Positions 1 through 62,643 of a stretch of DNA of 62,643 bases are shown here, one piece after another; position 1 is the first letter of the stretch; each line of letters begins with the position of its first letter. The notes beneath the pieces are model-generated. The model saw only the letters and a list, made by a program, of their open reading frames with translations, searched no databases and was not told the DNA's origin. Origin of the DNA: Clostridia bacterium (GTDB taxonomy: Bacteria; Bacillota; Clostridia; Oscillospirales; Acutalibacteraceae); assembly GCA_017622555.1 (NCBI GenBank), contig JAGAQV010000020.1, positions 1 to 62,643 of the forward strand. Reading direction: 5' to 3'. The translations under genes and the position numbers were made by a program.

Positions 1-1536
1 TACTTTTGCGACATTACCTTGAGGAATTTCAAGGTCGGTTTTAGTGTATCCGTTAATAGAGTAATTGAAGTAAATTACTGCGCCATTTTCCTTGTAGATA
101 TCTTTGAGTAAATCTTCGCTGTAGGCTAAAGTAATAGTTAACTTATCGTTAGCAAATTCTTCTTTGCAGTTAGCTTCATCAAGTGCAATGTTAGTTGCAT
201 CAGCTTTAGTTTCAGAAACGGTTTCGCCACAATCGTCACAAACAACGGTTACCATACCATCCTTAAAGTAGGTTGCGGTATTAGTTGTTGTTGTATTTTC
301 GTGGGTGCATTCTTCTTTAACTTCAGTTAAAAGAACGTTATCAATAAAGGTATATGTCTTAGGTGTGCCGGATGCAGTTTCTACTGTTAATGCCAAGCCG
401 TCAAAATCATCTGTAATCGTAAACTCAACAGCATCGGGAGAATGCCACTTTGCAGTACTATGATTTGCATCACTCTTTGGAACAATAACCAAATTGGCAA
501 TTGCTTCACCTAAAGTCCTGTTACCTTCGCCATCAACTGTAACAGGTCTTATATTAAACAATAGATTTGTGGTTCCCGAAGCTTTGACCTTATACTGAAA
601 ACTTACTTTATAAGTTGAACCTTTTTCGGGGATAAAACTATGAAGCTTGCCATCTGTGCCAAGTCCCTTACTGTAATCATAAATTTCATAACGAACAATC
701 TCATTCGCCGAATCACCCGCATATCTTGCAGCTCTAAAGCCAAGTGTGCCATTTGCTCTCAAAGTGTTGGCGTTTGCGGAACCTGCTGAATTGGTGTTGT
801 AACCAGTTGTAAACGTATTATAGGAGTTGTTCTTGTAATTTAGGGTATTTGTTCCAATATTTAATGTAGTTTCTGTAACATTGTCTTCTTCAAAAGCATT
901 GAACAAAACATAATTTTCAGAAAACTTTTCAAGTTTTACATTGTCAATAGTAACATTAACGCCTGTACTGTCATTGGCACCGTTCCATTCAACCGAAATT
1001 GCCAATGCATCTAAATCGGTTTCAGGTGTTGTAAAATATGCTACTGCATCTTCCCATACGTAAAGCTTGGTTTCGCCATCAGCTTCATATAACTTTAGCC
1101 ATTTTTTAACTGTAACAGCTCTAGTTAATATATCGCCTACAGTGTCATTCTCAACACCTCTAACATTTACAAATATACTATTTCCTGCGAGGCTTGTTGT
1201 ATAATAGCGGAATGTTATTTTATACGTAGTGTTAGCAGTTGGCTTATAGTCAACAAATTCACCCGAAACTTTTTCAGGGTCATAAATTTTGTAATGACGC
1301 ACCGAATTACCTGTAGGGGTAGCAGTAGAACTTGTTGCCTTATTTAATTTTAGGGCATTTCCGTTATTTACTTCAGATGTTTCCAAAGACAAATTTGCAT
1401 CGTTTGGAGTCCAACCGTCATCAAAAGTATTGGTTATAATGTCATTTGCGGTAGTATTAGCAAAAACTACGGGGAAGGTCATTACTGCCGATAATACCAA
1501 AAGTGTTGCTAATGCAACCGAAATGATTTTTTTCAT
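1..1536 (-). CDS. Secreted multi-domain protein (carbohydrate-binding-like), C-terminus outside window
   Basis: The gene runs off the left edge; 512 codons are visible. The ATG at 1536 follows a strong GGAGG site. Residues 1-27 form a signal peptide (MKKIISVALATLLVLS then a cut near VFAN) with no lipobox, so the product is probably released or held by a C-terminal anchor that is not visible. Two similar beta-rich modules follow (about residues 33-195 and 200-390). Each has a KITF/KVSF-type strand near its middle and ends in a TIDNV/FIDNV motif, typical of duplicated carbohydrate-binding jelly rolls. Then comes a segment with paired cysteines (CTHENT... CDDCGE), a spacer type common in large secreted proteins of gut Clostridia. 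As the last visible gene of the sugar locus it may bind the polysaccharide at the cell surface; that role is inferred. Confidence 0.75.
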   Translation of the reverse strand, partial: MKKIISVALATLLVLSAVMTFPVVFANTTANDIITNTFDDGWTPNDANLSLETSEVNNGNALKLNKATSSTATPTGNSVRHYKIYDPEKVSGEFVDYKPTANTTYKITFRYYTTSLAGNSIFVNVRGVENDTVGDILTRAVTVKKWLKLYEADGETKLYVWEDAVAYFTTPETDLDALAISVEWNGANDSTGVNVTIDNVKLEKFSENYVLFNAFEEDNVTETTLNIGTNTLNYKNNSYNTFTTGYNTNSAGSANANTLRANGTLGFRAARYAGDSANEIVRYEIYDYSKGLGTDGKLHSFIPEKGSTYKVSFQYKVKASGTTNLLFNIRPVTVDGEGNRTLGEAIANLVIVPKSDANHSTAKWHSPDAVEFTITDDFDGLALTVETASGTPKTYTFIDNVLLTEVKEECTHENTTTTNTATYFKDGMVTVVCDDCGETVSETKADATNIALDEANCKEEFANDKLTITLAYSEDLLKDIYKENGAVIYFNYSINGYTKTDLEIPQGNVAKV

Positions 1537-1596
1537 TTTTTATCCTCCAAATTTTAAAATATAAATTGTTTTATAAGAGGAACGCCGGATATGTCC

Positions 1597-1621
1597 CCCC
1601 AAAAGCATTTAACCTTTGGGG
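1597..1621 (-). other. Intercistronic stem-loop after the binding-protein gene
   Basis: A 7-bp perfect stem (CCCCAAA/TTTGGGG) lies just after the binding-protein stop codon, in the gap before the secreted protein. There is no U-run after it on the minus strand, so it is more likely an mRNA-stabilising or processing hairpin than a strong terminator. Such hairpins often raise the level of the binding-protein message over the rest of the operon. Confidence 0.4.
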
Positions 1622-1641
1622 TGCATATCATTTAAATATAA

Positions 1642-3042
1642 TTATTTAAGCTTTGAACTAAGTGATTCAACAGCACTGTCAAGCTCGTTCTTTTTAGAAT
1701 CAAGCAAGCCGTTAATTTGTGCCTTGCCGCTGTCGTCTACCATAATGAAAGTGTTGCTGTCTTTGTTCATATAAGAGCATGCGGTATCATAGAAGCTATA
1801 GTTGATGCCTTCTTTTTCAATAAGCGGAACGTACGTGTTGTAGTAGAAGTCCTTAACCGCGTCGTTCTTATAAACCTTAACGCCTGCTTCTTCATACTTT
1901 GAATAATCAAGGAACCAACGAAGGAAGTATGCCGCACCTGAGGGGTTCTTAGCATTTTTAGCTATACCGTAACCACGGTAAAGACCAACCTGCTTTGTGG
2001 GCTTGCCTTGGTATGATGAGGGGAACGGAACAGCAGCAAGTGCGCTGTCTTCAATTGTTGAGAAACGGCCGTTAAACTTAATAGAATATACGTTACCGTC
2101 ATAAACACCAACGTTACCGTTGTTAAAGTGGGTGTACCACATACCTGTTTCCCAAATCTTTTCTTCCTTAATGGTTGCATAGAACTGGTAAGCCGAAAGA
2201 ACGTTTGCGGCAGTTATGTTATTTGTAAAACGAGAGGTTGCAGGGTCATAGGAAACAATAGGTGTGCCCATAGAAGCAGCTACAAGGTCAGGCATAATTA
2301 CGCCGCCGTAGTTGCCCGAAATTTTTGTAATGTCACGCATACATTTAAGTGCGTTTTCATAAGTCCACTGACCACGCTTATAGTAGTCGCCGGGGGACAT
2401 AATAGAATGGGTTGCAAATAACTTTTTGTTGTAAACGATGAACTGATGACCTTGCCAGCAGCTCTTGTTTGAGTTAACCTCGTATGTATTACCCTTAATT
2501 GTAGAAATTTTAATAATATTAGGGTCCCAGAAAGGATCTTTAAGATCTATAAGGTTTTGAAGAGGCTGAAGAATTTCAATTTGAGTTGCAAAGTTGTAAA
2601 CGTCAACCAAAAGGTCAGGTGCGTTACCTGCAGCAATTTGCTGTGTTACGGTAGCAACATAGCTGCTTTGGTCAACGTTGCGAATTTGCACCTTAATACC
2701 GGTTTTCTTTGTGAATTCCTTATAAACCTTTTGATATTTGTCGTGACCCTCGTCACCCCAGCAAGCAAAGGTAACTGTTGTGCCCTTAAGTCGCTTTGGA
2801 ATATTTGCAAATGGGTCGGTGCTTGAAAGGTCTACCTTGTCATCGTCGGTAATGGTAACGCCCGAGCCGATTTGGTTTAAAAGTTCGGAATTTGCTTCCT
2901 TTTCAGGAACTTCAAAGCCGTCGCCCTTTTCGTCACCGAAATCAAGGACTTCGCCGCCCTTATCGCCACCACAAGCACTAAGTGTAAACACCATAGCAAA
3001 TGTAAGCAATAAAGCTAGGATTTTTGAAATTTGTTTTTTCAT
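1642..3042 (-). CDS. ABC sugar transporter, lipoprotein solute-binding protein (family 1)
   Basis: Captures an oligosaccharide outside the membrane and delivers it to the permease pair encoded just upstream. The 466-aa product has a lipoprotein signal ending in LSAC (Cys24), a charged Gly/Asp/Glu-rich linker, and from about residue 85 a classic family-1 binding fold: a strand rich in VTFACWGDEG, then helix and NAPDLLVD near residue 140. Length and layout are normal for the family. The ATG at 3042 is preceded by AAAGGAG. The gene follows the 3083-4039 permease by 40 bp and belongs to the same transcript. The substrate cannot be read from the sequence; the GH28-like enzyme at the head of the locus suggests pectin-type fragments. 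Confidence 0.9.
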   Translation of the reverse strand: MKKQISKILALLLTFAMVFTLSACGGDKGGEVLDFGDEKGDGFEVPEKEANSELLNQIGSGVTITDDDKVDLSSTDPFANIPKRLKGTTVTFACWGDEGHDKYQKVYKEFTKKTGIKVQIRNVDQSSYVATVTQQIAAGNAPDLLVDVYNFATQIEILQPLQNLIDLKDPFWDPNIIKISTIKGNTYEVNSNKSCWQGHQFIVYNKKLFATHSIMSPGDYYKRGQWTYENALKCMRDITKISGNYGGVIMPDLVAASMGTPIVSYDPATSRFTNNITAANVLSAYQFYATIKEEKIWETGMWYTHFNNGNVGVYDGNVYSIKFNGRFSTIEDSALAAVPFPSSYQGKPTKQVGLYRGYGIAKNAKNPSGAAYFLRWFLDYSKYEEAGVKVYKNDAVKDFYYNTYVPLIEKEGINYSFYDTACSYMNKDSNTFIMVDDSGKAQINGLLDSKKNELDSAVESLSSKLK

Positions 3043-3082
3043 GATGCTATTTCTCCTTTATATATATATTAATTTTTAAAAA

Positions 3083-4039
3083 TTAACCAGTTATACCCAC
3101 GCGGTCGATACTCTTTACAAACTTTCTTTGAAGTATAAGGTATACAACCAGCGGTATGGCAATAAATAAAAGACAAGCCGCAAAAACTATTGTGGTGGCT
3201 ATAGGCTGAGTACCAAGCCATAAGCCATCCTGATGAAGTGGTACTTCAATTTGTGATATCATAACCGAAAGCGGTCGGGTTTCATTTGTAAAGCAAAGCT
3301 GAGCTAAAAAGCTTTCGTTCCAATGCCATACGATTGATAAAACTATAACCGTTACGATTACAACTCCTGAAGATGGCAGCGCAATTTGCAAAAATGTTCT
3401 AAGAGGTCCTGCGCCATCAACATAAGCAGCATCCTCTAGTTCCTTTGGTAGCCCCTTGAAAAACTGCATATAAATATATATCAGCATACCCGAACGGATA
3501 CCAACGCCGAAAATTGAAGGCAACCAATATACTAGGTCGGTGTCAAAAACATTAAGTCGTAAATCAAGACCTGTCAGACTGTCGATAAGACCTAAAATTC
3601 CAAGAAAATCAAGCTGCCTGAAGTTTACCGAAAGCGACAAGCTGTACATTGGAAGGGGTACCATAAGCGATAGCATTAAAAATGCTGTTGCTATTCCCTT
3701 TCCCCTAAACTCAAACCTTGAAAAACCGTAAGCAATTGCGGCACATATAAATACCTCAATAAATGCCGAAACAATTTGCAAAGTAAAGGTTCTGGTCAGT
3801 GACGGGATAAAGTCAAGATATTCAAATGCGGTTTTGAACATATCAAACGAAATATAACGCGGCACCCATATAAACCTTACATCAAGGAGCGCTTCCAAGG
3901 GCTTTATTGAGCCGCTTACCATATATATAAGCGGGTAAATTACTATGTAACCTATAACGGTAAGCATAAGATACCGAAAACCGTTAATGCCAACCGAGGT
4001 CAAGCCCTTTTTAAGCTTTGCAGGTGAAATCTTCATCAT
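3083..4039 (-). CDS. Carbohydrate ABC transporter permease (MalG/CUT1-like)
   Basis: Integral membrane half of a sugar importer, 318 aa with about six membrane segments. The cytoplasmic EAA loop that docks the ATPase is present as DAAYVDGAGPLRTFLQIALP, with the invariant Gly and the terminal LP. The start overlaps the stop of the preceding permease by 4 bp (ATGA), which implies translational coupling and a heterodimer with it. No ATPase gene is nearby, so it must use an ATPase encoded elsewhere. It pairs with the binding protein immediately downstream. Confidence 0.9.
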   Translation of the reverse strand: MMKISPAKLKKGLTSVGINGFRYLMLTVIGYIVIYPLIYMVSGSIKPLEALLDVRFIWVPRYISFDMFKTAFEYLDFIPSLTRTFTLQIVSAFIEVFICAAIAYGFSRFEFRGKGIATAFLMLSLMVPLPMYSLSLSVNFRQLDFLGILGLIDSLTGLDLRLNVFDTDLVYWLPSIFGVGIRSGMLIYIYMQFFKGLPKELEDAAYVDGAGPLRTFLQIALPSSGVVIVTVIVLSIVWHWNESFLAQLCFTNETRPLSVMISQIEVPLHQDGLWLGTQPIATTIVFAACLLFIAIPLVVYLILQRKFVKSIDRVGITG

Positions 4040-4944
4040 GCGCTTTCACCCCATTTCTTAACGAATACTTTTTGGTAAATAAGGAATATTATAACCATAA
4101 TGGCCGCAACAAAAATGTAATAAAACCACAGCATTGCCGAGCCTACACCGTATTCAATATCGTTGAATTTTCGGTACGCTGCTGATATAACCTCATTTGT
4201 ATTGGCGGCACATACCTCAATTATTGAGAATATTACAACCAGCACCATTGTTCTTATTAGCTGCGGGAAGGTTACAAACCAGAAGGTTTCCCAAGCGTTT
4301 GCGCCTTCAACACGGGCAACCTCGTAATGAAGCTCGGGTATAGACTGAAGACCTGCAATGATTAGTATGGTTTGTATACCGCTTTGCCACACCAGCATAA
4401 AAATTTCACTAAGTGCAAGGGACAAATAATCTTCAATAAACGACGGAAGATTTAAGCCACTAAGCACCGCATCAAAATCAATTAAATCAAAGCCTGCGGC
4501 ATCTGAAACAGCCGCTTGTGTAGCATTGGTTGAGCCGGCTGTTAAAAAAAGCTGTAACACCGTTCCGCTTGCAATAATAACGGGTAAGAAATAAAGGCCT
4601 CTGTAAAAAATTCTTCCCTTATAGCTTCCGTTTAATAAAAGCGCAAGCACCATACTTACAACCAAAATAAACGGTACCGAAACAAACATACTTTTAAAGG
4701 CTTCTAAAACACTGTCAAGATAATCGGGATCGGTAACAAGAATTTTATAATAATTCTCGATACCAAGAAACTGTGTTATAACACCCTCAGTACCAATGCT
4801 CATTTTTGAAAAGCTAAGATAAACGGAATGAAATATCGGATAAAGAAAGAAAACTATCATTCCAAATATCCAAGGAGAGATAAACATATATGCATAGCGT
4901 TCTTTTAACCGTTCAAGGCTTTTAGGTTTAGATTTACCAAACAT
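4036..4944 (-). CDS. Carbohydrate ABC transporter permease (MalF/LplB-like)
   Basis: Partner permease of the previous entry, 302 aa. It opens with a basic cytoplasmic tail and a first membrane span near residues 20-40 (YMFISPWIFGMIVFFLYPIF), the usual LplB/UgpA-type start. The EAA loop reads YEVARVEGANAWETFWFVTFP, where the usual Ala is Val/Ala and the Gly is kept. The start has GGAGGGATAAAAT before ATG. The coding region sits 3 bp after the DUF5696-type lipoprotein gene, so these genes are made from one message. Confidence 0.9.
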   Translation of the reverse strand: MFGKSKPKSLERLKERYAYMFISPWIFGMIVFFLYPIFHSVYLSFSKMSIGTEGVITQFLGIENYYKILVTDPDYLDSVLEAFKSMFVSVPFILVVSMVLALLLNGSYKGRIFYRGLYFLPVIIASGTVLQLFLTAGSTNATQAAVSDAAGFDLIDFDAVLSGLNLPSFIEDYLSLALSEIFMLVWQSGIQTILIIAGLQSIPELHYEVARVEGANAWETFWFVTFPQLIRTMVLVVIFSIIEVCAANTNEVISAAYRKFNDIEYGVGSAMLWFYYIFVAAIMVIIFLIYQKVFVKKWGESA

Positions 4945-4947
4945 ATT

Positions 4948-7203
4948 TTATCCCTCCAATATAATGTAATTATTTGCGTCAACCTGTGTTCCCTGATAAT
5001 CGACAGCCTTTTCGCTGTAATTTACAGCAACTGTGACGCCGTTATCAAATTTGGTTACACGAAGTCCGTTTTCATAGATCTCATGCTGAGAAATAGTTGC
5101 ATTGGAAATTTTTTCTAAAGCTTTGTTTACTTCACTTACGGTTTCAACAATTTTTTCCTTTTGACCGTTAAAGTTGGAAACGGGAATAGAAGAAAACTTT
5201 GAAGAGGCAAAACTGTTATCGTAATTAAAGCTGAGTGTAAATGATGGGGCGATACCCGCCTCAATACACTTCAAAACAGCGGTTTTATAGTCAACCGAAA
5301 TATTAAGTGATGTACTGCTCATAGGAACATAGCCCTTAAGTACAATTTGATAAAAAGGAACGTCATAGCGTGTAATATCAAACTGTGATGAAACTACGGG
5401 CGCTTCAGCAATATAATCTGAAAGACCTGCCGCATAAATATTGGGGTTGATTGTTAGAATATCTGTATTCTTTGTGTTCCTTAAAATTTCTGAAACGTCA
5501 GCAGAAATACCACCCGAAACGCCTGCACCCTTTAAGGAATAATCCGAATATGCGATACTTGAAAGCGACGAAAGGGAAACACCGTTAAAGCCATAATTTT
5601 TGGCTGTGCTTACCGCCTTTTTAGCCGCTGCGCCAAGTTTTGCACGTTCTAGCAGCATATACTTATCTTGACCGCTACCGTTACGGGTAATGTTGTTATA
5701 AAAACTAAGATAAACGGTTTGCCCGTCAAACGATTTTGCGGTATCACCTGAAATAGAAAAGCCACTACCGTTCTTATTAAAGCCAATAATATCAAAATCC
5801 ATAAACAGCTTTATGTTACTTTCTTTACAAAAGGCTGTAAGTGATGATATATCGGATTTTTTGCCCAGCTTTGACGAAATTTTAAAACCGCCGCCAAGCT
5901 TTCCTATATCAAGTCCGCTTTGTCCAAAGCCGACAAGAGAGATAAGAATGTCGCTATCTATTTTCTTATCAAAATATCTTGCGATTTCCTCTGCCTCGCT
6001 TACTGTGGTAAGTGCCGAAAGCTTAGTGGAAGGAATGCCGAAATTAAAGGTTTTTTGGTTTATACCGCCAAGTATTCTGATGGCTGCGCCAACCTGCTTT
6101 TGACTGCTTTTTGAAAGCTGACCGTTTTCAATTAAATACTTGCGGTAGGTTTTAGCCATACCGCTGTAATTTGCATCCTCATCGCTAAGGGGATAATACT
6201 TAACCGTAAGCAATTCTTCGGTTATATAATCATCATAAATCGGGATTTCCGCCAGACTCATTACAAAGCCTGCGGGTCTTTTAACAATATTGTGTCCTCT
6301 TACCCTGAAAAACGGATAAATTGAAGAATATTTCTTTGCGGAAGAACCGATATCCCAATTTAAATATGCCCTTTCAGCAGAGGAGGTTATTATACCCAAA
6401 ATGGCATTGTCGCCCTGCTTTTTACCGAAAATCGGCATATTTATTTTTTCGGTATAGGAGGTAAGGGTAAAATCACTTATGGTAATATCCTCACCATATA
6501 CACGAGTACTTCCCTGTCGGCCGATCATATCAATTGTTTGCGGTTTCATAAGAGCTCCGCTACCATCGGGAATAAAGAAATAACTGTCATCACTGTCATT
6601 TTTAAGTGAGCACAAGAAGGGTGCTACTGCAACACCTGCTACAAAGCTTTCCCCGTTATCGTAAATTTCCTTAGGGTCTACCGAAATTTCAAAATTATCC
6701 TCATTAAGCTTATAATCCACCGAAACGGCAATCTCCTGCGAGGAGAAAACATAAGTTATCTTAATACCGTTCGGGATAACCTCACCAAAAATCTCACCGC
6801 CGTCAATTGCATCCAATGCAGCAAACGCAGTGGTTTCCGAAAGAGTTTTTGAGTTATAGTAGTAAACAATAATGGGGGATTCTATTTGAACATTGTTTTC
6901 AATTTCATAGCCCTCTTCATCGTATTGTACCTGCATAGCTTCGGTAGGTATTGTGCTGTAAACCTCACCGCTTTGCTTATCGGTCACTACAACCTGCTTA
7001 TAGGTGTCATTCCACGACATAATAAAACGTTCGTTTTGACAAATTTCTCCATCGGCTAAAGCATCATTTTTATATTCCAACGTTGAAAAGTCCAACGCTG
7101 TTCTAAGCGATGCCTTTTCGCCCCCTTTACAGCCTGTAAGGAGTGATAACATACAAGAAAACACAAGTATTATTCCAATTACTTTAATAACTGCTTTTTT
7201 CAA
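4948..7203 (-). CDS. DUF5696-type surface lipoprotein (possible glycosidase-like fold)
   Basis: A 751-aa lipoprotein: signal peptide ending LLTGC (Cys25), so it sits on the outer face of the membrane. I assign it to the DUF5696 family from its size, its fold pattern and its company; this family recurs beside sugar ABC permeases and Yip1-type proteins in Paenibacillus-like loci. Residues about 40-330 are beta-rich, like a mutarotase-type sandwich. Residues about 380-640 alternate strands and helices (DILISLVGFG, IKLFMDFDIIGF, YGFNGVSLSSLSSIAY), which resembles a TIM barrel. No catalytic acid pair can be assigned with confidence. The start is TTG at 7203 with GGTGATAA before it. Role is unknown: either substrate handling at the membrane or hydrolysis of bound oligosaccharide. 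Confidence 0.7.
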   Translation of the reverse strand: MKKAVIKVIGIILVFSCMLSLLTGCKGGEKASLRTALDFSTLEYKNDALADGEICQNERFIMSWNDTYKQVVVTDKQSGEVYSTIPTEAMQVQYDEEGYEIENNVQIESPIIVYYYNSKTLSETTAFAALDAIDGGEIFGEVIPNGIKITYVFSSQEIAVSVDYKLNEDNFEISVDPKEIYDNGESFVAGVAVAPFLCSLKNDSDDSYFFIPDGSGALMKPQTIDMIGRQGSTRVYGEDITISDFTLTSYTEKINMPIFGKKQGDNAILGIITSSAERAYLNWDIGSSAKKYSSIYPFFRVRGHNIVKRPAGFVMSLAEIPIYDDYITEELLTVKYYPLSDEDANYSGMAKTYRKYLIENGQLSKSSQKQVGAAIRILGGINQKTFNFGIPSTKLSALTTVSEAEEIARYFDKKIDSDILISLVGFGQSGLDIGKLGGGFKISSKLGKKSDISSLTAFCKESNIKLFMDFDIIGFNKNGSGFSISGDTAKSFDGQTVYLSFYNNITRNGSGQDKYMLLERAKLGAAAKKAVSTAKNYGFNGVSLSSLSSIAYSDYSLKGAGVSGGISADVSEILRNTKNTDILTINPNIYAAGLSDYIAEAPVVSSQFDITRYDVPFYQIVLKGYVPMSSTSLNISVDYKTAVLKCIEAGIAPSFTLSFNYDNSFASSKFSSIPVSNFNGQKEKIVETVSEVNKALEKISNATISQHEIYENGLRVTKFDNGVTVAVNYSEKAVDYQGTQVDANNYIILEG

Positions 7204-7216
7204 AAATTATCACCCT

Positions 7217-9349
7217 CTATCTGTATATCAGTTCAATAAATATTGTGCTTACAAGGTTTAATGCCTGCTGTATGAGCATAAATACAAGGAACAGCAAGAA
7301 TACAATTATCATCATTCCGATAACCGTAACAACCGTTGTGGCAACAAATTTACCAAACTCGTAATCGTGAATTTTCATTATGCCTATTATTAGCATAAAC
7401 AACGAATAAAGTAAGCATGCTACAGCAAAAACATCAAGGAAGGCTCCTTCACTAGGTACAAGAATATGCGTAAGTATTAGCCTAACTATTCTGAAAGCCA
7501 CCATTGGAATAAGGCTGTAACAGGTCACTATAAAGATTTCCTTAAGTGTGCCTATACCGCTTGCAAGCGAGCAGATAAGCCAGTTTGTAATGCTGAAAAG
7601 CATTACAAGACCTATAGTGCTAAGCAAAACATAAATTGCACTATAGTTTTCCGAATCGAAAACTGTAAAGGCAAAGCCGCCGCTCGTATCGTTAAGCACG
7701 GTAACAACATAGAAAAGCACAAGTATTACAGCGGCAATTATTGCCGAGCCCTGACCCTTTTCCTTTACAAGTCTAAAGCTTTCAACGGGGTGTGCCACAC
7801 TCGAAAGCGCAACCTTAAGCCGTTCATTTTTTATTAACACAGGCCTATTTTTCCCTAGCTTAAGCTTTAGCACAATTGCAAGCGCCACTATAACAGCAAT
7901 TGCAATAAAAATTAAATAAAAGTATTTTTCCAAAAGCTCGGTACGCTTAAGCTCAAAGGCTTTGGCATAGGTGTCACGGTCAACACCAAGCTTTGCGTAT
8001 TCCATAGCTTTTTCGTTATTGCCCAAATCGTAATAGGCTTTACCAAGACCTCTGTATGCAAGCTGGCAATTACTGTCCTCAGCTATTACAGCAGTCCAGC
8101 TATCAAGTGCTGCTGCAAAATCACCCGAAAGTGTGGTAAGCTGTGCCGAACGAACCGCCGCACCGTATTTGGTAAGCTTAAATACCGTGACGGTGTTTTT
8201 ATACGAGTCGCTTACAAGCACATCTAAGCCGTTTAAAGCAATTGCAGAAGGTAATGAAAAGGTTCCCTTTTGCTCGCCCTGACCTGCACTGCCGCCAAAA
8301 ACGGAAAACAAATTGCAGTCGCTGTCGTACCAAAATACCCTACCATAAGTTTTATCAAGGGTATATATCATTCCGTCAGCATCAACATCCAGGTTATTAA
8401 GGTTTTGGGAAAGTGTAGCAAAAAGGTGGTAACCAACCTTATAGTCGGCAAAGTTTTTGCCGTCACTTGCAATAACATTCTTGCCGCCCGGATTTAACAC
8501 ACAAATTTGACCCGTTTGAACATTACTTTTTACACCCTTACCTGTAGAGGTGTAAACGAAATCATTAGGACCTAGAACTATATCCGTAAATGCATACGGA
8601 AGCGAAATTTCATCTGCCGCACGCTTAATGTCGTTTGATGTAAGCCTTTTCCAAAGCTTTGTGAGAACGTCCAATGCGGTTGCCTTTACGGTATTAGCAC
8701 CGTAAAAACCCAAAAATTCCATTTCGGGTGAATAAAGTATTGCGCCGTAATAAGAGCCTTCGCTTGCAATATAGGTATAACCCTTAGAGTCAACCGCCAC
8801 TTTAACGGGGCGGTATTTAAAGCCTGTTGGAATAAGCTCAGACTCGGGAAGGGTTAGCATATCGGTCACCTTACCGACTTCATCAAGGCAAATAACACGG
8901 GCATTTTCGGTATCGCAAACATAAATAACACCGTTTTTATCAACATAAATACCCTGTGCATCGGTAAAGACAAGCGGTTGACCTTCATAGCTCATATCCT
9001 TAATTGTGGATAAAAGCTGATAATTTTCATCAAGTATGTATATCCTTGAATTACCGCTGTCAAGCACATAGGTTTTACCGCTGTTATCTACCGCAACATC
9101 GTTAAGCTTGCTGTTTTCATCAGCGCCGAGTATTGCCGCCGAAACAATTAAATCGGTTTTATACATAGGCTTTGAATAGACAGGCATTTTTTCGCTTGTA
9201 TTATAATCAACCCAATATGTATAGCTTTGGTAAGGCACTTCGTTTGACTGTGCCGAGCCCGTTTCCTGCTGAACTGCCGAAACCGTAAAGGAAGCGGTAA
9301 GACAGGCAATAATTATTAGGGATATTAAGATTTTTGCAATTTTCTTCAT
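7217..9349 (-). CDS. NHL-propeller / TPR / Yip1-like membrane protein
   Basis: A 710-aa protein with four recognisable parts. A signal peptide covers residues 1-25. A beta-propeller of NHL-type repeats spans about 55-400 (LNDVAVDNSGKTYVLDSGN, QGIYVDKNGVIYVCDTEN, LDVDADGMIYTLDK). A short TPR-like helical pair lies near 410-465 (CQLAYRGLGKAYYDLGNNEK). A membrane span near 480 leads to a C-terminal Yip1-like block with about five membrane segments. I chose the ATG at 9349 because AGGTGG lies five bases upstream; an earlier in-frame GTG lies inside that site. The propeller should face outside. It sits between the two permease sets, suggesting a scaffold or sensor for the transport machinery; this is inference. 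Confidence 0.75.
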   Translation of the reverse strand: MKKIAKILISLIIIACLTASFTVSAVQQETGSAQSNEVPYQSYTYWVDYNTSEKMPVYSKPMYKTDLIVSAAILGADENSKLNDVAVDNSGKTYVLDSGNSRIYILDENYQLLSTIKDMSYEGQPLVFTDAQGIYVDKNGVIYVCDTENARVICLDEVGKVTDMLTLPESELIPTGFKYRPVKVAVDSKGYTYIASEGSYYGAILYSPEMEFLGFYGANTVKATALDVLTKLWKRLTSNDIKRAADEISLPYAFTDIVLGPNDFVYTSTGKGVKSNVQTGQICVLNPGGKNVIASDGKNFADYKVGYHLFATLSQNLNNLDVDADGMIYTLDKTYGRVFWYDSDCNLFSVFGGSAGQGEQKGTFSLPSAIALNGLDVLVSDSYKNTVTVFKLTKYGAAVRSAQLTTLSGDFAAALDSWTAVIAEDSNCQLAYRGLGKAYYDLGNNEKAMEYAKLGVDRDTYAKAFELKRTELLEKYFYLIFIAIAVIVALAIVLKLKLGKNRPVLIKNERLKVALSSVAHPVESFRLVKEKGQGSAIIAAVILVLFYVVTVLNDTSGGFAFTVFDSENYSAIYVLLSTIGLVMLFSITNWLICSLASGIGTLKEIFIVTCYSLIPMVAFRIVRLILTHILVPSEGAFLDVFAVACLLYSLFMLIIGIMKIHDYEFGKFVATTVVTVIGMMIIVFLLFLVFMLIQQALNLVSTIFIELIYR

Positions 9350-9358
9350 AAAAACCAC

Positions 9359-10252
9359 CTATCCCTTTATACCTGCGCTACCCATTGTTTCCTTAATACT
9401 GCTTTGAGAAATTAAGTAAACTAGGATAGGCGGTATCATCATAATTACCGAAACAGCCATTGACGAGCCTGTTCTTGCAAGACCGCCTGTAGCTATTGTT
9501 GACATTACTGTAGGCAAGGTTTTTAACTGTTCGCTGAAAATTGTACCTGCCGAGCCAACATTCCAAAGCCCTAAAAATGTAAATAAGGTAAGTGTTAAAA
9601 CACAAGGCTTTATAATAGGTAAAATAATTTTACCGAATATTTGGAACCAGTCCGCACCGTCAATATGGGCGGCTTCAATAAGTGCGTCGGGTACGTATCC
9701 GTCCATATACTGCTTCATAAGGAAAACGCCCATAGATGAAGCAAGGGTTGGAAGCAAATAAACAAAATATGTATTTATAACCCCTAAGGTTGAGTAGATT
9801 ATGTACTGCGGTATAGCTAATGTATAGCTGTTAAACAGCAACGCAAACTGAATTACCGTAAATATTAAGCCCTTATGCTTAATATCGGTTTTTGAAAGCA
9901 CAAATGCTGACATTGCCGAAAACAACACACAAAGCACAGTACCTACAACTGCAATAAATACACTGTTAAAAACATACCTTGAAAGCGGCACCGAAAGACT
10001 TGAAATAAGGTCGGGCAGTGCTAAAAAGTTTGCTATTGTGGGTCTTTTAACCGTAAACAGTGTTGGCGGGAAAACCAACAATTCATCCAACGGCTTAAAT
10101 GAAGTTACCACACAATAAATCATTGGTAAAAGCGAGAATATACCTGCCGCAAAAAGAACAACAAAATACATTACGTTACCAAACTTGTTGCGGGTATATC
10201 TTTTGGCTTCGTTACCTCTTGGAAGGTGTAATAATTTTCTCAATTTTTTCAT
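9359..10252 (-). CDS. Carbohydrate ABC transporter permease (MalG/CUT1-like), second set
   Basis: 297-aa permease with six predicted membrane segments. The EAA loop is textbook: EAAHIDGADWFQIFGKIILP. It ends in a short cytoplasmic KETMGSAGIKG tail, typical of this group. The ATG at 10252 has GGAAGGTGATAAT before it. It starts 4 bp after the other permease of the pair and ends just before the NHL/Yip1 gene, all on one transcript. It is clearly different in sequence from the 3083-4039 permease, so the locus holds two separate importers rather than a recent duplication. Confidence 0.92.
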   Translation of the reverse strand: MKKLRKLLHLPRGNEAKRYTRNKFGNVMYFVVLFAAGIFSLLPMIYCVVTSFKPLDELLVFPPTLFTVKRPTIANFLALPDLISSLSVPLSRYVFNSVFIAVVGTVLCVLFSAMSAFVLSKTDIKHKGLIFTVIQFALLFNSYTLAIPQYIIYSTLGVINTYFVYLLPTLASSMGVFLMKQYMDGYVPDALIEAAHIDGADWFQIFGKIILPIIKPCVLTLTLFTFLGLWNVGSAGTIFSEQLKTLPTVMSTIATGGLARTGSSMAVSVIMMIPPILVYLISQSSIKETMGSAGIKG

Positions 10253-10256
10253 ATTA

Positions 10257-11159
10257 TCACCTTCCTGTTTTATTTATCAGCTTATTGGTTACCCAACGTG
10301 TTGTAACCATAAGCAAGAACAGTATAACCGAAAGGGCCGATGCATAGCCCATTTCATATTTAACGGTACCAACGTCGTTAAGATATGAAACAATGGTGTC
10401 TGCAGCGTAGCCAACTGTCGGATAGCCTGCAAGCTGAGTAATAATACTGCTTATCGAGAAGGCTGAAGCAATTTGCATAACTGCCGAGAACAAAAGCATA
10501 TGCTTCATTCCCGGAAGGGTTATGTACCACAGCTCCTGCCATCTATTGCGGATACCGTCAATAGCGCCCGCTTCGTAAAGCTCGGTGTTGATATTTTGAA
10601 GACCTGACAGATTTGAAAGGAACGAAATACCAAGGCTTGACCAAAGCTGTACTATTACTACAATGGGAACTATATATGACGAATTTGAGAGCCAAGCTAT
10701 AGGCTCGGTTATAAAGCCTAACGACATTAAAAAACTGTTTATGTAACCGTAGCTGTCGCTTGAAAAAAGTATTTGCCAAATATAAACGGCATGACCCGCC
10801 AAGGACGGCGCATAGAACATAAAGGAAAATAATGTTCTTGGTCCCCTGCCGAATTCGTTTATAAACCAAGCAAGCACAAATGAAAGTAAGAAGCCTGCGG
10901 GGCCTGTAAGAATCGCCAACAAAATGGTGTTCTTTAAAACAACGGGAAAAATATCGTCGTGTAAGAACATGCGGATATAGTTGTCAAGTCCTGCAAAGGT
11001 CGGCATAGACACCATATCAAAATTGAAAAAGCTCAATACCATTGATGCCAATACAGGCAAAACCATCATAAGTGTAAAAATGGTAAGAAAAGGAGCAAGC
11101 AAAACATATAACTGCCAGCGACTGCTGCTAAACAGTGACTTATTTTTTTCTTTAGTCAT
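10257..11159 (-). CDS. Carbohydrate ABC transporter permease (LplB-like), second set
   Basis: 300-aa permease, partner of 9359-10252. The first membrane span begins near residue 17 (LYVLLAPFLTIFTLMMVLP), and the EAA loop reads YEAGAIDGIRNRWQELWYITLP. The ATG at 11159 has AAGGAGTAGGGAAT before it. It lies 12 bp behind the 906-aa binding protein, which is its likely substrate donor. As with the other set, no nucleotide-binding subunit is encoded in the locus. Confidence 0.92.
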   Translation of the reverse strand: MTKEKNKSLFSSSRWQLYVLLAPFLTIFTLMMVLPVLASMVLSFFNFDMVSMPTFAGLDNYIRMFLHDDIFPVVLKNTILLAILTGPAGFLLSFVLAWFINEFGRGPRTLFSFMFYAPSLAGHAVYIWQILFSSDSYGYINSFLMSLGFITEPIAWLSNSSYIVPIVVIVQLWSSLGISFLSNLSGLQNINTELYEAGAIDGIRNRWQELWYITLPGMKHMLLFSAVMQIASAFSISSIITQLAGYPTVGYAADTIVSYLNDVGTVKYEMGYASALSVILFLLMVTTRWVTNKLINKTGR

Positions 11160-11171
11160 ATTCCCTACTCC

Positions 11172-13892
11172 TTAATATTTTTTGTTAGCATATTCTGCTA
11201 TTTTGCGCTTAATTTCCTTATCAGAGGTTCTTGCCCAGTCGGTTATAGCCTCTTTTTCAGTGGCTTCACCGTTATATACAGCCCAGAACGCCTGGTCGAT
11301 TGAACGGGATACATAATAACTGCCCGGCACCTCGGGAACCTCGGTAACATTTTTCCATTGGTTAAGTATTACTTCAAGACTTTCCTTATCCCAAGAAAGT
11401 CGGCTTAATGCCTCAACATTGGCGGTAGCGCTTCTACCTGACTGACCAAGCACCGCTTCACAGTTAAATGAATAAGAATACTGTGTATCGGCGCTTACCC
11501 ACCACTTAAGGAATTCCCAAGCGGCATCCTTGTTCTTGCTAGACTTCATAATTGCACAGCCGGTACCTGCACCTGCGCTCACACGATTAATTGTACCATC
11601 GGCCTGTCTTACACCGGGAAGCTCATACACTGCCCACTTGCCCTCAATTTCAGGTGCGGCAACCGCAAAGGTAAGGTACTGTGTATATGCCGCAATACCC
11701 AAAGGAATGGTGCCCACACGGAAGCGTTGATAGAAGTTAGCATCGGGGTTAAGCTTATATCTTGTATAAAAATCCGTCCAGAACTTAAAGGTCTGAACCG
11801 AAACGGGAGATGCAAGATTAGTAGCATCAAGCTTACTGTTATACATACTCTCGTTATTTTGCATAAGCATTGTTGGGAAAATGCTCAGTCCGCCTGCGCC
11901 CGTATTAACGGTTGTAGCGGCAGTAATTTTAATATGCGGTAAATATGAATTCATATTTTTACGCTGAATAACCGCTGTTGCTGACAAAAATTCATCCCAA
12001 GTTTGTGGAATTGATAAGCCTAATTCCTCAAAAATGTCGGTACGAACATACATTACTTTAAAAGACTGTGTGTCGGGTAATGCGTAGGTCTTACCTTTAT
12101 ATATATAGGGCTTTTCAGCGCCTTTTTGGAAGTTTTTCAAAACCTCCTCATAATCATCAAAGCTTGAAAGGTCGTAAAGCACGCCGCGCATTGCAAGGTT
12201 TACTGGCTCGGTTCTTGCCATATGCAGATAAAGGTCGGGTGAATTGTTTGAAACAATACCCTGAACAACCGATGCGTTAACCTGCTCTACCTTAACGTTA
12301 ATTTTACGGTTAGGTGAAAAATCCTCCTGAATTAAGGTGTTTAACACTTTCACCTGGTCACGACCCCAGTTTACCCAAATTTTAATTGTGGGTGCGTCAG
12401 GGTCATTTAGACTTTCGGTTGAATAATCACCCACAAATGAAAGCAAAAATCTAACAATGCTAAAGCGCAAGCGTTCAAAAATGTTTGCTTTTCCGCTGTC
12501 AACCTTTGCATCGGGTGCTGAAACAATTATCTTATCAAGCGATAAGGACATATTCTTCATTTCGAAAAGCCAGGATGACAAGGTTTGATAGTAAGAATAA
12601 TATGTATCTAAATGTAAGTGGCTTTCATAACGGCTGTCGTGCATAGTTTTGGCAACTCGTGCCATATTTTTAACTGCACCGTCAAGCTCGCCGTTAATAT
12701 CCTTGTTTGCATTTAATTCTTTGGAAATATTGGTTAAATCATCATAAAAGCCTTGAAGCTTTTCCTCAAACTTAGGAATTTGCTTATATAATTCGTAATC
12801 GCGGTTAGCGTCGGGTGATTCACCCGTAATCATTACTATATCAAGGTACAAATCGCCAATATCAGCACAAATTTTATTTAACTTTTCATAAAGGGCGGCA
12901 ACATCAGCTAAGGTGACGCTAAGTGACAGCTCATGCTTACCTTCGGTCAAATAGAAAAGATAAGCGTCTCCGTTTGCATCGGCAATATCCTTATACTGCC
13001 AAGCAGTTTTATAGCTAAAGCCTATTTTGGTAGCTTCGGCAAATGGGGTTTTACCGTCAATTTTAAGCCAACGGTAAGCGTTACCGTTAATAATTGCATT
13101 TTGCTTAAAGTTAAAGCCAAGCTTATAAAGTCCATCCTCAGGAACGTCTATTTCCCATACAAGCTCCTGAAAGGGTGAGCTCCAGTTGGATCCACCGATA
13201 TAATTTATAAGTGAATGCGAAGCGCTTTTGGGGCTTATGTCTGCACTGCCGTTATCGGCCTTGGCGGTCAGTGAATAATCATTGCGATATAAAGGCTTTT
13301 CGGCTTCTATTACAATTTGCTTGCCGTCATATTTTTTATACCGTGAATATTCATCAAGTAAATCCTTATAGCTTTTTACCTCTTCGGGCTTTGATAACAA
13401 AACCTTTGAAAGCTCGAAGCGATCACCTAAGTTTTCAATTGTTACGGTGTGCTTGCCTGCGGTTAGGTTAAAGCTGTATGGCGCAAGTGTAACACCTGTT
13501 TTATCGTAAGCAGTTGAAGTAAAATAACCTTCCTTAACCTTTTGGGCGGCGGCAGTTTGGTCGCCGTTTGAAAGGGTACGCTTTTCACCGTCATCCTCGT
13601 AAAGCACGGGAGCTGTTAACAGTTCAGCACCCAAAAAGGGATATTCCCCATCCACCTTAACGGAATATTCTACCGCCTGTGTGTTTTCCTCAATTGGCTT
13701 AAACACAATTGATATTTCATATTCACCATCAGCAGTTACGGTGATATCCTCAGTTACGGTTTTACCGTTTTCAACTATTACGCCCGTTTCTTGCGGTATT
13801 TTTTCTACCTCTTTTGCTGATACGCTCAGCATAATAGTTAAGATTTGTAAAACCACCAAAATTGCAGCTGTAAATTTAATTGTTTTTCGCAA
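11172..13892 (-). CDS. Composite 906-aa solute-binding protein with CBM-like N-terminus
   Basis: Roughly twice the length of an ordinary binding protein. After a signal peptide (to about residue 27, ...MLSVSAKE, no lipobox Cys) there are two beta-sandwich modules resembling carbohydrate-binding domains: about 35-175 with AGKHTVTIENLGD, and about 190-330 beginning IVIEAEKPLYRNDY. A helical stretch with coiled-coil character follows (about 335-500). The family-1 binding fold starts near residue 510 (TIKIWVNWGRDQ, NNSPDLYLHMARTEP, AWEFLKWWVS). The start is TTG at 13892, with GGTG seven bases upstream. It is the first gene of the main transcript. Without a lipid anchor it may be held by an uncleaved signal or by the membrane protein complex; this is inference. 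Confidence 0.85.
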   Translation of the reverse strand: MRKTIKFTAAILVVLQILTIMLSVSAKEVEKIPQETGVIVENGKTVTEDITVTADGEYEISIVFKPIEENTQAVEYSVKVDGEYPFLGAELLTAPVLYEDDGEKRTLSNGDQTAAAQKVKEGYFTSTAYDKTGVTLAPYSFNLTAGKHTVTIENLGDRFELSKVLLSKPEEVKSYKDLLDEYSRYKKYDGKQIVIEAEKPLYRNDYSLTAKADNGSADISPKSASHSLINYIGGSNWSSPFQELVWEIDVPEDGLYKLGFNFKQNAIINGNAYRWLKIDGKTPFAEATKIGFSYKTAWQYKDIADANGDAYLFYLTEGKHELSLSVTLADVAALYEKLNKICADIGDLYLDIVMITGESPDANRDYELYKQIPKFEEKLQGFYDDLTNISKELNANKDINGELDGAVKNMARVAKTMHDSRYESHLHLDTYYSYYQTLSSWLFEMKNMSLSLDKIIVSAPDAKVDSGKANIFERLRFSIVRFLLSFVGDYSTESLNDPDAPTIKIWVNWGRDQVKVLNTLIQEDFSPNRKINVKVEQVNASVVQGIVSNNSPDLYLHMARTEPVNLAMRGVLYDLSSFDDYEEVLKNFQKGAEKPYIYKGKTYALPDTQSFKVMYVRTDIFEELGLSIPQTWDEFLSATAVIQRKNMNSYLPHIKITAATTVNTGAGGLSIFPTMLMQNNESMYNSKLDATNLASPVSVQTFKFWTDFYTRYKLNPDANFYQRFRVGTIPLGIAAYTQYLTFAVAAPEIEGKWAVYELPGVRQADGTINRVSAGAGTGCAIMKSSKNKDAAWEFLKWWVSADTQYSYSFNCEAVLGQSGRSATANVEALSRLSWDKESLEVILNQWKNVTEVPEVPGSYYVSRSIDQAFWAVYNGEATEKEAITDWARTSDKEIKRKIAEYANKKY

Positions 13893-13927
13893 TTGGTTTC
13901 ACCATTCCTTTCAGATGGGATAATAAA

Positions 13928-13981
13928 ATTATATCTGTCAAAAATTATTTATTCTATCGGTAAATATTGGTTTATTCTATC
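13928..13981 (-). promoter_or_regulatory. Activator-type promoter with direct repeat upstream of the 906-aa gene
   Basis: The 11-base sequence GATAGAATAAA (minus strand) occurs twice in direct orientation, at 13971-13981 and 13948-13958, 23 bp apart start to start. A good -10 box TATAAT lies at 13928-13933. The position 17 bp upstream of it, where a -35 box should be, reads TAGAAT (13951-13956) and falls inside the proximal repeat. A weak -35 covered by a tandem site is the layout of an AraC-type activator operator. The AraC gene at 15417 is the obvious candidate to bind it. Confidence 0.6.
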
Positions 13982-13983
13982 CT

Positions 13984-15258
13984 TTAAAGACTTGTAAATG
14001 ATGTGCCGTTTAAAACAACATTTTCAACCATAGTGAATATTTTGTTGTTTATAGGTCTTCCCCAAGAAGCGCCGTGTTCTTTATAGTTTGGAAGCTCTTC
14101 ATCAGACACTTTTTTAAAGGTACAGTTACTTAAGGTTATGTTTTTTATTATGTTTTGCTTTCTGCCCTTGAAATAAGGAAATTCCAAGCCTCTCGCGTGT
14201 ATATTGCTAAAATGTATATTTTTGATTGCGTTACACCTCGTTGCCCTACTGTCAGCAATATCTATTGCTATCGGTGTCGCATATATATCATCCATCACAA
14301 TGTTATTAAATGATAAATTTTCGATTAAAGTATCTTCTCTGCCCCTGTCCACAAGATGAAGCGGCAGGTCTTCGGGACAATTTCCAGGCTCGTATTCTGT
14401 ATCACCTGCAAAAGGAAGCTTTATTGCAATACCAACGTTAGTATCGGTCATAACAATATTTGAAAAGGCACAATTTTTAATAACACCGTCGTTAAGCCAA
14501 CCTATCCTAATTCCGCTGGCATAGCTTGTTAAATTGCAGTTTGTAACAACAACCCTTTCGCAAGCCTTGTTTTCAGAAAGAGAAGCATTGTTTGCCCTTA
14601 CAACCAAACAGTCATCGCCGCAAACGATTGAGCAGTTTGAAACGGTAACATTTCTGCTACTGTTAATATGAATACCATCGTTATTAGGATATTGAACGTC
14701 CGCATTTATTTTAAGGCGGTCACAGGTAACAAAGTCACAGTCGTGTATCCAATAGCTCCAGCCCGCAGGCTGATTCACCATTGTAATATCCCTAATATTA
14801 ACATTCTTACATCCGGTGAAGAAAACCACTCTTGGTGGGGTTGGTGCATCTATTCTTTCATAACGCCAACCGCTTTCATAATTCTCTTTTTCTTTAATAA
14901 ACGAAAGTCCGTTACAGTCAATTTTACCCATACCTGTTATTGATATGTTTTCACATTCTTCGGCAAAAATAAGGCAAGCATTTCTTCTTCGCGGAAGCAT
15001 CGAGCTGTCTACATGCTTAACATCGGGTCTTTCGGGATAATCGGAACAGTCTGGCGAGCCTAAAAGCACAGCGCCTTCTTCAATATGCAAATTAACATTA
15101 CTTTTTAAAATTATGGTACCAATACGGTATACTCCATTTTTAATAATTACCCTTCCGCCACCCGCTGCAGCGCATGCATCTATAGCGGACTGTACAGCTT
15201 TTGTACACTTTTCTTTATCACTTGATAAATTTATATAGTTAATAATATCAAAATCCAT
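13984..15258 (-). CDS. GH28-like (polygalacturonase fold) cytoplasmic glycoside hydrolase
   Basis: A 424-aa right-handed parallel beta-helix protein without a signal peptide, so it acts on imported oligosaccharides in the cytoplasm. Near residues 10-75 it has the pectate-lyase-like start (AIDACAAAGGGRVIIKNGVYRIGTI). The GH28 motif order is visible: NNDGIHINSS for NTDG near 195, CGDDCLVVRAN with the catalytic Asp pair near 218, then SGIRIG near 247 where polygalacturonases have GHG, then GIAIKL for the RIK motif. The His is thus missing. Pectin-derived substrates are likely, but the exact linkage is open. The start is ATG at 15258 after GCAGGAGTAGG; the gap of 91 bp to the next gene contains that gene's own promoter. 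Confidence 0.8.
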   Translation of the reverse strand: MDFDIINYINLSSDKEKCTKAVQSAIDACAAAGGGRVIIKNGVYRIGTIILKSNVNLHIEEGAVLLGSPDCSDYPERPDVKHVDSSMLPRRRNACLIFAEECENISITGMGKIDCNGLSFIKEKENYESGWRYERIDAPTPPRVVFFTGCKNVNIRDITMVNQPAGWSYWIHDCDFVTCDRLKINADVQYPNNDGIHINSSRNVTVSNCSIVCGDDCLVVRANNASLSENKACERVVVTNCNLTSYASGIRIGWLNDGVIKNCAFSNIVMTDTNVGIAIKLPFAGDTEYEPGNCPEDLPLHLVDRGREDTLIENLSFNNIVMDDIYATPIAIDIADSRATRCNAIKNIHFSNIHARGLEFPYFKGRKQNIIKNITLSNCTFKKVSDEELPNYKEHGASWGRPINNKIFTMVENVVLNGTSFTSL

Positions 15259-15280
15259 AAAACCTACTCCTGCTTATACA

Positions 15281-15310
15281 ATTCTATTGTACACTATTCA
15301 CAAACATCAA
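15281..15310 (-). promoter_or_regulatory. Candidate promoter of the GH28-like gene
   Basis: On the minus strand TTGATG (15305-15310), an 18-bp spacer and TAGAAT (15281-15286) precede the GH28 start by about 25 bp. The -10 region contains ATAGAAT, which is also the core of the direct repeat upstream of the 906-aa gene, so the same regulator might touch both promoters. That link is a weak inference from seven shared bases. Confidence 0.4.
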
Positions 15311-15367
15311 TTCAATGCACTACACACTTTATTTTAATACAATATCGCACTAACACAGATGTTGTTA

Positions 15368-15396
15368 TTGAAATTTAAATTTGCAACTGATATAAT
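15368..15396 (+). promoter_or_regulatory. Sigma-A promoter of the AraC regulator gene
   Basis: TTGAAA (15368-15373), 17-bp spacer and a perfect TATAAT (15391-15396) sit 20 bp before the AraC start codon. Together with the GH28 promoter it makes this 158-bp gap a compact divergent control region. Confidence 0.75.
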
Positions 15397-15416
15397 GCTT
15401 TCAAGAGGTGATATAG

Positions 15417-16319
15417 ATGATTGTTGACCTTGATAAACCCGTTAACGTTAAAATGTTTGGTAAAACCACACAGCCCAAAGGCTTTTGGATTGACCAAAAA
15501 AATCAACCGCAGGAATCACAGTCGATTTCTTCTAATCTTCTGCTTTATGTCACAAGCGGTTCCTTTAATATGCGTATCGGTGACGATATTTACAGCGTTT
15601 CCGAAGGAGATGTAGTTCTTATCCCTGCTAAAATGGTCTATCAGCCCCGCGAAACCGAGGGCTCATCCTACTATTTTGTGCATTTTTCGGCTACGACTCT
15701 TGAAAACACACCCCCTTCCGATATTGAAAAATCTCTGCTAAGATTCCGAGAGGTTACAAGTAGCGGCTATGCATATAACTATTACGGTAATACTTATAGC
15801 TCTATTATTAACCTGCCTATCCATATCAAGCAAAACAACTTTAAAGCATATTATCCCCTTCACAATGTTTTTGAACGTGCCACAAAACTTAATATTTGGC
15901 GTAATAACTATGAAAAGCTTCTTCTTGATAATATAATCCGTGAGCTTTTAATTCTTATTTCAACCGAGCTTTCAACATACCAAACACCAAACCATACCCT
16001 ACAAAAAATACTGCATTACATAAACAAAAATTATACGAATGACATAACCCTTACTTCTATTGCCGAAACCTTTGGCTTTTCGACATCCTACATTACAAAG
16101 CTTTTCCGCAATTTTTTGGGTAAAGGAACTGTGGATTATATTAACGATTTAAGGCTAACCGCCGCTTGCGAATATCTGATTTCATCCAACTTTACAATTG
16201 GTGAAATTTCTAATAAAATTGGTTTTACAAATCAATATTACTTTGACCGTCTTTTTAAAAGAAAATACGGTGTCACGCCAAAGGAATTCAGAAAAAGCAA
16301 TAATAGCAATAATTTCTAA
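15417..16319 (+). CDS. AraC-family transcriptional regulator of the sugar locus
   Basis: 300-aa regulator. Residues about 20-110 are an AraC-type cupin ligand-binding fold (LLYVTSGSFNMRIGDDIYSV, GDVVLIPAKMVYQPRE). Residues about 195-295 hold the double helix-turn-helix: DITLTSIAETFGFSTSYITKLF and FTIGEISNKIGFTNQYYFDRLF, ending in the family signature KRKYGVTPKEFRKS. The ATG at 15417 follows AGAGGTGAT. It is divergent from the GH28 gene and the only regulator in the locus, so it very likely senses the imported sugar and activates the operon, plausibly through the direct repeat at 13948-13981. Confidence 0.92.
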   Translation: MIVDLDKPVNVKMFGKTTQPKGFWIDQKNQPQESQSISSNLLLYVTSGSFNMRIGDDIYSVSEGDVVLIPAKMVYQPRETEGSSYYFVHFSATTLENTPPSDIEKSLLRFREVTSSGYAYNYYGNTYSSIINLPIHIKQNNFKAYYPLHNVFERATKLNIWRNNYEKLLLDNIIRELLILISTELSTYQTPNHTLQKILHYINKNYTNDITLTSIAETFGFSTSYITKLFRNFLGKGTVDYINDLRLTAACEYLISSNFTIGEISNKIGFTNQYYFDRLFKRKYGVTPKEFRKSNNSNNF

Positions 16320-16338
16320 AATTTCTTTAGTTATGTAG

Positions 16339-16455
16339 TTAAAGTATATAAAAGGCGTTACTGATTATAAAATCAGTAACGCCTTTTGCATTATAAGATA
16401 TACCAGTCATATCTACAAAGACAGTTTTCAAAACCGTCTTTGTATTTTCATCCAT
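16339..16455 (-). CDS. Possible 38-aa small protein downstream of the TnpV remnant
   Basis: An open frame from ATG at 16455 encodes a plausible small protein with the stretch TKTVLKTVFVDMTGISYN. It is not a shadow of a known gene, because nothing else is coded here. Against it: no good ribosome-binding site, and its last third is the stem of the hairpin at 16350-16387. It may be a degraded cargo gene of the same mobile element as the TnpV remnant. I do not recognise the family. Confidence 0.25.
   Translation of the reverse strand: MDENTKTVLKTVFVDMTGISYNAKGVTDFIISNAFYIL
16350..16387. terminator. Terminator after the AraC gene
   Basis: A 17-bp stem (AAAAGGCGTTACTGATT and its complement) with a 4-base loop, flanked by A and T runs so it could work in both directions. 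It lies 30 bp after the AraC stop codon. Confidence 0.75.
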
Positions 16456-16498
16456 ACTTGTACTTACTTCATGATTATCAGTTAAAAATGTGATTTTA

Positions 16499-16708
16499 TC
16501 AATTATAAATCAATTCACTATTTACAATTTCAGTAGCGCGTTGTCGGATATTGTTCATTCTTTTGACCCATTCCATTTGGTTTTGATCCTTGAATTTTTC
16601 GATAATGCTTCCATTTTCCAATATTTGATTTATAAGATTTAAAAACATTTCTTCGGCATCTCTGTCAATCAGTAATAAATACTCGTAAAACTTGCCTTCA
16701 TTTAACAT
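16499..16708 (-). pseudogene. TnpV-family mobile-element protein, N-terminally truncated
   Basis: The 69-aa product matches the C-terminal half of TnpV proteins from Clostridium mobilizable transposons: GKFYEYL aligns with the usual GKL..YL, and MEWVKRMNNIRQRATEIVN is the family hallmark. Full-length TnpV is about 115-125 aa, so the first 50 or so residues are missing. A good site (AAGGAGGAAGACAAA) before ATG at 16708 shows it could still be translated, so it may be a shortened gene rather than fully dead. No transposase or resolvase is nearby. It marks an old mobile-element scar between the sugar locus and the next genes. The 160 bp upstream (16709-16871) hold nothing I can name. Confidence 0.7.
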
Positions 16709-16871
16709 TTTGTCTTCCTCCTTAATTTGTACATACACTTTAGTTAGCATATACATTTTATATCTTTATTTTCGAAAACACTAATATGCGTTTTTATACA
16801 GTAGTAATATATGTGCTATTGTCGGTTTTATAATTTGAATTTTATTGTTTAGTTATGAGCTACCATAGCAA

Positions 16872-16905
16872 AAAAACAAGGATGGCAAAAGCCATCCTTG
16901 TTTTT
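16872..16905. terminator. Terminator of the GltD-like gene
   Basis: A near-perfect hairpin (AACAAGGATGGC, loop AAAA, GCCATCCTTGTT) with T-runs on both sides, directly after the stop codon of the oxidoreductase gene on the minus strand. Confidence 0.85.
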
Positions 16906-16907
16906 AT

Positions 16908-18134
16908 TTAATCCTTCAACGATTGCATATACTTATGCATTGTTTCGGCAACTACCTTACTGTGAGCTACTGCCTCTACAACCGTTCGTGGTCCGTGAAC
17001 TACGTCACCGCTCGAAAAAATACCGGGTCTTGAGGTGTTGCCAAATTCATCGGCAATAAGTAAACCGTTATCGTTAGTAACAAGTCCCGTAGTTGAATTG
17101 ACGATTACGCTTTGCGGACCTTGGCTAATTGAAATTATAACGCTGTCGGCCTCGTAAAGACGATTTGTGCCCTCAACGTCTGTGAAGCTACCGTCTTCAT
17201 TTTCAATAACATCACAGAATATTACACCCTCGTCAACAATTTCAACAGGACGTTTGTTATATTCAAACTGTGTTCCCTCAAGCTTTGCATAGGTGTATTC
17301 ATATTTACTTGCCGCAACCGATTTAGTAAGCGAAAAACAGGTTAAATATTCTACACCGTGTCTTATGGCTGTCCTGGAAACATCCATAGCGGCATTTCCC
17401 GCACCTATAACAATAACCTTTTGTCCAAGCTTAAAAGCGTCGGGGTTATTCAAATAATTAATACCAAAATGAACGTGACCGAGTGTTTCGCCCTTAATAT
17501 GCAAGGCGTTGGGTTTCCACACACCTGTGCCGACAAAAATTGCTTTATAATCATCTCGGAAAAGATCATCTATACCAATTGAGCCACCGATATGTGTGTT
17601 AGGTCTAACCTTAATGCCCTTCATTTCAATATGGCGGTACTGAATATCATCAAGCACGGTTTTGGGAAGGCGAAAATCAGGAATGCCGTAGCGAAGAACG
17701 CCGCCGATTTCACTCTTATTTTCAAATATTGTAACCCTATAACCATAGCGTGCAAGTATAATAGCAATGGTTATTCCGGCAGGTCCTGAGCCAATTATTG
17801 CGGCTCTCATACCGTTCCATTCGGCAGGTCCCTTTACCATTTTGGGCGCATAGGTGCGTGATACATACTGTTCAATATCCGAAAATTGTATTGGCGCCCC
17901 TTTTTTGCCAAGAATACAATGCCCTTCGCATTGCTTTTCGTGGTTACATATAAGACTGCAAACTGTTGTAAGCGGATTATTTTCAAAAAGCAGCCTGCCC
18001 GCTTCATCAAGCTTGCTTTCTTTTAACAGCCCAATAACCTTGGGAATAGGTGTGTTTATTGGGCACCCCTTCACGCATTGTGGATTTTTACATTGCAAAC
18101 AGCGGTTAACCTCATCCATTATGTGTAATGCCAT
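16908..18134 (-). CDS. GltD-like FAD/NAD(P)-dependent iron-sulfur oxidoreductase
   Basis: 408 aa, the layout of the glutamate synthase small subunit and NfnB/SudA-type electron-transfer subunits. Residues 12-24 carry CxxCx4CxxxCP (CLQCKNPQCVKGC) and a second cysteine cluster follows near 60-80 (CSLICNHEKQCEGHC), together binding two 4Fe-4S clusters. The FAD site is IGSGPAGITIAIILARYG near 114, and the NAD(P) site is VIGAGNAAMDVSR near 245. ATG at 18134 is chosen because AAGGAGTG precedes it by the right distance. No gltA, nfnA or sulfide-related gene is nearby, so the electron partner is unknown and it is a single-gene unit. Confidence 0.88.
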   Translation of the reverse strand: MALHIMDEVNRCLQCKNPQCVKGCPINTPIPKVIGLLKESKLDEAGRLLFENNPLTTVCSLICNHEKQCEGHCILGKKGAPIQFSDIEQYVSRTYAPKMVKGPAEWNGMRAAIIGSGPAGITIAIILARYGYRVTIFENKSEIGGVLRYGIPDFRLPKTVLDDIQYRHIEMKGIKVRPNTHIGGSIGIDDLFRDDYKAIFVGTGVWKPNALHIKGETLGHVHFGINYLNNPDAFKLGQKVIVIGAGNAAMDVSRTAIRHGVEYLTCFSLTKSVAASKYEYTYAKLEGTQFEYNKRPVEIVDEGVIFCDVIENEDGSFTDVEGTNRLYEADSVIISISQGPQSVIVNSTTGLVTNDNGLLIADEFGNTSRPGIFSSGDVVHGPRTVVEAVAHSKVVAETMHKYMQSLKD

Positions 18135-18243
18135 AAACACACTCCTTTTTAATAAATTTGCATAATAATTATATCATTTGACCATATTAAAATCAAGCAA
18201 ATGCAAACAGTCAAATATTTGCAATTTTTTAAAACCAAACCAC

Positions 18244-18272
18244 TTGATTTTTAATTATTTTTGATATAAAAT
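18244..18272 (+). promoter_or_regulatory. Promoter of the pnuC leader
   Basis: TTGATT (18244-18249), 17-bp spacer and TAAAAT (18267-18272). It predicts a transcript starting near 18279, just upstream of the structured leader. Confidence 0.6.
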
Positions 18273-18292
18273 AATTAAAAATAATATTTTAT

Positions 18293-18368
18293 CTGCCACC
18301 GGGTAGAGAATGTCTGACATTCACTTGCACATCGTTAGGTCTTTGAAGATGTGTGGTGAATGTTTTTT
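18293..18368 (+). promoter_or_regulatory. Transcription-attenuating leader (candidate riboswitch) upstream of pnuC
   Basis: Three helices can be drawn. (a) CUGCC/GGUAG at 18293-18306. (b) GAAUGU-CUG-ACAUUC at 18308-18322. (c) A long terminator stem: CATTCAC (18318-18324) and CACATC (18328-18333) pair with GATGTG (18348-18353) and GTGAATG (18356-18362), followed by six T at 18363-18368. Helix b uses the same ACATTC bases as the 5' arm of c, so b and c exclude each other: a terminator/antiterminator switch. The pnuC ribosome site (AAGGTG) lies after the terminator. The ligand is unknown; an NAD- or NMN-related ligand is the natural guess. I do not recognise the motif as a known class with certainty. 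Confidence 0.6.
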
Positions 18369-18384
18369 AGTATAAGGTGAATTT

Positions 18385-19074
18385 ATGAAATTTTTAAAAC
18401 AATTTAAAGCCCTTTCAAAATTTGAGCTTGCACTATGGCTTTTATCAGTCGCTGTTGTAAGCATTTCGTTTTTGCTTTCACCCGATAAGGATTATTTATC
18501 GCTTTGCGCTTCAGTTATAGGGGTAACAGCCTTAATTTTCGTTGCAAAGGGGTATCTTTTAGGTCAAGTTCTAACCATAATTTTTGCACTTTTTTATGGT
18601 ATTATTTCATTTTTCTTTTCATATTACGGCGAAATGATTACCTATGTTTTTATGACAGCACCCATGGCGGTAATGGCTTTAATTCAGTGGTATAAAAACC
18701 CTTATAAAGATACTGACGAGGTTAACGTACAGTCAATAACCAAAAAGCAAATAACCGTTATGCTGACTTTGGCGGCTTTGGTCACCTTTGTGTTTTACTA
18801 TATTTTAAAATGGCTTGGAAACGCCAATTTAATTATCAGCACACTTTCAATAACAACCAGCTTTTTAGCTTGTTACTTAACCTTTTTGCGTTCCCCATAT
18901 TATGCATTAGCCTATGCCGCAAATGATATTGTACTTATTATTTTATGGGTACTTGCTTCAATCCGTAGCCCGTCCTACATACCTATGATTTTTTGTTTTA
19001 TAATGTTTTTCGCCAACGATATTTACGGCTTTATAAACTGGAAAAGAATGAAAATGCAACAAAGCATAGAGTAA
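18385..19074 (+). CDS. pnuC: PnuC-type vitamin/nucleoside transporter
   Basis: 229 aa with about seven hydrophobic segments and the PnuC signature WYKNP (QWYKNPYKD near residue 110, the usual W..NP). PnuC proteins move nicotinamide riboside by facilitated diffusion; close relatives carry thiamine, riboflavin or deoxynucleosides, so the substrate is not certain from sequence alone. ATG at 18385 follows AAGGTG. The attenuator just upstream indicates metabolite-dependent expression, typical of salvage transporters. No TPP or FMN riboswitch is visible, which argues mildly against thiamine or riboflavin. Confidence 0.85.
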   Translation: MKFLKQFKALSKFELALWLLSVAVVSISFLLSPDKDYLSLCASVIGVTALIFVAKGYLLGQVLTIIFALFYGIISFFFSYYGEMITYVFMTAPMAVMALIQWYKNPYKDTDEVNVQSITKKQITVMLTLAALVTFVFYYILKWLGNANLIISTLSITTSFLACYLTFLRSPYYALAYAANDIVLIILWVLASIRSPSYIPMIFCFIMFFANDIYGFINWKRMKMQQSIE

Positions 19075-19129
19075 TCTAGTTGAATTTAAAGCACGTATAT
19101 GCTATACTGACCGCAAAGGACGTGAATGT

Positions 19130-19450
19130 GTGAACAAAAAAATGAATGTTTTTTCAATTATTATGATTGTTTTGCTTATATTAGTTAATTTGGCACACCT
19201 TATTTGGACTTTTGGGTTAGTCAGCGAACAAATTAAAACCGGATTTGGCTTTGGTACGAATATGGAAATTGGCGTACTTTACCCTTGGATTACCGAAATT
19301 TTGTGTTCACCTGTTTTGATAAGCGCAATTGTTTATTTAATTATTTCAATTTTTAAACGTCCGAACAAAAACTTGTTGATAAGTAATATTGCTCTTTTCA
19401 GTACAATTCTTTTACAATATATAATAACAAATTTATTTATTTGGTTTTAA
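19130..19450 (+). CDS. Small membrane protein of unknown function
   Basis: 106 aa, three hydrophobic helices (about residues 7-28, 48-72 and 80-104) joined by short loops. The start is probably GTG at 19130 with AAGGA about ten bases upstream; an ATG four codons later is the alternative. It lies 55 bp after pnuC on the same strand with no terminator between, so co-transcription is likely. I do not recognise a family. Confidence 0.6.
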   Translation: MNKKMNVFSIIMIVLLILVNLAHLIWTFGLVSEQIKTGFGFGTNMEIGVLYPWITEILCSPVLISAIVYLIISIFKRPNKNLLISNIALFSTILLQYIITNLFIWF

Positions 19451-19459
19451 AATAAAAAG

Positions 19460-19484
19460 CACCCGTTTAAACGGGTGTTTTTTT
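19460..19484. terminator. Shared convergent terminator
   Basis: A perfect palindrome CACCCGTTTAAACGGGTG with T-runs on both sides, serving both the small membrane protein gene (plus) and the MATE gene (minus). It overlaps the MATE stop codon. Confidence 0.85.
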
Positions 19485-20834
19485 GATATTAAGTATTTTT
19501 TTAATAAACCAAATACAAAATGGAATCGAGGTTATAAAGGTTAAAATGTCAGCCAAAGGCTGTGTCATTAAAACGCCATCCATTTTAAAGAAAAATGGCA
19601 AAATTAAAATTAGCGGAATAAAATACACACCCTGCCTGCAGGAAGCCAAAAAGGTTGCGCCCTTTACAAAGCCGAGGGACTGATACATCATATTAACGTA
19701 AGACGAAAATCCCAAAAACGGAAGCGCAAAGGCGTGCATAGCAAGAAGCCTTGCACCAATTTTTGAAACCTCGGGGTTTTCTGCCCCAAAAAGATTCATA
19801 ACACCGGTTGGTACTGTCGCACAAAGTATTGCACCAAGGCCTGCCGCGCATGAGCCGAAAATTGTTGCCACAACAAACACCTTTTTAACACGGTCAAGCC
19901 GTTTTGCACCATAGTTATAGCCCGCAATAGGTTGAAAGCCTTGTCCAACACCTAAAACGATGGAACGAAGGAAAATATAAACCTTGTTTGCAAGGCTTAC
20001 TGCCGCAACAGCGGCATCGCCGTAAATTTTAACCCGAACATTAAGTAAAGTGGTAGCTACACTGCCAAGACCTTGCCTGAACACAGTAGGCGCACCGGTT
20101 TTAATAATAAGCCAATAATCCTTTATGCTGTGGCTTATAAATTTGGGTGAAAGCTTAATTACACCCTTGCCTAAAACGTAAAACGCCATTGCAATTGAAA
20201 AGCTTATTGCCTGACTTATGGCGGTCGCAATTGCGGCGCCCTTTACACCAAGACCAAAAACAAAAATAAAAATTGGGTCAAGGCCCATATTTATAAGACC
20301 GCCCGAGAGACCGACAAGCATTGAAAATGTGGCTCGTCCCTCAGCACGAAGTAATGGGCCCAAAACAAAGGACGTGCACATAAGCGGCGCGGCAATTAAA
20401 ATTACCGTTGCATAATCTCTTGCATAGGGTAAAATGGTTTCGGTAGCACCGATAAGTAATAACAGCGGGTCTAAAACCAAAAGACAAATTACCGCAATTA
20501 AAAGACCTAAAACAAAGCCCATTAAAACCGCGCTTGAAGCAAAGCGGTTTGCGGCATTATTATCCTTTTCGCCAAGCTTTCGGGAAACAATACTGCTGCT
20601 TCCCATTGAAACACCAAAGCCCACCGACTGTATGATTGATTGTATGGAAAATACAATACCCACACCGCCGATAGCACTCTCCCCCAAGCTTGTTACAAAA
20701 TATGTGTCAGCCATATTGTAAATAGAGGACAGCAGCATATTTGCAACCGACGGTAATGACAGCGAAATTAAAAGCCGTGTTATTGGTGTTTCGGTCATTC
20801 TTTTGTGTTGTAATTCACTAGTTAGTGTTTTCAT
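19467..20834 (-). CDS. MATE family multidrug/Na+-type efflux transporter
   Basis: 455 aa with twelve predicted membrane segments in two related halves, the MATE (NorM/DinF) layout. The N-terminal half carries the usual SLPSVANMLLSSIYNMADTY helix start and the second half the matching VGQGFQPIAGYNYGA segment near residue 300. It exports cationic drugs or metabolites against Na+ or H+. The ATG at 20834 comes 1 bp after the stop of the DUF1653 gene. No regulator is adjacent, and the substrate is unknown. Confidence 0.93.
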   Translation of the reverse strand: MKTLTSELQHKRMTETPITRLLISLSLPSVANMLLSSIYNMADTYFVTSLGESAIGGVGIVFSIQSIIQSVGFGVSMGSSSIVSRKLGEKDNNAANRFASSAVLMGFVLGLLIAVICLLVLDPLLLLIGATETILPYARDYATVILIAAPLMCTSFVLGPLLRAEGRATFSMLVGLSGGLINMGLDPIFIFVFGLGVKGAAIATAISQAISFSIAMAFYVLGKGVIKLSPKFISHSIKDYWLIIKTGAPTVFRQGLGSVATTLLNVRVKIYGDAAVAAVSLANKVYIFLRSIVLGVGQGFQPIAGYNYGAKRLDRVKKVFVVATIFGSCAAGLGAILCATVPTGVMNLFGAENPEVSKIGARLLAMHAFALPFLGFSSYVNMMYQSLGFVKGATFLASCRQGVYFIPLILILPFFFKMDGVLMTQPLADILTFITSIPFCIWFIKKILNIKKTPV

Positions 20835-20835
20835 T

Positions 20836-21042
20836 TTAATCGCCTATATACTGAAATCTCTTAAAGGTTTTTCCATCACGGGTTATTTCCTCATCCCACA
20901 TTGAAAGGGGTCTTACCCAAATTTCCCCATCCCCGTAAAGCGCTTTGTAAACAACCATTTTTTCAAGCGTTTCGCTATGGTTGGCAACTGCCAAAACCTC
21001 GTATTCATTACCCTTAAAGTGACGATATTTCCCTAGCTTCAT
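20836..21042 (-). CDS. DUF1653 domain protein
   Basis: 68 aa that is almost entirely one DUF1653 domain: GKYRHFKGNEYEVLAVANHS, then VVYKALYGDGEIWVRPLSMW and a C-terminal KRFQ. This small beta-barrel family has no firmly known role. I prefer ATG at 21042, with GGAAG eight bases upstream, over an in-frame TTG two codons earlier. It is tightly linked to the MATE gene. Confidence 0.85.
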   Translation of the reverse strand: MKLGKYRHFKGNEYEVLAVANHSETLEKMVVYKALYGDGEIWVRPLSMWDEEITRDGKTFKRFQYIGD

Positions 21043-21065
21043 TTTCAAAACTTCCTTTAAACAAA

Positions 21066-21083
21066 GCCACCCAAAAGGGTGGC
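21066..21083 (-). terminator. Terminator of the small membrane protein gene
   Basis: GCCACCC-loop-GGGTGGC hairpin followed on the minus strand by TTTGTTT, just after the stop codon of the 76-aa gene. Confidence 0.75.
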
Positions 21084-21089
21084 TTATAT

Positions 21090-21320
21090 TTATTCATTAC
21101 ATCTACAACGTGCAAAAAGCGCCGTAAATATTGCGGCAAGCAACAAAACTATACCCAAAATTACAATTGCTACAATGTTTTCAAGCACAAAGCCCGAAAA
21201 ATACGAGCCGATTATTGCACCAACAACAAGTGCAACCACAAACAAGCTTATGCCAATTATCCAAGCAGTCACTTTACTGCGGCAGCCCATGCCACAACAA
21301 TTACATCTGTCAGTTAACAT
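21090..21320 (-). CDS. Small Cys-flanked membrane protein
   Basis: 76 aa. A cysteine-rich head (CNCCGMGCRS), two hydrophobic helices (about residues 17-42 and 46-70) and a cysteine-containing tail (RCRCNE). ATG at 21320 follows AAGGTGAAGATGT. Arrangement and size suggest a short two-pass membrane protein that may bind metal through its terminal cysteines; this is inference and no family is recognised. Confidence 0.6.
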   Translation of the reverse strand: MLTDRCNCCGMGCRSKVTAWIIGISLFVVALVVGAIIGSYFSGFVLENIVAIVILGIVLLLAAIFTALFARCRCNE

Positions 21321-21388
21321 ACATCTTCACCTTTAAAATATTATTGACATTTAAGTCATTAACATTTTATGCAAAAGATGGACAACTG

Positions 21389-22777
21389 TTACTTCATAAA
21401 TTCATACATTGCGCGGTAGCACATATAAACGTCAAACTTTGCGGTGGTTTCAAAGGGTGCGTGCATTGAAAGCACAGGAACGCCTAAATCAATAACGTCC
21501 ACACCCATATTTGCAATATATTTTGCAACAGTACCGCCGCCGCCTAAGTCAACCTTACCAAGCTCACCCGTTTGCCAAACAATACCTGCTTTATCAAGAA
21601 GTCCCATAACAAAAGCTGTAAATTCAGCTGAGGCATCACTTGTCGAGGACTTTCCGCCTGCGCCTGTATATTTGGTAACCACAACGCCGTAATTTACAAA
21701 GCTTGCGTTTTTACGTTCCATAACCTCAGGGAAGGTGGGGTCAAGCGCGGCGTTAACGTCAGCCGATAAGCATTTGGAATTGCGAAGCGCCACGGTAGCG
21801 TCACCACCCTGCATTTTCGCAAGGTCGCCAATTAAAAAACGTAAAAAGTCTGACTGAAGACCTGTATTACCGCATGAGCCGATTTCTTCCTTGTCGGCCA
21901 AAATTGCAATTGCGGTTTTTTCAGGGTTTTTAACATTCATAATAGCAGTAAGCGCAGGATATGCACAAACACGGTCGTCCTGACCGTAACCGCCGATAAG
22001 TGACCTGTCAAAGCCAATATCACAAGCCTTAAAGGCAGGCACCATAGTAAGCTCGGCTGATAAGAAGTCGCCTTCGGTAATACCGTATTTTTCGTTTAAA
22101 AGCTTTAAAATATTAAGCTTTACAAGCTCACTGCCCTCATCATCCTTAAAGGGATGGCTACCAACTAAAACATTAAGCTCTTCACCCTTGATACCATCGT
22201 GAAGGGTGCGTTTGTCCTGCTCTTTTGAAAGGTGAGGAAGTAAATCGCCAATAACAAACTTGGGCTCATCATCCTTTTCACCAAGACTTACTTCAACCAC
22301 ACTGCCGTCACGAAGAGCAAACACACCGTGAAGCGCCAAGGGCATAACTGTCCACTGATATTTTCTTATACCGCCATAGTAATGAGTTTTAAAAAGCGCT
22401 AAATCGCTGTCTTCATAAAGGGGGTTAGGCTTTAAATCAAGACGAGGTGAATCAATATGAGCTGCAGTTATATTTGTGCCGTTTTCAACCGCCTGGTTAC
22501 CAATAACCGCAAAAGCCACAGTTTTACCTCGGTTGTTAAAATAAACCTTGTCACCCGCATTATAGGTTTTACCTATCTCAAAAGGAACAAATCCGTTTTC
22601 CTCAGCCATTTTAATTGATTCTTTTACGGCTTCACGCTCGGTTTTAGCGGCATCTAAAAAAGCCTTATAGCCTTCACAGTATTCATCAGCCTTTGCCAAA
22701 ACAATACTGTCTTCAACAAGACGGCCGTTCTTTTTAGTTAAAAAAAGCTGTTCCTTTAATTCTTTAATATCGCTCAT
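21389..22777 (-). CDS. M18 family aminopeptidase (aspartyl aminopeptidase-like)
   Basis: 462-aa cytosolic metallopeptidase that trims N-terminal residues, with acidic preference typical of the family. Di-zinc ligands are visible in TAAHIDSPRLDLKPNPLYED near 104 and ADKEEIGSCGNTG near 295, and a late His in VLSMHAPFETT. The 4-bp ATGA overlap with coaE upstream shows coupling. Last gene of the prfA-sua5-coaE operon. Confidence 0.92.
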   Translation of the reverse strand: MSDIKELKEQLFLTKKNGRLVEDSIVLAKADEYCEGYKAFLDAAKTEREAVKESIKMAEENGFVPFEIGKTYNAGDKVYFNNRGKTVAFAVIGNQAVENGTNITAAHIDSPRLDLKPNPLYEDSDLALFKTHYYGGIRKYQWTVMPLALHGVFALRDGSVVEVSLGEKDDEPKFVIGDLLPHLSKEQDKRTLHDGIKGEELNVLVGSHPFKDDEGSELVKLNILKLLNEKYGITEGDFLSAELTMVPAFKACDIGFDRSLIGGYGQDDRVCAYPALTAIMNVKNPEKTAIAILADKEEIGSCGNTGLQSDFLRFLIGDLAKMQGGDATVALRNSKCLSADVNAALDPTFPEVMERKNASFVNYGVVVTKYTGAGGKSSTSDASAEFTAFVMGLLDKAGIVWQTGELGKVDLGGGGTVAKYIANMGVDVIDLGVPVLSMHAPFETTAKFDVYMCYRAMYEFMK

Positions 22778-23355
22778 AATTCAAAAATCTCCTTTAAAAG
22801 ATTTAAAAAGTCATTATTAAAAGTATTCTCGTCACTGTTGTTATATATTACAAAATCGCATTTTTCTTTGTAAAAATCATCGCTTTTGCCTGCATTAATT
22901 CGCAAAAGCGCCTGTTCGGTTGTAATATTATCACGAGCCAAAATTCGCTTTAAACGTAAATCCTTATCCGATAAAACCGCTACCGTTTTACTGCAAATTT
23001 CATTCACACCGCTTTCAAAAAGTGTGGGCGCATCTAAAAGCACATTATCATCTTTTATTTCAGCCATAACCATTTTTTTAATTATGGGTAGGAGGGTTTG
23101 GTTTAAAAGGGCGGTGCTGTCCTTATCCTTAAAAGCCTTTTCGGCCAAAGCTTTACGGTTTAAGGTGCCGTCATTATTTAAAATATCATCGCCAAACGCT
23201 TTTACGACAGCCAAAAGACCTTCTTCACCCTTTTCGGTGGCTTTGCGGGCAATAATATCACAGTCAATATGCTTTATGCCAAGGCTTTTACAAAGCGTGG
23301 CGGCACTGCTTTTACCCGCGCCTGTAGGACCTGTTAATCCAACTATAATGCTCAT
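22774..23355 (-). CDS. coaE: Dephospho-CoA kinase
   Basis: 193 aa; phosphorylates the ribose 3'-hydroxyl of dephospho-CoA, the last step of CoA synthesis. The P-loop GLTGPTGAGKSSAATLC is at residues 6-22, followed by the CoaE motif HIDCDIIARKATE with the catalytic Asp. Length is normal. It overlaps sua5 by ATGA upstream and the aminopeptidase by ATGA downstream. Confidence 0.95.
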   Translation of the reverse strand: MSIIVGLTGPTGAGKSSAATLCKSLGIKHIDCDIIARKATEKGEEGLLAVVKAFGDDILNNDGTLNRKALAEKAFKDKDSTALLNQTLLPIIKKMVMAEIKDDNVLLDAPTLFESGVNEICSKTVAVLSDKDLRLKRILARDNITTEQALLRINAGKSDDFYKEKCDFVIYNNSDENTFNNDFLNLLKEIFEL

Positions 23356-24368
23356 AACTTTATCACCTTAAATGCGGCGGCGCGGATAAGTCGGTTATAA
23401 ACCGCTAAACCCACACCCTCTTTTTCAGGGGCGTGAATAAACACACGCTCGGCGCCGAACTTATCCACCTCACGAAGTACTGCAAAAATCGAATGTGCAA
23501 GGCTTAGTTTATCATCCTTTTTACCATAAATAAGCTTTGGTATTTTTATATCATTAGCTTCTTCCTCAAAGCAAACCGCCACCGCATTTTCCTGCTTGTT
23601 TACAAAATCGGTAAAGGTATCACCCTCTACCAAAAAGGCTTCGGTTTTGGGAGCATAATGCTTATATTTCATACCCGGACTTTCTGCCTTGTCGCCGCTT
23701 TTAAGTTCGTTTAAAACCGCATCGGCAATTTCAAGTGTAGGTAAAAATTTAAGTAGCTGTTCATAGGTTACCGCACCCGGTCGAAGCAGTATGGGCGTTT
23801 GGCCAACAAGGGTAATAACGGTCGATTCAACACCAAAATCGCAGTCATCCCCCATAATTACCGCATCAATTTTACCGTCCAAATCACCGACAACGTGTTT
23901 AGCGCTTGTGGGGCTGGGTCTGCCCGAAACATTAGCCGACGGTGCGGCAAGGGGTAATCCGCTTTTTTTAATTACATCAAGTGCGATTTGGTTTGACGGC
24001 ATTCTGACCGCCACAGTTAAAAGACCTGCCGAAACACTTTCAGCCACATTTTTGGTACGGTGAAGCACCATTGTCAAAGGTCCCGGCCAAAAATTTTCAG
24101 CCAAAGTATAAACTATTTCGGGTATATCCTCGGCAACGTCACTAAGCATTTCCATATCACTTATATGAACAATTAATGGGTTGTCCTGCGGTCTGCCCTT
24201 CGCCTCAAAAACCTTTTTAATGGCGTTATTATCATAAGCGCTTGCGGCTAGACCGTAAACCGTTTCAGTAGGCACACCAACAACACCGCCGTTTTTTAAA
24301 ATTTCGGCAGCGGTGGTAATGCTGTTTTGATATTCGGTTTTGCTTACTGCAAGCTTTAGGGTTTTCAT
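23352..24368 (-). CDS. sua5: L-threonylcarbamoyladenylate synthase (Sua5 type)
   Basis: 338 aa; makes threonylcarbamoyl-AMP for the t6A37 modification of ANN-decoding tRNAs. An N-terminal YrdC domain (about 1-205) carries GGVVGVPTETVYGLAASAYD and KGRPQDNPLIVH; the C-terminal Sua5 domain follows the linker SPGMKYKHYAPKTEAF, which distinguishes it from short TsaC. ATG at 24368 is 2 bp after the prfA stop, matching the prfA-sua5 order also found in Bacillus (without prmC here). Confidence 0.94.
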   Translation of the reverse strand: MKTLKLAVSKTEYQNSITTAAEILKNGGVVGVPTETVYGLAASAYDNNAIKKVFEAKGRPQDNPLIVHISDMEMLSDVAEDIPEIVYTLAENFWPGPLTMVLHRTKNVAESVSAGLLTVAVRMPSNQIALDVIKKSGLPLAAPSANVSGRPSPTSAKHVVGDLDGKIDAVIMGDDCDFGVESTVITLVGQTPILLRPGAVTYEQLLKFLPTLEIADAVLNELKSGDKAESPGMKYKHYAPKTEAFLVEGDTFTDFVNKQENAVAVCFEEEANDIKIPKLIYGKKDDKLSLAHSIFAVLREVDKFGAERVFIHAPEKEGVGLAVYNRLIRAAAFKVIKL

Positions 24369-24370
24369 TT

Positions 24371-25447
24371 TTAATTTTCTTCCTCTGATTTTAAAGCTTC
24401 GGTACGGTAATATGTGATAAGTCCATCAACGATTTCATCAATATCACCGTTTAAAATTTGGTCTAGCTTATAAAGGGTTAGGCCAATTCTATGGTCGGTT
24501 ACACGGCCTTGTGGGTAGTTGTAGGTGCGAATACGTTCACTTCTATCCCCTGTGCCAACCTGACTTTTACGGTCAGAAGCAATTGCTTCGTCGTGCTTTC
24601 TTTGTTCTTCATCAAAAAGGCGGGCACGCAAAATGCGAAGCGCCTTATCTTTATTCTTAAACTGGCTTCTTTCGTCCTGACATTCAACAACAGTACCTGT
24701 AGGAATGTGGGTTACACGAATAGCTGAAGAGGTTTTGTTAATGTGCTGACCACCCGCACCGCTTGAGCGGAAGGTATCAATTTTAAGGTCAGCAGGGTTA
24801 ATTTCAAGCTCAACCTCGTCCGCTTCGGGAAGCACCGCAACCGTAACGGTAGAGGTGTGAATACGACCTTGAGTTTCGGTGTCAGGCACACGCTGAACAC
24901 GGTGAACACCGCTTTCATACTTAAAGCGTGAATATGCACCGCTACCCTCAATCATAAAGCTGATTTCCTTATAGCCGCCAAGCTCGGTTTCGTTAGCATT
25001 GCTAATTTCAATTTGCCAACGCTTTGATTCGGCATACATTGAATACATACGGTAAAGGGATGCTGCAAAAAGTGCCGCTTCCTCACCGCCTGCACCACCA
25101 CGAATTTCAATAATAACGTTTTTATCATCATTCGGGTCTTTGGGCAATAATAAAATTTTAAGCTCGTCAGCAAAAGCCACAATGTTTTCTTTTGCTTCTT
25201 TGAGCTCTTCTTCGGCAAGCTCTTTAAAATCCTTATCTAAATTTGGTTCACTTAAAATTTCAAGCGCTTCCTTTTCAGCGTTTTTTGCCGAAACATACTG
25301 CTTATATTTTTCAACAATGGGGGTGAGCTCGCTATATTCCTTCATCAGTTTACGGAACAGTTCATTATCCGATGCAACGTCAGGGCGGGTAAGCTCAATA
25401 CCGATTTGTTCGTGGCGGTTTACAACCGATTCTAATTTATCAAACAC
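24371..25447 (-). CDS. prfA: Peptide chain release factor 1
   Basis: 358 aa; terminates translation at UAA/UAG. The stop-codon reading PxT motif is PDT within [17 protein letters not shown], and the hydrolysis motif GGQ lies in [17 protein letters not shown], both intact. The start is GTG at 25447 and shares its first base with the TAG stop of the DUF951 gene. Its neighbour order is typical for Firmicutes. Confidence 0.97.
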
Positions 25448-25632
25448 TATTCTTCACCTTTAATAATTTTCTTCACACTTTTTTCGGCCTTAGTGCGCGG
25501 CACCATAAATTCCCTGCCACAGCCCTCACACCGAAGCTTAAAGTCCATACCAATGCGGGTAACGGTAAAAATATCATTTCCGCAGGGGTGTTTTTTCTTC
25601 ATTAAAAGCTTATCACCGACTTGTATATCCAT
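25447..25632 (-). CDS. DUF951 small protein
   Basis: 61 aa; DUF951 family with [14 protein letters not shown] near the start and [16 protein letters not shown] in the middle, i.e. a Cys plus CxxC set that could bind zinc. It heads the prfA operon. The role of the family is not established; its spacing suggests it is co-translated with prfA. Confidence 0.85.
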
Positions 25633-25708
25633 TACCGCACCTCTTTTGCATAATTATACAGTATATATTATATAACATTTTTATCCAAAAGGCAATACGG
25701 AGGAAAAA

Positions 25709-25894
25709 TAAATTGGGGTTTATCGCTTAGGCGAAATTCGGAATTCGTAATGCGTAATTCGTAATTATACAACAATTTAATTGTGCATTTGTAGGGGAAC
25801 CCATTGGTTTCCCGTTAATTTGGCGAATTACTGACGGGCGACCACTGGTCGCCCCTACATGTATGCATCTCCCCTATAAACTATAATTTGAAAT
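25709..25894. repeat. MITE-like palindromic repeat, copy A
   Basis: 186 bp, about 96% identical (8 differences) to 61983-62168. The ends are imperfect inverted repeats (AAATTGGGGTTTAT and, inverted, AAATTATAGTTTAT). Inside are hairpins GGGAACCCATTGGTTTCCC and GGGCGACCACTGGTCGCCC enclosed by TGTAGGGG/CCCCTACA. No coding capacity. It fills most of the 313-bp gap between the DUF951 gene and the hexapeptide-repeat gene. Confidence 0.85.
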
Positions 25895-25903
25895 AATATA
25901 ACT

Positions 25904-25932
25904 AAGGCACCTCCCATTAGGAAGGTGCCTTA
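25904..25932 (-). terminator. Terminator after the hexapeptide-repeat gene
   Basis: AAGGCACCT / AGGTGCCTT stem with a short loop, then an AT-rich TTAG run on the minus strand, 14 bp after the stop codon of the preceding gene. Confidence 0.7.
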
Positions 25933-25945
25933 AAGGTGGCTGCTT

Positions 25946-26608
25946 TTATTTCATTTCAACAATATTTTCGTTTGATTTTACAATACACTTTTCAGGATAA
26001 ACGCCCCTAAGGCAGTTCATTGGGTAAACCCTTGTACCCTTACCGATTATCGTGCCGGGGTTTAAAACACTGCCGCAGCCAATATCAGCACCATCGCCTA
26101 ACATTGCACCGACTTTGCGCAAATTTGTAACGTAATCGATATTGCTGTGAATTACAATATTTGAACCGTCGCCCTTGAAGTTAGAGCATATTGAGCCTGC
26201 ACCCATGTGAGCCTTGTCGCCCAAAACCGAATCACCAACGTAATTGTAATGCGGCACCTGAACGCCGTCACACAAAATACAATTTTTAAGCTCGGTTGAA
26301 TTACCAATAACACAATTTTGACCAATAAGGATATTTCCTCTTAAAAATGCGCCGGGTCGGATAACGGTGTTTGAACCTATAATTGTGGGTCCTTCAATAA
26401 CTGCAGTGGGATATATTTTAACATTTTTACCCACAAGCACATCTTTTTCTAAAAAATGATAACCCTCGATTCCAGCTTCAAGTAATTCTTTAATATATTT
26501 TTTAATGTCGGATAAGGCTTCCCACGGATATTCAAATTTTTCTAAAAACGGCTTTATATATTCGTTTTGTGTGTTAAACAGTTCTTTTGTTTTAACTAAT
26601 TTATTCAA
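25946..26608 (-). CDS. Left-handed beta-helix (hexapeptide repeat) nucleotidyltransferase-like protein
   Basis: About 220 aa. From residue 70 on it is a run of hexapeptide repeats (VGKNVKIYPTAVIEGPTIIG, IGQNCVIGNSTEL, GADIGCGSVLNPGTIIGKG) that form a left-handed beta-helix like the acetyltransferase half of GlmU, but no pyrophosphorylase P-loop is present. TTG at 26608 overlaps the stop of the mutase gene by 8 bp and has AAAGAGG upstream; the frame could also start seven codons earlier. The coupling to a GlmM-like enzyme suggests a linked step of amino-sugar or nucleotide-sugar synthesis. The substrate is unknown. Confidence 0.8.
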   Translation of the reverse strand: MNKLVKTKELFNTQNEYIKPFLEKFEYPWEALSDIKKYIKELLEAGIEGYHFLEKDVLVGKNVKIYPTAVIEGPTIIGSNTVIRPGAFLRGNILIGQNCVIGNSTELKNCILCDGVQVPHYNYVGDSVLGDKAHMGAGSICSNFKGDGSNIVIHSNIDYVTNLRKVGAMLGDGADIGCGSVLNPGTIIGKGTRVYPMNCLRGVYPEKCIVKSNENIVEMK

Positions 26609-28220
26609 CCAAAAAACCTCTTTCCTCAACCGTTTTTGCTACAATTTCAGCATAATCGTGACACTTTTCTTCGGTTTCGGCTTCAAGCATAATTCTTATA
26701 ACAGGCTCGGTACCACTTTGGCGAAGCAGTACCCTGCCATTGCCATCAATAAGCTTTTCAACCTGTTTAACGCTTTCAAGCACTGTACTGTCATTGACAA
26801 CTAAATTCTTATCTTTAACACGAAGATTTTTAACATACTGCGGGTAAAGGAAAACCGCATCACACAGCTTTGAAAGTGGCTGCTTGCTGTCGCAAATTTC
26901 TTCAAGGAGCATAATTGCAGTCAAAATACCGTCACCTGTGGTAGCATATTTCTTAATAATTATATGTCCCGACTGTTCACCACCGAGCGAATAATCCTTA
27001 TTTTGCATACATTCATACACAAAACGGTCACCAACGGCGGTTTGTTCACATTTGATTCCTGCCGCTTTAAGCGAATTAAAGAAGCCGCTGTTAGACATAA
27101 CGGTAGCTACCACCGTATCGTTATTAAGCATTCCTCTTGACTTTAAACGCTTACCGAGAATATACATGATTGCATCTCCGTCAACAAGGTTGCCGTTTTC
27201 ATCCACCGCAAGACAGCGGTCAGCGTCACCGTCAAAAGCAAAGCCAACGTCTAAATGGTTTTCTTTAACCAGCTTACACAGCCGTTCAATTTTGGTAGAG
27301 CCGCAATCCTCGTTAACGTTAAGACCGTTCGGCTCGTCACCAATTACCTGAAGCTGTGCACCAAGCGCACCGAAAACCGACGGCGCAATATTCCACGATG
27401 CACCGTTTGCGCAGTCAAGACCGATTTTTAAATTTTTATATGAGTTTGAAGCCAAAGAAATTAAATAACCTACATAACGGTTTCTGCCCGAAACGTAATC
27501 GACAATGTAACCTATTTTTTCTTTAGTCGCAAGGGGTAAATCGGTATCATTTATACCCAAAGCCGACATATCACCGTCTATATACGCTTCAATATAAGCG
27601 GTGGTAATGTCGTCAAGCTTTTCACCAAAACGGTTTATAACCTTAATGCCGTTATCATAAAACGGATTATGCGAAGCAGTTATCATTATGCCGCAATCGA
27701 ACCCGTCAATGCGCGTTACGTAAGAAACACTTGGGGTTGTGGTGACGTGAAGTATATATGCGTCCGCACCAGATGCCGTTATACCTGCTACTATTGAATA
27801 TTCCAGCATATAGCTTGAACGACGGGTGTCTTTACCGATAACAATTTTCGGGCGGTAACCCTTTTTTTGACAACCCGAAAGCGTCGAAGAATAATACCAG
27901 CCTAAAAAACGACCAACCTTATATGCCTGAATTGAAGTAAGGCCTATATTGGCCTCGCCACGAAAGCCATCCGTACCAAAATATTTATTATGTCCGCCGC
28001 TTTTCACGTCAGCTTTGATTTCAACAGTATCACGCAAAAGCTCGTCAGCGGAGATTTTAAAATAATCGCACATAGCAAGTATTTTATCAATTTGTGGAAC
28101 CGCCTGATCCATTTCCCATTTTGAAACCGACTGACGTGAAACCGAAATTATTTCGGCCAATTGCTCCTGTGAAACACCGTTGGCCGTTCTCATTTGTGTT
28201 ATTTTTTGTCCAATAGTCAT
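26601..28220 (-). CDS. XRE helix-turn-helix fused to phosphoglucosamine mutase (GlmM-like)
   Basis: 539 aa, about 80 longer than a normal GlmM. Residues 3-65 are a complete XRE/Cro domain (GQKITQMRTANGVSQEQLAE, SRQSVSKWEMDQAVPQIDK). From residue 80 the mutase begins (YFGTDGFRGEANIG). All mutase motifs are intact: phospho-Ser183 in TASHNP, metal loop DGDADR at 330-335, sugar loop GGEQSGH at 413-419 and phosphate loop RQSGTEP at 500-506. No start codon or ribosome site lies at the junction, so it is one polypeptide. ATG at 28220 follows GAGGT. It probably interconverts glucosamine 6- and 1-phosphate and may regulate its own gene or others. Confidence 0.88.
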   Translation of the reverse strand: MTIGQKITQMRTANGVSQEQLAEIISVSRQSVSKWEMDQAVPQIDKILAMCDYFKISADELLRDTVEIKADVKSGGHNKYFGTDGFRGEANIGLTSIQAYKVGRFLGWYYSSTLSGCQKKGYRPKIVIGKDTRRSSYMLEYSIVAGITASGADAYILHVTTTPSVSYVTRIDGFDCGIMITASHNPFYDNGIKVINRFGEKLDDITTAYIEAYIDGDMSALGINDTDLPLATKEKIGYIVDYVSGRNRYVGYLISLASNSYKNLKIGLDCANGASWNIAPSVFGALGAQLQVIGDEPNGLNVNEDCGSTKIERLCKLVKENHLDVGFAFDGDADRCLAVDENGNLVDGDAIMYILGKRLKSRGMLNNDTVVATVMSNSGFFNSLKAAGIKCEQTAVGDRFVYECMQNKDYSLGGEQSGHIIIKKYATTGDGILTAIMLLEEICDSKQPLSKLCDAVFLYPQYVKNLRVKDKNLVVNDSTVLESVKQVEKLIDGNGRVLLRQSGTEPVIRIMLEAETEEKCHDYAEIVAKTVEERGFLVE

Positions 28221-28320
28221 AATAAATTACCTCATATTTTTTATACGCCAAAATTACGCCTTATATTCATAATAGCAAAACATTCCAGCCGTGACCACCA
28301 ACCGTACATTGAACATTTTC

Positions 28321-28337
28321 TGCAACTTATGGTTGCA
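28321..28337. promoter_or_regulatory. Inverted repeat, candidate operator for the XRE-mutase fusion
   Basis: TGCAAC-5 bp-GTTGCA, a perfect 6-bp inverted repeat lying about 26-42 bp after the predicted transcription start of the fusion gene. XRE regulators bind short dyads of this kind near their own promoters. Assignment is by position only. Confidence 0.35.
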
Positions 28338-28369
28338 AAAAATCTAATTAATTTTATTTTTTCTCTTAA

Positions 28370-28398
28370 ATTATAATTAAAAAATAATTTTTTGTAAA
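28370..28398 (-). promoter_or_regulatory. Promoter of the XRE-mutase operon
   Basis: TTTACA (28393-28398), 17-bp spacer, TATAAT (28370-28375) on the minus strand. It gives a leader of about 140 nt. The upstream gene is closed off by the terminator at 28433-28469, so this is a separate unit. Confidence 0.7.
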
Positions 28399-28432
28399 GT
28401 ATAATTGGCATCAATGCTTAATTTTATACAAA

Positions 28433-28469
28433 AAAAGCCCTTTAAGGTGATTAACCAAAAAAGGCTTTT
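28433..28469 (-). terminator. Terminator after the ComM-like gene
   Basis: On the minus strand AAAAGCC pairs with GGGCTTTT across a loop of about 22 bases and is followed by a T-run. It lies 7 bp after the stop codon. The stem is short, so efficiency may be moderate. Confidence 0.55.
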
Positions 28470-28475
28470 AAGCTT

Positions 28476-30002
28476 TTATGCTCCCCAATATTTTCTATCA
28501 AGGCTTCTAAATGATATTGCCGAAAAAATATGGCGTTTTTCAATTGTTTCACAGCCGTCTAAATCGGCAATGGTGCGTGCAACCTTTAAAATGCGGTCGT
28601 AAGCACGGGCTGACATACCAAGCCGTTCAAACGCAAGGGCTAAATACTGACTTGCATCGTCAGTTAAAATGCAATATTTTCTGATAAGCGACGGGGTAAG
28701 CCTTGCATTACAGGTTATACCGTCGTTTTTATATCTTTCGGCTTGAATATGACGGGCTTTATTTACACGTTCTTTAATTTGGGCGCTGGTTTCTTCCTGC
28801 CCCTTACCGCTTAAATCACTATAATCAACGGGCGGCACTTCAACGTGCAAATCAATACGGTCAAGCATTGGACCCGAAATTTTACCGAGATATTTGTGTA
28901 CCGCTTGCGGTGCACAGGTGCATTGACGTGTAGGATGCCCGTAAAAACCGCAGGGGCAAGGGTTCATTGCCGCCACAAGCATTATTGAACTTGGGTAGGT
29001 TAAAGTGCCCGCCACACGAGAAATTGTAACCTTGCCGTCTTCAATAGGTTGGCGAAGCGCTTCCATAACGTCGCGACGGAATTCGGGGAATTCATCTAAA
29101 AACAACACACCGTTGTGGGCTAAAGAAATTTCACCAGGTTTTGGCATTGTGCCGCCGCCCGCAATTGCTGCGGGTGATACGGTATGGTGGGGTGAACGAA
29201 ATGGCCTTGCCGATACAAACGGCTCGTTTTTATCGAGTATTCCCGCCACCGAATGAATTTTTGTGGTTTCAATTGCTTCGTCAAAGGTCATATCAGGCAT
29301 AATGCCCGGAAGACGCTTTGCCAGCATACTTTTACCCGAACCTGGAGGACCCACAAGTATGATATTATGTCCACCCGCAGCCGCAATTTCCATCGCCTTT
29401 TTAGCCGCAAGCTGACCCTTCACGTCCGAAAAATCGGGTACGGGAAGCTTATTATCACTTTTAATTACAGTAAGTGGTTGCTTATCTATTAGCTTTTCAC
29501 CCTGCAAATGAGCAATAAGCTCTTTAATATTTTCAACACCGTAAACGTTTATGCCGTCAACAACAGCGGCTTCAACAGCGTTTTCTTTAGGGACAAACAA
29601 ATTGCTTATGCCGTTTTCCTTGGCGGTAATGGCAATAGCCAAAACACCGTTAACCGAACGCAACATACCGTCAAGGGCAACCTCACCTATCATAACCGTG
29701 TCAGATAAATCCACCTTAACCTGTTCGCTTGCCTTTAAAATTGCAAACAAAACGGGCAGGTCATAAATTGAGCCTTCTTTTTTACGGTCGGCAGGGGCAA
29801 GGTTTACGGTTATGCGTGAAACGGGAAATTTAAAACCGCAGTTTTTAATAGCGGCACGTACACGGTCACGCGATTCTTTAACCGCCGTGTCGGGAAGACC
29901 TACAATATCAAATGCGGGAAGCCCGTTAGAAATATCGGCTTCAACCTCTATCATATAAGAATCAATACCGAAAAGACCTACGCTGTTTATCCTTGAAAAC
30001 AA
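28476..30002 (-). CDS. YifB/ComM family AAA+ ATPase (Mg-chelatase-like)
   Basis: 508 aa. N-terminal Lon-protease-like fold (to about 170; GLPAFDIVGLPDTAVKESRD), then an AAA+ core with the P-loop GPPGSGKSMLAKRLPG near 218 and Walker B GVLFLDEFPEF, a zinc-like cluster MNPCPCGFYGHPTRQCTC, and a C-terminal helical domain. ComM in other bacteria is a helicase driving branch migration in transformation recombination. The start is TTG at 30002 with AGGTGAAAC upstream. It follows the dehydrogenase gene by 10 bp, at the end of the recR-dnaX group. Confidence 0.93.
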   Translation of the reverse strand: MFSRINSVGLFGIDSYMIEVEADISNGLPAFDIVGLPDTAVKESRDRVRAAIKNCGFKFPVSRITVNLAPADRKKEGSIYDLPVLFAILKASEQVKVDLSDTVMIGEVALDGMLRSVNGVLAIAITAKENGISNLFVPKENAVEAAVVDGINVYGVENIKELIAHLQGEKLIDKQPLTVIKSDNKLPVPDFSDVKGQLAAKKAMEIAAAGGHNIILVGPPGSGKSMLAKRLPGIMPDMTFDEAIETTKIHSVAGILDKNEPFVSARPFRSPHHTVSPAAIAGGGTMPKPGEISLAHNGVLFLDEFPEFRRDVMEALRQPIEDGKVTISRVAGTLTYPSSIMLVAAMNPCPCGFYGHPTRQCTCAPQAVHKYLGKISGPMLDRIDLHVEVPPVDYSDLSGKGQEETSAQIKERVNKARHIQAERYKNDGITCNARLTPSLIRKYCILTDDASQYLALAFERLGMSARAYDRILKVARTIADLDGCETIEKRHIFSAISFRSLDRKYWGA

Positions 30003-30012
30003 ACCGTTTCAC

Positions 30013-30960
30013 CTACTTTGCTACGTTATTTTGGGGGTTGCCGTCTAAAAACGCCTGAATATTGTCACACACAATACCCAAAAGACGCTGACGGGTTTTT
30101 AAAGGCGCCCAAGCTGTATGGGGTGTAATTATAATATTTGGTGCATTAAGTAACGGGCAGTCACTGCTCATTGGTTCGCTCTTTAAAACGTCAACCGCCG
30201 CGCCTGATAACTTGCCGCTTTTAAGCGCATCAAAAAGGGCGAATTCATCCACCACACCACCACGGGCAGTATTAATGAAAAATGCACCATCCTTACATTT
30301 TGCGAAAGCATCAGCGTTCATCATATCTTTACTTTGTTCAGTCAAAGGGCAATGCATTGAAATAACGTCACTTTGACTTAAAAGGGTGTCAAAATCTACA
30401 AATTTTTGGTCATCCCTTGGAGTGCGGGTATGCACCAAAACACGCATACCTAAAGCCAATGCAATTTTTTCAACCGCTTGACCTATTGAGCCGTATCCGA
30501 CAATACCTAAGGTTTTGTCATACACCTCATCAGTTGCAAAAACAAGCGGCGCAAAGCATTTAGACTTAAGCCAACCACCCTGTTTTACAAATTCATCATA
30601 CTGTGAAATTTTGGTAAAATGCGCCAAAATATAACTGATTACCTGCTGTGCCACTGCATTTGTGGAATAACTGCCTGCATTTGCAACCACTATTCCCTTT
30701 TCCTTAGCGGCAATAATATCAATATTATTATATCCCGTTGCAAACAACCCGATATAACGAAGCCGCGGGGCATTTTCCATTACCTCGCGGTCAATTGTTA
30801 CTTTATTAGTTAAAATTATGTCCTTATCCTTTACTTCACGCAAAAGCTCTTCACGAGTAAGGTTGTCAAATTCCGAAACCTCACCAAAACGGCTTAAAGC
30901 ATCAAGGGACAAATCGTTATGCGATTTTAAACTAAGACTGTCAGTTACTAATATTTTCAT
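30013..30960 (-). CDS. D-2-hydroxyacid dehydrogenase (glycerate/hydroxypyruvate type)
   Basis: 315 aa. NAD-binding fold at LGIVGYGSIGQAVEKIALALG near 150. Catalytic Arg in NTARGGVVDE, Glu in KSEP and His in TPHTAWAP are all present, giving the family's Arg-Glu-His triad. It reversibly reduces a 2-keto acid such as hydroxypyruvate or glyoxylate with NAD(P)H. The start overlaps the DUF896 gene by 20 bp. The exact substrate cannot be read. Confidence 0.9.
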   Translation of the reverse strand: MKILVTDSLSLKSHNDLSLDALSRFGEVSEFDNLTREELLREVKDKDIILTNKVTIDREVMENAPRLRYIGLFATGYNNIDIIAAKEKGIVVANAGSYSTNAVAQQVISYILAHFTKISQYDEFVKQGGWLKSKCFAPLVFATDEVYDKTLGIVGYGSIGQAVEKIALALGMRVLVHTRTPRDDQKFVDFDTLLSQSDVISMHCPLTEQSKDMMNADAFAKCKDGAFFINTARGGVVDEFALFDALKSGKLSGAAVDVLKSEPMSSDCPLLNAPNIIITPHTAWAPLKTRQRLLGIVCDNIQAFLDGNPQNNVAK

Positions 30961-31159
30961 CTTTAGCAGTTACCTTTGTTTTGGTGCCGTCGGGGTTTAC
31001 AATATAAGTGTTTTCAAGCTGAGAAACCAAACTCATTTTAAAGGAATCAATATATTCACGTCTTAAAATGTATTGCTCCTGCTTTTCTTCTTCGGTAAGA
31101 CCGACTGTTTTTTGCTTTCTTGCAAGCTCGTTTATGCGGTCAATTTTTTCCTGTGTCAT
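30941..31159 (-). CDS. DUF896 (YnzC-like) small protein
   Basis: 72 aa helical protein: EKIDRINELARKQKTVGLTE then EEKQEQYILRREYID, the DUF896 signature of two helices. I choose ATG at 31159, 1 bp after the recR stop; an in-frame GTG upstream lies inside recR. YnzC of Bacillus is linked to SOS/cell-division regulation, but the function is unproven. Confidence 0.85.
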   Translation of the reverse strand: MTQEKIDRINELARKQKTVGLTEEEKQEQYILRREYIDSFKMSLVSQLENTYIVNPDGTKTKVTAKDENISN

Positions 31160-31160
31160 A

Positions 31161-31763
31161 CTAAATCTCGTTTCTGCCCTGTAATGCACGGGCTAATGTA
31201 AATTCGTCGGCATATTCCAAATCGCTGCCAACAGGCACACCGTAAGCCAAGCGGGTAACCTTAATACCCATTGGTTTTACAAGGCGCGAAATATAGCTGG
31301 CGGTTGCCTCACCCTCAACGGTGGGGTTGGTTGCCATAATTATTTCCTTAACATCTTCTGACGAAAGCCTTGCCATAAGCTCCTTTATGCGCAAATCATC
31401 GGGTGTGATGTTATCCATAGGTGAAATAACACCGTGAAGCACATGGTATGTTCCGCCAAATTCACGAATGCGTTCGAATGCAATAACGTCCTTTGCTTCG
31501 GCCACAACACATATAACCGATTTATCACGGTTAGGGTCAGAGCAAACCGAACAAACCTCGCTGTCGGTAAGGCCCTGACACACACTGCAAAAACGAATTT
31601 TTTTACGCGCGTTTATAAGTGCTTCGGCAAATTTTTCAGCACGTTCGGGCGGTTGCTCTAAAATATTAAGCGCCAGCCGCTGTGCAGTTTTTTTGCCAAT
31701 ACCGGGTAGGCGTTCAAACTGAGCAATAAGCTCATTTAAAGGCACAATGTTAAAACCTGCCAT
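31161..31763 (-). CDS. recR: Recombination mediator RecR
   Basis: 200 aa; works with RecO/RecF to load RecA on gaps. Helix-hairpin-helix FERLPGIGKKTAQRLAL at the N-terminus, a four-cysteine zinc finger (CSVCQGLTDSEVCSVC) near 57-72 and a Toprim domain (VICVVAEAKDV) follow in normal order. The ATG at 31763 is 2 bp after ybaB. Confidence 0.97.
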   Translation of the reverse strand: MAGFNIVPLNELIAQFERLPGIGKKTAQRLALNILEQPPERAEKFAEALINARKKIRFCSVCQGLTDSEVCSVCSDPNRDKSVICVVAEAKDVIAFERIREFGGTYHVLHGVISPMDNITPDDLRIKELMARLSSEDVKEIIMATNPTVEGEATASYISRLVKPMGIKVTRLAYGVPVGSDLEYADEFTLARALQGRNEI

Positions 31764-31765
31764 AA

Positions 31766-32107
31766 TTAAAACATCCCCGGCATATTAAGGCCGTTTGTAA
31801 TAGCGCCCATTTCCTCATCGCTTTCAGCAACAGCTTTACCGATAGCTTCGTTAACAGCAATTGTAATAAAGTCCTCAAGCATTTCAATGTCATCAACATC
31901 AACTGCATCTGGGTTAATTTTAACAGCCTTAACGGTATGTTTACCGTCAACGGTAACCTCTACCAAGCCGCCACCTGCATTAGCTGTATATTCACGCTGT
32001 TCTAAATCGGCCTGTAATGCCTGCATATCAGCCTGCATTTTTTGTGCTTTTGCAAGCATTTGTTGCATATTTCCGGCACCGCCGTTATTGGGAAGTCTAA
32101 CTTTCAT
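31766..32107 (-). CDS. ybaB: YbaB/EbfC nucleoid-associated protein
   Basis: 113 aa DNA-binding protein of the YbaB/EbfC family, with an N-terminal Asn/Gly-rich lead, a long helix MQQMLAKAQKMQADMQALQA and the strand VEVTVDGKHTVKAVKINPD. The dnaX-ybaB-recR order is highly conserved in Firmicutes. ATG at 32107 follows GGAGATAAGGATT. Confidence 0.95.
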   Translation of the reverse strand: MKVRLPNNGGAGNMQQMLAKAQKMQADMQALQADLEQREYTANAGGGLVEVTVDGKHTVKAVKINPDAVDVDDIEMLEDFITIAVNEAIGKAVAESDEEMGAITNGLNMPGMF

Positions 32108-32124
32108 AATCCTTATCTCCTAAA

Positions 32125-33747
32125 TCAGTTAATTTCAAGTGCTTTTAATTTATCGGCTAAAGCTGCCAAGGGGTCACTTTCGGCCGCAGTCGTGGGCTTT
32201 TTATAAGGCCCCAACTTATAGGTTGCACCAAGCACACGCTGTGCCGCAGTGCGAATATTTTCCTTATATATACCGTTTGACTGGTTAATAAGTGTTTTAA
32301 ATTGCGAATTTGGGGCATCAATAAGTAGATATTCACCCTTAATATATGCCCTAGAATCTTTAAGAACACCCGCAATAAGCGGACAGGTTTTAGTTAAAAT
32401 TGCAACAACCTCGTTCCACTTAATAACCTCACCCTCATCATTAGGTTTGCTGTCCTCAACAATTTGAGTTGGTGCTTCGGGCAAAGGAATATCGTTATCG
32501 TCGGGAAGAGGTGGGATGTCGTCATCCTCTTCAATAATTTCTTCTTCAATAACTTCAGGCTTTACCTCTTCTGCCTTTTGCTCAACAACAGGTGCCGCTT
32601 TAACCGTAACTGCACCGTTTTCTAAAGCAGAAATTCGGCGGTCTAAGGATGCCAAATCAGCCGAAAGCTCAGGGTTGCAAAGCTTAACAACCGTCATTTC
32701 CATTTCACAGCGCCTGTCCCCCGTTTTCATTGAGGCGGTCGCAGACTGCAAAACATTAAGGGTATAAATAATCTCCTTAATGTCAAACTTTTCGGCCTGT
32801 TTTTCAAGGGATATAAGCCTTGTTTCCGAACAAACAATTGGTCGTTTTTGACCCTTAACGGTTTTAATTATCATTAAATCACGGTAGTGTGCAATAAGCT
32901 CGTTTAAAAGCCGTAGCATATCAACCGATGAATTGTGAAGCTTGTCTATCATTAAAAGAGCGTTTTGTGTGTCCTGCGCCTTTATACAGTCACAAAGCTC
33001 TAAAAGATACTCATCCCCTGCCATTGCGCAGACGTTTTCAACGGTTTTTTCGTCAATATTTTTACTGCTTGAAGCGCACAAATCTAAAATTGAAAGCGCA
33101 TCACGCATACCACCGTCAGCCGCAGCGGCAATTAAGGTTGCCGCATCATCAGTTAGGGTAAATCCCTCGTTTTCAGCAACATACTGAAGACGCTGACAAA
33201 TTTTTTCGTTATCAATTCTTCTGAAATCAAACCGCTGACAACGGGACAAAATAGTAGCAGGTAATTTGTGTACCTCGGTTGTAGCAAGTATAAAAATAAC
33301 GTGCTTAGGCGGTTCTTCAAGCGTTTTTAACAGAGCATTAAACGCACCAGGAGACAGCATGTGCACCTCGTCAATAATATAAACACGGTACTTCGATGAA
33401 GCCGGTGCAAAGCTTATAATTTCGCGAAGCTCACGAATATTGTCAACACCGTTATTAGAAGCGGCGTCAATTTCCACAATGTCAGTATTTTCACCATTTA
33501 AAGCCGCCTTGCAAGCATCACACTCGAGACATGGGTCACCGTTTTTGCTGTTTAAGCAGTTAACTGCATTTGCCAAAATTTTAGCGCAGGTGGTTTTACC
33601 CGTACCACGTGTGCCCGTAAACAAATAAGCGTGAACGGTTTTGCCTTCATAAAGCTCGTTTTGAAGGGTTTTTGTAATATGCTCCTGCCCGATAACGTCC
33701 GAAAAGGTTTGCGGACGGTATTTGCGGTATAAAGCCTGATAAGCCAT
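32125..33747 (-). CDS. dnaX: DNA polymerase III subunit gamma/tau
   Basis: 540 aa; clamp-loader ATPase. P-loop GTRGTGKT at 45-52, four zinc cysteines in NCLNSKNGDPCLECDACKAA and DEVHML Walker B. The AAA+ core ends near 360, followed by an acidic Pro/Glu-rich linker (EEEIIEEDDDIPPLPDD) and a C-terminal tau-like domain. ATG at 33747 follows AAGAGGTGCTTAA. It lies directly behind the SRP RNA gene. Confidence 0.97.
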   Translation of the reverse strand: MAYQALYRKYRPQTFSDVIGQEHITKTLQNELYEGKTVHAYLFTGTRGTGKTTCAKILANAVNCLNSKNGDPCLECDACKAALNGENTDIVEIDAASNNGVDNIRELREIISFAPASSKYRVYIIDEVHMLSPGAFNALLKTLEEPPKHVIFILATTEVHKLPATILSRCQRFDFRRIDNEKICQRLQYVAENEGFTLTDDAATLIAAAADGGMRDALSILDLCASSSKNIDEKTVENVCAMAGDEYLLELCDCIKAQDTQNALLMIDKLHNSSVDMLRLLNELIAHYRDLMIIKTVKGQKRPIVCSETRLISLEKQAEKFDIKEIIYTLNVLQSATASMKTGDRRCEMEMTVVKLCNPELSADLASLDRRISALENGAVTVKAAPVVEQKAEEVKPEVIEEEIIEEDDDIPPLPDDNDIPLPEAPTQIVEDSKPNDEGEVIKWNEVVAILTKTCPLIAGVLKDSRAYIKGEYLLIDAPNSQFKTLINQSNGIYKENIRTAAQRVLGATYKLGPYKKPTTAAESDPLAALADKLKALEIN

Positions 33748-33770
33748 TTAAGCACCTCTTTTAATATGAG

Positions 33771-33798
33771 ATAAAAAACTTGCGTACCCGAATGTACG
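33771..33798 (-). terminator. Terminator of the SRP RNA gene
   Basis: CGTAC-loop-GTACG hairpin then CAAG and six T on the minus strand, between the SRP RNA 3' end and dnaX. Confidence 0.75.
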
Positions 33799-33901
33799 AA
33801 TGAGCCGATTTGCTGCGGCGCACAGAAAAATCTACTTAATGCTGCTCGGTTCCCCGCCTGACATGGTTCGTAGCATCCCGTCGCACAGGACCCGCCCATC
33901 C
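33798..33901 (-). ncRNA. ffs: Bacterial signal recognition particle RNA (small type)
   Basis: The SRP core is plain on the minus strand: GTCAGG, then the asymmetric GGGGAACCG loop, then AGCAGC, closing a hairpin that binds Ffh. The outer ends pair perfectly (GGATGGGC at 33894-33901 with GCTCATTC at 33798-33805), which sets a length near 104 nt. Its place just upstream of dnaX is the usual Firmicute arrangement. A 375-nt open frame on the same strand here is not a gene. Confidence 0.93.
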
Positions 33902-33938
33902 GCACATTCCGATACGCAATGTGCATTTTGCAAAACTT

Positions 33939-33967
33939 ATTTTAACATAAATATATTATTTTTACAA
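33939..33967 (-). promoter_or_regulatory. Promoter of the SRP RNA gene
   Basis: TTGTAA (33962-33967), 17-bp spacer, TAAAAT (33939-33944) on the minus strand. It predicts a precursor start near 33930, so about 30 nt including the hairpin GCACATT/AATGTGC (33902-33924) would be removed from the 5' end. Confidence 0.65.
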
Positions 33968-33985
33968 TAGCAAAGATATAAAATG

Positions 33986-34014
33986 TTGAAAAAAATTACC
34001 CTATTTGCTATAAT
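33986..34014 (+). promoter_or_regulatory. Promoter of the Nudix operon
   Basis: TTGAAA (33986-33991), 17-bp spacer and perfect TATAAT (34009-34014). The leader of about 100 nt holds two hairpins: CAGTA/TACTG at 34033-34050 and CTGTAAAC/GTTTACAG at 34061-34090, before AGGAG and the ATG. Confidence 0.75.
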
Positions 34015-34120
34015 GGATATGATTAGCCGTAGCAGTATTTAAATTTACTGCCGAAATAAACTGTAAACGTTTTGTAATTGTTGTTTACAGTAACGTAATT
34101 TAGGAGAAAAATACCGTATA

Positions 34121-34645
34121 ATGAATAAAGAAATTTGGGACATTTTTAACGAAAAAGGTGTACCCACGGGCAAAACTGCCGTTAGGGGCCGTGGCTTTTT
34201 AAAGCCGGGCGAATACCACCTTGTCGTTCATATTTGGGTTGTTTCACCCGACGGTCGCTTTTTAATTCAGCGCCGAAGTGAAAAGAAAAAGCTTATGCCG
34301 GGCGAATGGGCCGCAACAGGCGGCGCCGCCATTTCGGGCGAAAGCTCGTTTCAGGCCGCAAACCGTGAGCTTTTTGAAGAATTAAGCATTGAATCTGATG
34401 AAAAAACGCTTAATAAAATTTTTCGTCTCAAAAGGCGTAATTCCTTTTTGGACGTTTATTTGATTAAGGCCGAGCCCAACCCCGAAAGCCTTACCTTACA
34501 GGAAAGTGAAGTGGCCGAGGTTAAATGGGTTACCAAGGCCGAGCTTCAGCAAATGATTAAAACAGGCCGTTTTCACAATTACGGCCGTGAATATTTTCAA
34601 AAGCTTTTTGAAAACACTTATCTTTTAGAGGGAGCATTTATATGA
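34121..34645 (+). CDS. Nudix hydrolase
   Basis: 174 aa. The Nudix box runs from Gly68 to Ile90 (GAAISGESSFQAANRELFEE), with REx2EE intact and Ser in the usual last Gly position. These Mg-dependent enzymes cleave nucleoside diphosphates linked to another group; the N-terminal WDIFNEKGVPTG resembles the YfcD/IPP-isomerase-like branch. The stop overlaps the next start by 4 bp, coupling it to the RING-like protein. Confidence 0.9.
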   Translation: MNKEIWDIFNEKGVPTGKTAVRGRGFLKPGEYHLVVHIWVVSPDGRFLIQRRSEKKKLMPGEWAATGGAAISGESSFQAANRELFEELSIESDEKTLNKIFRLKRRNSFLDVYLIKAEPNPESLTLQESEVAEVKWVTKAELQQMIKTGRFHNYGREYFQKLFENTYLLEGAFI

Positions 34646-35520
34646 GCCTTAAAGAACTTAATAAATCCTGTGTGTTGTGTCACGCACATCTTTTCGAAGA
34701 GGATGACGTAGTTTACTGCCCCGTTTGCGGTGCACCACACCATAGGGAGTGCTACAATTCCATAGGCCACTGCGCACTTGAAGAAGCACACGGCACCGAA
34801 AACCAATATGACAAGCTTTTAGAAAAAAACAACCAAACTAAACAAAACAGCAGGTCACAAGCCCCTGTAAATGATGCTCAAAACGACGTGTACACCCCTG
34901 GGGATGAAATCTTTCAAAACCTGCCCCCTGTTGACTTTTTGGGTGGTGTTCCTGCCGATTATATTATTGAGGACGGCGTGACCGCAAAGGAAGCACGCAA
35001 TTTTGTTATATCCAACACACAGCGTTATATTCCAAAGTTTAAGCAGCTTTCTAAAAAGAACAAATCATCTTGGAATTTTATGGCCTTTTTCTTCCCTTGC
35101 GAATGGCTATTGTCCCGCAAAATGTATAAAAAAGGCATTATTGTTGGTCTTTTTACCGTTATTGCAACCTTGGTTTCAATACCGCTTAATAACACACTTT
35201 TAAACCTTGGTTTTTTTGACATTAAAAACAATGCCGATATTATGAACTTTTTTGGAAGTAACCTTGCAAATATTCATTGGGGCGCATTGCTTGCCGCATT
35301 TTTGGGATCTATACTTGATTTCGTTTTAAGAATTGTGGTTGCACTTTTGGGTGACTATTGGTACCGCTGTCACGCAATTGCAAAAATTAAAGAAATCAAA
35401 GAAACCAGTGACAATATTGCCGAAGACTTTAGAAAGCATGGCGGCGTAAGTCTTTTTCTGTTTTTAGTTGGTCTTTTGGCAGTTCAGTATTTACCGTCGA
35501 TCATCGCATTATTTATTTGA
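34642..35520 (+). CDS. RING-finger-like / DUF2628 membrane protein
   Basis: 292 aa. Residues 10-44 form a prokaryotic RING-type zinc knuckle: Cys10, Cys13, Cys26, Cys29, His33/His34, Cys37 and Cys44 (CVLCHAHLF, VVYCPVCGAPHHRECYN). A polar linker follows, then from about 130 a DUF2628-like region with about three or four membrane spans (GLFTVIATLVSIPL, ALLAAFLGSILDFVLRIVVA, VSLFLFLVGLLAVQYLP). ATG overlaps the Nudix stop. The zinc domain should face the cytoplasm. Function is unknown; ubiquitin-type activity should not be assumed. Confidence 0.8.
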   Translation: MSLKELNKSCVLCHAHLFEEDDVVYCPVCGAPHHRECYNSIGHCALEEAHGTENQYDKLLEKNNQTKQNSRSQAPVNDAQNDVYTPGDEIFQNLPPVDFLGGVPADYIIEDGVTAKEARNFVISNTQRYIPKFKQLSKKNKSSWNFMAFFFPCEWLLSRKMYKKGIIVGLFTVIATLVSIPLNNTLLNLGFFDIKNNADIMNFFGSNLANIHWGALLAAFLGSILDFVLRIVVALLGDYWYRCHAIAKIKEIKETSDNIAEDFRKHGGVSLFLFLVGLLAVQYLPSIIALFI

Positions 35521-35528
35521 GGTTTTTT

Positions 35529-36206
35529 ATGAAATACACTACCCTTTTTTTAGATTTAGATAACACCCTTTTGGACTTTTCAAAGGCTGAGGCTGTATCT
35601 ATACGTCGTGTTTTATCAGAGCACGGTCTACCCTACGATGATGACGCCATTGCAGTTTACTCTAGAATTAACCGCAGCTGGTGGGAACGCTTTGAAAACG
35701 GCGAAATTCCTAAGGATTCAATTTACGAAGGCCGTTTTAAAAGCTTTTGTGAACATTATAGCCTTACAGCCGACACTGCAACAATGGCGGTAAAATACAC
35801 AACCTATTTGGGTCAAAGCAACTACACTATAGACGGTGTTTTCGAGGTGCTTGATTATTTAAAATCAAAGGGCTATTATTTTTGTGCCACCACAAACGGC
35901 CTTTGCACCACACAGTACAGCCGTATTAAAGGGTCGGGGCTTGAGCCTTACTTTGACGGGGTTTTCGTTTCAGAGGATGCAGGCAGTCAAAAGCCCGATA
36001 AGGAATATTTTGATTATGTAATTTCCCACATTCCCGAAAAGGATAAAAGCAAAATGCTTGTTGTTGGCGACAGCCCAACTTCTGATATACTGGGCGGCAT
36101 TAACAGCGGTATTGACACCTGTTGGTATAACCCAAACAAAATGGAGAGCAAATATAAGCCCACCTATGAAATACGCGCCTTAGAAGAACTGAAAAATATT
36201 TTATAA
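35529..36206 (+). CDS. YjjG-like HAD nucleotidase
   Basis: 226 aa HAD-superfamily hydrolase. Motif I LDLDNTLLDF gives the nucleophile Asp, motif II is TTNGL, motif III K in GSQKPD, and motif IV GDSPTSDILGG. The YjjG family dephosphorylates noncanonical pyrimidine nucleotides, which fits with the upstream Nudix enzyme as nucleotide housecleaning. ATG at 35529 has GAGG six bases before it; a TTG four codons upstream lies in the stop region of the previous gene. Confidence 0.9.
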   Translation: MKYTTLFLDLDNTLLDFSKAEAVSIRRVLSEHGLPYDDDAIAVYSRINRSWWERFENGEIPKDSIYEGRFKSFCEHYSLTADTATMAVKYTTYLGQSNYTIDGVFEVLDYLKSKGYYFCATTNGLCTTQYSRIKGSGLEPYFDGVFVSEDAGSQKPDKEYFDYVISHIPEKDKSKMLVVGDSPTSDILGGINSGIDTCWYNPNKMESKYKPTYEIRALEELKNIL

Positions 36207-36213
36207 AAATTAT

Positions 36214-36239
36214 ACCCTATGGTAAATTTACCATAGGGT
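36214..36239. terminator. Bidirectional terminator between the HAD and quinone-oxidoreductase genes
   Basis: A perfect palindrome ACCCTATGGTAA / TTACCATAGGGT with T-rich tails on both sides, placed between two convergent genes. Confidence 0.85.
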
Positions 36240-36246
36240 TTCTTTT

Positions 36247-37230
36247 TTATTCAACCGTTAAAACAACCTTACCAACGTTTTCACCACGATATAAAATGTC
36301 GTGTGCGGCTTCGGCTTCCTGTATAGGTAAAACCTTATAAATTGTGGGCTTTACTTCACCCGTTGAAACCTTGGGCCAAACATTTTTAACGAGGTCCGCT
36401 AAAATTTGCGCCTTTACTTCGGGTGTACGTGAACGAAGGGTACTGCCGATTATGCGTACGTTACGAACATAAATGTTTTTAAGGTCAATTTCGGTTTTTT
36501 GTCCTGCAAGGGCTGCTATCATAATCCAGCGTGCGCCGTGCTTAAGATAATGGATACACTTACCCATTATTTCACCGCCGAGGCAGTCAATTGCAACGTC
36601 CACAGGATGACCGTTTTGAAGTTCTTCCTTTAAAACCTCTACAATATCCTCTTCGTTTGTTGCAACTACTCTGTCGGCATTAAGATGTTTAATATTTTCG
36701 GCAATTTCTTTTGTTAAAACAGTTGTTATAACTCTGACACCGAAAGCCTTTGCCATAGGAATAATAACACTTGCAAGACCACTTGCACCTGCATTCATAA
36801 GTAATGTATCGCCTGCTTTTATGCCGCCCTCAATAAAGAGATTAAGATATGCCGTTGCAAAAGCTTCGGGCATAGCCGCAGCCTCTACCATTGAGCAGTT
36901 TTCGGGCACGGGCATTAACATATCATACTTAATATTTGCATATTCTGCATAACCTCCACCGCCCAAAAGTGCGCAAACCTTATCACCAATTTTCCAATTA
37001 GACTTTTCCTTTGCGCCGTCGGCAATTTCTACAATTTCTCCTGCAATTTCAAGACCCATCCATTCGGGACAGCCTGCAGGTGGCGGATAGTCACCCTCAC
37101 GCTGCATTAAGTCAGCACGGTTAAGGGCTGCGGCCTCAATTTTCACAAGACAGTCGTCGTTTTCTAAAATCGGGTCGGGTACGTTATCCCATCTTAAAGA
37201 TTTATCATCGTTTACAAGTATTGCTTTCAT
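36247..37230 (-). CDS. Zinc-free quinone oxidoreductase-like MDR protein (PIG3 type)
   Basis: 327 aa medium-chain reductase. N-terminal GroES-like half (EAAALNRADLMQREGDYPPP), then a Rossmann fold with the NADPH site NAGASGLASVIIPMA near 145. It lacks the catalytic and structural zinc cysteines, as QOR/PIG3 enzymes do. ATG at 37230 follows the upstream stop by 1 bp. It is the third gene of an operon with a Gfo/Idh enzyme and another MDR protein, so it may reduce a quinone or enal intermediate of that pathway. Confidence 0.88.
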   Translation of the reverse strand: MKAILVNDDKSLRWDNVPDPILENDDCLVKIEAAALNRADLMQREGDYPPPAGCPEWMGLEIAGEIVEIADGAKEKSNWKIGDKVCALLGGGGYAEYANIKYDMLMPVPENCSMVEAAAMPEAFATAYLNLFIEGGIKAGDTLLMNAGASGLASVIIPMAKAFGVRVITTVLTKEIAENIKHLNADRVVATNEEDIVEVLKEELQNGHPVDVAIDCLGGEIMGKCIHYLKHGARWIMIAALAGQKTEIDLKNIYVRNVRIIGSTLRSRTPEVKAQILADLVKNVWPKVSTGEVKPTIYKVLPIQEAEAAHDILYRGENVGKVVLTVE

Positions 37231-37231
37231 T

Positions 37232-38230
37232 TTATTCACCACAACATTTTAAAATTGTTTTGTAAAGTTCTAATTCATAATCATAAGTATAAGGGTTTTC
37301 AACTTCGCCCCTGACCATTTTTGCAAAGGACTGAAGCATTAAATCATAGCGGTTATAAATATCGCTTGTTGTCTTGTCGCCCTTAACGTTCCAACCCAAA
37401 TCGGTATATTCAGTTTTATCGGTAACCTGCATATAATTTGGTGCGGCGTTAATTTCAAAGGGCTTTACTTCAACTGTGGCATTTTCGGCATTGATTACAA
37501 GCTGACGCCTTAAAAAACCGCCAATTTCGGTTGAATTTGATTTTATAAAGCTTGCGCCGTTATCATATTCAAACACAACAAAGCCGCTATCGGTTACACT
37601 CAAACCATCCTTGCCGCTTGTTTTATTAAAAGGAATAATATTTTTGGGTGTGCCCTTAATTTGAAGCATTAAATCGACAAGGTGACAGCCGAGATAAAAC
37701 ATTATGCCGCCCGGAAAAGCCGACAAAAATTCTCTGTGCGCCTTTTGATGCGGGCTGTTCATTTGAATTTCAACTGAATAAATTTCACCAAGCTCACCAC
37801 TTTTAATGCGCCTCATAATCTCCATAACGGTTGGGTTGTAACGGTACATATAACCCGTGTGGAAAACCTTACCGCTTTGCTTCATTTCGTTAATTAAAGC
37901 CTCGAAATCCGAAAGCTCAATACCGCCCGGCTTTTCCATATGTATGTGCTTGCCCGCTTTTGCGGCCTGTAGCGCATATTTTGTTAAGTAAACCTCGTCA
38001 GTTTCAATTGCAACCGCTTCAATTTCAGGGTCGGCCAAAATTTCCTCAACCGTCATTTTTTTATAGTTTTGTAAATATGAAGTTTTATTCGCCACACGTA
38101 CCTCTTCATTTTCAGGAAGCGCATAGCCAACAATTTCAAAATAATCGCTTTGCTTTTCAAGTGTTCTGAAAATTTCAACTGAATGGCTGTAGCGGTTAAC
38201 ACCAATTTGCGCAATTTTTACCTTTTTCAT
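37232..38230 (-). CDS. Gfo/Idh/MocA family oxidoreductase
   Basis: 332 aa. NAD-binding start (VKIAQIGVNRYSHSVEIFR) followed by the family's EKPGGIEL motif near 100 and a beta-sheet C-terminal domain. Such enzymes oxidise or epimerise sugars, inositols or their derivatives. The ATG at 38230 overlaps the stop of the preceding MDR gene by 4 bp, so the two enzymes are made in step and likely act in order on one substrate. Confidence 0.9.
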   Translation of the reverse strand: MKKVKIAQIGVNRYSHSVEIFRTLEKQSDYFEIVGYALPENEEVRVANKTSYLQNYKKMTVEEILADPEIEAVAIETDEVYLTKYALQAAKAGKHIHMEKPGGIELSDFEALINEMKQSGKVFHTGYMYRYNPTVMEIMRRIKSGELGEIYSVEIQMNSPHQKAHREFLSAFPGGIMFYLGCHLVDLMLQIKGTPKNIIPFNKTSGKDGLSVTDSGFVVFEYDNGASFIKSNSTEIGGFLRRQLVINAENATVEVKPFEINAAPNYMQVTDKTEYTDLGWNVKGDKTTSDIYNRYDLMLQSFAKMVRGEVENPYTYDYELELYKTILKCCGE

Positions 38231-39243
38231 TTTAGCACACTCCAATCAAACTGAACTATTGGGAAGGTTTTATCGTTACATAAGCGGTTGTAAATTTCTG
38301 TAGCTTTTTCAGGTGAGTGAGTTTCATCCACTAAGCTTGACAGTTTAAGTCTTCCCATTTCATGAAGCTTCATAACTGCCTGCATATCGTCAGCCTGTGT
38401 CCACCAGCCGCCGCTTGAATCAGCATTGGGTCGGGCATCGGTATGAGCACCCACAAGTGTAATACCAGGGCCGTGCACCTTGCGGTAATAGTCAATTGAA
38501 AAGTCACTACTGCGGGTACAACCCAACAGTGCCACACGGCCAAAGCGTGCCATACAGTCCAAAATACCGTCAAGCCCTGCGCCTATGCCCGTTACCTCGA
38601 TACCAACCTTTGCGCCACCGTTTGTAATACGCTTTGCGGTTTCGGCAAAATCGGGCGAAAAGGGGTCGAGTGCAAAATCAGCCCCGCTTTTTAAAGCCTT
38701 TTCACGCTTTAAGGGGTTGGGGTCAACCGCAATAATGGGTGCGGCACCTGCCGCCTTTAAGAGCGAAAGAGCGCAAAGCCCTAAAACACCCATTCCCATA
38801 ACAATTGCGCTTTCGCCAATTTCTAAACGGCATTTCCTAATTGCCGCCAACGGAAAAATCGAAATATGAAAAAGGGCTGCATCTTTAAAATCAATATTGC
38901 CTATTTTTGTTACTCTCGATTTATTAATATTTAAAACGTGGGTATGGGTGCTCCAACTAAGCGCAACCCTATCACCAACAGCAATATCCTTAACATTTTC
39001 GCCAACCTTTAAAACCACACCTGCCGAGCTATAACCCGCATAGCGTGGAAAAACAGCCTGTTCGGCTTCGGGCACCTTCCAGCTGGTTGTTTTGCTGCCC
39101 ATAAGGTTTGCCCTTTCGGTGCCGCTACTTATTGTTGAAACAAAAAGCCTTACCTGAACTTCATCTGCTGACGGCTCTTTAACGCATGTATCAACAAGCT
39201 CGGCTACATTTGGTCTTGAAAAAACTATTCTTTTATTATTCAT
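38227..39243 (-). CDS. Medium-chain dehydrogenase (MDR), zinc-site-depleted
   Basis: 338 aa MDR enzyme: GroES-like domain (VSTISSGTERANLMG), Rossmann motif VMGMGVLGLCALSLLKAAG near 155. In zinc alcohol dehydrogenases the position of SGTER holds a Cys; here Ser, and the structural Cys4 loop is absent, so it resembles the MDR half of bi-domain MDR-Gfo/Idh proteins. It is the first gene of the operon and is divergent from an AraC regulator, implying substrate-induced control. The substrate is unknown. Confidence 0.85.
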   Translation of the reverse strand: MNNKRIVFSRPNVAELVDTCVKEPSADEVQVRLFVSTISSGTERANLMGSKTTSWKVPEAEQAVFPRYAGYSSAGVVLKVGENVKDIAVGDRVALSWSTHTHVLNINKSRVTKIGNIDFKDAALFHISIFPLAAIRKCRLEIGESAIVMGMGVLGLCALSLLKAAGAAPIIAVDPNPLKREKALKSGADFALDPFSPDFAETAKRITNGGAKVGIEVTGIGAGLDGILDCMARFGRVALLGCTRSSDFSIDYYRKVHGPGITLVGAHTDARPNADSSGGWWTQADDMQAVMKLHEMGRLKLSSLVDETHSPEKATEIYNRLCNDKTFPIVQFDWSVLK

Positions 39244-39270
39244 AAAACATCACCCTTTTTATTTTAACTG

Positions 39271-39300
39271 TTGACAAGACTTGTTACAATGTACTATACT
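39271..39300 (+). promoter_or_regulatory. Promoter of the second AraC gene
   Basis: Perfect TTGACA (39271-39276), 18-bp spacer, TATACT (39295-39300). It implies transcription from about 39307, which rules out the longer in-frame start at 39271 and favours the TTG at 39346. Confidence 0.7.
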
Positions 39301-39345
39301 TTACAAAAAGAGGTAATTTTCCTTAAATTTAGAGGTGTTTTAGGC

Positions 39346-40098
39346 TTGAACGATATAAAATTCTTTAAAAGCTTTAGGTTTTATCTTTTTAGGCACAGAC
39401 AATATCATCATACTGATATGACAAGTGGCTCGCCATATCATTATTTAGCGCAAATGGTAAACGGCAGCGGCAAAATTGTGGCAGACGGCATAACACTCAA
39501 TCTTAATAAAGGTGACGTGTTTTACATTCCCAAGGGGCTTTGTTATCATTCGCATTGGTACCCCGAAAATGAAAGTGTAGCCTTTTATTCGTTTGGATTT
39601 GAATTTTTCCCTTTGCGAAACAGCAGCTTTAAGCTTCAAAAAATCGAACTTACCCACGGGGAAACAGCGCTTTTTGATGCCTTAAAGGAAAATCTTATTC
39701 GTTCCCCTCAAACCATTGGGCGACTTTATTACCTTTTAGGTGAAATTTCACCCCGCCTTTTAACCGACAAACGCATAACCTGTAAAACGGTAAATACCGC
39801 ACTTGAATTTATGCGAAACAACCCACAAAGCAGTATTAAAGAGGTTGCCGAATTTTGCGACGTTAGTGAATCAGGGCTTTATATTAAATTTAAAAAATAC
39901 TTAAGCAAAACCCCCGTAACAATAAAGCAGGAAATTTTGACCGACAAGGCAAAGGAACTGCTTTCCAACACCGATTTGCCTATTGAACAAATCAGCGATA
40001 GTTTGGGTTTTTCTTCTTCATCGTATTTTAGAAAAATCTTTTATCAAAAGACCCAAAAAACACCTACCGCCTACCGAAAGGAAAGCAGGAATATATAA
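39346..40098 (+). CDS. AraC-family regulator of the oxidoreductase operon
   Basis: 250 aa. N-terminal cupin (YHYLAQMVNGSGKIVADGIT, GDVFYIPKGLCYHSHWY) and C-terminal AraC helix-turn-helix (SIKEVAEFCDVSESGLYIKF; PIEQISDSLGFSSSSYFRKI; KTQKTPTAYRKES). The start is probably TTG at 39346, with AGAGGTG eight to nine bases upstream. It is divergent from the MDR-Gfo/Idh operon and is the likely activator of it. Confidence 0.88.
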   Translation: MNDIKFFKSFRFYLFRHRQYHHTDMTSGSPYHYLAQMVNGSGKIVADGITLNLNKGDVFYIPKGLCYHSHWYPENESVAFYSFGFEFFPLRNSSFKLQKIELTHGETALFDALKENLIRSPQTIGRLYYLLGEISPRLLTDKRITCKTVNTALEFMRNNPQSSIKEVAEFCDVSESGLYIKFKKYLSKTPVTIKQEILTDKAKELLSNTDLPIEQISDSLGFSSSSYFRKIFYQKTQKTPTAYRKESRNI

Positions 40099-40103
40099 AC
40101 GAC

Positions 40104-40131
40104 AAAAGCACACCCGTTTGGGTGTGCTTTT
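40104..40131. terminator. Bidirectional terminator between araC and murE
   Basis: AAAAGCACACCC, loop GTTT, GGGTGTGCTTTT; works for both convergent genes. Confidence 0.85.
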
Positions 40132-40137
40132 AAAATT

Positions 40138-41604
40138 TTAAAGTCCTAATTCTTTTTTAATTTCGGCAACGGCTTCACGCTCGTCAAAGTGGTATTTAAC
40201 ACCCTTTATTTCTTGATAGGTTTCGTGACCCTTGCCAAGAAGCACAATAAAATCACCCTTTTGGGCATTTTCAATTGCGTACTTTATAGCTTCTTTACGG
40301 TCGTCAATTTCAATATATTTACCGTTAGACCTTGCTAGACCGATTTTAATATCGTTATTTATATCTTTAATTTCTTCATCTCGTGGATTGTCACAGGTTA
40401 AAATGCATAAATCCGCCATTGCACCCGTAACCTCGCCCATATCGTAACGGCGAAGCTTTGAGCGGTTACCACCGCCACCGTAAACACAAATCATACGGTT
40501 TGGTTTATACTCCGCCAAGGTATTCATAACGCTTTTTGTGCTGACTTCGTTGTGAGCATAGTCAATAATAACCGAAAAATCAGGTGAGCAAGGCACTAAT
40601 TCTACCCTGCCACGAACTTTAACCTTTAAAAGACCGTCGGCAATGTTTTCTTCACTTACTCCCAAAAGCTTACAAATAAAAATTGTAACAAGTGAATTAT
40701 AAACCGAAAACATACCTGGGGTGTAAACAGTAAATTCATAATCGGTTGCGCCTATAGTATTAAATTTCATACCAAGACGACCATTTTCCTTAATGAACTG
40801 GATATTTTCGGCCTTTAAATCGGCGTTATTATTGATGGCATAGGTTACAACCTCACAGGTGTGACCGCTTAAAATTTTATCTATGCTTTCATCATCCACA
40901 TTCACAACAGCCTTTTTGCAGTTGCGGAAAAGTATGCCCTTTGAAGCGGCATAATCATCCATATCGGTGTGCTCGTTAGGGCCTATATGGTCAGGTGAAA
41001 AGTTGGTAAACACGCCGATATCAAAGTTAATACCTGCCACACGATCATATTTTAGACCCTGTGACGACACTTCCATAACAACGTATTTACAGCCGTTATC
41101 CACCATTTTTCTAAAAAGGCGATGAATTTCATAACTTTCGGGGGTGGTATTTTTGGCGGGAAGCGCTTCATCACCAATTAAAATACCTGTTGTACCGATA
41201 AGCCCCGTTTTATTACCCGCCGCCTCAAGCACGCTTTTTACCATAAAGGTTGTGGTGGTTTTACCCTTTGTGCCTGTAAGACCAATTGTTGTGAGCTCGT
41301 TTGCGGGATAGCCAAAATACGCCGCTGACATAAACGCCAAAGCACGACGTGTGTTTTTAACCCTAATAACTGCTATATTTGCAGGTACATTTTCAATCGT
41401 TTTTTCAACAATAACGGCCGCTGCATTTTTTTCTACTGCTTGGTTTACAAAGCTGTGGCCGTCGACATTAGCGCCGACCAAGCACACAAAAACACTATTT
41501 TCGGTAATTTTACGTGAATCATAAACCAAATCGGTTATTTCGACGTCAATATTACCTTGCAAAAGGTCATATTCTATATCCTTTAAAAGTTGTGAAAGAA
41601 TCAT
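40138..41604 (-). CDS. murE: UDP-MurNAc-tripeptide synthetase (meso-DAP adding)
   Basis: 488 aa; adds the third peptide residue to UDP-MurNAc-L-Ala-D-Glu. P-loop GTKGKTTT at 111-118; the amino-acid selectivity motif DNPR at 405-408 marks meso-diaminopimelate specificity rather than L-lysine. It lies 1 bp after dapF, which makes the meso-DAP it uses. Length is normal. The operon order is transsulfuration enzyme-dapF-murE. Confidence 0.95.
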   Translation of the reverse strand: MILSQLLKDIEYDLLQGNIDVEITDLVYDSRKITENSVFVCLVGANVDGHSFVNQAVEKNAAAVIVEKTIENVPANIAVIRVKNTRRALAFMSAAYFGYPANELTTIGLTGTKGKTTTTFMVKSVLEAAGNKTGLIGTTGILIGDEALPAKNTTPESYEIHRLFRKMVDNGCKYVVMEVSSQGLKYDRVAGINFDIGVFTNFSPDHIGPNEHTDMDDYAASKGILFRNCKKAVVNVDDESIDKILSGHTCEVVTYAINNNADLKAENIQFIKENGRLGMKFNTIGATDYEFTVYTPGMFSVYNSLVTIFICKLLGVSEENIADGLLKVKVRGRVELVPCSPDFSVIIDYAHNEVSTKSVMNTLAEYKPNRMICVYGGGGNRSKLRRYDMGEVTGAMADLCILTCDNPRDEEIKDINNDIKIGLARSNGKYIEIDDRKEAIKYAIENAQKGDFIVLLGKGHETYQEIKGVKYHFDEREAVAEIKKELGL

Positions 41605-41605
41605 T

Positions 41606-42502
41606 TTAATCTCCCAAATGACTTACGTCAATTTCACCCTCAAAAACATTATGGCTGGAACCCGTCATAAACATTGTGTTTGTTTTTTCGTCCCAATTTA
41701 TATCCAAAGGTCCGCCAATTTGCTCTACCGTTACGTGTCTGTCGCAACGACCTGTTAAAAAACCTGCCACAACGGCGGTGCAACAGCCTGTACCACAGCC
41801 AATAGTCTCACCCGTGCCACGTTCCCATTCACGCATTTTTATGTAACTGGGGTTTATAAGCTCGGCAAAAGTAACGTTGGTTTTATTAACGAAAAGGCTT
41901 GTCATATTTTCAATTTCTTTTCCGTATTTTTCAACGTCTAAATCGGCGACATTATCAACAAACATTGCAACGTGTGGATTTCCCCAAGAAACCGCCGTAA
42001 TATAAAAGGTTTTATCAAGCACCTGTACAGGCTGTTCAATAAACTGCGCCAAATCAGTATTAACAGGAATAACCTTTGTATCAAGGCGGGGCTCGCCGAT
42101 ATTTGCCTTAATGTTTGAAACAAATCCGCGGTTTTCATAAGGCATAGCCTTTTCACCGTCTTTGGCTTCCCTTTTTTCAACAAAAAGCTGAAGCTTTTGC
42201 ATACCGCCTAAGGTTTCAATTACCAAATCGGTTTTGTCGGTCAAACCGTGGTCATAAACGTATTTGCCAACGCTTCTGAGTGCATTACCGCACATTTCCC
42301 CTTCGGTTCCGTCGGGGTTAAACATTCGCATTCTAAAATCCGCCTTGTCAGACGGGCAAATAAGCACCATACCGTCAGAGCCGATAGCAAAATGCCGGTT
42401 GCTTACAAATTTTGCAAGCTCCGGCAAATTGGGCAAGGACTGATGTATGGCGTCAATATAAACATAGTCGTTTCCAAACGCCTGCATCTTAGTAAATTTC
42501 AT
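41606..42502 (-). CDS. dapF: Diaminopimelate epimerase
   Basis: 298 aa; converts LL-DAP to meso-DAP. The two catalytic cysteines are Cys71 (MCGNALR) and Cys236 (GETIGCGTGCC). ATG at 42502 follows a GGTGATAAA site. Its position between the transsulfuration gene and murE ties amino-acid supply to wall synthesis. Confidence 0.96.
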   Translation of the reverse strand: MKFTKMQAFGNDYVYIDAIHQSLPNLPELAKFVSNRHFAIGSDGMVLICPSDKADFRMRMFNPDGTEGEMCGNALRSVGKYVYDHGLTDKTDLVIETLGGMQKLQLFVEKREAKDGEKAMPYENRGFVSNIKANIGEPRLDTKVIPVNTDLAQFIEQPVQVLDKTFYITAVSWGNPHVAMFVDNVADLDVEKYGKEIENMTSLFVNKTNVTFAELINPSYIKMREWERGTGETIGCGTGCCTAVVAGFLTGRCDRHVTVEQIGGPLDINWDEKTNTMFMTGSSHNVFEGEIDVSHLGD

Positions 42503-42510
42503 TTTATCAC

Positions 42511-43695
42511 CTATGAATTCATTGCGCGGTCTAAATCGGCAATAATATCGTCAGCATTTTCAATACCCACTGAAAGCCTTAAGAAGCATTCGGTAATACC
42601 GAGTTCTTCCTTTAAGTGCTTGGGGGTGTCTTCATGAGTTTGTGTTGTTGGGTAAGTGATTAAGGTTTCAGTACCGCCAAGGCTTTCGGCGAACATTACT
42701 AAATCAACACCCTTTAAAATCTTTTTAACGGTGTCGAAGCTGTCAACCGCAAAGGAAATCATACCGCCAAAGCCGGTGGTTTGCTTTTTGGTAACGGCAT
42801 AATCACGGTGGTCCTCAAAGCCAACGTAATAAACCTGCTTAACTTTAGGCTGTGTGCGAAGCCAATGCGCAACCTTATAAGCGTTTTCGTTGTGGCGGTC
42901 CATTCGAAGATGAAGTGTCTTAATACCACGAAGCAAAAGCCAGCTGTCCATAGGCGCTAACTGACTGCCGTGTGACTTCATATGAACACGAATTTTATTT
43001 ACAATTTCCTCATTATCCTTAACAACCACAATACCCGAAATAGTGTCGTTATGACCGCCAAGGTATTTAGTTGAAGAATGGGTAACAATGTCGGCACCGA
43101 GTGATAACGGTTTTTGGAAATAAGGGGTTAAAAATGTATTATCAACAACTGTTAAAGCCCCAATTTCCTTTGCAATTTTTGAAAGTGCCTCAATATCCGC
43201 AACCTTCATAACGGGGTTTGTAGGAGTTTCAATAAATATCATTTTTGTGTTTTCATTAATTGCGGATTTAACGGCAGCTAAATCGGCCAAATCAACACTT
43301 GTGTGATTAATGCCGTATTTTCCGAAAACGTCGTTAACAATACGGTGTGTGCCGCCGTAAATATCGTCTGACATAATGATATGGTCACCGGGGTTTAAAA
43401 GTGAGAAAACCGACATATTTGCAGCTTGTCCGCTTGAAAAAGCAAAGCCCTTGATACCGCCCTCTAAAATGGCCATGGTGCGTTCAAGCTCCTGCCTTGT
43501 GGGGTTTTCAAGGCGGCTGTAATCAAAGCCGGTGGAATTGCCAAGTTCGGGATGGCGGAAGGTTACCGACTGGAAAATAGGCATACTTACAGCGCCTGTA
43601 AGCGGCTCGGTACCCAATGCGCCGTGCACAGCCTTAGATTCAAAGTGCAAATCTTCCTTTAAGCTATAATCTTTATAATTGCTAAAATTTTTCAA
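42511..43695 (-). CDS. Cys/Met metabolism PLP enzyme (cystathionine gamma-synthase/lyase family)
   Basis: 394 aa from the TTG at 43695, or 397 from the ATG at 43704. I prefer the TTG because GGGAGG directly abuts the ATG but lies eight bases before the TTG. PLP lysine in SSTKYLGGHND, with substrate motif FDYSRLENPTRQELE and SSGQAANMSVFSLL. It could be cystathionine gamma-synthase, gamma-lyase or an O-acetylhomoserine sulfhydrylase; the sequence does not settle which. It leads the dapF-murE operon. Confidence 0.88.
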   Translation of the reverse strand: MKNFSNYKDYSLKEDLHFESKAVHGALGTEPLTGAVSMPIFQSVTFRHPELGNSTGFDYSRLENPTRQELERTMAILEGGIKGFAFSSGQAANMSVFSLLNPGDHIIMSDDIYGGTHRIVNDVFGKYGINHTSVDLADLAAVKSAINENTKMIFIETPTNPVMKVADIEALSKIAKEIGALTVVDNTFLTPYFQKPLSLGADIVTHSSTKYLGGHNDTISGIVVVKDNEEIVNKIRVHMKSHGSQLAPMDSWLLLRGIKTLHLRMDRHNENAYKVAHWLRTQPKVKQVYYVGFEDHRDYAVTKKQTTGFGGMISFAVDSFDTVKKILKGVDLVMFAESLGGTETLITYPTTQTHEDTPKHLKEELGITECFLRLSVGIENADDIIADLDRAMNS

Positions 43696-43743
43696 AGATG
43701 TCATCCTCCCGAAAAATGTTATAATTCGTCATATTACTTTTTT

Positions 43744-43772
43744 ATTTTAACAAAAGGCAAATACAAAGTCAA
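43744..43772 (-). promoter_or_regulatory. Promoter of the transsulfuration-dapF-murE operon
   Basis: TTGACT (43767-43772), 17-bp spacer, TAAAAT (43744-43749) on the minus strand. The leader is short and shows no SAM or T-box structure. Confidence 0.72.
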
Positions 43773-43815
43773 GATATACAACTTTATTATTGGCTATATT
43801 AAATTATATATACAA

Positions 43816-43990
43816 TAAATGGCGGTTTATAGAGCCGAAGGCCCAAAAGAATAAAGAAGAAATAATAAATAATAGAAAATGTGTGCCTACGGCACGATAT
43901 ATAAATTTGTCGGCAGAGCCGACACCAAATTTATTCTTTATTCTTTCTTATTTATTATTTCATCGCGTAGCGATAAACTATAATTTGAAA
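43816..43990. repeat. MITE-like element, divergent member
   Basis: About 175 bp. Its outer ends (AAATGGCGGTTTAT and ATAAACTATAATTTGAAA) match the ends of the repeats at 25.7 and 62.0 kb, but the middle is different. The middle has near-complementary A/T-rich arms (AAGAATAAAGAAG and ATTCTTTCTTATT) around small hairpins GTCGGCAGAGCCGAC and TGCCTACGGCA. A 147-aa plus-strand open frame across it is not coding. Confidence 0.6.
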
Positions 43991-43996
43991 ATAAAA

Positions 43997-44020
43997 AAAC
44001 TGCGGTGGCTGCCGCAGTTT
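43997..44020 (-). terminator. Terminator of the degV gene
   Basis: AAACTGCGG / CCGCAGTTT stem with T-run on the minus strand, just after the DegV stop codon. Confidence 0.8.
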
Positions 44021-44026
44021 TTATTA

Positions 44027-44896
44027 TTATCTCTTTTGACCCATAAAGAAAACAGCCAACGTGCCGGGACCCGCATGCGAAGCAATTACGGGGTCAAGGC
44101 AGTTTATAACAATGTCCTTTACACCATATTTGGTTTTAACCGCCGCCGCAATAAATTTTGCGTCTTCATAGCTGTCGCCATGAACAATAAACACGGTTTG
44201 GTTTTGAATATCAACAGCCTTTTCACCAATTGAATTTATAAGATGTTCAATTGAAGCCTTGCGGCCACGCGCCTTGCCGGTAGCATAAAGCTTGCCGTCG
44301 TTTGCCATGTGCATAAGAGGCTTAATGCCAAGCACCGAGCCCACAACCGCGGTCGTACCTGAAAGTCTGCCGCCGCGCTTTAGGAAGAATAAATCATCTA
44401 AAGTGAAAATGTGGTAAACACAAAGCTTGTTTTCCTCAACCCAAGCGGCAACCTCTTCAATTGATTTGCCCGCCTTTTGAAGCTGTACCGCATAATGCAC
44501 AACCATACCCTGACCCATGGACGCCGCCAATGTGTCAACAACAATTATTTTACGGTCGGGAAAAGCTTCTCTATAATCCTCGGCCGCTAAAACAACGTTT
44601 TGGTAGGTTCCCGAAAGGCCCGACGAAAATGCCAAAACCAAAACATCTTCGCCATTTTGCAAAAGCGGAATAATTACCTTGTCGCATTCCTCACGTATAA
44701 TAAGCGATGTAGTGATTTTTCCTTTTTCCCGCAAAAACTTATATACGTCGCTAAAATCGGGTGCGGCACCCTTTATGTAGCTGTCAAAGCTTTGACCGTT
44801 CATGTGGTACTGAAGCGACATTATTTCAACATCAAATCCCTTGATTTGCTCATCCGTTAAATTTGCGCATGAGTCGGTTACGATTTTAAAACTCAT
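44027..44896 (-). CDS. DegV family fatty-acid-binding protein
   Basis: 289 aa. The family starts with [14 protein letters not shown] and has [10 protein letters not shown] plus a late [11 protein letters not shown], which bind a fatty-acid head group. DegV/FakB proteins hand exogenous fatty acids to FakA kinase; no fakA is nearby. It is a single-gene unit between two terminators with its own promoter. Confidence 0.92.
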
Positions 44897-44925
44897 TTTT
44901 TGCCTCCGAAAAACATGATATTGAA

Positions 44926-44955
44926 ATTATAGTCATAACGTCAGAAATAATTCAA
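44926..44955 (-). promoter_or_regulatory. Promoter of the degV gene
   Basis: TTGAAT (44950-44955), 18-bp spacer, TATAAT (44926-44931) on the minus strand, 30 bp upstream of the start codon. Confidence 0.7.
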
Positions 44956-44992
44956 CCTACTGTCAAATTTTTAAAATCTAAAATAAAAAACA

Positions 44993-45027
44993 CGGCAGTA
45001 GAGTTTTAAAATTTAACTCTACTGCCG
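44993..45027 (-). terminator. Terminator of the cobalamin-riboswitch operon
   Basis: CGGCAGTAGAGTT / AACTCTACTGCCG, a 13-bp stem, followed by GTGTTTTTT on the minus strand. Confidence 0.85.
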
Positions 45028-45039
45028 CGAGAATTTGGC

Positions 45040-45555
45040 TTATTTAAGCGTTTTACCAAGAATATAATTAAAAGCTTTTGTGATTGGAATGTACAAAATT
45101 GCGGTTAAAACAGTATTGCCGATACAGTGCGGAATATCAAAGCTTATACCGCTGATTATGTATGCAACTCCCATTGAAATGCCGCCTGTAATAAAATAAG
45201 GAATTGAACAAAGTGTGCCGAAAGCCATTCCAAAAATTCCCGAAACTATGGTATAAAGCACTACGTTATCAATTTTCCTTAAAGGTATAACAACTAAAAC
45301 CAAAATTGCCCAAACGTAAAGATAATTTATTGACCAAATGTGAAAGCCATAGGTCATAATTTCCAAAAAAGCAAAAACATAAACCGAAATAAGCGATTTA
45401 AAGCCAAAGTGCCTTGCGGTAATTATTATTAAAAAGCTTACAAGCTCAATGTTTGGAAGCGGTGCCATTATAACCTGCGAAACATACATTAACACGCCCA
45501 TTAGGACGAGTATTAGTAATTCAACAAGCTTAAGCCGGCGTGTTTGTAATTTCAA
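45040..45555 (-). CDS. ECF transporter S component (candidate cobalamin/corrinoid, CbrT-like)
   Basis: About 171 aa with five or six membrane segments, beginning MKLQTRRLKLVELL. This is the layout of the substrate-binding S component of energy-coupling factor transporters. No EcfT or EcfA gene is adjacent, so it must use a shared ECF module (group II). Start: TTG at 45555, with GGTGAT five bases before it, 26 bp inside the DUF4430 gene; an ATG at 45567 is the alternative. The cobalamin riboswitch upstream points to vitamin B12 or a precursor as substrate; this is inference from regulation. Confidence 0.8.
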   Translation of the reverse strand: MKLQTRRLKLVELLILVLMGVLMYVSQVIMAPLPNIELVSFLIIITARHFGFKSLISVYVFAFLEIMTYGFHIWSINYLYVWAILVLVVIPLRKIDNVVLYTIVSGIFGMAFGTLCSIPYFITGGISMGVAYIISGISFDIPHCIGNTVLTAILYIPITKAFNYILGKTLK

Positions 45556-45952
45556 AGGTATCACCATTTGCAATTTCCAATTCGTTAGCGCCAACCATTA
45601 CACTTTCGCCGCCCTTGGTAAAGCACCACCAAGCACCATCCTTGTTATAATCCGCCCTGACGCCGTCTATATAGGTGTAAAAGCCGGATTTGTGTTCATC
45701 TTCGGTTACAAGACCTTTTTCTAAAAGCGCATCACCGAGATTTTTCTTGCCAGTTTCAATAGTAAAGGTTTTTTCGGTCTTATCAGCAGCAATTACTTTG
45801 ACCGTGATACTGATGGTTTGTGCGGGGGTGCTTGTACCCGAATTTGTGTCTGAATTTGTGTCGACAGTACCGCAAGCCGTTAATGAAATAACTGCTATCA
45901 AAATGACCAACGCTAAAGCCAACAGTTTTGTTAAAATTCTTGTGTTTTTCAA
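45530..45952 (-). CDS. DUF4430 lipoprotein, candidate cobalamin-binding surface protein
   Basis: 140 aa. Lipoprotein signal with lipobox LTAC (Cys27), a Ser/Thr/Asn-rich linker, then one DUF4430 domain (about 45-138): ITVKVIAADKTEKTF, ALLEKGLVTE, FYTYIDGVRADYNKDGAWWC and NELEIANGDTFEI. DUF4430 is related to the C-terminal domain of transcobalamin and intrinsic factor. The start is TTG at 45952, with AAGGAG eight bases upstream. That ribosome site is the 3' arm of a 13-bp hairpin (45961-46003), so translation is clearly regulated. With the S component it forms a two-gene operon. Confidence 0.85.
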   Translation of the reverse strand: MKNTRILTKLLALALVILIAVISLTACGTVDTNSDTNSGTSTPAQTISITVKVIAADKTEKTFTIETGKKNLGDALLEKGLVTEDEHKSGFYTYIDGVRADYNKDGAWWCFTKGGESVMVGANELEIANGDTFEITNTPA

Positions 45953-45960
45953 AATGAAAA

Positions 45961-46003
45961 CTCCTTTTGTATTGTTGTCAAAACAACGTTAATACAAAAG
46001 GAG
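45961..46003 (-). promoter_or_regulatory. Shine-Dalgarno-sequestering hairpin (riboswitch expression platform)
   Basis: CTCCTTTTGTATT (45991-46003) pairs perfectly with AATACAAAAGGAG (45961-45973) on the minus-strand transcript, with a small inner stem GTTGT/ACAAC. The ribosome-binding AAGGAG is inside the stem, so its formation would block translation of the DUF4430 gene. Confidence 0.75.
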
Positions 46004-46082
46004 ATATAAGTACAAAAAGTGCGCCACAATACAAGGCCATTTTCCGCAACATACACCGTCAATTACTCGTGACACATTTGTA

Positions 46083-46250
46083 TTAACCACCAAAAGCGAG
46101 TATTCCGACTTATTATGCGGGTGTTTCGGGTTACCCCGGTCCTTCGCCTTCCCACTTAAAAGCAGTGACATAATGAAAGACCTTAACACAAATTACGGCG
46201 ACGAGTTCGCAGGGGAATTTCACCCCTATTCCAGTTTAAGAAAAGCAAGG
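46083..46250 (-). promoter_or_regulatory. Cobalamin riboswitch aptamer
   Basis: The minus strand shows the B12-box cores in order: GGAATAGGGGTGAAATTCC with GCGAA after it, TCACTG, AAGTGGGAAGG, a hairpin GACCGGGGTAACCCG, and the 3' core AGTCGGAATACTCGC. These are the conserved adenosyl/methyl-cobalamin aptamer elements. The linker to the ribosome-site hairpin (46004-46082) contains TTGTATT, which could compete with its stem. Exact ends are approximate. Confidence 0.9.
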
Positions 46251-46281
46251 CTTTTCACTTTTGGGTTTGCTTTGCCATTAA

Positions 46282-46310
46282 ATTTTAGCACCGTTATATT
46301 ATATTGTCAA
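46282..46310 (-). promoter_or_regulatory. Promoter of the cobalamin-riboswitch operon
   Basis: Perfect TTGACA (46305-46310), 17-bp spacer, TAAAAT (46282-46287) on the minus strand, only 4 bp after the ABC-F stop codon. Confidence 0.8.
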
Positions 46311-46313
46311 GTT

Positions 46314-48194
46314 TTAATCAAAAAGGCCTTCCCATTCATCCATTGCAAGCATAAGCGACTCTTGAAGTTCTGCTTGTCTTGTGTTAAGTTCGCTAAGCTT
46401 TATATAATCTGAAAGGTTTTCTTCCTTTAAAAGTTCTTCTTCAATTGAAGCCAGTTCTTTTTCAAGGTTTTCAATTTTTTCTTCACATTTTTTAATTGCT
46501 TTTTCTTTTCTTGCCTTTTCTTTTAAGGGCGTTGTATAGGCTTTCTTTTCCCTGGGCTTTTCTTCATTTGCCACAGTCACAGGCTTAACTGTTTTTTGCT
46601 TTTCCAAATATTCGCCATAGCCGTATTTATAAAAGCTTACGTCGCCTTCGCCAAAAGACAGCAAAGAATTTGAAACCTGCTTTATAAAATAACGGTCGTG
46701 CGAAACAAACAAAAGTGTGCCTTCAAAATTTTGAAGCATTTCCTCAAGCGCTTCCTTTGAAGCAATGTCCATGTGGTTTGTCGGCTCGTCCAAAATAAGA
46801 AAATTAGGGCGTTTTTTGAAAATTTTGCAAAGCGCCAAGCGAACACGCTCACCGCCTGAAAGCATATCAACCGTTTTAAAAACCTCTTCACCCGTGAACA
46901 AAAAGGCGCCCAAAGCGCAACGTGCTTCAAAAGGGGTAAGGGCTGGGTATTCTTTTAGAAAATCGTCAAGCACAGTGTCATAGGAAGAATACTGCGCCAT
47001 TTGCTGATCAAAATAACCTATTTGCACCCTTGGCCCAAACTTAAATTCACCGCCAAGGGCTGAAACCTCGCCCACAAGAGTTTTAATGAATGTGGATTTT
47101 CCAAGCCCGTTACCGCCAATAATGCCGACCTTGTCGCCACGCTTCATTTCAAGGCTTACGCTTGACAGCACCCTGTCATAACCGATTTTTAAATCCTTAA
47201 CCGACAGTACGTCCTTTACGCCAATATCAAGCGGTGTAAAGTCGGCACGAAAGGTTTTAAGGTCTTCATATTCGGGAGCTTCAACAATTTCCATTCTTTC
47301 AAGCTCTTTGATTTTCGACTGCGCCATTGCCGCTTTTGTTGCCTTATAACGAAAACGGTCAACTAAATTTTCAAGACGTTCTCGTTCATTTTGCTGAGCC
47401 TCATATTCCTTTAATTGCTGTGCACGGCGCTCCTTTTTAAGCTCGGCAAAGCGGGTGTAATTACCAACATATTTGTGGGTTTTGCCGTTTTCAATTTCGT
47501 AAACGGTGTTAACCACGTTATCTAAAAACATTCTGTCGTGTGAAACCACAACAAAGGCTTTTTTATAGCTTTTTAAATATTCCTCAAGCCAGAGGGTTGC
47601 TTCGATATCAAGATGATTTGTAGGCTCGTCAAGTAAAAGAATATCAGGCTTTGATAAAAGCAGCTTTAAAAAGGCAATTTTTGTACGCTGGCCGCCTGAA
47701 AATTCATATAATTTGCGCTGCTTTTCGATATCACTAAAGCCAAACTTTTTAATTGCGGCTTCATATTCTCTTTCAAAATAAAAACCGCCCAAATTTGTAA
47801 AGGTATCTAAAAGGTTAGTATATTCCTTAATGTCGTCTTCATCGTTTGTAAGCGACATTTTTTCCTGAGCTACCGCTACAGCTTGTTTTAATTCTAAAAT
47901 ATCCTTATAAGCCGAGCGCACCTCTTCTAAAAGGGTACGGTTATCATCCTCAAAGGTCATTTGGGACAAAAAGCCGATGTTGGGCCTTCCTGACACCGCC
48001 ACAAAGGAATTTTGGTCACTGTCAAGCTTGACGATTTTATGCTCGCCCGAAATTAACTTTAAAAGTGTGGTTTTGCCGCAACCGTTACGACCGACAACCG
48101 CAATTTTAGAGTTATCGTTAATTTCAAAATTTATTTGCTTTAAAATCGGCTCACCCGATAATTCAACCACACCGTTTTGAATTTTGTACTGCAT
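46314..48194 (-). CDS. ABC-F family ATPase (YdiF/YheS type)
   Basis: 626 aa soluble protein with two ABC domains and no membrane span. P-loops GRNGCGKTT near 35 and GGNGLGKST near 360; signatures FSGGQ and LSGGE. The P-site linker between them is long and basic (RFRYKATKAAMAQSKIKELE), and a C-terminal coiled coil follows (EKKCEEKIE-type heptads near 545-610), as in YdiF/YheS. ABC-F proteins bind the ribosomal E site to rescue stalled translation. Expression after the prfB/PPIase genes fits. Antibiotic resistance should not be assumed. Confidence 0.92.
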   Translation of the reverse strand: MQYKIQNGVVELSGEPILKQINFEINDNSKIAVVGRNGCGKTTLLKLISGEHKIVKLDSDQNSFVAVSGRPNIGFLSQMTFEDDNRTLLEEVRSAYKDILELKQAVAVAQEKMSLTNDEDDIKEYTNLLDTFTNLGGFYFEREYEAAIKKFGFSDIEKQRKLYEFSGGQRTKIAFLKLLLSKPDILLLDEPTNHLDIEATLWLEEYLKSYKKAFVVVSHDRMFLDNVVNTVYEIENGKTHKYVGNYTRFAELKKERRAQQLKEYEAQQNERERLENLVDRFRYKATKAAMAQSKIKELERMEIVEAPEYEDLKTFRADFTPLDIGVKDVLSVKDLKIGYDRVLSSVSLEMKRGDKVGIIGGNGLGKSTFIKTLVGEVSALGGEFKFGPRVQIGYFDQQMAQYSSYDTVLDDFLKEYPALTPFEARCALGAFLFTGEEVFKTVDMLSGGERVRLALCKIFKKRPNFLILDEPTNHMDIASKEALEEMLQNFEGTLLFVSHDRYFIKQVSNSLLSFGEGDVSFYKYGYGEYLEKQKTVKPVTVANEEKPREKKAYTTPLKEKARKEKAIKKCEEKIENLEKELASIEEELLKEENLSDYIKLSELNTRQAELQESLMLAMDEWEGLFD

Positions 48195-48213
48195 ACCACA
48201 CCACCTTACTAAT

Positions 48214-48243
48214 AATTAAGCGGGGATAACACCCCGCTTAATT
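48214..48243 (-). terminator. Hairpin between PPIase and ABC-F genes (weak terminator)
   Basis: AATTAAGCGGGG / CCCCGCTTAATT, 12-bp stem with a 6-base loop, right after the PPIase stop. There is no U-run on the minus strand, so it may reduce rather than stop transcription into the ABC-F gene. Confidence 0.55.
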
Positions 48244-48245
48244 AT

Positions 48246-49274
48246 TTAAGAAATTTTTGCATTTTTTGTTAAAAGCTCGATAACCTTTTCCTGAATGTAT
48301 ATAAATTCAAAATAGTCTTCGCCATAGGTTTCCTTAAGAGTTTTTTCAGTAACCTTATCGCTGTTATAGGAAGCCACAATTTCCTTAGTTTTCTTTGTAA
48401 GGGCTTCCTTGTCAATTGTCAATCCGGCATCATCAAAAATTGCGTAAATAACCATTTCCTCCTGCATAAGCGGTTCGGTATAGTTGGTTACAACGTATTC
48501 GTTAAATTCCTCTTCGGTTTGACCGTTTGAAGCAAGATAATCCTTTAACGTTACGGAAGAGCCGTAATACTGCTGAAGATTTGTTTCAAAGGATTTTATA
48601 CCCTGAGCAGTAACAAGCTTCTTTTCTTCTGACGGGTATTTATTAACCTTAGAATCGGTTAAAACCTTGGTCATAAGAATGTTATTGATGGTTCTTTCCT
48701 TTACGGTTTCGTAATATTCTTCAACACTTTCACAGCCCACATCCTTATAGAACACTTCGGGCTTTAACGTTTCTTTCGATTTAACATAATTAACCTTAAC
48801 TGTAAATACAACGTCCTTGCCGTTAAGCTCTTCTTTGCCGTAATTATCGGGAAATTTTAAATCAAGGTCAACCGTTGAACCAATTTGAACGCCAACAAGC
48901 TTTTCTTCAAAGCCGTCAATAAAGCTGTTAGAACCTAACTCCAAATCATAACCCTTTGAGGTACCGCCTTCAAAAGCAACACCGTTAAGCTTACCTTCAA
49001 AGTCAATATTTGCAACGTCGCCGTCTTTAAGCTTGCCTTCAGTTATTTTTTCATAAAGGCCATAATTTTCAACGTCGGCAGCAATTGTATTATCATAGGT
49101 TTTCTTGTATTCTTCGCCGTCAGTATCAATTTTAATGCCGTTATATTCACAAAGCTCAACAAATTTTTCTAATTTTAAATTGTATTTTACACGGCCTTTA
49201 TTGGCTTTAGTACAGCCCGTAAAGGCAAAAATAAAGGTAAGCGCTAAAATTAAACTAATTACTTTTTTCATCAT
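48246..49274 (-). CDS. FKBP-type peptidyl-prolyl isomerase lipoprotein (trigger-factor-like)
   Basis: 342 aa. Lipobox FTGC (Cys21) puts it on the outer membrane face. Residues about 80-170 are an FKBP fold (GDVANIDFEGKLNGVAFEGG, GSTVDLDLKFPDNYGKEELN), and the rest is helical like the C-terminal chaperone region of trigger factor. It likely assists folding of exported proteins. Start: ATG at 49274, overlapping the prfB stop by 4 bp; the next codon is also ATG. Confidence 0.88.
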   Translation of the reverse strand: MMKKVISLILALTFIFAFTGCTKANKGRVKYNLKLEKFVELCEYNGIKIDTDGEEYKKTYDNTIAADVENYGLYEKITEGKLKDGDVANIDFEGKLNGVAFEGGTSKGYDLELGSNSFIDGFEEKLVGVQIGSTVDLDLKFPDNYGKEELNGKDVVFTVKVNYVKSKETLKPEVFYKDVGCESVEEYYETVKERTINNILMTKVLTDSKVNKYPSEEKKLVTAQGIKSFETNLQQYYGSSVTLKDYLASNGQTEEEFNEYVVTNYTEPLMQEEMVIYAIFDDAGLTIDKEALTKKTKEIVASYNSDKVTEKTLKETYGEDYFEFIYIQEKVIELLTKNAKIS

Positions 49275-50407
49275 TCATTTTCTCCAATTTCGTTATTTAA
49301 TTCACCTTTGGAAGCCGCCTTCAAATAAGCGTTTATAAAGCCGTCCAAATCTCCGTCCATAACAGCGTTTATGTTGCCCGATTCAAACCCTGTGCGGTGG
49401 TCCTTTGCCAAGGTGTAGGGCATAAACACGTACGACCTTATTTGACTGCCCCATGCAATTTCCTTTTGAACACCCTTAATATCATCAATCTTTTCAAGGT
49501 GTTCACGCTCTTTAATTTCCAAAAGCTTGGATTTCAGCATTTTTAACGCCTTATCTTTGTTTTGAAATTGACTGCGTTCATTTTGACAAGCCACCACAAT
49601 GCCTGTGGGTATGTGGGTTAGTCGCACAGCAGATGAGGTTTTGTTAATGTGCTGACCGCCTGCACCGCTTGAGCGGAACACGTCCATTTTAATGTCCTCT
49701 TCCCTGATTTCAATGTCCATATCGTCAGTAATTTCGGGCATTACTTCAAGGGATGCAAACGAAGTATGTCGCCTGCCCGAAGCATCAAACGGGGAAACAC
49801 GCACAAGGCGGTGCACACCCGATTCACTTTTTAAATAACCGTAAGCGTTTTCGCCCGTGATTTCCAAAACGGCGCTTTTTAGACCTGCTTCATCACCGTC
49901 CAAAAAGTCAAGAAGTGACACCTTAAAGCCGTGGCGTTCGGTCCAACGGGTATACATTCGCACAAGCATTGAAACCCAGTCCATCGCTTCGGTACCGCCC
50001 GCACCTGCATGAAAGGTGATAACGGCATTGTTTTTGTCATATTCACCTGTCAAAAGTGTGGTAAGTCTAAGCTCTGCAAGACCGCTTTCAAAATCATTAA
50101 TTCCGCTTTCGATTTCCTCAATTAAGGAAGTATCCTCTTCCTCGTTGCCAAGCTCAATTAAAACGGTTAAATCGTCATAGCTTTGGCAAAGCGTGTCATA
50201 ACGAGCCACCGTATTTTTAAGCTTACCTGTTTTTTGCAAAATCTTTTGAGAATTTTCAAGATCATCCCAAAAGCCAGGGGCGGCAGCCTTAGCTTCAAGC
50301 TCTTCAATTTCACGACAAAGTGCGTTATAGCCCAAAGCGTCCTTTAAATCGCGAAGCTCGGTATCAAACGACTGAAGCCTTAACCCCAACTGCTCAAATT
50401 CAAGCAT
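49271..50407 (-). CDS. prfB: Peptide chain release factor 2
   Basis: 378 aa; terminates at UAA/UGA. The stop-codon motif SPF is present (RVSPFDASGRRHTS), and GGQ lies in [18 protein letters not shown]. The N-terminus reads through without interruption: the region of the usual programmed frameshift (near residue 25, LKDALGYNAL) has no in-frame stop, so this gene lacks RF2 autoregulation by frameshifting. It is 16 bp after prmA. Confidence 0.95.
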   Translation of the reverse strand: MLEFEQLGLRLQSFDTELRDLKDALGYNALCREIEELEAKAAAPGFWDDLENSQKILQKTGKLKNTVARYDTLCQSYDDLTVLIELGNEEEDTSLIEEIESGINDFESGLAELRLTTLLTGEYDKNNAVITFHAGAGGTEAMDWVSMLVRMYTRWTERHGFKVSLLDFLDGDEAGLKSAVLEITGENAYGYLKSESGVHRLVRVSPFDASGRRHTSFASLEVMPEITDDMDIEIREEDIKMDVFRSSGAGGQHINKTSSAVRLTHIPTGIVVACQNERSQFQNKDKALKMLKSKLLEIKEREHLEKIDDIKGVQKEIAWGSQIRSYVFMPYTLAKDHRTGFESGNINAVMDGDLDGFINAYLKAASKGELNNEIGENE

Positions 50408-50423
50408 AAATTTCCTCCGAAAA

Positions 50424-51341
50424 TTATTTTGTTAATGTAAATGCACACCAGTTATCCTTATAGTTTTCTTCCAAAATTTTAAAGCCGTGTGCCAAAGCAG
50501 AATTTAAAACATCGTCTTTTCTTAAATCAATAATACCCGAAATAATTAAAACCGCATCGTTTTCCATAAAATCAGCCACGTTGTCAAACAGCTTTATAAT
50601 TACGTCGGCCACAATATTAGCGCAAATAACGTTAAATTTACCGCTTATTTTGTCCGCCAAATCACCAACAATAAATTCGCATTTATCCGAAACACTGTTA
50701 ATTTCGGCATTTTCCTTTGCGGTTTTAACCGACTGCGCATCAATATCAACACCGATAGCGCTTTCGGCACCTAAAAGGGTTGAGGCGATAGCCAAAATAC
50801 CACTGCCCGTGCCGATATCAAGCATTTTAACACCGCTGTTTATGTGCTTTTCTAAAAGAGTAAGGCACAGCGAGGTTGTAGCGTGGGTGCCAGTACCGAA
50901 TGCGGCGCCGGGGTCAATATTAAGCACAACCCTGCCCTGCTTGTTTTCGTATTCCTCCCAGCTTGGAACAATAACCAATTTTTCGCCAATTTCACTTGTG
51001 TGGAAATATTTTTTCCAGTTTTCGTTCCAGTCGCTGTCATCTACACCGATAGAATTAACCGTAAAATCAATATTAGCCGCACGGAAGCGTTCCTTTAAGA
51101 ATTCAACCGCTTCCATAGCGTTGTCACATTCACTTATGTAAATATGAATAAGCGAGGTGGTGCGGTCCTTGGCGATAAGCTCTTCATCAATTAAGTTAAT
51201 GTGAGCAATTTCCTCGGCCTTTTCCTCTAAATCGGAATAATCCTCAATATAAATACCGTAAGGCACCGTCATATTGGCAATTGCCGCCGCTTCGTCAGTG
51301 TCCTTTTGGGGTACGGTTATAGTAATTTCAGTCCAGTTCAT
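50424..51341 (-). CDS. prmA: Ribosomal protein L11 methyltransferase
   Basis: 305 aa SAM-dependent methyltransferase that trimethylates L11. N-terminal recognition domain (about 1-110) and catalytic domain with the SAM motif LDIGTGSGILAIAS near 175 and the later ANIVADVI loop. ATG at 51341 follows GGGAGAAATT. Located between alaX and prfB in one translation-linked operon. Confidence 0.93.
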   Translation of the reverse strand: MNWTEITITVPQKDTDEAAAIANMTVPYGIYIEDYSDLEEKAEEIAHINLIDEELIAKDRTTSLIHIYISECDNAMEAVEFLKERFRAANIDFTVNSIGVDDSDWNENWKKYFHTSEIGEKLVIVPSWEEYENKQGRVVLNIDPGAAFGTGTHATTSLCLTLLEKHINSGVKMLDIGTGSGILAIASTLLGAESAIGVDIDAQSVKTAKENAEINSVSDKCEFIVGDLADKISGKFNVICANIVADVIIKLFDNVADFMENDAVLIISGIIDLRKDDVLNSALAHGFKILEENYKDNWCAFTLTK

Positions 51342-51395
51342 AATTTCTCCCGCTTAAATTTTAACCCTTGCATTATAACATATAAAGCAGTTATT

Positions 51396-52520
51396 TTAAA
51401 GCATTATTTTAAGTATTTCGTCCCTTTTGGCAAAAACGGTGCCCTGCACCATACTGCCCCTGCCGCCGCCGCGAATATTAAGCGACTGCTTCATTTTTAA
51501 AAACAAATCCATAAGAGGTGCTTCTTCGCCTACAATTGCAAAGAAGTATTCGTTTTCCTTGCCCGAAAATACCGCCCTTATACCGCCCGCTTTTTTATAA
51601 AGCGCATCGGCATAGTGCTGTAATTCCTTAATATCCATATCGCATTCAAATTCGGCCGAAATACGGCTTTCACCGTTAAAGCTTTTTACCTTTTCTTCAA
51701 TCAAACGGCGCTTCAAATCGGTAATTTTGTATTTTAAATTACCCTCAATTTCAAGCTGTTTTTCAACCGCTTCGGCAATGTTATTTTGCTCAGCACATAA
51801 AAGTGATGAAATTTTAAGCGCGTTTTGGTATTTTAAATTATAGTCCGCCAAAGCATCCGTACCGCATTTAACCCAAAGGCGCACACCGCCCTTGCATTTT
51901 TCAAAATTTAAAATTTTGATAACACCAATTTCACTTGAAGTATTAACGTGAGGCGCACAGCAAGCGCATCGGTCATAGCCTTCAATTTCAACAATGCGAA
52001 CGTCTTCCGATAAATCAAGCTTGCTTCGGTATTCAAGCCTGTCAAGACTTTCAGGGTAATAGCAGTTAAATTTAACGTTTTCCCAAACGGCCTTGTTTGC
52101 CAAAAGCTCGATTTTATTTAAATCATCACGGGAAAGCATTCCGCTAAAGTCCATTGTCATTTCACTTTTGCTTAGGTGAAAACCAACGTTATCATAGCCG
52201 TAAAGTGAATGCACCAGCCCCGAAATTATATGCTCACCCGAATGGTTTTGCATTTTTCTAAAGCGTTCATCCCAGTCAATTTTACAGTTAACCGTTTTGC
52301 CAACCTCAATATCGTTTTCAAGGTAATGGTAAATTACGCCGTCTTTAATTTGAACGTCCTGCACCTTAACGCCGTCAATTTCGCCCGTGTCAGAGGTTTG
52401 TCCCCCGCCTTCGGGGAAAAAGGCAGTTTTATCTAAAACCGCTACCGCATTTTCACAAGAAAGCACGGTTGCCGAAAATTCGCTTAAATGCGAATCGAGG
52501 TCATATAGTTTTACTGTCAT
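51396..52520 (-). CDS. AlaX-type alanyl-tRNA editing protein with DHHA1 domain
   Basis: 374 aa free-standing relative of the AlaRS editing domain; hydrolyses mischarged Ser/Gly-tRNA(Ala). Zinc site parts are HSGEHIISGLVHS and CACCAPHVNTSSEIG, where the usual CxGTH is CCAPH. C-terminal DHHA1 end reads NIRGGGRGSMVQG. It overlaps murC by ATGA. Size fits AlaX-L type rather than short AlaX. Confidence 0.88.
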   Translation of the reverse strand: MTVKLYDLDSHLSEFSATVLSCENAVAVLDKTAFFPEGGGQTSDTGEIDGVKVQDVQIKDGVIYHYLENDIEVGKTVNCKIDWDERFRKMQNHSGEHIISGLVHSLYGYDNVGFHLSKSEMTMDFSGMLSRDDLNKIELLANKAVWENVKFNCYYPESLDRLEYRSKLDLSEDVRIVEIEGYDRCACCAPHVNTSSEIGVIKILNFEKCKGGVRLWVKCGTDALADYNLKYQNALKISSLLCAEQNNIAEAVEKQLEIEGNLKYKITDLKRRLIEEKVKSFNGESRISAEFECDMDIKELQHYADALYKKAGGIRAVFSGKENEYFFAIVGEEAPLMDLFLKMKQSLNIRGGGRGSMVQGTVFAKRDEILKIML

Positions 52521-53890
52521 CCTAATTTTTCCTTTACAATATAGGCAGCCTTGTAGATATCGCCGCCGCCCATAGTAATTACAATATCGCCGTCCTTGGC
52601 GGTAGCAATAATTTCATTTGCGATGTTTTCAAAGCCGTCAACTATAACACAATCTTTGAGTTCTTTTGCCAAATCTTCCGAATAAATATTAAAGGTATTT
52701 ACTTCACGTGAGCCCATAATTGGTGTTAAAATAACCTTATCCGCAACAGACAGCGCTTTAATAAAATCATCCTTTAAAAGTGCTGTGCGTGAAAAAGTAA
52801 AGGGCTGGAACACCGCAATAACACGGTTATAGTCTAAATTTTTAGCGGCAGTAAGGGTTGCGTTAATTTCGGTTGGGTGGTGGGCATAGTCGTCCGCTAA
52901 CACAAAGCCATTGAATTCACCCAAAAATTCAAAGCGTCTGCCCGCACCCGTAAACTTTTCAAGCGCATCTTTAATGCCATTAGGTGAAACGCCCAAATCA
53001 TAAGCCACAGCAAAGGCCGCCAAAGCGTTTAAAATGTTGTGGTGACCGGGAATTTTAAGGTCAAGACGTATAAGCTTTTCATTGCCCTTCATAACGTCAA
53101 ACGAAAAACCAAATTTGCCTGCCACTTCGTTTGCGGCATAAAAATCGTTTTTATTATCAAAACCAAAGGTTGTAGTTTTAATATTAAGCCCTTGGGTTGC
53201 CGAAACCGCCAACTTGTCGTCACCGTTTACATAGCAAGTTTTGCCCATACCGATAAACTTTTTAAAGGAAGCCACCATATTTTCCATTGTTTTGAAATAA
53301 TCAAGGTGATCGTTATCAATGTTTAAAAGCACAGTAATATCGGGCGACAGCTGTAAAAAGGTGTCAACAAATTCACAACTTTCGCAAACCATAATTTCGC
53401 TTTTACCGGCAATACCGTTAGAATTTATAAGAGGCAACTTGCCGCCGATAACTGCGGTAGGTTCCATCTTGTTTAAAATTAAAATTTGTGTTATCATAGA
53501 GGTAACCGAGGTTTTGCCATGAGTACCGCATACACCAATAACGTTATCATACTTACGGGTAATGGCGCCCAAAAGGTGTGAACGCTCCATTGTGGGAATG
53601 CCACGCTTTTCGGCTTCAATAATTTCGGGGTTTTCCTTGGAAATTGCGGCTGAATAAACAACCAATTCAGCGCCTTCAATATTTTCAGCGGCATGGCCCA
53701 TAAACACCTTAATACCCAAAGCCTTTACACGCTTTAATGGGTCGCTTTCGTTATTGTCAGAGCCGGTAAGAACATAACCCTTGCTGTGTAAAATTTCAGC
53801 AAGCGGACACATACCGCTACCGCCAATACCTATCATATGGATACGCTTTACATTATCAATAATTTTATCTTCATTACGTTGCAGTTTCAT
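52517..53890 (-). CDS. murC: UDP-N-acetylmuramate--L-alanine ligase
   Basis: 457 aa; first amino acid addition in peptidoglycan precursor synthesis. N-terminal Rossmann start HMIGIGGSGMCPLAEILHSK, ATP site VCGTHGKTSVTSM near 118, substrate loop YAHHPTEINAT near 340. Start ATG at 53890 with AAGGAGAATCTT before it. It heads the alaX-prmA-prfB-PPIase-ABC-F operon. A weak TATACT -10 box lies in the short divergent gap to cca. Confidence 0.96.
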   Translation of the reverse strand: MKLQRNEDKIIDNVKRIHMIGIGGSGMCPLAEILHSKGYVLTGSDNNESDPLKRVKALGIKVFMGHAAENIEGAELVVYSAAISKENPEIIEAEKRGIPTMERSHLLGAITRKYDNVIGVCGTHGKTSVTSMITQILILNKMEPTAVIGGKLPLINSNGIAGKSEIMVCESCEFVDTFLQLSPDITVLLNIDNDHLDYFKTMENMVASFKKFIGMGKTCYVNGDDKLAVSATQGLNIKTTTFGFDNKNDFYAANEVAGKFGFSFDVMKGNEKLIRLDLKIPGHHNILNALAAFAVAYDLGVSPNGIKDALEKFTGAGRRFEFLGEFNGFVLADDYAHHPTEINATLTAAKNLDYNRVIAVFQPFTFSRTALLKDDFIKALSVADKVILTPIMGSREVNTFNIYSEDLAKELKDCVIVDGFENIANEIIATAKDGDIVITMGGGDIYKAAYIVKEKLG

Positions 53891-53979
53891 AAGATTCTCC
53901 TTACAACCTTTATCTATCTAATTAGTATACTACTTTTATAATAAAAAATAAACACTTTTTTGGCAGGTGAACACAAATA

Positions 53980-55092
53980 ATGTTTAAAATACCCCCAAAA
54001 ATAGAATATGTTATTGAAAAGCTTACAAAAAACGGCTTTCAGGCGTATATTGTTGGCGGCTGTGTTAGGGATATTCTGCTTTTAAAAACACCGCACGATT
54101 ATGACGTTACCACCTCCGCCACACCCGAAGAAATTATATCGGTTTTCGAACGTACCGTACCAACAGGCATTAAGCACGGCACGGTTACGGTTTTAATTGA
54201 TAATGAGCCGATAGAGGTTACCACCTTCCGCACCGACGGTAAATATAGTGATTCACGCCGACCCGATAGCGTTCGTTTTGTTCGCAATTTAAAGGACGAC
54301 CTTTCCCGTCGTGATTTTACGGTAAACGCAATGGCATATAACCATAATAACGGGCTGTGCGATTTGTTTGAGGGACAAGAGGATTTAAAAAACAATACGC
54401 TTCGTGCAGTCGGGGACCCCGAAACCCGTTTTAATGAGGATGCGCTTCGTATTTTAAGGCTTTTCCGCTTTGCTTCAACCCTTAATTTTAAAATTGAAAA
54501 AGAAACCTTTGCCGCCGCAATTAAATGCGCACCGCTGCTTAAAAATATCAGCATTGAACGTGTTATGGCTGAGCTTAAAACCGCAATTACGGGCGATAAT
54601 TTTGTTGTTATAAAGCCCCTTATTGACTGTGGCGGGTTAAAATTTATCGGTATTGACACCTGCCCCGATTTTGATTTAATTAAAGCCCACCGCCAAAGTC
54701 CAAATTTATGCCTTTATTTACTGCTTTCGGGTAAAATTAAGGTTGATTTAAAGCTTTCAAACAAAGAAAAAGCATATATTGAAGGGCTTAATAAAATAGT
54801 GGATATGCCAATCACCACAAAAGCGGATATTAAACGCTGTTTAGCGGCAACTAACCAAGAAATTACACGTGATTTTTTAAGACTTCGAAATTCTGATTTT
54901 TCTATTTTAAACGAAATTTTAGAAAATAAAGAGCCATACCTTATTGGTCACCTTAAAATAACGGGTAACGACCTTATTGAAAAAGGAATTAAGGGTGAAA
55001 AAATCGGCGAAATTTTAAGCCATTTACAGCAAAAGGTTATTGACGAGCCCACCTTTAACACAAAGGCAAAACTTTTAAATGAAATAAAGTAA
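53980..55092 (+). CDS. cca: CCA tRNA nucleotidyltransferase
   Basis: 370 aa class II enzyme that adds or repairs the tRNA CCA end. Active-site motif GGCVRDILLLKTPHDYDVTT with metal Asp40 and Asp42, ERxTF loop VRFVRNLKDDLSRRDFTVNA and the RIL..FRFAS motif. No HD domain is visible, so it has no added phosphatase. ATG at 53980, with AGGTG about ten bases upstream, is divergent from murC. Confidence 0.94.
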   Translation: MFKIPPKIEYVIEKLTKNGFQAYIVGGCVRDILLLKTPHDYDVTTSATPEEIISVFERTVPTGIKHGTVTVLIDNEPIEVTTFRTDGKYSDSRRPDSVRFVRNLKDDLSRRDFTVNAMAYNHNNGLCDLFEGQEDLKNNTLRAVGDPETRFNEDALRILRLFRFASTLNFKIEKETFAAAIKCAPLLKNISIERVMAELKTAITGDNFVVIKPLIDCGGLKFIGIDTCPDFDLIKAHRQSPNLCLYLLLSGKIKVDLKLSNKEKAYIEGLNKIVDMPITTKADIKRCLAATNQEITRDFLRLRNSDFSILNEILENKEPYLIGHLKITGNDLIEKGIKGEKIGEILSHLQQKVIDEPTFNTKAKLLNEIK

Positions 55093-55103
55093 CACATAAA
55101 TTT

Positions 55104-55140
55104 AAAGTGCCATAAACTGTAATGTACAGCATGGCACTTT
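55104..55140 (+). terminator. Terminator of cca
   Basis: AAAGTGCCAT ... ATGGCACTTT stem with inner pairing ACTGTA/TACAG, then an AT-rich run. It separates cca from dpsA. Confidence 0.75.
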
Positions 55141-55163
55141 ATTTATATTTCGGGGGAATTTAT

Positions 55164-55949
55164 GTGAAGCGGGTTTTAATTATTGGCGGGGACAAACGGC
55201 TTAAAATTGCAAAAAAACAGCTTGAAAGACATGGCTTTTATGTTGATACTTTGGGACTTTATCCAAACGACAACGGCACAGTTGAAGGTAACGACGTTAT
55301 TTTATTACCCGTGCCCACCACAAAAGACAGTCAAACGGTTTTTTGCCCTTTAAGTGATAGAAGGATTTATTTATGCGATATTGAAAGCCAAGTAAAAGAA
55401 CAGCTTATTTTATGCTGCAATTATAAATTTGAAGGTAAAAACTTCATAGACTATAACACCCTTGACAGCTTTGCCCTTTTAAATGCCGTTCCCACTGCCG
55501 AGGGTGCGCTTGCGCTTGCCATAAACGAAACCGATTTCACCCTTTGGCACAGCAAAGCGCTGGTTATAGGCTATGGCCGTGTTGGCAAAATTGTGGCCGA
55601 CCGCCTTAAAGCTTTGGGCGCAGACGTTACCGTTTCCGCCCGTAAAACACGGGATTTTGCCACCCTTTCGGCCTTGGGATTTAAATATATAAATACCGAA
55701 ACGCTGTGCGATATTTACCTTGATTTTGATATTATTTTTAATACGGTCGATGCTACCGTTCTTTCCAAAACAGCGCTTGAAAACTGCCCTGCGGACGTAA
55801 TTATAGATTTATCCTCCAAAGGCGGTTTTGATTTAAATTATGCCAAGGCACTTGGCATTAAAGCCTTTAAGCCAGGCGGTATACCCGGTGTGGTTGCCCC
55901 AAAAACCGCAGGAGAGATTTTAGCAAAAACCGTAACGGAACTTGTTTAA
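55164..55949 (+). CDS. dpsA: Dipicolinate synthase subunit A (SpoVFA)
   Basis: 261 aa. NAD-binding Rossmann motif VIGYGRVGKIVADRLKALG near 145; the DpsA end HxGGxPGVVAPKTAGEI-like (KPGGIPGVVAPKTAGEI) is diagnostic. Together with DpsB it makes dipicolinic acid from the lysine pathway for the spore core, normally in the mother cell under sigma-K. GTG at 55164 follows GGGGG. It gives direct evidence that the organism can sporulate. Confidence 0.93.
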   Translation: MKRVLIIGGDKRLKIAKKQLERHGFYVDTLGLYPNDNGTVEGNDVILLPVPTTKDSQTVFCPLSDRRIYLCDIESQVKEQLILCCNYKFEGKNFIDYNTLDSFALLNAVPTAEGALALAINETDFTLWHSKALVIGYGRVGKIVADRLKALGADVTVSARKTRDFATLSALGFKYINTETLCDIYLDFDIIFNTVDATVLSKTALENCPADVIIDLSSKGGFDLNYAKALGIKAFKPGGIPGVVAPKTAGEILAKTVTELV

Positions 55950-55962
55950 GGAGAATCAAATT

Positions 55963-56535
55963 ATGCAAAACATAACCTTGGGGTATGCTATGACGGGTTC
56001 CTTTTGCACCCTTAAGGCATCGCTTTCGGCTTTAGAAGAGCTTGCAAAATACCCCATAAAAATTAAACCCATTATGTCGGAAACAGTTTACAGCACCGAC
56101 ACCCGTTTTTTCAAGGCAAAAGACCTTATTGAAAAGGTTGAAAACCTTTGCGGTGAAAAAATTATTCACAACATTGTCGGCGCTGAGCCGATAGGCCCTA
56201 AAAATTTACTTGATATTTTAGTGGTCGCCCCTGCAACAGGTAATACCCTTTCGAAAAATGCGCTTGGCATTACCGACACAAGCGTTACAATGGCAATTAA
56301 AGCCCACCTTCGCAACAATAAACCCGTTGTGCTGGGTATTGCTACAAACGACGCTTTAGGCGGCAGCGCAAAAAACATTGGCCTTTTACACAACACCAAA
56401 AACATATACTTTGTGCCCTACCGCCAAGACGACCCACATTCAAAAAACAATTCACTGATTTGTGATTTTACGCTTATTCCTAAAACGGTTGAAGCGGCAC
56501 TTAAAGGCCAACAGCTTCAGCCCGTAATTATTTGA
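55963..56535 (+). CDS. dpsB: Dipicolinate synthase subunit B (SpoVFB)
   Basis: 190 aa flavoprotein of the flavodoxin-like decarboxylase fold: YAMTGSFCTLKAS near the start, the VVAPATGNTLSKNALGITD flavin loop near 90 and PVVLGIATNDALGG near 125. ATG at 55963 has AAGGAG about eight bases upstream. Coupled to dpsA in one transcript. Confidence 0.93.
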   Translation: MQNITLGYAMTGSFCTLKASLSALEELAKYPIKIKPIMSETVYSTDTRFFKAKDLIEKVENLCGEKIIHNIVGAEPIGPKNLLDILVVAPATGNTLSKNALGITDTSVTMAIKAHLRNNKPVVLGIATNDALGGSAKNIGLLHNTKNIYFVPYRQDDPHSKNNSLICDFTLIPKTVEAALKGQQLQPVII

Positions 56536-56560
56536 CAAACACATCCTTTTGATATATAAT
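56532..56560 (+). promoter_or_regulatory. Perfect consensus sigma-A promoter for mntP
   Basis: TTGACA (56532-56537), exactly 17 bp, TATAAT (56555-56560). The -35 box overlaps the dpsB stop codon, and the spacer plus -10 box form the 5' arm of the hairpin at 56541-56588. A start near 56567 lies in that hairpin's loop. Confidence 0.85.
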
Positions 56561-56588
56561 ATTTTTCGTATTATATTCAAAGGGATGT
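56541..56588 (+). terminator. Terminator of dpsA-dpsB, overlapping the mntP promoter
   Basis: ACATCCTTTTGATATATAATA pairs with TATTATATTCAAAGGGATGT across a short loop, then TTTTATTTTTT follows. Only transcripts coming from dpsB contain the whole stem; those starting at the mntP promoter contain only its 3' arm and escape termination. Confidence 0.7.
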
Positions 56589-56596
56589 TTTATTTT

Positions 56597-57175
56597 TTGA
56601 ACATATTTGAGTTGTTTATTTTGGCTGTCGGGCTTTCGATGGACGCCTTCGCAGTTGCCATTTGCAAGGGCCTTGCAACAAGGGAGCTTAAACCCCGCCA
56701 CATGTTAACCGTTGGCGCATGGTTTGGCGGCTTTCAGGCAATAATGCCGCTTATAGGTTATTTTGTGGGCACCGCCTTTGCAAAATACGTTACCGCAATT
56801 GACCATTGGATAGCCTTGGTTTTGCTGTGTGGTATTGGCGGCAATATGATTAAGGAATCTTTCGAAAAAGAAGAAGAGGAGCAATGCGACAGCTACGGCT
56901 TTAGAACAATGCTTGTGATGGCTGTTGCCACCAGTATTGACGCTTTAGCTGCAGGTATTTCACTTGCTATGGATTTAAACGGCAACAATACATACGCCTT
57001 TATTGCTGTGGCATTTATTGGTATTATCACCTTTGCCCTATCGGCTATTGGTGTTAAAATCGGTAATATTTACGGTGCTAAATTTAAATCCAAAGCCGAA
57101 TTTGCAGGCGGTTTAATACTTATAATTTTAGGCATTAAAATTTTGCTTGAGCATTTAGGCGTAATTAATTTTTAA
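56597..57175 (+). CDS. mntP: Manganese efflux pump MntP
   Basis: 193 aa, six membrane segments. The two conserved Asp-bearing helices are GLSMDAFAVAICKGL and ATSIDALAAGISLAM. TTG at 56597 gives the usual family start (NIFELFILAVGLSMDAF); AAAGGG is about 12 bases upstream. An in-frame ATG at 56585 sits too close to it. It exports Mn2+. No yybP-ykoY (Mn2+) riboswitch is visible in the very short leader. Confidence 0.88.
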   Translation: MNIFELFILAVGLSMDAFAVAICKGLATRELKPRHMLTVGAWFGGFQAIMPLIGYFVGTAFAKYVTAIDHWIALVLLCGIGGNMIKESFEKEEEEQCDSYGFRTMLVMAVATSIDALAAGISLAMDLNGNNTYAFIAVAFIGIITFALSAIGVKIGNIYGAKFKSKAEFAGGLILIILGIKILLEHLGVINF

Positions 57176-57179
57176 AATA

Positions 57180-57212
57180 AAAAGAACTTGGAAAAAATCC
57201 AAGTTCTTTTTT
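57180..57212. terminator. Bidirectional terminator between mntP and the mutarotase-like gene
   Basis: AAAAGAACTTGGA, loop of about five A, TCCAAGTTCTTTT with T-run, between convergent genes. Confidence 0.85.
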
Positions 57213-57216
57213 GTTT

Positions 57217-58149
57217 TTACATTTTACCTAAAAATTCATCAATTGATACGTCTGACTTAAAATCAACCTCGCAGGGCTTTTTGTTAAGTGACCAGAATTC
57301 AGTAATTTCGTTAGTACCGCCGTTAGGAACGTTTTTAATATCCGAAAGGCTTTCAACCTCTATCATAACATTGTTTGTATAGGTTTCAAACGAACAGTTT
57401 TCATCGGGATAAGGCAATTCGCCGTGCTTTGCATTATAACGCTTTGTGAAAATGTCGTCGCCTAAAACGTAATGAACGGTACCGTCGTTAAGGTCAAAGC
57501 CAAGCTTTGCAGGACAAGTTGCGTTAACGTCCTGAGAAACCACAACGTACTTTTTGCCAAAGCGCAAACGGCTGTCGCCGAGATCGGTATAAGGCCAAAC
57601 AGAAATTGAACGGTTATGTAAAAGACCTGTGTCGTTAGTGTTCATAGGAATAACAAGGTTACCGCCTGCGGCGCAAACCGCAATTACCCAAACTGCAAAT
57701 TCCTTGTCCTTACCGCTTATGTTTTTTACTGTTGCATTAACAGTCATATTAGCGTCATCGGGGTCCATTTTAATGGTAACAGTCTTTAAAATGCCCACCT
57801 CTTCATCGGGAAGAGCGGTAAACACAACACTGTCGGGATTAACAGTAAAGCTTACAGGGCGGTCGTCGGGTGTGTAGGTTTCGGGGTAGCCTTCGGGTGT
57901 AACCCAAACACGATAGCCGCCAAAGCTTTCCCAATGCCTGCCCTCGCCAAAAAATGCGTGATAAGCGTCGTCATCCTTCCAACCAAAATCACTGCGGTTG
58001 TCGTTCATAAAGTTTTGACCGCCTACGTAACCAAAGCGAATAATACGAGGACCGATATCAACAGTAACAAAAGCTTCAATAACGCCGTTAGAAATGCTTA
58101 CTACCTTGCCATAATCCTTATAGCTTTCAATAACGTTTACATTTACCAT
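57217..58149 (-). CDS. Mutarotase-fold protein (DUF4380-like)
   Basis: 310 aa, all-beta. The pattern VVSISNGVIEAFVTVDIGPRI at the start and WESFGGYRVWVTPEGYPETY near 75 resemble the DUF4380/aldose-epimerase-like superfamily (GG.R.W..PE). No catalytic His pair of true mutarotases could be assigned. No signal peptide. Family assignment is moderate. It is followed by tmcAL on the same strand (4 bp apart). Confidence 0.65.
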   Translation of the reverse strand: MVNVNVIESYKDYGKVVSISNGVIEAFVTVDIGPRIIRFGYVGGQNFMNDNRSDFGWKDDDAYHAFFGEGRHWESFGGYRVWVTPEGYPETYTPDDRPVSFTVNPDSVVFTALPDEEVGILKTVTIKMDPDDANMTVNATVKNISGKDKEFAVWVIAVCAAGGNLVIPMNTNDTGLLHNRSISVWPYTDLGDSRLRFGKKYVVVSQDVNATCPAKLGFDLNDGTVHYVLGDDIFTKRYNAKHGELPYPDENCSFETYTNNVMIEVESLSDIKNVPNGGTNEITEFWSLNKKPCEVDFKSDVSIDEFLGKM

Positions 58150-58153
58150 AAAA

Positions 58154-59326
58154 TTAACACTCCGTTTTAATTAAATTTGCTTTATATTCAAGTCCGCACA
58201 CGGCGGGCTTTTTTAATGATAACGCATATAAATCACTTGCTTTACTTTCAAGCTCAAACATTTTTTGCGCCTTTTCAGACAACTGCTTAACCTCGGTTGC
58301 CTTTAAAACTAAAGGTATTTCAGAAATTTTGCGCCTTTGGCTAATAATTTCTTCACCCGCTTTGTTAAAGCCTAACACACGCACATATTCAGGCTTTTGC
58401 ATAAAAAAGCTGTTATCTATCCCTAAAAATGCCGATAAAACCATTCTTCTTATACGAGCCAAGGTATAGCGCTTGCTTTTAACGTTATTATAAACCTCAT
58501 TGAGCGAGGTTGCAACCCTAATAGATGAAAAAAGTTTATTTTCTACACCTTCGCTTATATCGGGAAGATTTTTAAAATCATCAAGCGTTTTGGTGCGAAG
58601 ACTTGCTAAAATTGCGGTTTCAAGCCGTGTTATATCAGAGATTTCGGCTTCACTTATTAAATTAAAAGCTTCTTTTGGCATATATTTTTTTGCAAATTGG
58701 AAATCGCCTGAATAAAGCTTTTCTCGAATTAAGGACGCTGATGCAAAGCCATTATCCTCTATGCCGCTATCATGCCCTACACCCTGACGTTTTACAGTTT
58801 TAAAGGTCATTTCAGCCCCAAGACCTTTAGCGGCAATTATATATTCAATTGCCAAATTGTTGTTTGCGCCCTGCAAAACATCCTTCGGTGCGCCGCATTC
58901 CTCGGCGGCTTCTTGCCTTGCCTTCGCAAAGGTAATACCGCTTTTTAATTTATCACTCAAAATTTGCGAAAACTTATCACTAATTAAAATTTCAGCAGTT
59001 TTTAAAAGGACGTTTATATTCCCCGCTTCACTGCCAAACATAAGGGTGTCACACCCTGCAACCGTTAGTGCTGAAACACCGCAAAGCGCAAAGCTTTGCG
59101 CAGTTGACATTGAATAACAAACCGGCATTTCTAAAACGAGGTCTGCCCCACAGTTAAGCGCCATTTGTGTGCGAATACGCTTTTCAAAAATTGCTGTGTC
59201 ACCACGCTGAACAAAGTTTGACGAAACCGCACAAACAACTTCGCCCTGCTTTTTTGCTTCATCAATTAAGTATTTATGCCCTAAATGTAGGGGATTAAAT
59301 TCCGCAATAATGCCTATTCTGGCCAA
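58154..59326 (-). CDS. tmcAL: tRNA(Met) cytidine acetate ligase (TmcAL/YlbM)
   Basis: 390 aa; acetylates C34 of elongator tRNA-Met using acetate and ATP. Nucleotidyltransferase motif HLGH at residues 14-17 (FNPLHLGHKYLI) and the NFVQRGD loop are intact. The start is TTG at 59326. Directly divergent from ackA, which interconverts acetate and acetyl phosphate, fitting an acetate-linked neighbourhood. Confidence 0.93.
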   Translation of the reverse strand: MARIGIIAEFNPLHLGHKYLIDEAKKQGEVVCAVSSNFVQRGDTAIFEKRIRTQMALNCGADLVLEMPVCYSMSTAQSFALCGVSALTVAGCDTLMFGSEAGNINVLLKTAEILISDKFSQILSDKLKSGITFAKARQEAAEECGAPKDVLQGANNNLAIEYIIAAKGLGAEMTFKTVKRQGVGHDSGIEDNGFASASLIREKLYSGDFQFAKKYMPKEAFNLISEAEISDITRLETAILASLRTKTLDDFKNLPDISEGVENKLFSSIRVATSLNEVYNNVKSKRYTLARIRRMVLSAFLGIDNSFFMQKPEYVRVLGFNKAGEEIISQRRKISEIPLVLKATEVKQLSEKAQKMFELESKASDLYALSLKKPAVCGLEYKANLIKTEC

Positions 59327-59443
59327 AAAATCACTTCTTTTATAAATAAACTTGAAAATATTAGAAATTTATTGTATTATATATTAGTTAATATAACATA
59401 TTTTATTTTTTAATTCAATATCTTTTGACGGAGGCATTTAAAA

Positions 59444-60640
59444 ATGAAAATTTTCGTTGTAAACGCAGGTAGTTCATCTTTAAAATATCAGCTTATTGAT
59501 ATGGAAAACGAACAGGTTTTGGCAAAGGGACTTTGCGAACGCATTGGTGTAACAGGCGCTATTTCGCACAAAGCGGCTGACGGCAGAACATATTCTGCTG
59601 AAACCCCCATGCCCACCCACAGTGAAGCATTTGAAGCTGTTGTTTTTGCTTTAACAAAATCTGATGCTAAGGTAATTGATTCTTTTGACGAGGTTTCAGC
59701 TATCGGTCACCGAATTGTGCAAGGCGGCGCCATCTTCAAGGGCTCTTGCCTTATTACCGAAGACGCTTTAAATAAAATTGACGAGCTTGGCGCTTTGGCA
59801 CCTCTTCACAACCCTGCACACGTGCTTGCTATTAAGGCTTGCATTAAAACCTTTGGTACAGAAAAGCCCCAGGTTGCAGTGTTTGATACATCCTTCCACC
59901 AAACCATGCCTGAACACGTTTATATGTTCGCCCTTCCTTACGAATATTATGAAAAGTACGGTGTTCGTAAGTACGGCGCACACGGTACAAGCCACCACTT
60001 TGTAAGTGACCGCTGCGCAGTACTTGAAAACAAGGACAAGAAGGACCTTAAAATTATTACCTGCCACCTTGGTAACGGTTGTTCAATTACCGCTGTTAAG
60101 GACGGCCTTTGCTATGACACATCAATGGGCTTTACCCCTCTTGACGGCTTTATGATGGGTACCCGTACAGGTACACTTGATCCTTCAGCCTTAACCTTTA
60201 TTGCTGAAAAGGAAAACCTTACCCCTGCTGACATTAACCGCATTTGCAATAAGGAATCTGGTGTTTACGGTATTTCAGGCGTTTCAAACGACAACCGTGA
60301 TGTTGCTGCAGCCGCTGCACAGGGTAACCACCGTGCACAGCTTTCAATTGATATGCAGCGTTACCAAATTCTTAAGTTCGTTGGTTCTTACATTGCCGCT
60401 ATGAACGGTGTTGATGCTATTGTATTTACAGGCGGTATCGGTGAAAACGATGGCGAGCTCAGAAAATACGTTTGCGAAAACCTTTCATACCTTGGCGTTA
60501 AGATTGACGACGAAAAGAACGCTGTTCGTGGTGAAGAAATTAGAATTTCTACCGACGACAGTAAGGTTAACGTTTACATTATTCCCACTAATGAAGAGCT
60601 TGCAATTGCACGTGACACATTAGCTATTATTTCAAAATAA
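59444..60640 (+). CDS. ackA: Acetate kinase
   Basis: 398 aa; forms ATP and acetate from acetyl phosphate, a fermentation energy step. Family start VVNAGSSSLKYQLIDM, substrate Arg/Asp sites in GHRIVQGG and FDTSFHQTMP, nucleotide site HLGNGCSITAV and VFTGGIGENDGELR. ATG at 59444 follows CGGAGG. No pta gene is adjacent. Codon choice here is biased (frequent GCT, GTT, AAG), suggesting high expression. Confidence 0.97.
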   Translation: MKIFVVNAGSSSLKYQLIDMENEQVLAKGLCERIGVTGAISHKAADGRTYSAETPMPTHSEAFEAVVFALTKSDAKVIDSFDEVSAIGHRIVQGGAIFKGSCLITEDALNKIDELGALAPLHNPAHVLAIKACIKTFGTEKPQVAVFDTSFHQTMPEHVYMFALPYEYYEKYGVRKYGAHGTSHHFVSDRCAVLENKDKKDLKIITCHLGNGCSITAVKDGLCYDTSMGFTPLDGFMMGTRTGTLDPSALTFIAEKENLTPADINRICNKESGVYGISGVSNDNRDVAAAAAQGNHRAQLSIDMQRYQILKFVGSYIAAMNGVDAIVFTGGIGENDGELRKYVCENLSYLGVKIDDEKNAVRGEEIRISTDDSKVNVYIIPTNEELAIARDTLAIISK

Positions 60641-60658
60641 TTTAAAGGTTGTTTTAAA

Positions 60659-61930
60659 ATGAGAATTGCCGAAATTAAAAACAAAATCCAAAACGGTGGC
60701 TTTGATAACGACTTTTTAATGCTTTACGGTGAAACCGAAAAGTCAAAAACCCGTTATTTTGATGCCGTTTGCGAATTTGAAAAGCTTTTCAAAACCGAAA
60801 ATGATATTCGCATTTTCTCCGCTCCGGGCAGAACAGAGGTTGGCGGTAACCACACCGACCATCAGCACGGCTGTGTACTTGCAGGCGGCGTTGATATGGA
60901 CGTTATTGCCGTTGTTGCTTTAAACGGTGAAGATGTTGTTCGTGTTAAGTCCCGTGGCTATGATATGGACACCATTGCCCTTAATGAGCTTCAGAAACAG
61001 GAAAAGGAAATTGGCCGTGCAGCTTCTCTTATTCGTGGTGTTTGCCACAAATTTAACGAAATGGGCGTGAAGCTTCAGGGCTTTAACGCTTACACCACAT
61101 CAAACGTTTTAAAGGGCTCTGGTCTTTCATCGTCCGCTGCATTCGAAGTACTCATTGGCAACATTTTAAACGGTATGTTTGCTGACAGCAAGGTAGAAGC
61201 AATTGAAATTGCAAAAATTGGTCAGTTTGCTGAAAGGGAATATTTTGGTAAGCCCTGCGGTCTTTTGGACCAAATGGCAAGCTCACTCGGTGGCTTTACA
61301 TACGCTGATTTTAACGACCCCAGCAACCCCATTACCGAAAAAATTGACCTTGACATAAAAAAATTCGGCTATACCCTTTGTGTTGTTGACACAGGCGGTA
61401 ACCACGCCAACTTAACACAGGATTATGCTGACATTACCATTGAATGTAAGCAAATAAGCAACGCTTTAGGTGTTGACTTCCTTCGTGATGCTGACGAAAA
61501 CGAATTTTATAAGAACATTCAAACCCTTCGTAAAGAATACGGCGACCGCGCTGTGCTTCGCGCATTCCATTTCTTTAATGAAAATGCCCGTGTTTTAGAG
61601 CAAAAAGCCGCTTTAAAGGAAGGTAGATTTGAAGATTTTCTAAAGCTCGTAAACGCTTCGGGTCAGTCATCATATGACTATTTACAAAACCTTTATTCCA
61701 CTTCGGCCGTTAAGGAACAGGGCTTATCCCTTGCCATTGCCTTAACAAAGCGGTTCTTGGGTGACAAGGGCGCTTGCCGTGTTCACGGCGGTGGCTTTGC
61801 AGGCACTATTCAGTGCTATATCCCAACCGAAATGCTTACCGATTATAAGACAATGATTGAATCAGCCTTTGGTCTTGGTTCCTGCAGTGTTTTAACCATT
61901 CGTCCCGTTGGTGGATATGAAGTTAAATAA
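60659..61930 (+). CDS. galK: Galactokinase family GHMP kinase
   Basis: 423 aa. GalK signature variant PGRTEVGGNHTDHQHG at 56-71 (usual PGRVNLIGEHTDY), GHMP loop LKGSGLSSSAAFEV near 157, and the late HGGGFAGTIQ motif. Phosphorylates galactose at C1, the first Leloir step. It starts 18 bp after ackA, so both are on one message; galT and galE are not in the window. The RTEVGGNHTDHQ variant is seen in Clostridial homologs. Confidence 0.88.
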   Translation: MRIAEIKNKIQNGGFDNDFLMLYGETEKSKTRYFDAVCEFEKLFKTENDIRIFSAPGRTEVGGNHTDHQHGCVLAGGVDMDVIAVVALNGEDVVRVKSRGYDMDTIALNELQKQEKEIGRAASLIRGVCHKFNEMGVKLQGFNAYTTSNVLKGSGLSSSAAFEVLIGNILNGMFADSKVEAIEIAKIGQFAEREYFGKPCGLLDQMASSLGGFTYADFNDPSNPITEKIDLDIKKFGYTLCVVDTGGNHANLTQDYADITIECKQISNALGVDFLRDADENEFYKNIQTLRKEYGDRAVLRAFHFFNENARVLEQKAALKEGRFEDFLKLVNASGQSSYDYLQNLYSTSAVKEQGLSLAIALTKRFLGDKGACRVHGGGFAGTIQCYIPTEMLTDYKTMIESAFGLGSCSVLTIRPVGGYEVK

Positions 61931-61943
61931 AAATTAAAAAATT

Positions 61944-61967
61944 AGCACCTAACAGAAGTTAGGTGCT
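61944..61967 (+). terminator. Terminator of the ackA-galK operon
   Basis: AGCACCTAAC, loop AGAA, GTTAGGTGCT, followed by TTTGTTTT. Confidence 0.85.
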
Positions 61968-61982
61968 TTTGTTTTGCCAATA

Positions 61983-62168
61983 TAAATTGGGGGTTATCGC
62001 TTAGGCGAAATTCGGAATTCGTAATGCGTAATTCGGAATTATAGAACAATTTAATTGTGCATTTGTAGGGGAAACCATTGGTTTCCCGTTAATTTGGCGA
62101 ATTGCTGACGGGCGACCACTGGTCGCCCCTACATGTATGCATCTTCCCGATAAACCATAATTTGAAAT
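61983..62168. repeat. MITE-like palindromic repeat, copy B
   Basis: 186 bp, same orientation as and about 96% identical to 25709-25894. All internal hairpins are conserved; several differences fall in loops or at the ends. The right end abuts a short minus-strand open frame (62168-62278). Confidence 0.85.
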
Positions 62169-62278
62169 TATTTGTTTTTAAAAACATTATACGCAAACGC
62201 AAATACTTCCTTTTGTTTCGGTATGGATAAATTTCTATACAAGGTCAACATTTTGGCTTCATGTCGATTTAATAAATA
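62168..62278 (-). pseudogene. Possible C-terminal gene remnant beside repeat copy B
   Basis: A minus-strand frame of about 37 codons ends LTLYRNLSIPKQKEVFAFAYN..., with its stop codon formed at the repeat junction. The LYRNLS..KQKEV pattern resembles the tail of small XRE regulators. It has no start or ribosome site and is best seen as debris from an insertion. Confidence 0.25.
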
Positions 62279-62295
62279 ATATTGAGGTGAATATT

Positions 62296-62484
62296 ATGGA
62301 AGAAAAACTTATAATTAACAAAAAATCCCTCAAGGGTGAAGATGGGTTTAAAACCTTTTCTATAAGAATCAAGGATGAAACTGTAGAAAACCTTGATAAG
62401 CTTTCAGAAAAGACTAATCGTTCACGCAATGAACTTATAAATATTCTTTTAGATTATGCAATTAAAAATGCAGAGGTTAAATAA
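62296..62484 (+). CDS. Ribbon-helix-helix (CopG/Arc-like) DNA-binding protein
   Basis: 62 aa. A beta-strand FKTFSIRIKDETVENLDKLS followed by two helices with NRSRNELINILLDYAI is the RHH pattern seen in antitoxins and plasmid/mobile-element repressors. ATG at 62296 with GAGGTG before it is preferred to a GTG three codons earlier. No toxin gene follows; the next thing is an insertion-sequence end only 18 bp away. Confidence 0.8.
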   Translation: MEEKLIINKKSLKGEDGFKTFSIRIKDETVENLDKLSEKTNRSRNELINILLDYAIKNAEVK

Positions 62485-62502
62485 CAAAAAGAGCAGTCTT
62501 TC

Positions 62503-62528
62503 TGAAGTGAACCCCAAAGTTTAGACAA
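62503..62528. mobile_element. Terminal region of an IS3-family insertion sequence
   Basis: The sequence TGAAGTGAACCCCAAAGT followed by TTAGACAAAA has the CCCC/AGTTTAGACA pattern of IS3-family (IS150-like) inverted ends. It lies 10 bp before the transposase stop. The other end is outside the window, so exact borders are not proven. Confidence 0.6.
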
Positions 62529-62537
62529 AATTAAATA

Positions 62538-62643
62538 TTAAAATGTTAGTGAATGAGTTCGGTATTGTACTGGACTCATTCCTTTTAGTTTTAAGGAAAT
62601 TCTTTCGTTGTTGTAGTAATGAATATATTTCTTTAATTCGTCA
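62538..62643 (-). CDS. IS3-family transposase, C-terminal fragment (continues past window)
   Basis: Only the last 35 codons are visible: ELKKYIHYYNNERISLKLKG then MSPVQYRTHS, the standard end of the IS3/IS150 OrfB integrase core (Y.YNN.R....LKG.SP..YR). The rest lies beyond the right edge, so intactness cannot be judged. Confidence 0.85.
   Translation of the reverse strand, partial: DELKKYIHYYNNERISLKLKGMSPVQYRTHSLTF

Follow-up and report, generated by a model that had tools for sequence, protein, structure and literature searches.

The window, i.e., the whole stretch of 62,643 nucleotides analyzed here (contig JAGAQV010000020.1 of a Clostridia bacterium of the Acutalibacteraceae), carries on its minus strand a gene in which a predicted DNA-binding domain of the XRE family is joined to a predicted phosphoglucosamine mutase (GlmM), with a dyad-bearing leader before it and an acetyltransferase gene behind it. 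The features of this locus are the following:

28322..28336, minus strand: putative operator O1, GCAACCATAAGTTGC, a perfect dyad of the form GCAAC-N5-GTTGC and the sole exact GCAACYNNNRGTTGC found in this genome
28298..28312, minus strand: putative operator O2, TCAATGTACGGTTGG, imperfect, its centre 24 bp from that of O1
28292..28297, minus strand: putative -35 box, TGGTCA, a weak match (relatives have the consensus TTGATA), adjoining O2 on its downstream side
28269..28274, minus strand: putative -10 box, TATTAT, at a spacing of 17 bp from the -35 box, with a preceding TG that makes it an extended -10
26601..28220, minus strand: XRE-GlmM fusion gene, ATG start, 539 residues, uninterrupted open reading frame
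28026..28220, minus strand: XRE (Cro/C1-type) helix-turn-helix (HTH) domain, residues 1-65, Pfam HTH_3
28113..28142, minus strand: recognition-helix region VSRQSVSKWE, residues 27-36
26616..27986, minus strand: phosphoglucosamine mutase part, residues 79-535, TIGR01455
27666..27683, minus strand: catalytic serine loop TASHNP, residues 180-185
25946..26608, minus strand: gene of a left-handed beta-helix (hexapeptide) acetyltransferase resembling the C-terminal half of GlmU, with a putative start inside the fusion gene and an overlap with its stop codon

The preliminary description of this DNA had read the gene as a complete HTH fused, without an internal start, to a mutase with four intact motifs, and each of these elements was recovered. 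In the window protein, Pfam HTH_3 matches residues 9-61 (5.5e-12; 46 bits against a cut-off of 23), which gives the complete HTH with retained recognition helix that is expected of an XRE regulator, and all four PGM_PMM domains were found. The GlmM identity of the mutase part is borne out by the TIGR01455 equivalog, which matches residues 81-532 with 496.6 bits (cut-off 447.55) over positions 1-441 of its 442, the closest solved sequence being that of the GlmM 3pdk (E 2.7e-125). The serine, magnesium, sugar and phosphate loops, which we take to define the GlmM active site, are all present in strict form. Among 86 full-length fused proteins, the strict patterns TASHNP, DGDADR, GEQSGH and R.SGTEP occur in 67, 64, 80 and 81, respectively, and permissive patterns recover the serine loop in 85 (all except L248), the magnesium loop in 86, the sugar loop in 86 (once as GEQSGS) and the phosphate loop in 84 (all except L227 and L248); the A-S-H-N of the serine loop is invariant in 35 alignment rows. 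From this profile and these motifs, the fusion protein is predicted to be a working phosphoglucosamine mutase that would convert glucosamine-6-phosphate to glucosamine-1-phosphate. Furthermore, it is the only GlmM-like match (E up to 1e-40) among three PGM_PMM proteins of its own genome, in which the search for a stand-alone glmM that had been recommended at the outset returned none at this threshold.

The reading frame offers few alternatives to a fused product: within codons 41-100, ATG, GTG or TTG occurs only at codons 50 (ATG), 62 (TTG) and 72 (GTG), none of which is preceded by a Shine-Dalgarno sequence as judged by eye, and a methionine lies between residue 61 and the start of the mutase in only 8 of 88 fused proteins. 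In 11 non-overlapping pairs of fused genes, with synonymous sites near saturation in several of them, dN/dS was estimated at 0.08 for the HTH versus 0.06 for the mutase, and pN at 0.07 for the HTH, 0.16 for the linker and 0.05 for the mutase; judged by these estimates, the HTH is under purifying selection.

The leaders of fused genes have in common the dyad GCAACYNNNRGTTGC, represented in the window by O1 at 28322-28336, i.e., within the range for which a leader dyad and a promoter had been described; the putative -35 and -10 boxes downstream of O1 and O2 provide the latter. At a tolerance of one mismatch over its 12 specified positions, and within 300 nt of the gene, 80 of 88 fused leaders carry the dyad (it is exact in 60), as against none of the 60 leaders of unfused relatives and 0.1% of mononucleotide-shuffled fused leaders, the count omitting L022 (a leader of 74 nt) as well as L036, L059, L090, L103, L112 and L180 (match beginning within or far into the query). 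Sequence comparison thus places before the fused genes the kind of operator-like site at a target promoter that is expected of an XRE regulator. The corresponding Fisher value of 4e-33 treats related rows as independent and is consequently overstated; the counts nevertheless indicate that the dyad before fused glmM is not due to chance. The looser pattern GCAAC-N5-GTTGC, at one mismatch, was encountered in a single unfused leader (L086). Of the 70 genomes of the genus, 38 contain exact GCAACYNNNRGTTGC sites, versus 4 for the pattern read backwards, and the 42 exact sites comprise 23 before fused glmM, five before other XRE genes, 11 inside open reading frames, and one each before glmS, in a terminator-like hairpin at nagA and between other genes.

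Seven of the 85 rows with an intact HTH have leaders with more than one mismatch (L025, L043, L052, L071, L081, L178 and L235), and L025, L071 and L178 among them retain a dyad with two mismatches. The fused gene of L043 sits after the hexapeptide gene, and no site at one mismatch or fewer was found in L078, an 11.6-kb locus with the same gene. The leader of L081, a distant fused gene, contains another palindrome, TTTTGTTGC-GCAACAAAA, whose half-sites stand in the opposite order.

In the main clade, 63 of the 70 leaders scanned have a good second half-site, and in 54 of these 63 an imperfect second site, O2, lies 22-24 bp past O1, centre to centre; it is immediately followed by TTGATA and, 17 bp further on, by an extended -10 box, TATWAT. 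Between GTTGS of O2 and the -10 box the distance is 28 for 32 of the 62 leaders and 27-29 for 36, the others being scattered, in part owing to a scan that takes the best hexamer anywhere. A different layout is seen in a subclade of ~60% identity (L172, L173, L176 and L179), where the right arm of a single site holds a TTGACA -35 box located 17 bp from TATAAT. The possibility that the dyad forms an RNA hairpin was dismissed: it reads as a DNA site, being located upstream of the promoter and having arms that keep their sequence without covariation. At gathering thresholds, the only Rfam matches in the window were an SRP RNA and, at 46098-46256 on the minus strand, a cobalamin riboswitch.

A mutase tree of 144 of the 149 rows, i.e., those with a mutase part of at least 400 residues (quick LG+G4 with SH-aLRT, no bootstrap, and with long-branch warnings), requires at least four changes of fusion state, which are read as one gain of the HTH in the ancestor of a 98-row clade, followed by three losses among its members. 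The HTH was lost in a clade of nine rows, in L017, and in L073 together with L074 (12 rows in all), and no operator was found in the 11 of these rows with a readable leader. L076 retains its N-terminus, yet its recognition helix has decayed in place, uniquely among 57 aligned fused proteins, and its leader holds no operator; among all rows lacking an intact HTH, none was found to have one. The preliminary description had named two findings as adverse to its reading, i.e., HTH-less orthologs with a frameshift at this position and relatives without DNA-binding residues; the unfused orthologs appear to be real losses or outgroups, and the single case of decay among the 57 is the one in which the dyad is missing also. 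Four independent pairs lie on well-supported branches (sign-test p 0.125), and across 200 pairings the operator goes with the HTH in 3.5 on average and in the opposite direction in none. Since only four pairs are independent, the argument depends on the pattern in its entirety: the dyad tracks the HTH rather than the mutase and is gone where the HTH was lost, which strongly supports self-regulation. The suggestion that the protein might control its own transcription, ventured with a ‘perhaps’ at the outset, has accordingly been strengthened by a dyad that is conserved over many species, pairs with the HTH and is absent upon HTH loss.

As a separate observation, unfused glmM genes of the clade lacking HTH and operator are preceded, in the last 60 nt, by a hairpin of the type CCTTTTTTCGCATA-CTAT-TATGCGAAAGAGGG, which pairs the probable ribosome-binding site (L018-L021, L023, L046, L047 and L189). 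Seven of these leaders were folded, with z values of -4.2 to -7.3, L046 (weaker by eye) and L022 being outside this set, and a replacement control at the RNA level is possible.

The operator is not confined to glmM. Among 29 glmS leaders (from 30 loci, one of which lacks a start; two leaders are shorter than 200 nt), six have a site at 0-2 mismatches (G029, G083, G014, G084, G002 and G060), while the two-mismatch matches of G021 and G064 may be due to chance and the other 21 leaders have at least four mismatches. Four of the six genomes with a glmS site possess a fused glmM, and in G029 and G014 no GlmM was found at 1e-40; the fused genomes G062, G067, G072, G085 (leader of 191 nt) and G089 have no site before glmS. 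In L024, L026, L174 and L247, glmS lies directly 3' of fused glmM. Exact sites also precede other XRE genes (L152, L164, L184, L186 and contig C3 of G023), and a site with one mismatch stands before a further XRE gene (L141) of the window's own genome. This distribution suggests an operator characteristic of this class of HTH, and cross-talk between fused GlmM and other XRE proteins at a shared operator is possible. The XRE protein of L164 has an ADP-ribosylglycohydrolase C-terminal part according to Pfam, as has that of L152 by its sequence, and these are possibly another self-regulating enzyme, whereas the C-terminal stretches of the L184 and L186 proteins are hydrophobic and membrane-like. 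A wide regulon in the window's own genome is as yet unsupported: two of the three exact GCAAC-N5-GTTGC sites lie inside long open reading frames, and the site before L141 is the only one of 12 one-mismatch sites with loci to fall outside a long frame. The nagB locus (L222) contains no site with fewer than three mismatches, and nagA of G066 (L153) was rejected as a regulon member, its site being part of the terminator-like hairpin.

The acetyltransferase gene overlapping the fusion gene probably starts with TTG at 26608. It had been called GlmU-like, which holds for the acetyltransferase half of GlmU and for that half only. A hexapeptide gene is next downstream in 64 of 88 fused loci versus 10 of 61 unfused loci; among seven fused loci from other orders, six have it on the downstream side, the exception being L249, where it lies upstream, and in L255 glmS comes after it. 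A full GlmU was not found in the window's own genome, where the best match is the hexapeptide protein of the window itself (9 of 14 control genomes pass the cut-off), nor was GlmS (TIGR01135; control 14 of 14), while NagB is present with 263.6 bits (cut-off 236.9). At 1e-80, no GlmS was found in 35 of 70 genomes of the genus, the own genome included, some of these assemblies being incomplete. Glucosamine-6-phosphate may be supplied by a reversed NagB or by scavenging, in which case its level would be worth sensing; likewise, the lack of a detected GlmS in this and 34 other genomes suggests that amino-sugar supply may be limiting.

Taken together, these observations make it likely that the enzyme regulates its own promoter through O1 and O2. 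The N-terminal XRE domain would bind O1, and with it O2, with dimeric binding presumably provided by the GlmM part, and the bound protein would control, most likely repress, the glmM-acetyltransferase operon; in one subclade it would control glmS too. Comparison supports well the core of this proposal, i.e., that the HTH pairs with its operator class and that this operator lies at the promoter. Repression is the somewhat more probable sign, because the operator of L172, L173, L176 and L179 contains the -35 box, such that bound protein should block the promoter. Whether DNA binding is also modulated by substrate, product or the phosphorylation state of the mutase appears evenly balanced to us; if so, the operon would answer to the supply of amino-sugar phosphates. 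With sequence signs of intact catalysis and of gene control occurring together, it is concluded that the protein is a candidate trigger enzyme, as had been put forward.

The same promoter architecture could be read in the opposite sense, with the fusion protein activating its own promoter in a positive feedback on an essential enzyme. O2 would be centred near -43 and O1 near -67, placing the HTH against sigma-A in a geometry similar to that of lambda CI at PRM; in the main clade the -35 box begins immediately past O2, whose distance to the -10 box has a single clear mode, and the main-clade -35 boxes match the consensus only in part, as does TGGTCA in the window. However, the extended -10 box, TG-N-TATWAT, yields a good core promoter unaided, and binding to the single site of the ~60%-identity subclade should repress, and activation is considered the less likely sign. 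A further reading retains self-regulation and removes only the sensing, the protein being a plain autoregulator that keeps the enzyme level constant. Enzyme concentration alone would account for all sequence data, and XRE proteins with membrane helices or an ADP-ribosylglycohydrolase part share the operator; nothing bears against this directly, yet the fused enzyme-regulators PutA, BirA and, as reported, BzdR respond to ligands, and we regard this reading as possible while leaning against it.

Two other readings would deprive the HTH of any role. It might be a silent passenger, with the dyad belonging to an unrelated regulator, given that other XRE proteins of these genomes have similar operators and could act at glmM; this is highly improbable in view of the low dN/dS and conserved recognition helix of the HTH, of the coincidence of HTH loss and operator absence in three losses and in L076, and of G011 and G075, which keep another XRE gene with the operator yet have no site at one mismatch or fewer at their unfused glmM. 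Finally, the named fused records are metagenome assemblies or uncultured isolates, which might suggest an artefact, i.e., a frame error joining two genes or a start placed too far upstream; the frame is nonetheless open without stops across many independent assemblies and offers no plausible internal start, and since the fusion is conserved, an artefact is refuted to a degree that leaves it a negligible probability.

Self-regulation by the enzyme, as preferred here, has partial precedents. BirA, PutA and NadR combine an enzyme and a transcription regulator in one chain and control their own pathway, and PutA and BirA respond to ligands; they differ from fused GlmM in being other enzymes, mostly with other DNA-binding folds. 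To our knowledge, no peptidoglycan-precursor enzyme is a trigger enzyme with a fused DNA-binding domain, and a search of open-licence papers found no description of an XRE-GlmM fusion. Known GlmM proteins (TIGR01455; PDB 3pdk, 7ojr and 6gyz) resemble the window protein throughout the mutase part and its catalytic loops, but the solved chains and the fetched unfused relatives have no counterpart of the HTH, their sequences starting with the mutase part or a short way ahead of it. The XRE-ADP-ribosylglycohydrolase and XRE-membrane proteins share the HTH class and operator, while their C-terminal parts are unrelated to GlmM. GlmM commits amino sugar to peptidoglycan, and in other bacteria control of its pathway involves the glmS ribozyme, small RNAs and protein partners; in the present case regulation appears to lie with the enzyme itself, the operator can be named and the losses of the HTH amount to an experiment of nature, so that the driving of transcription by the state of an active site becomes directly testable. 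A comparable architecture is that of BzdR, in which, as reported, an XRE domain is joined to a shikimate-kinase-like domain that has no detectable kinase activity and binds benzoyl-CoA, and which represses a promoter (PMC3602430). Both proteins have an XRE HTH, a linker and an enzyme-derived C-terminal part, but fused GlmM, with its motifs kept and as the sole GlmM found in its genome, does not have the appearance of a dead-enzyme sensor of the BzdR type.

Across 70 genomes of the genus, the fusion is present in 34 (once cut at a contig edge and once split over two contigs), an unfused ortholog of 69-76% identity in 10, an unfused relative of 56-57% in six and a GlmM of 40-48% in 13 (two partial), while seven have no GlmM match at 1e-40. 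At this threshold an unfused GlmM was not found in 33 of the 34 fused genomes; G026 has both forms on one contig (C61, 6214-7818 and 28242-29609), ~20 kb apart. Among the matches listed, weak ones excluded, the fusion occurs in at least 31 of 394 genomes of the order, in seven families including its own, and in at least 15 of 391 genomes of the class, 14 of which lie outside the order, in six families. Of the fused loci in other orders, seven in number, six have the dyad in exact form and one has it with one mismatch; two of these leaders, L253 and L254, are the same as those of L053 and L070, which are already within the 88.

The identity of RF1 to that of the window is 49-65% in other families and orders versus 75-99% in 13 genomes of the genus (26 of 28 genomes with a match; G769, at 38%, is too distant to count), whereas fused GlmM is 71-77% identical across orders and 58-92% within the genus. 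These values point to gene transfer between orders with the operator included, and fused glmM thus seems to have moved together with its operator. The simplest origin is that HTH, promoter and operator were captured as one block, the donor probably being an XRE gene of that HTH class with autoregulation. A possible source of the fusion was sought in an XRE gene close to the 5' side of unfused glmM; one was seen at only one of 61 loci (L027, 730 nt upstream), 39 of which had more than 2 kb upstream, which does not establish such an origin. Tentatively, and at somewhat less than an even chance, the system may be pictured as a horizontally spreading cassette in which an essential cell-wall enzyme carries its own transcription factor and operator, senses amino-sugar phosphates with its active site and has recruited glmS into a small regulon, one lineage that lost the HTH having seemingly exchanged this control for a hairpin in the RNA that covers the ribosome site of glmM. 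Among the best 80 of 92 relatives, the titles of fused loci refer to metagenome assemblies or uncultured isolates, many of them from the gut of goat, sheep, deer or yak, and fused GlmM is, by these sequences, present in many uncultured gut bacteria.
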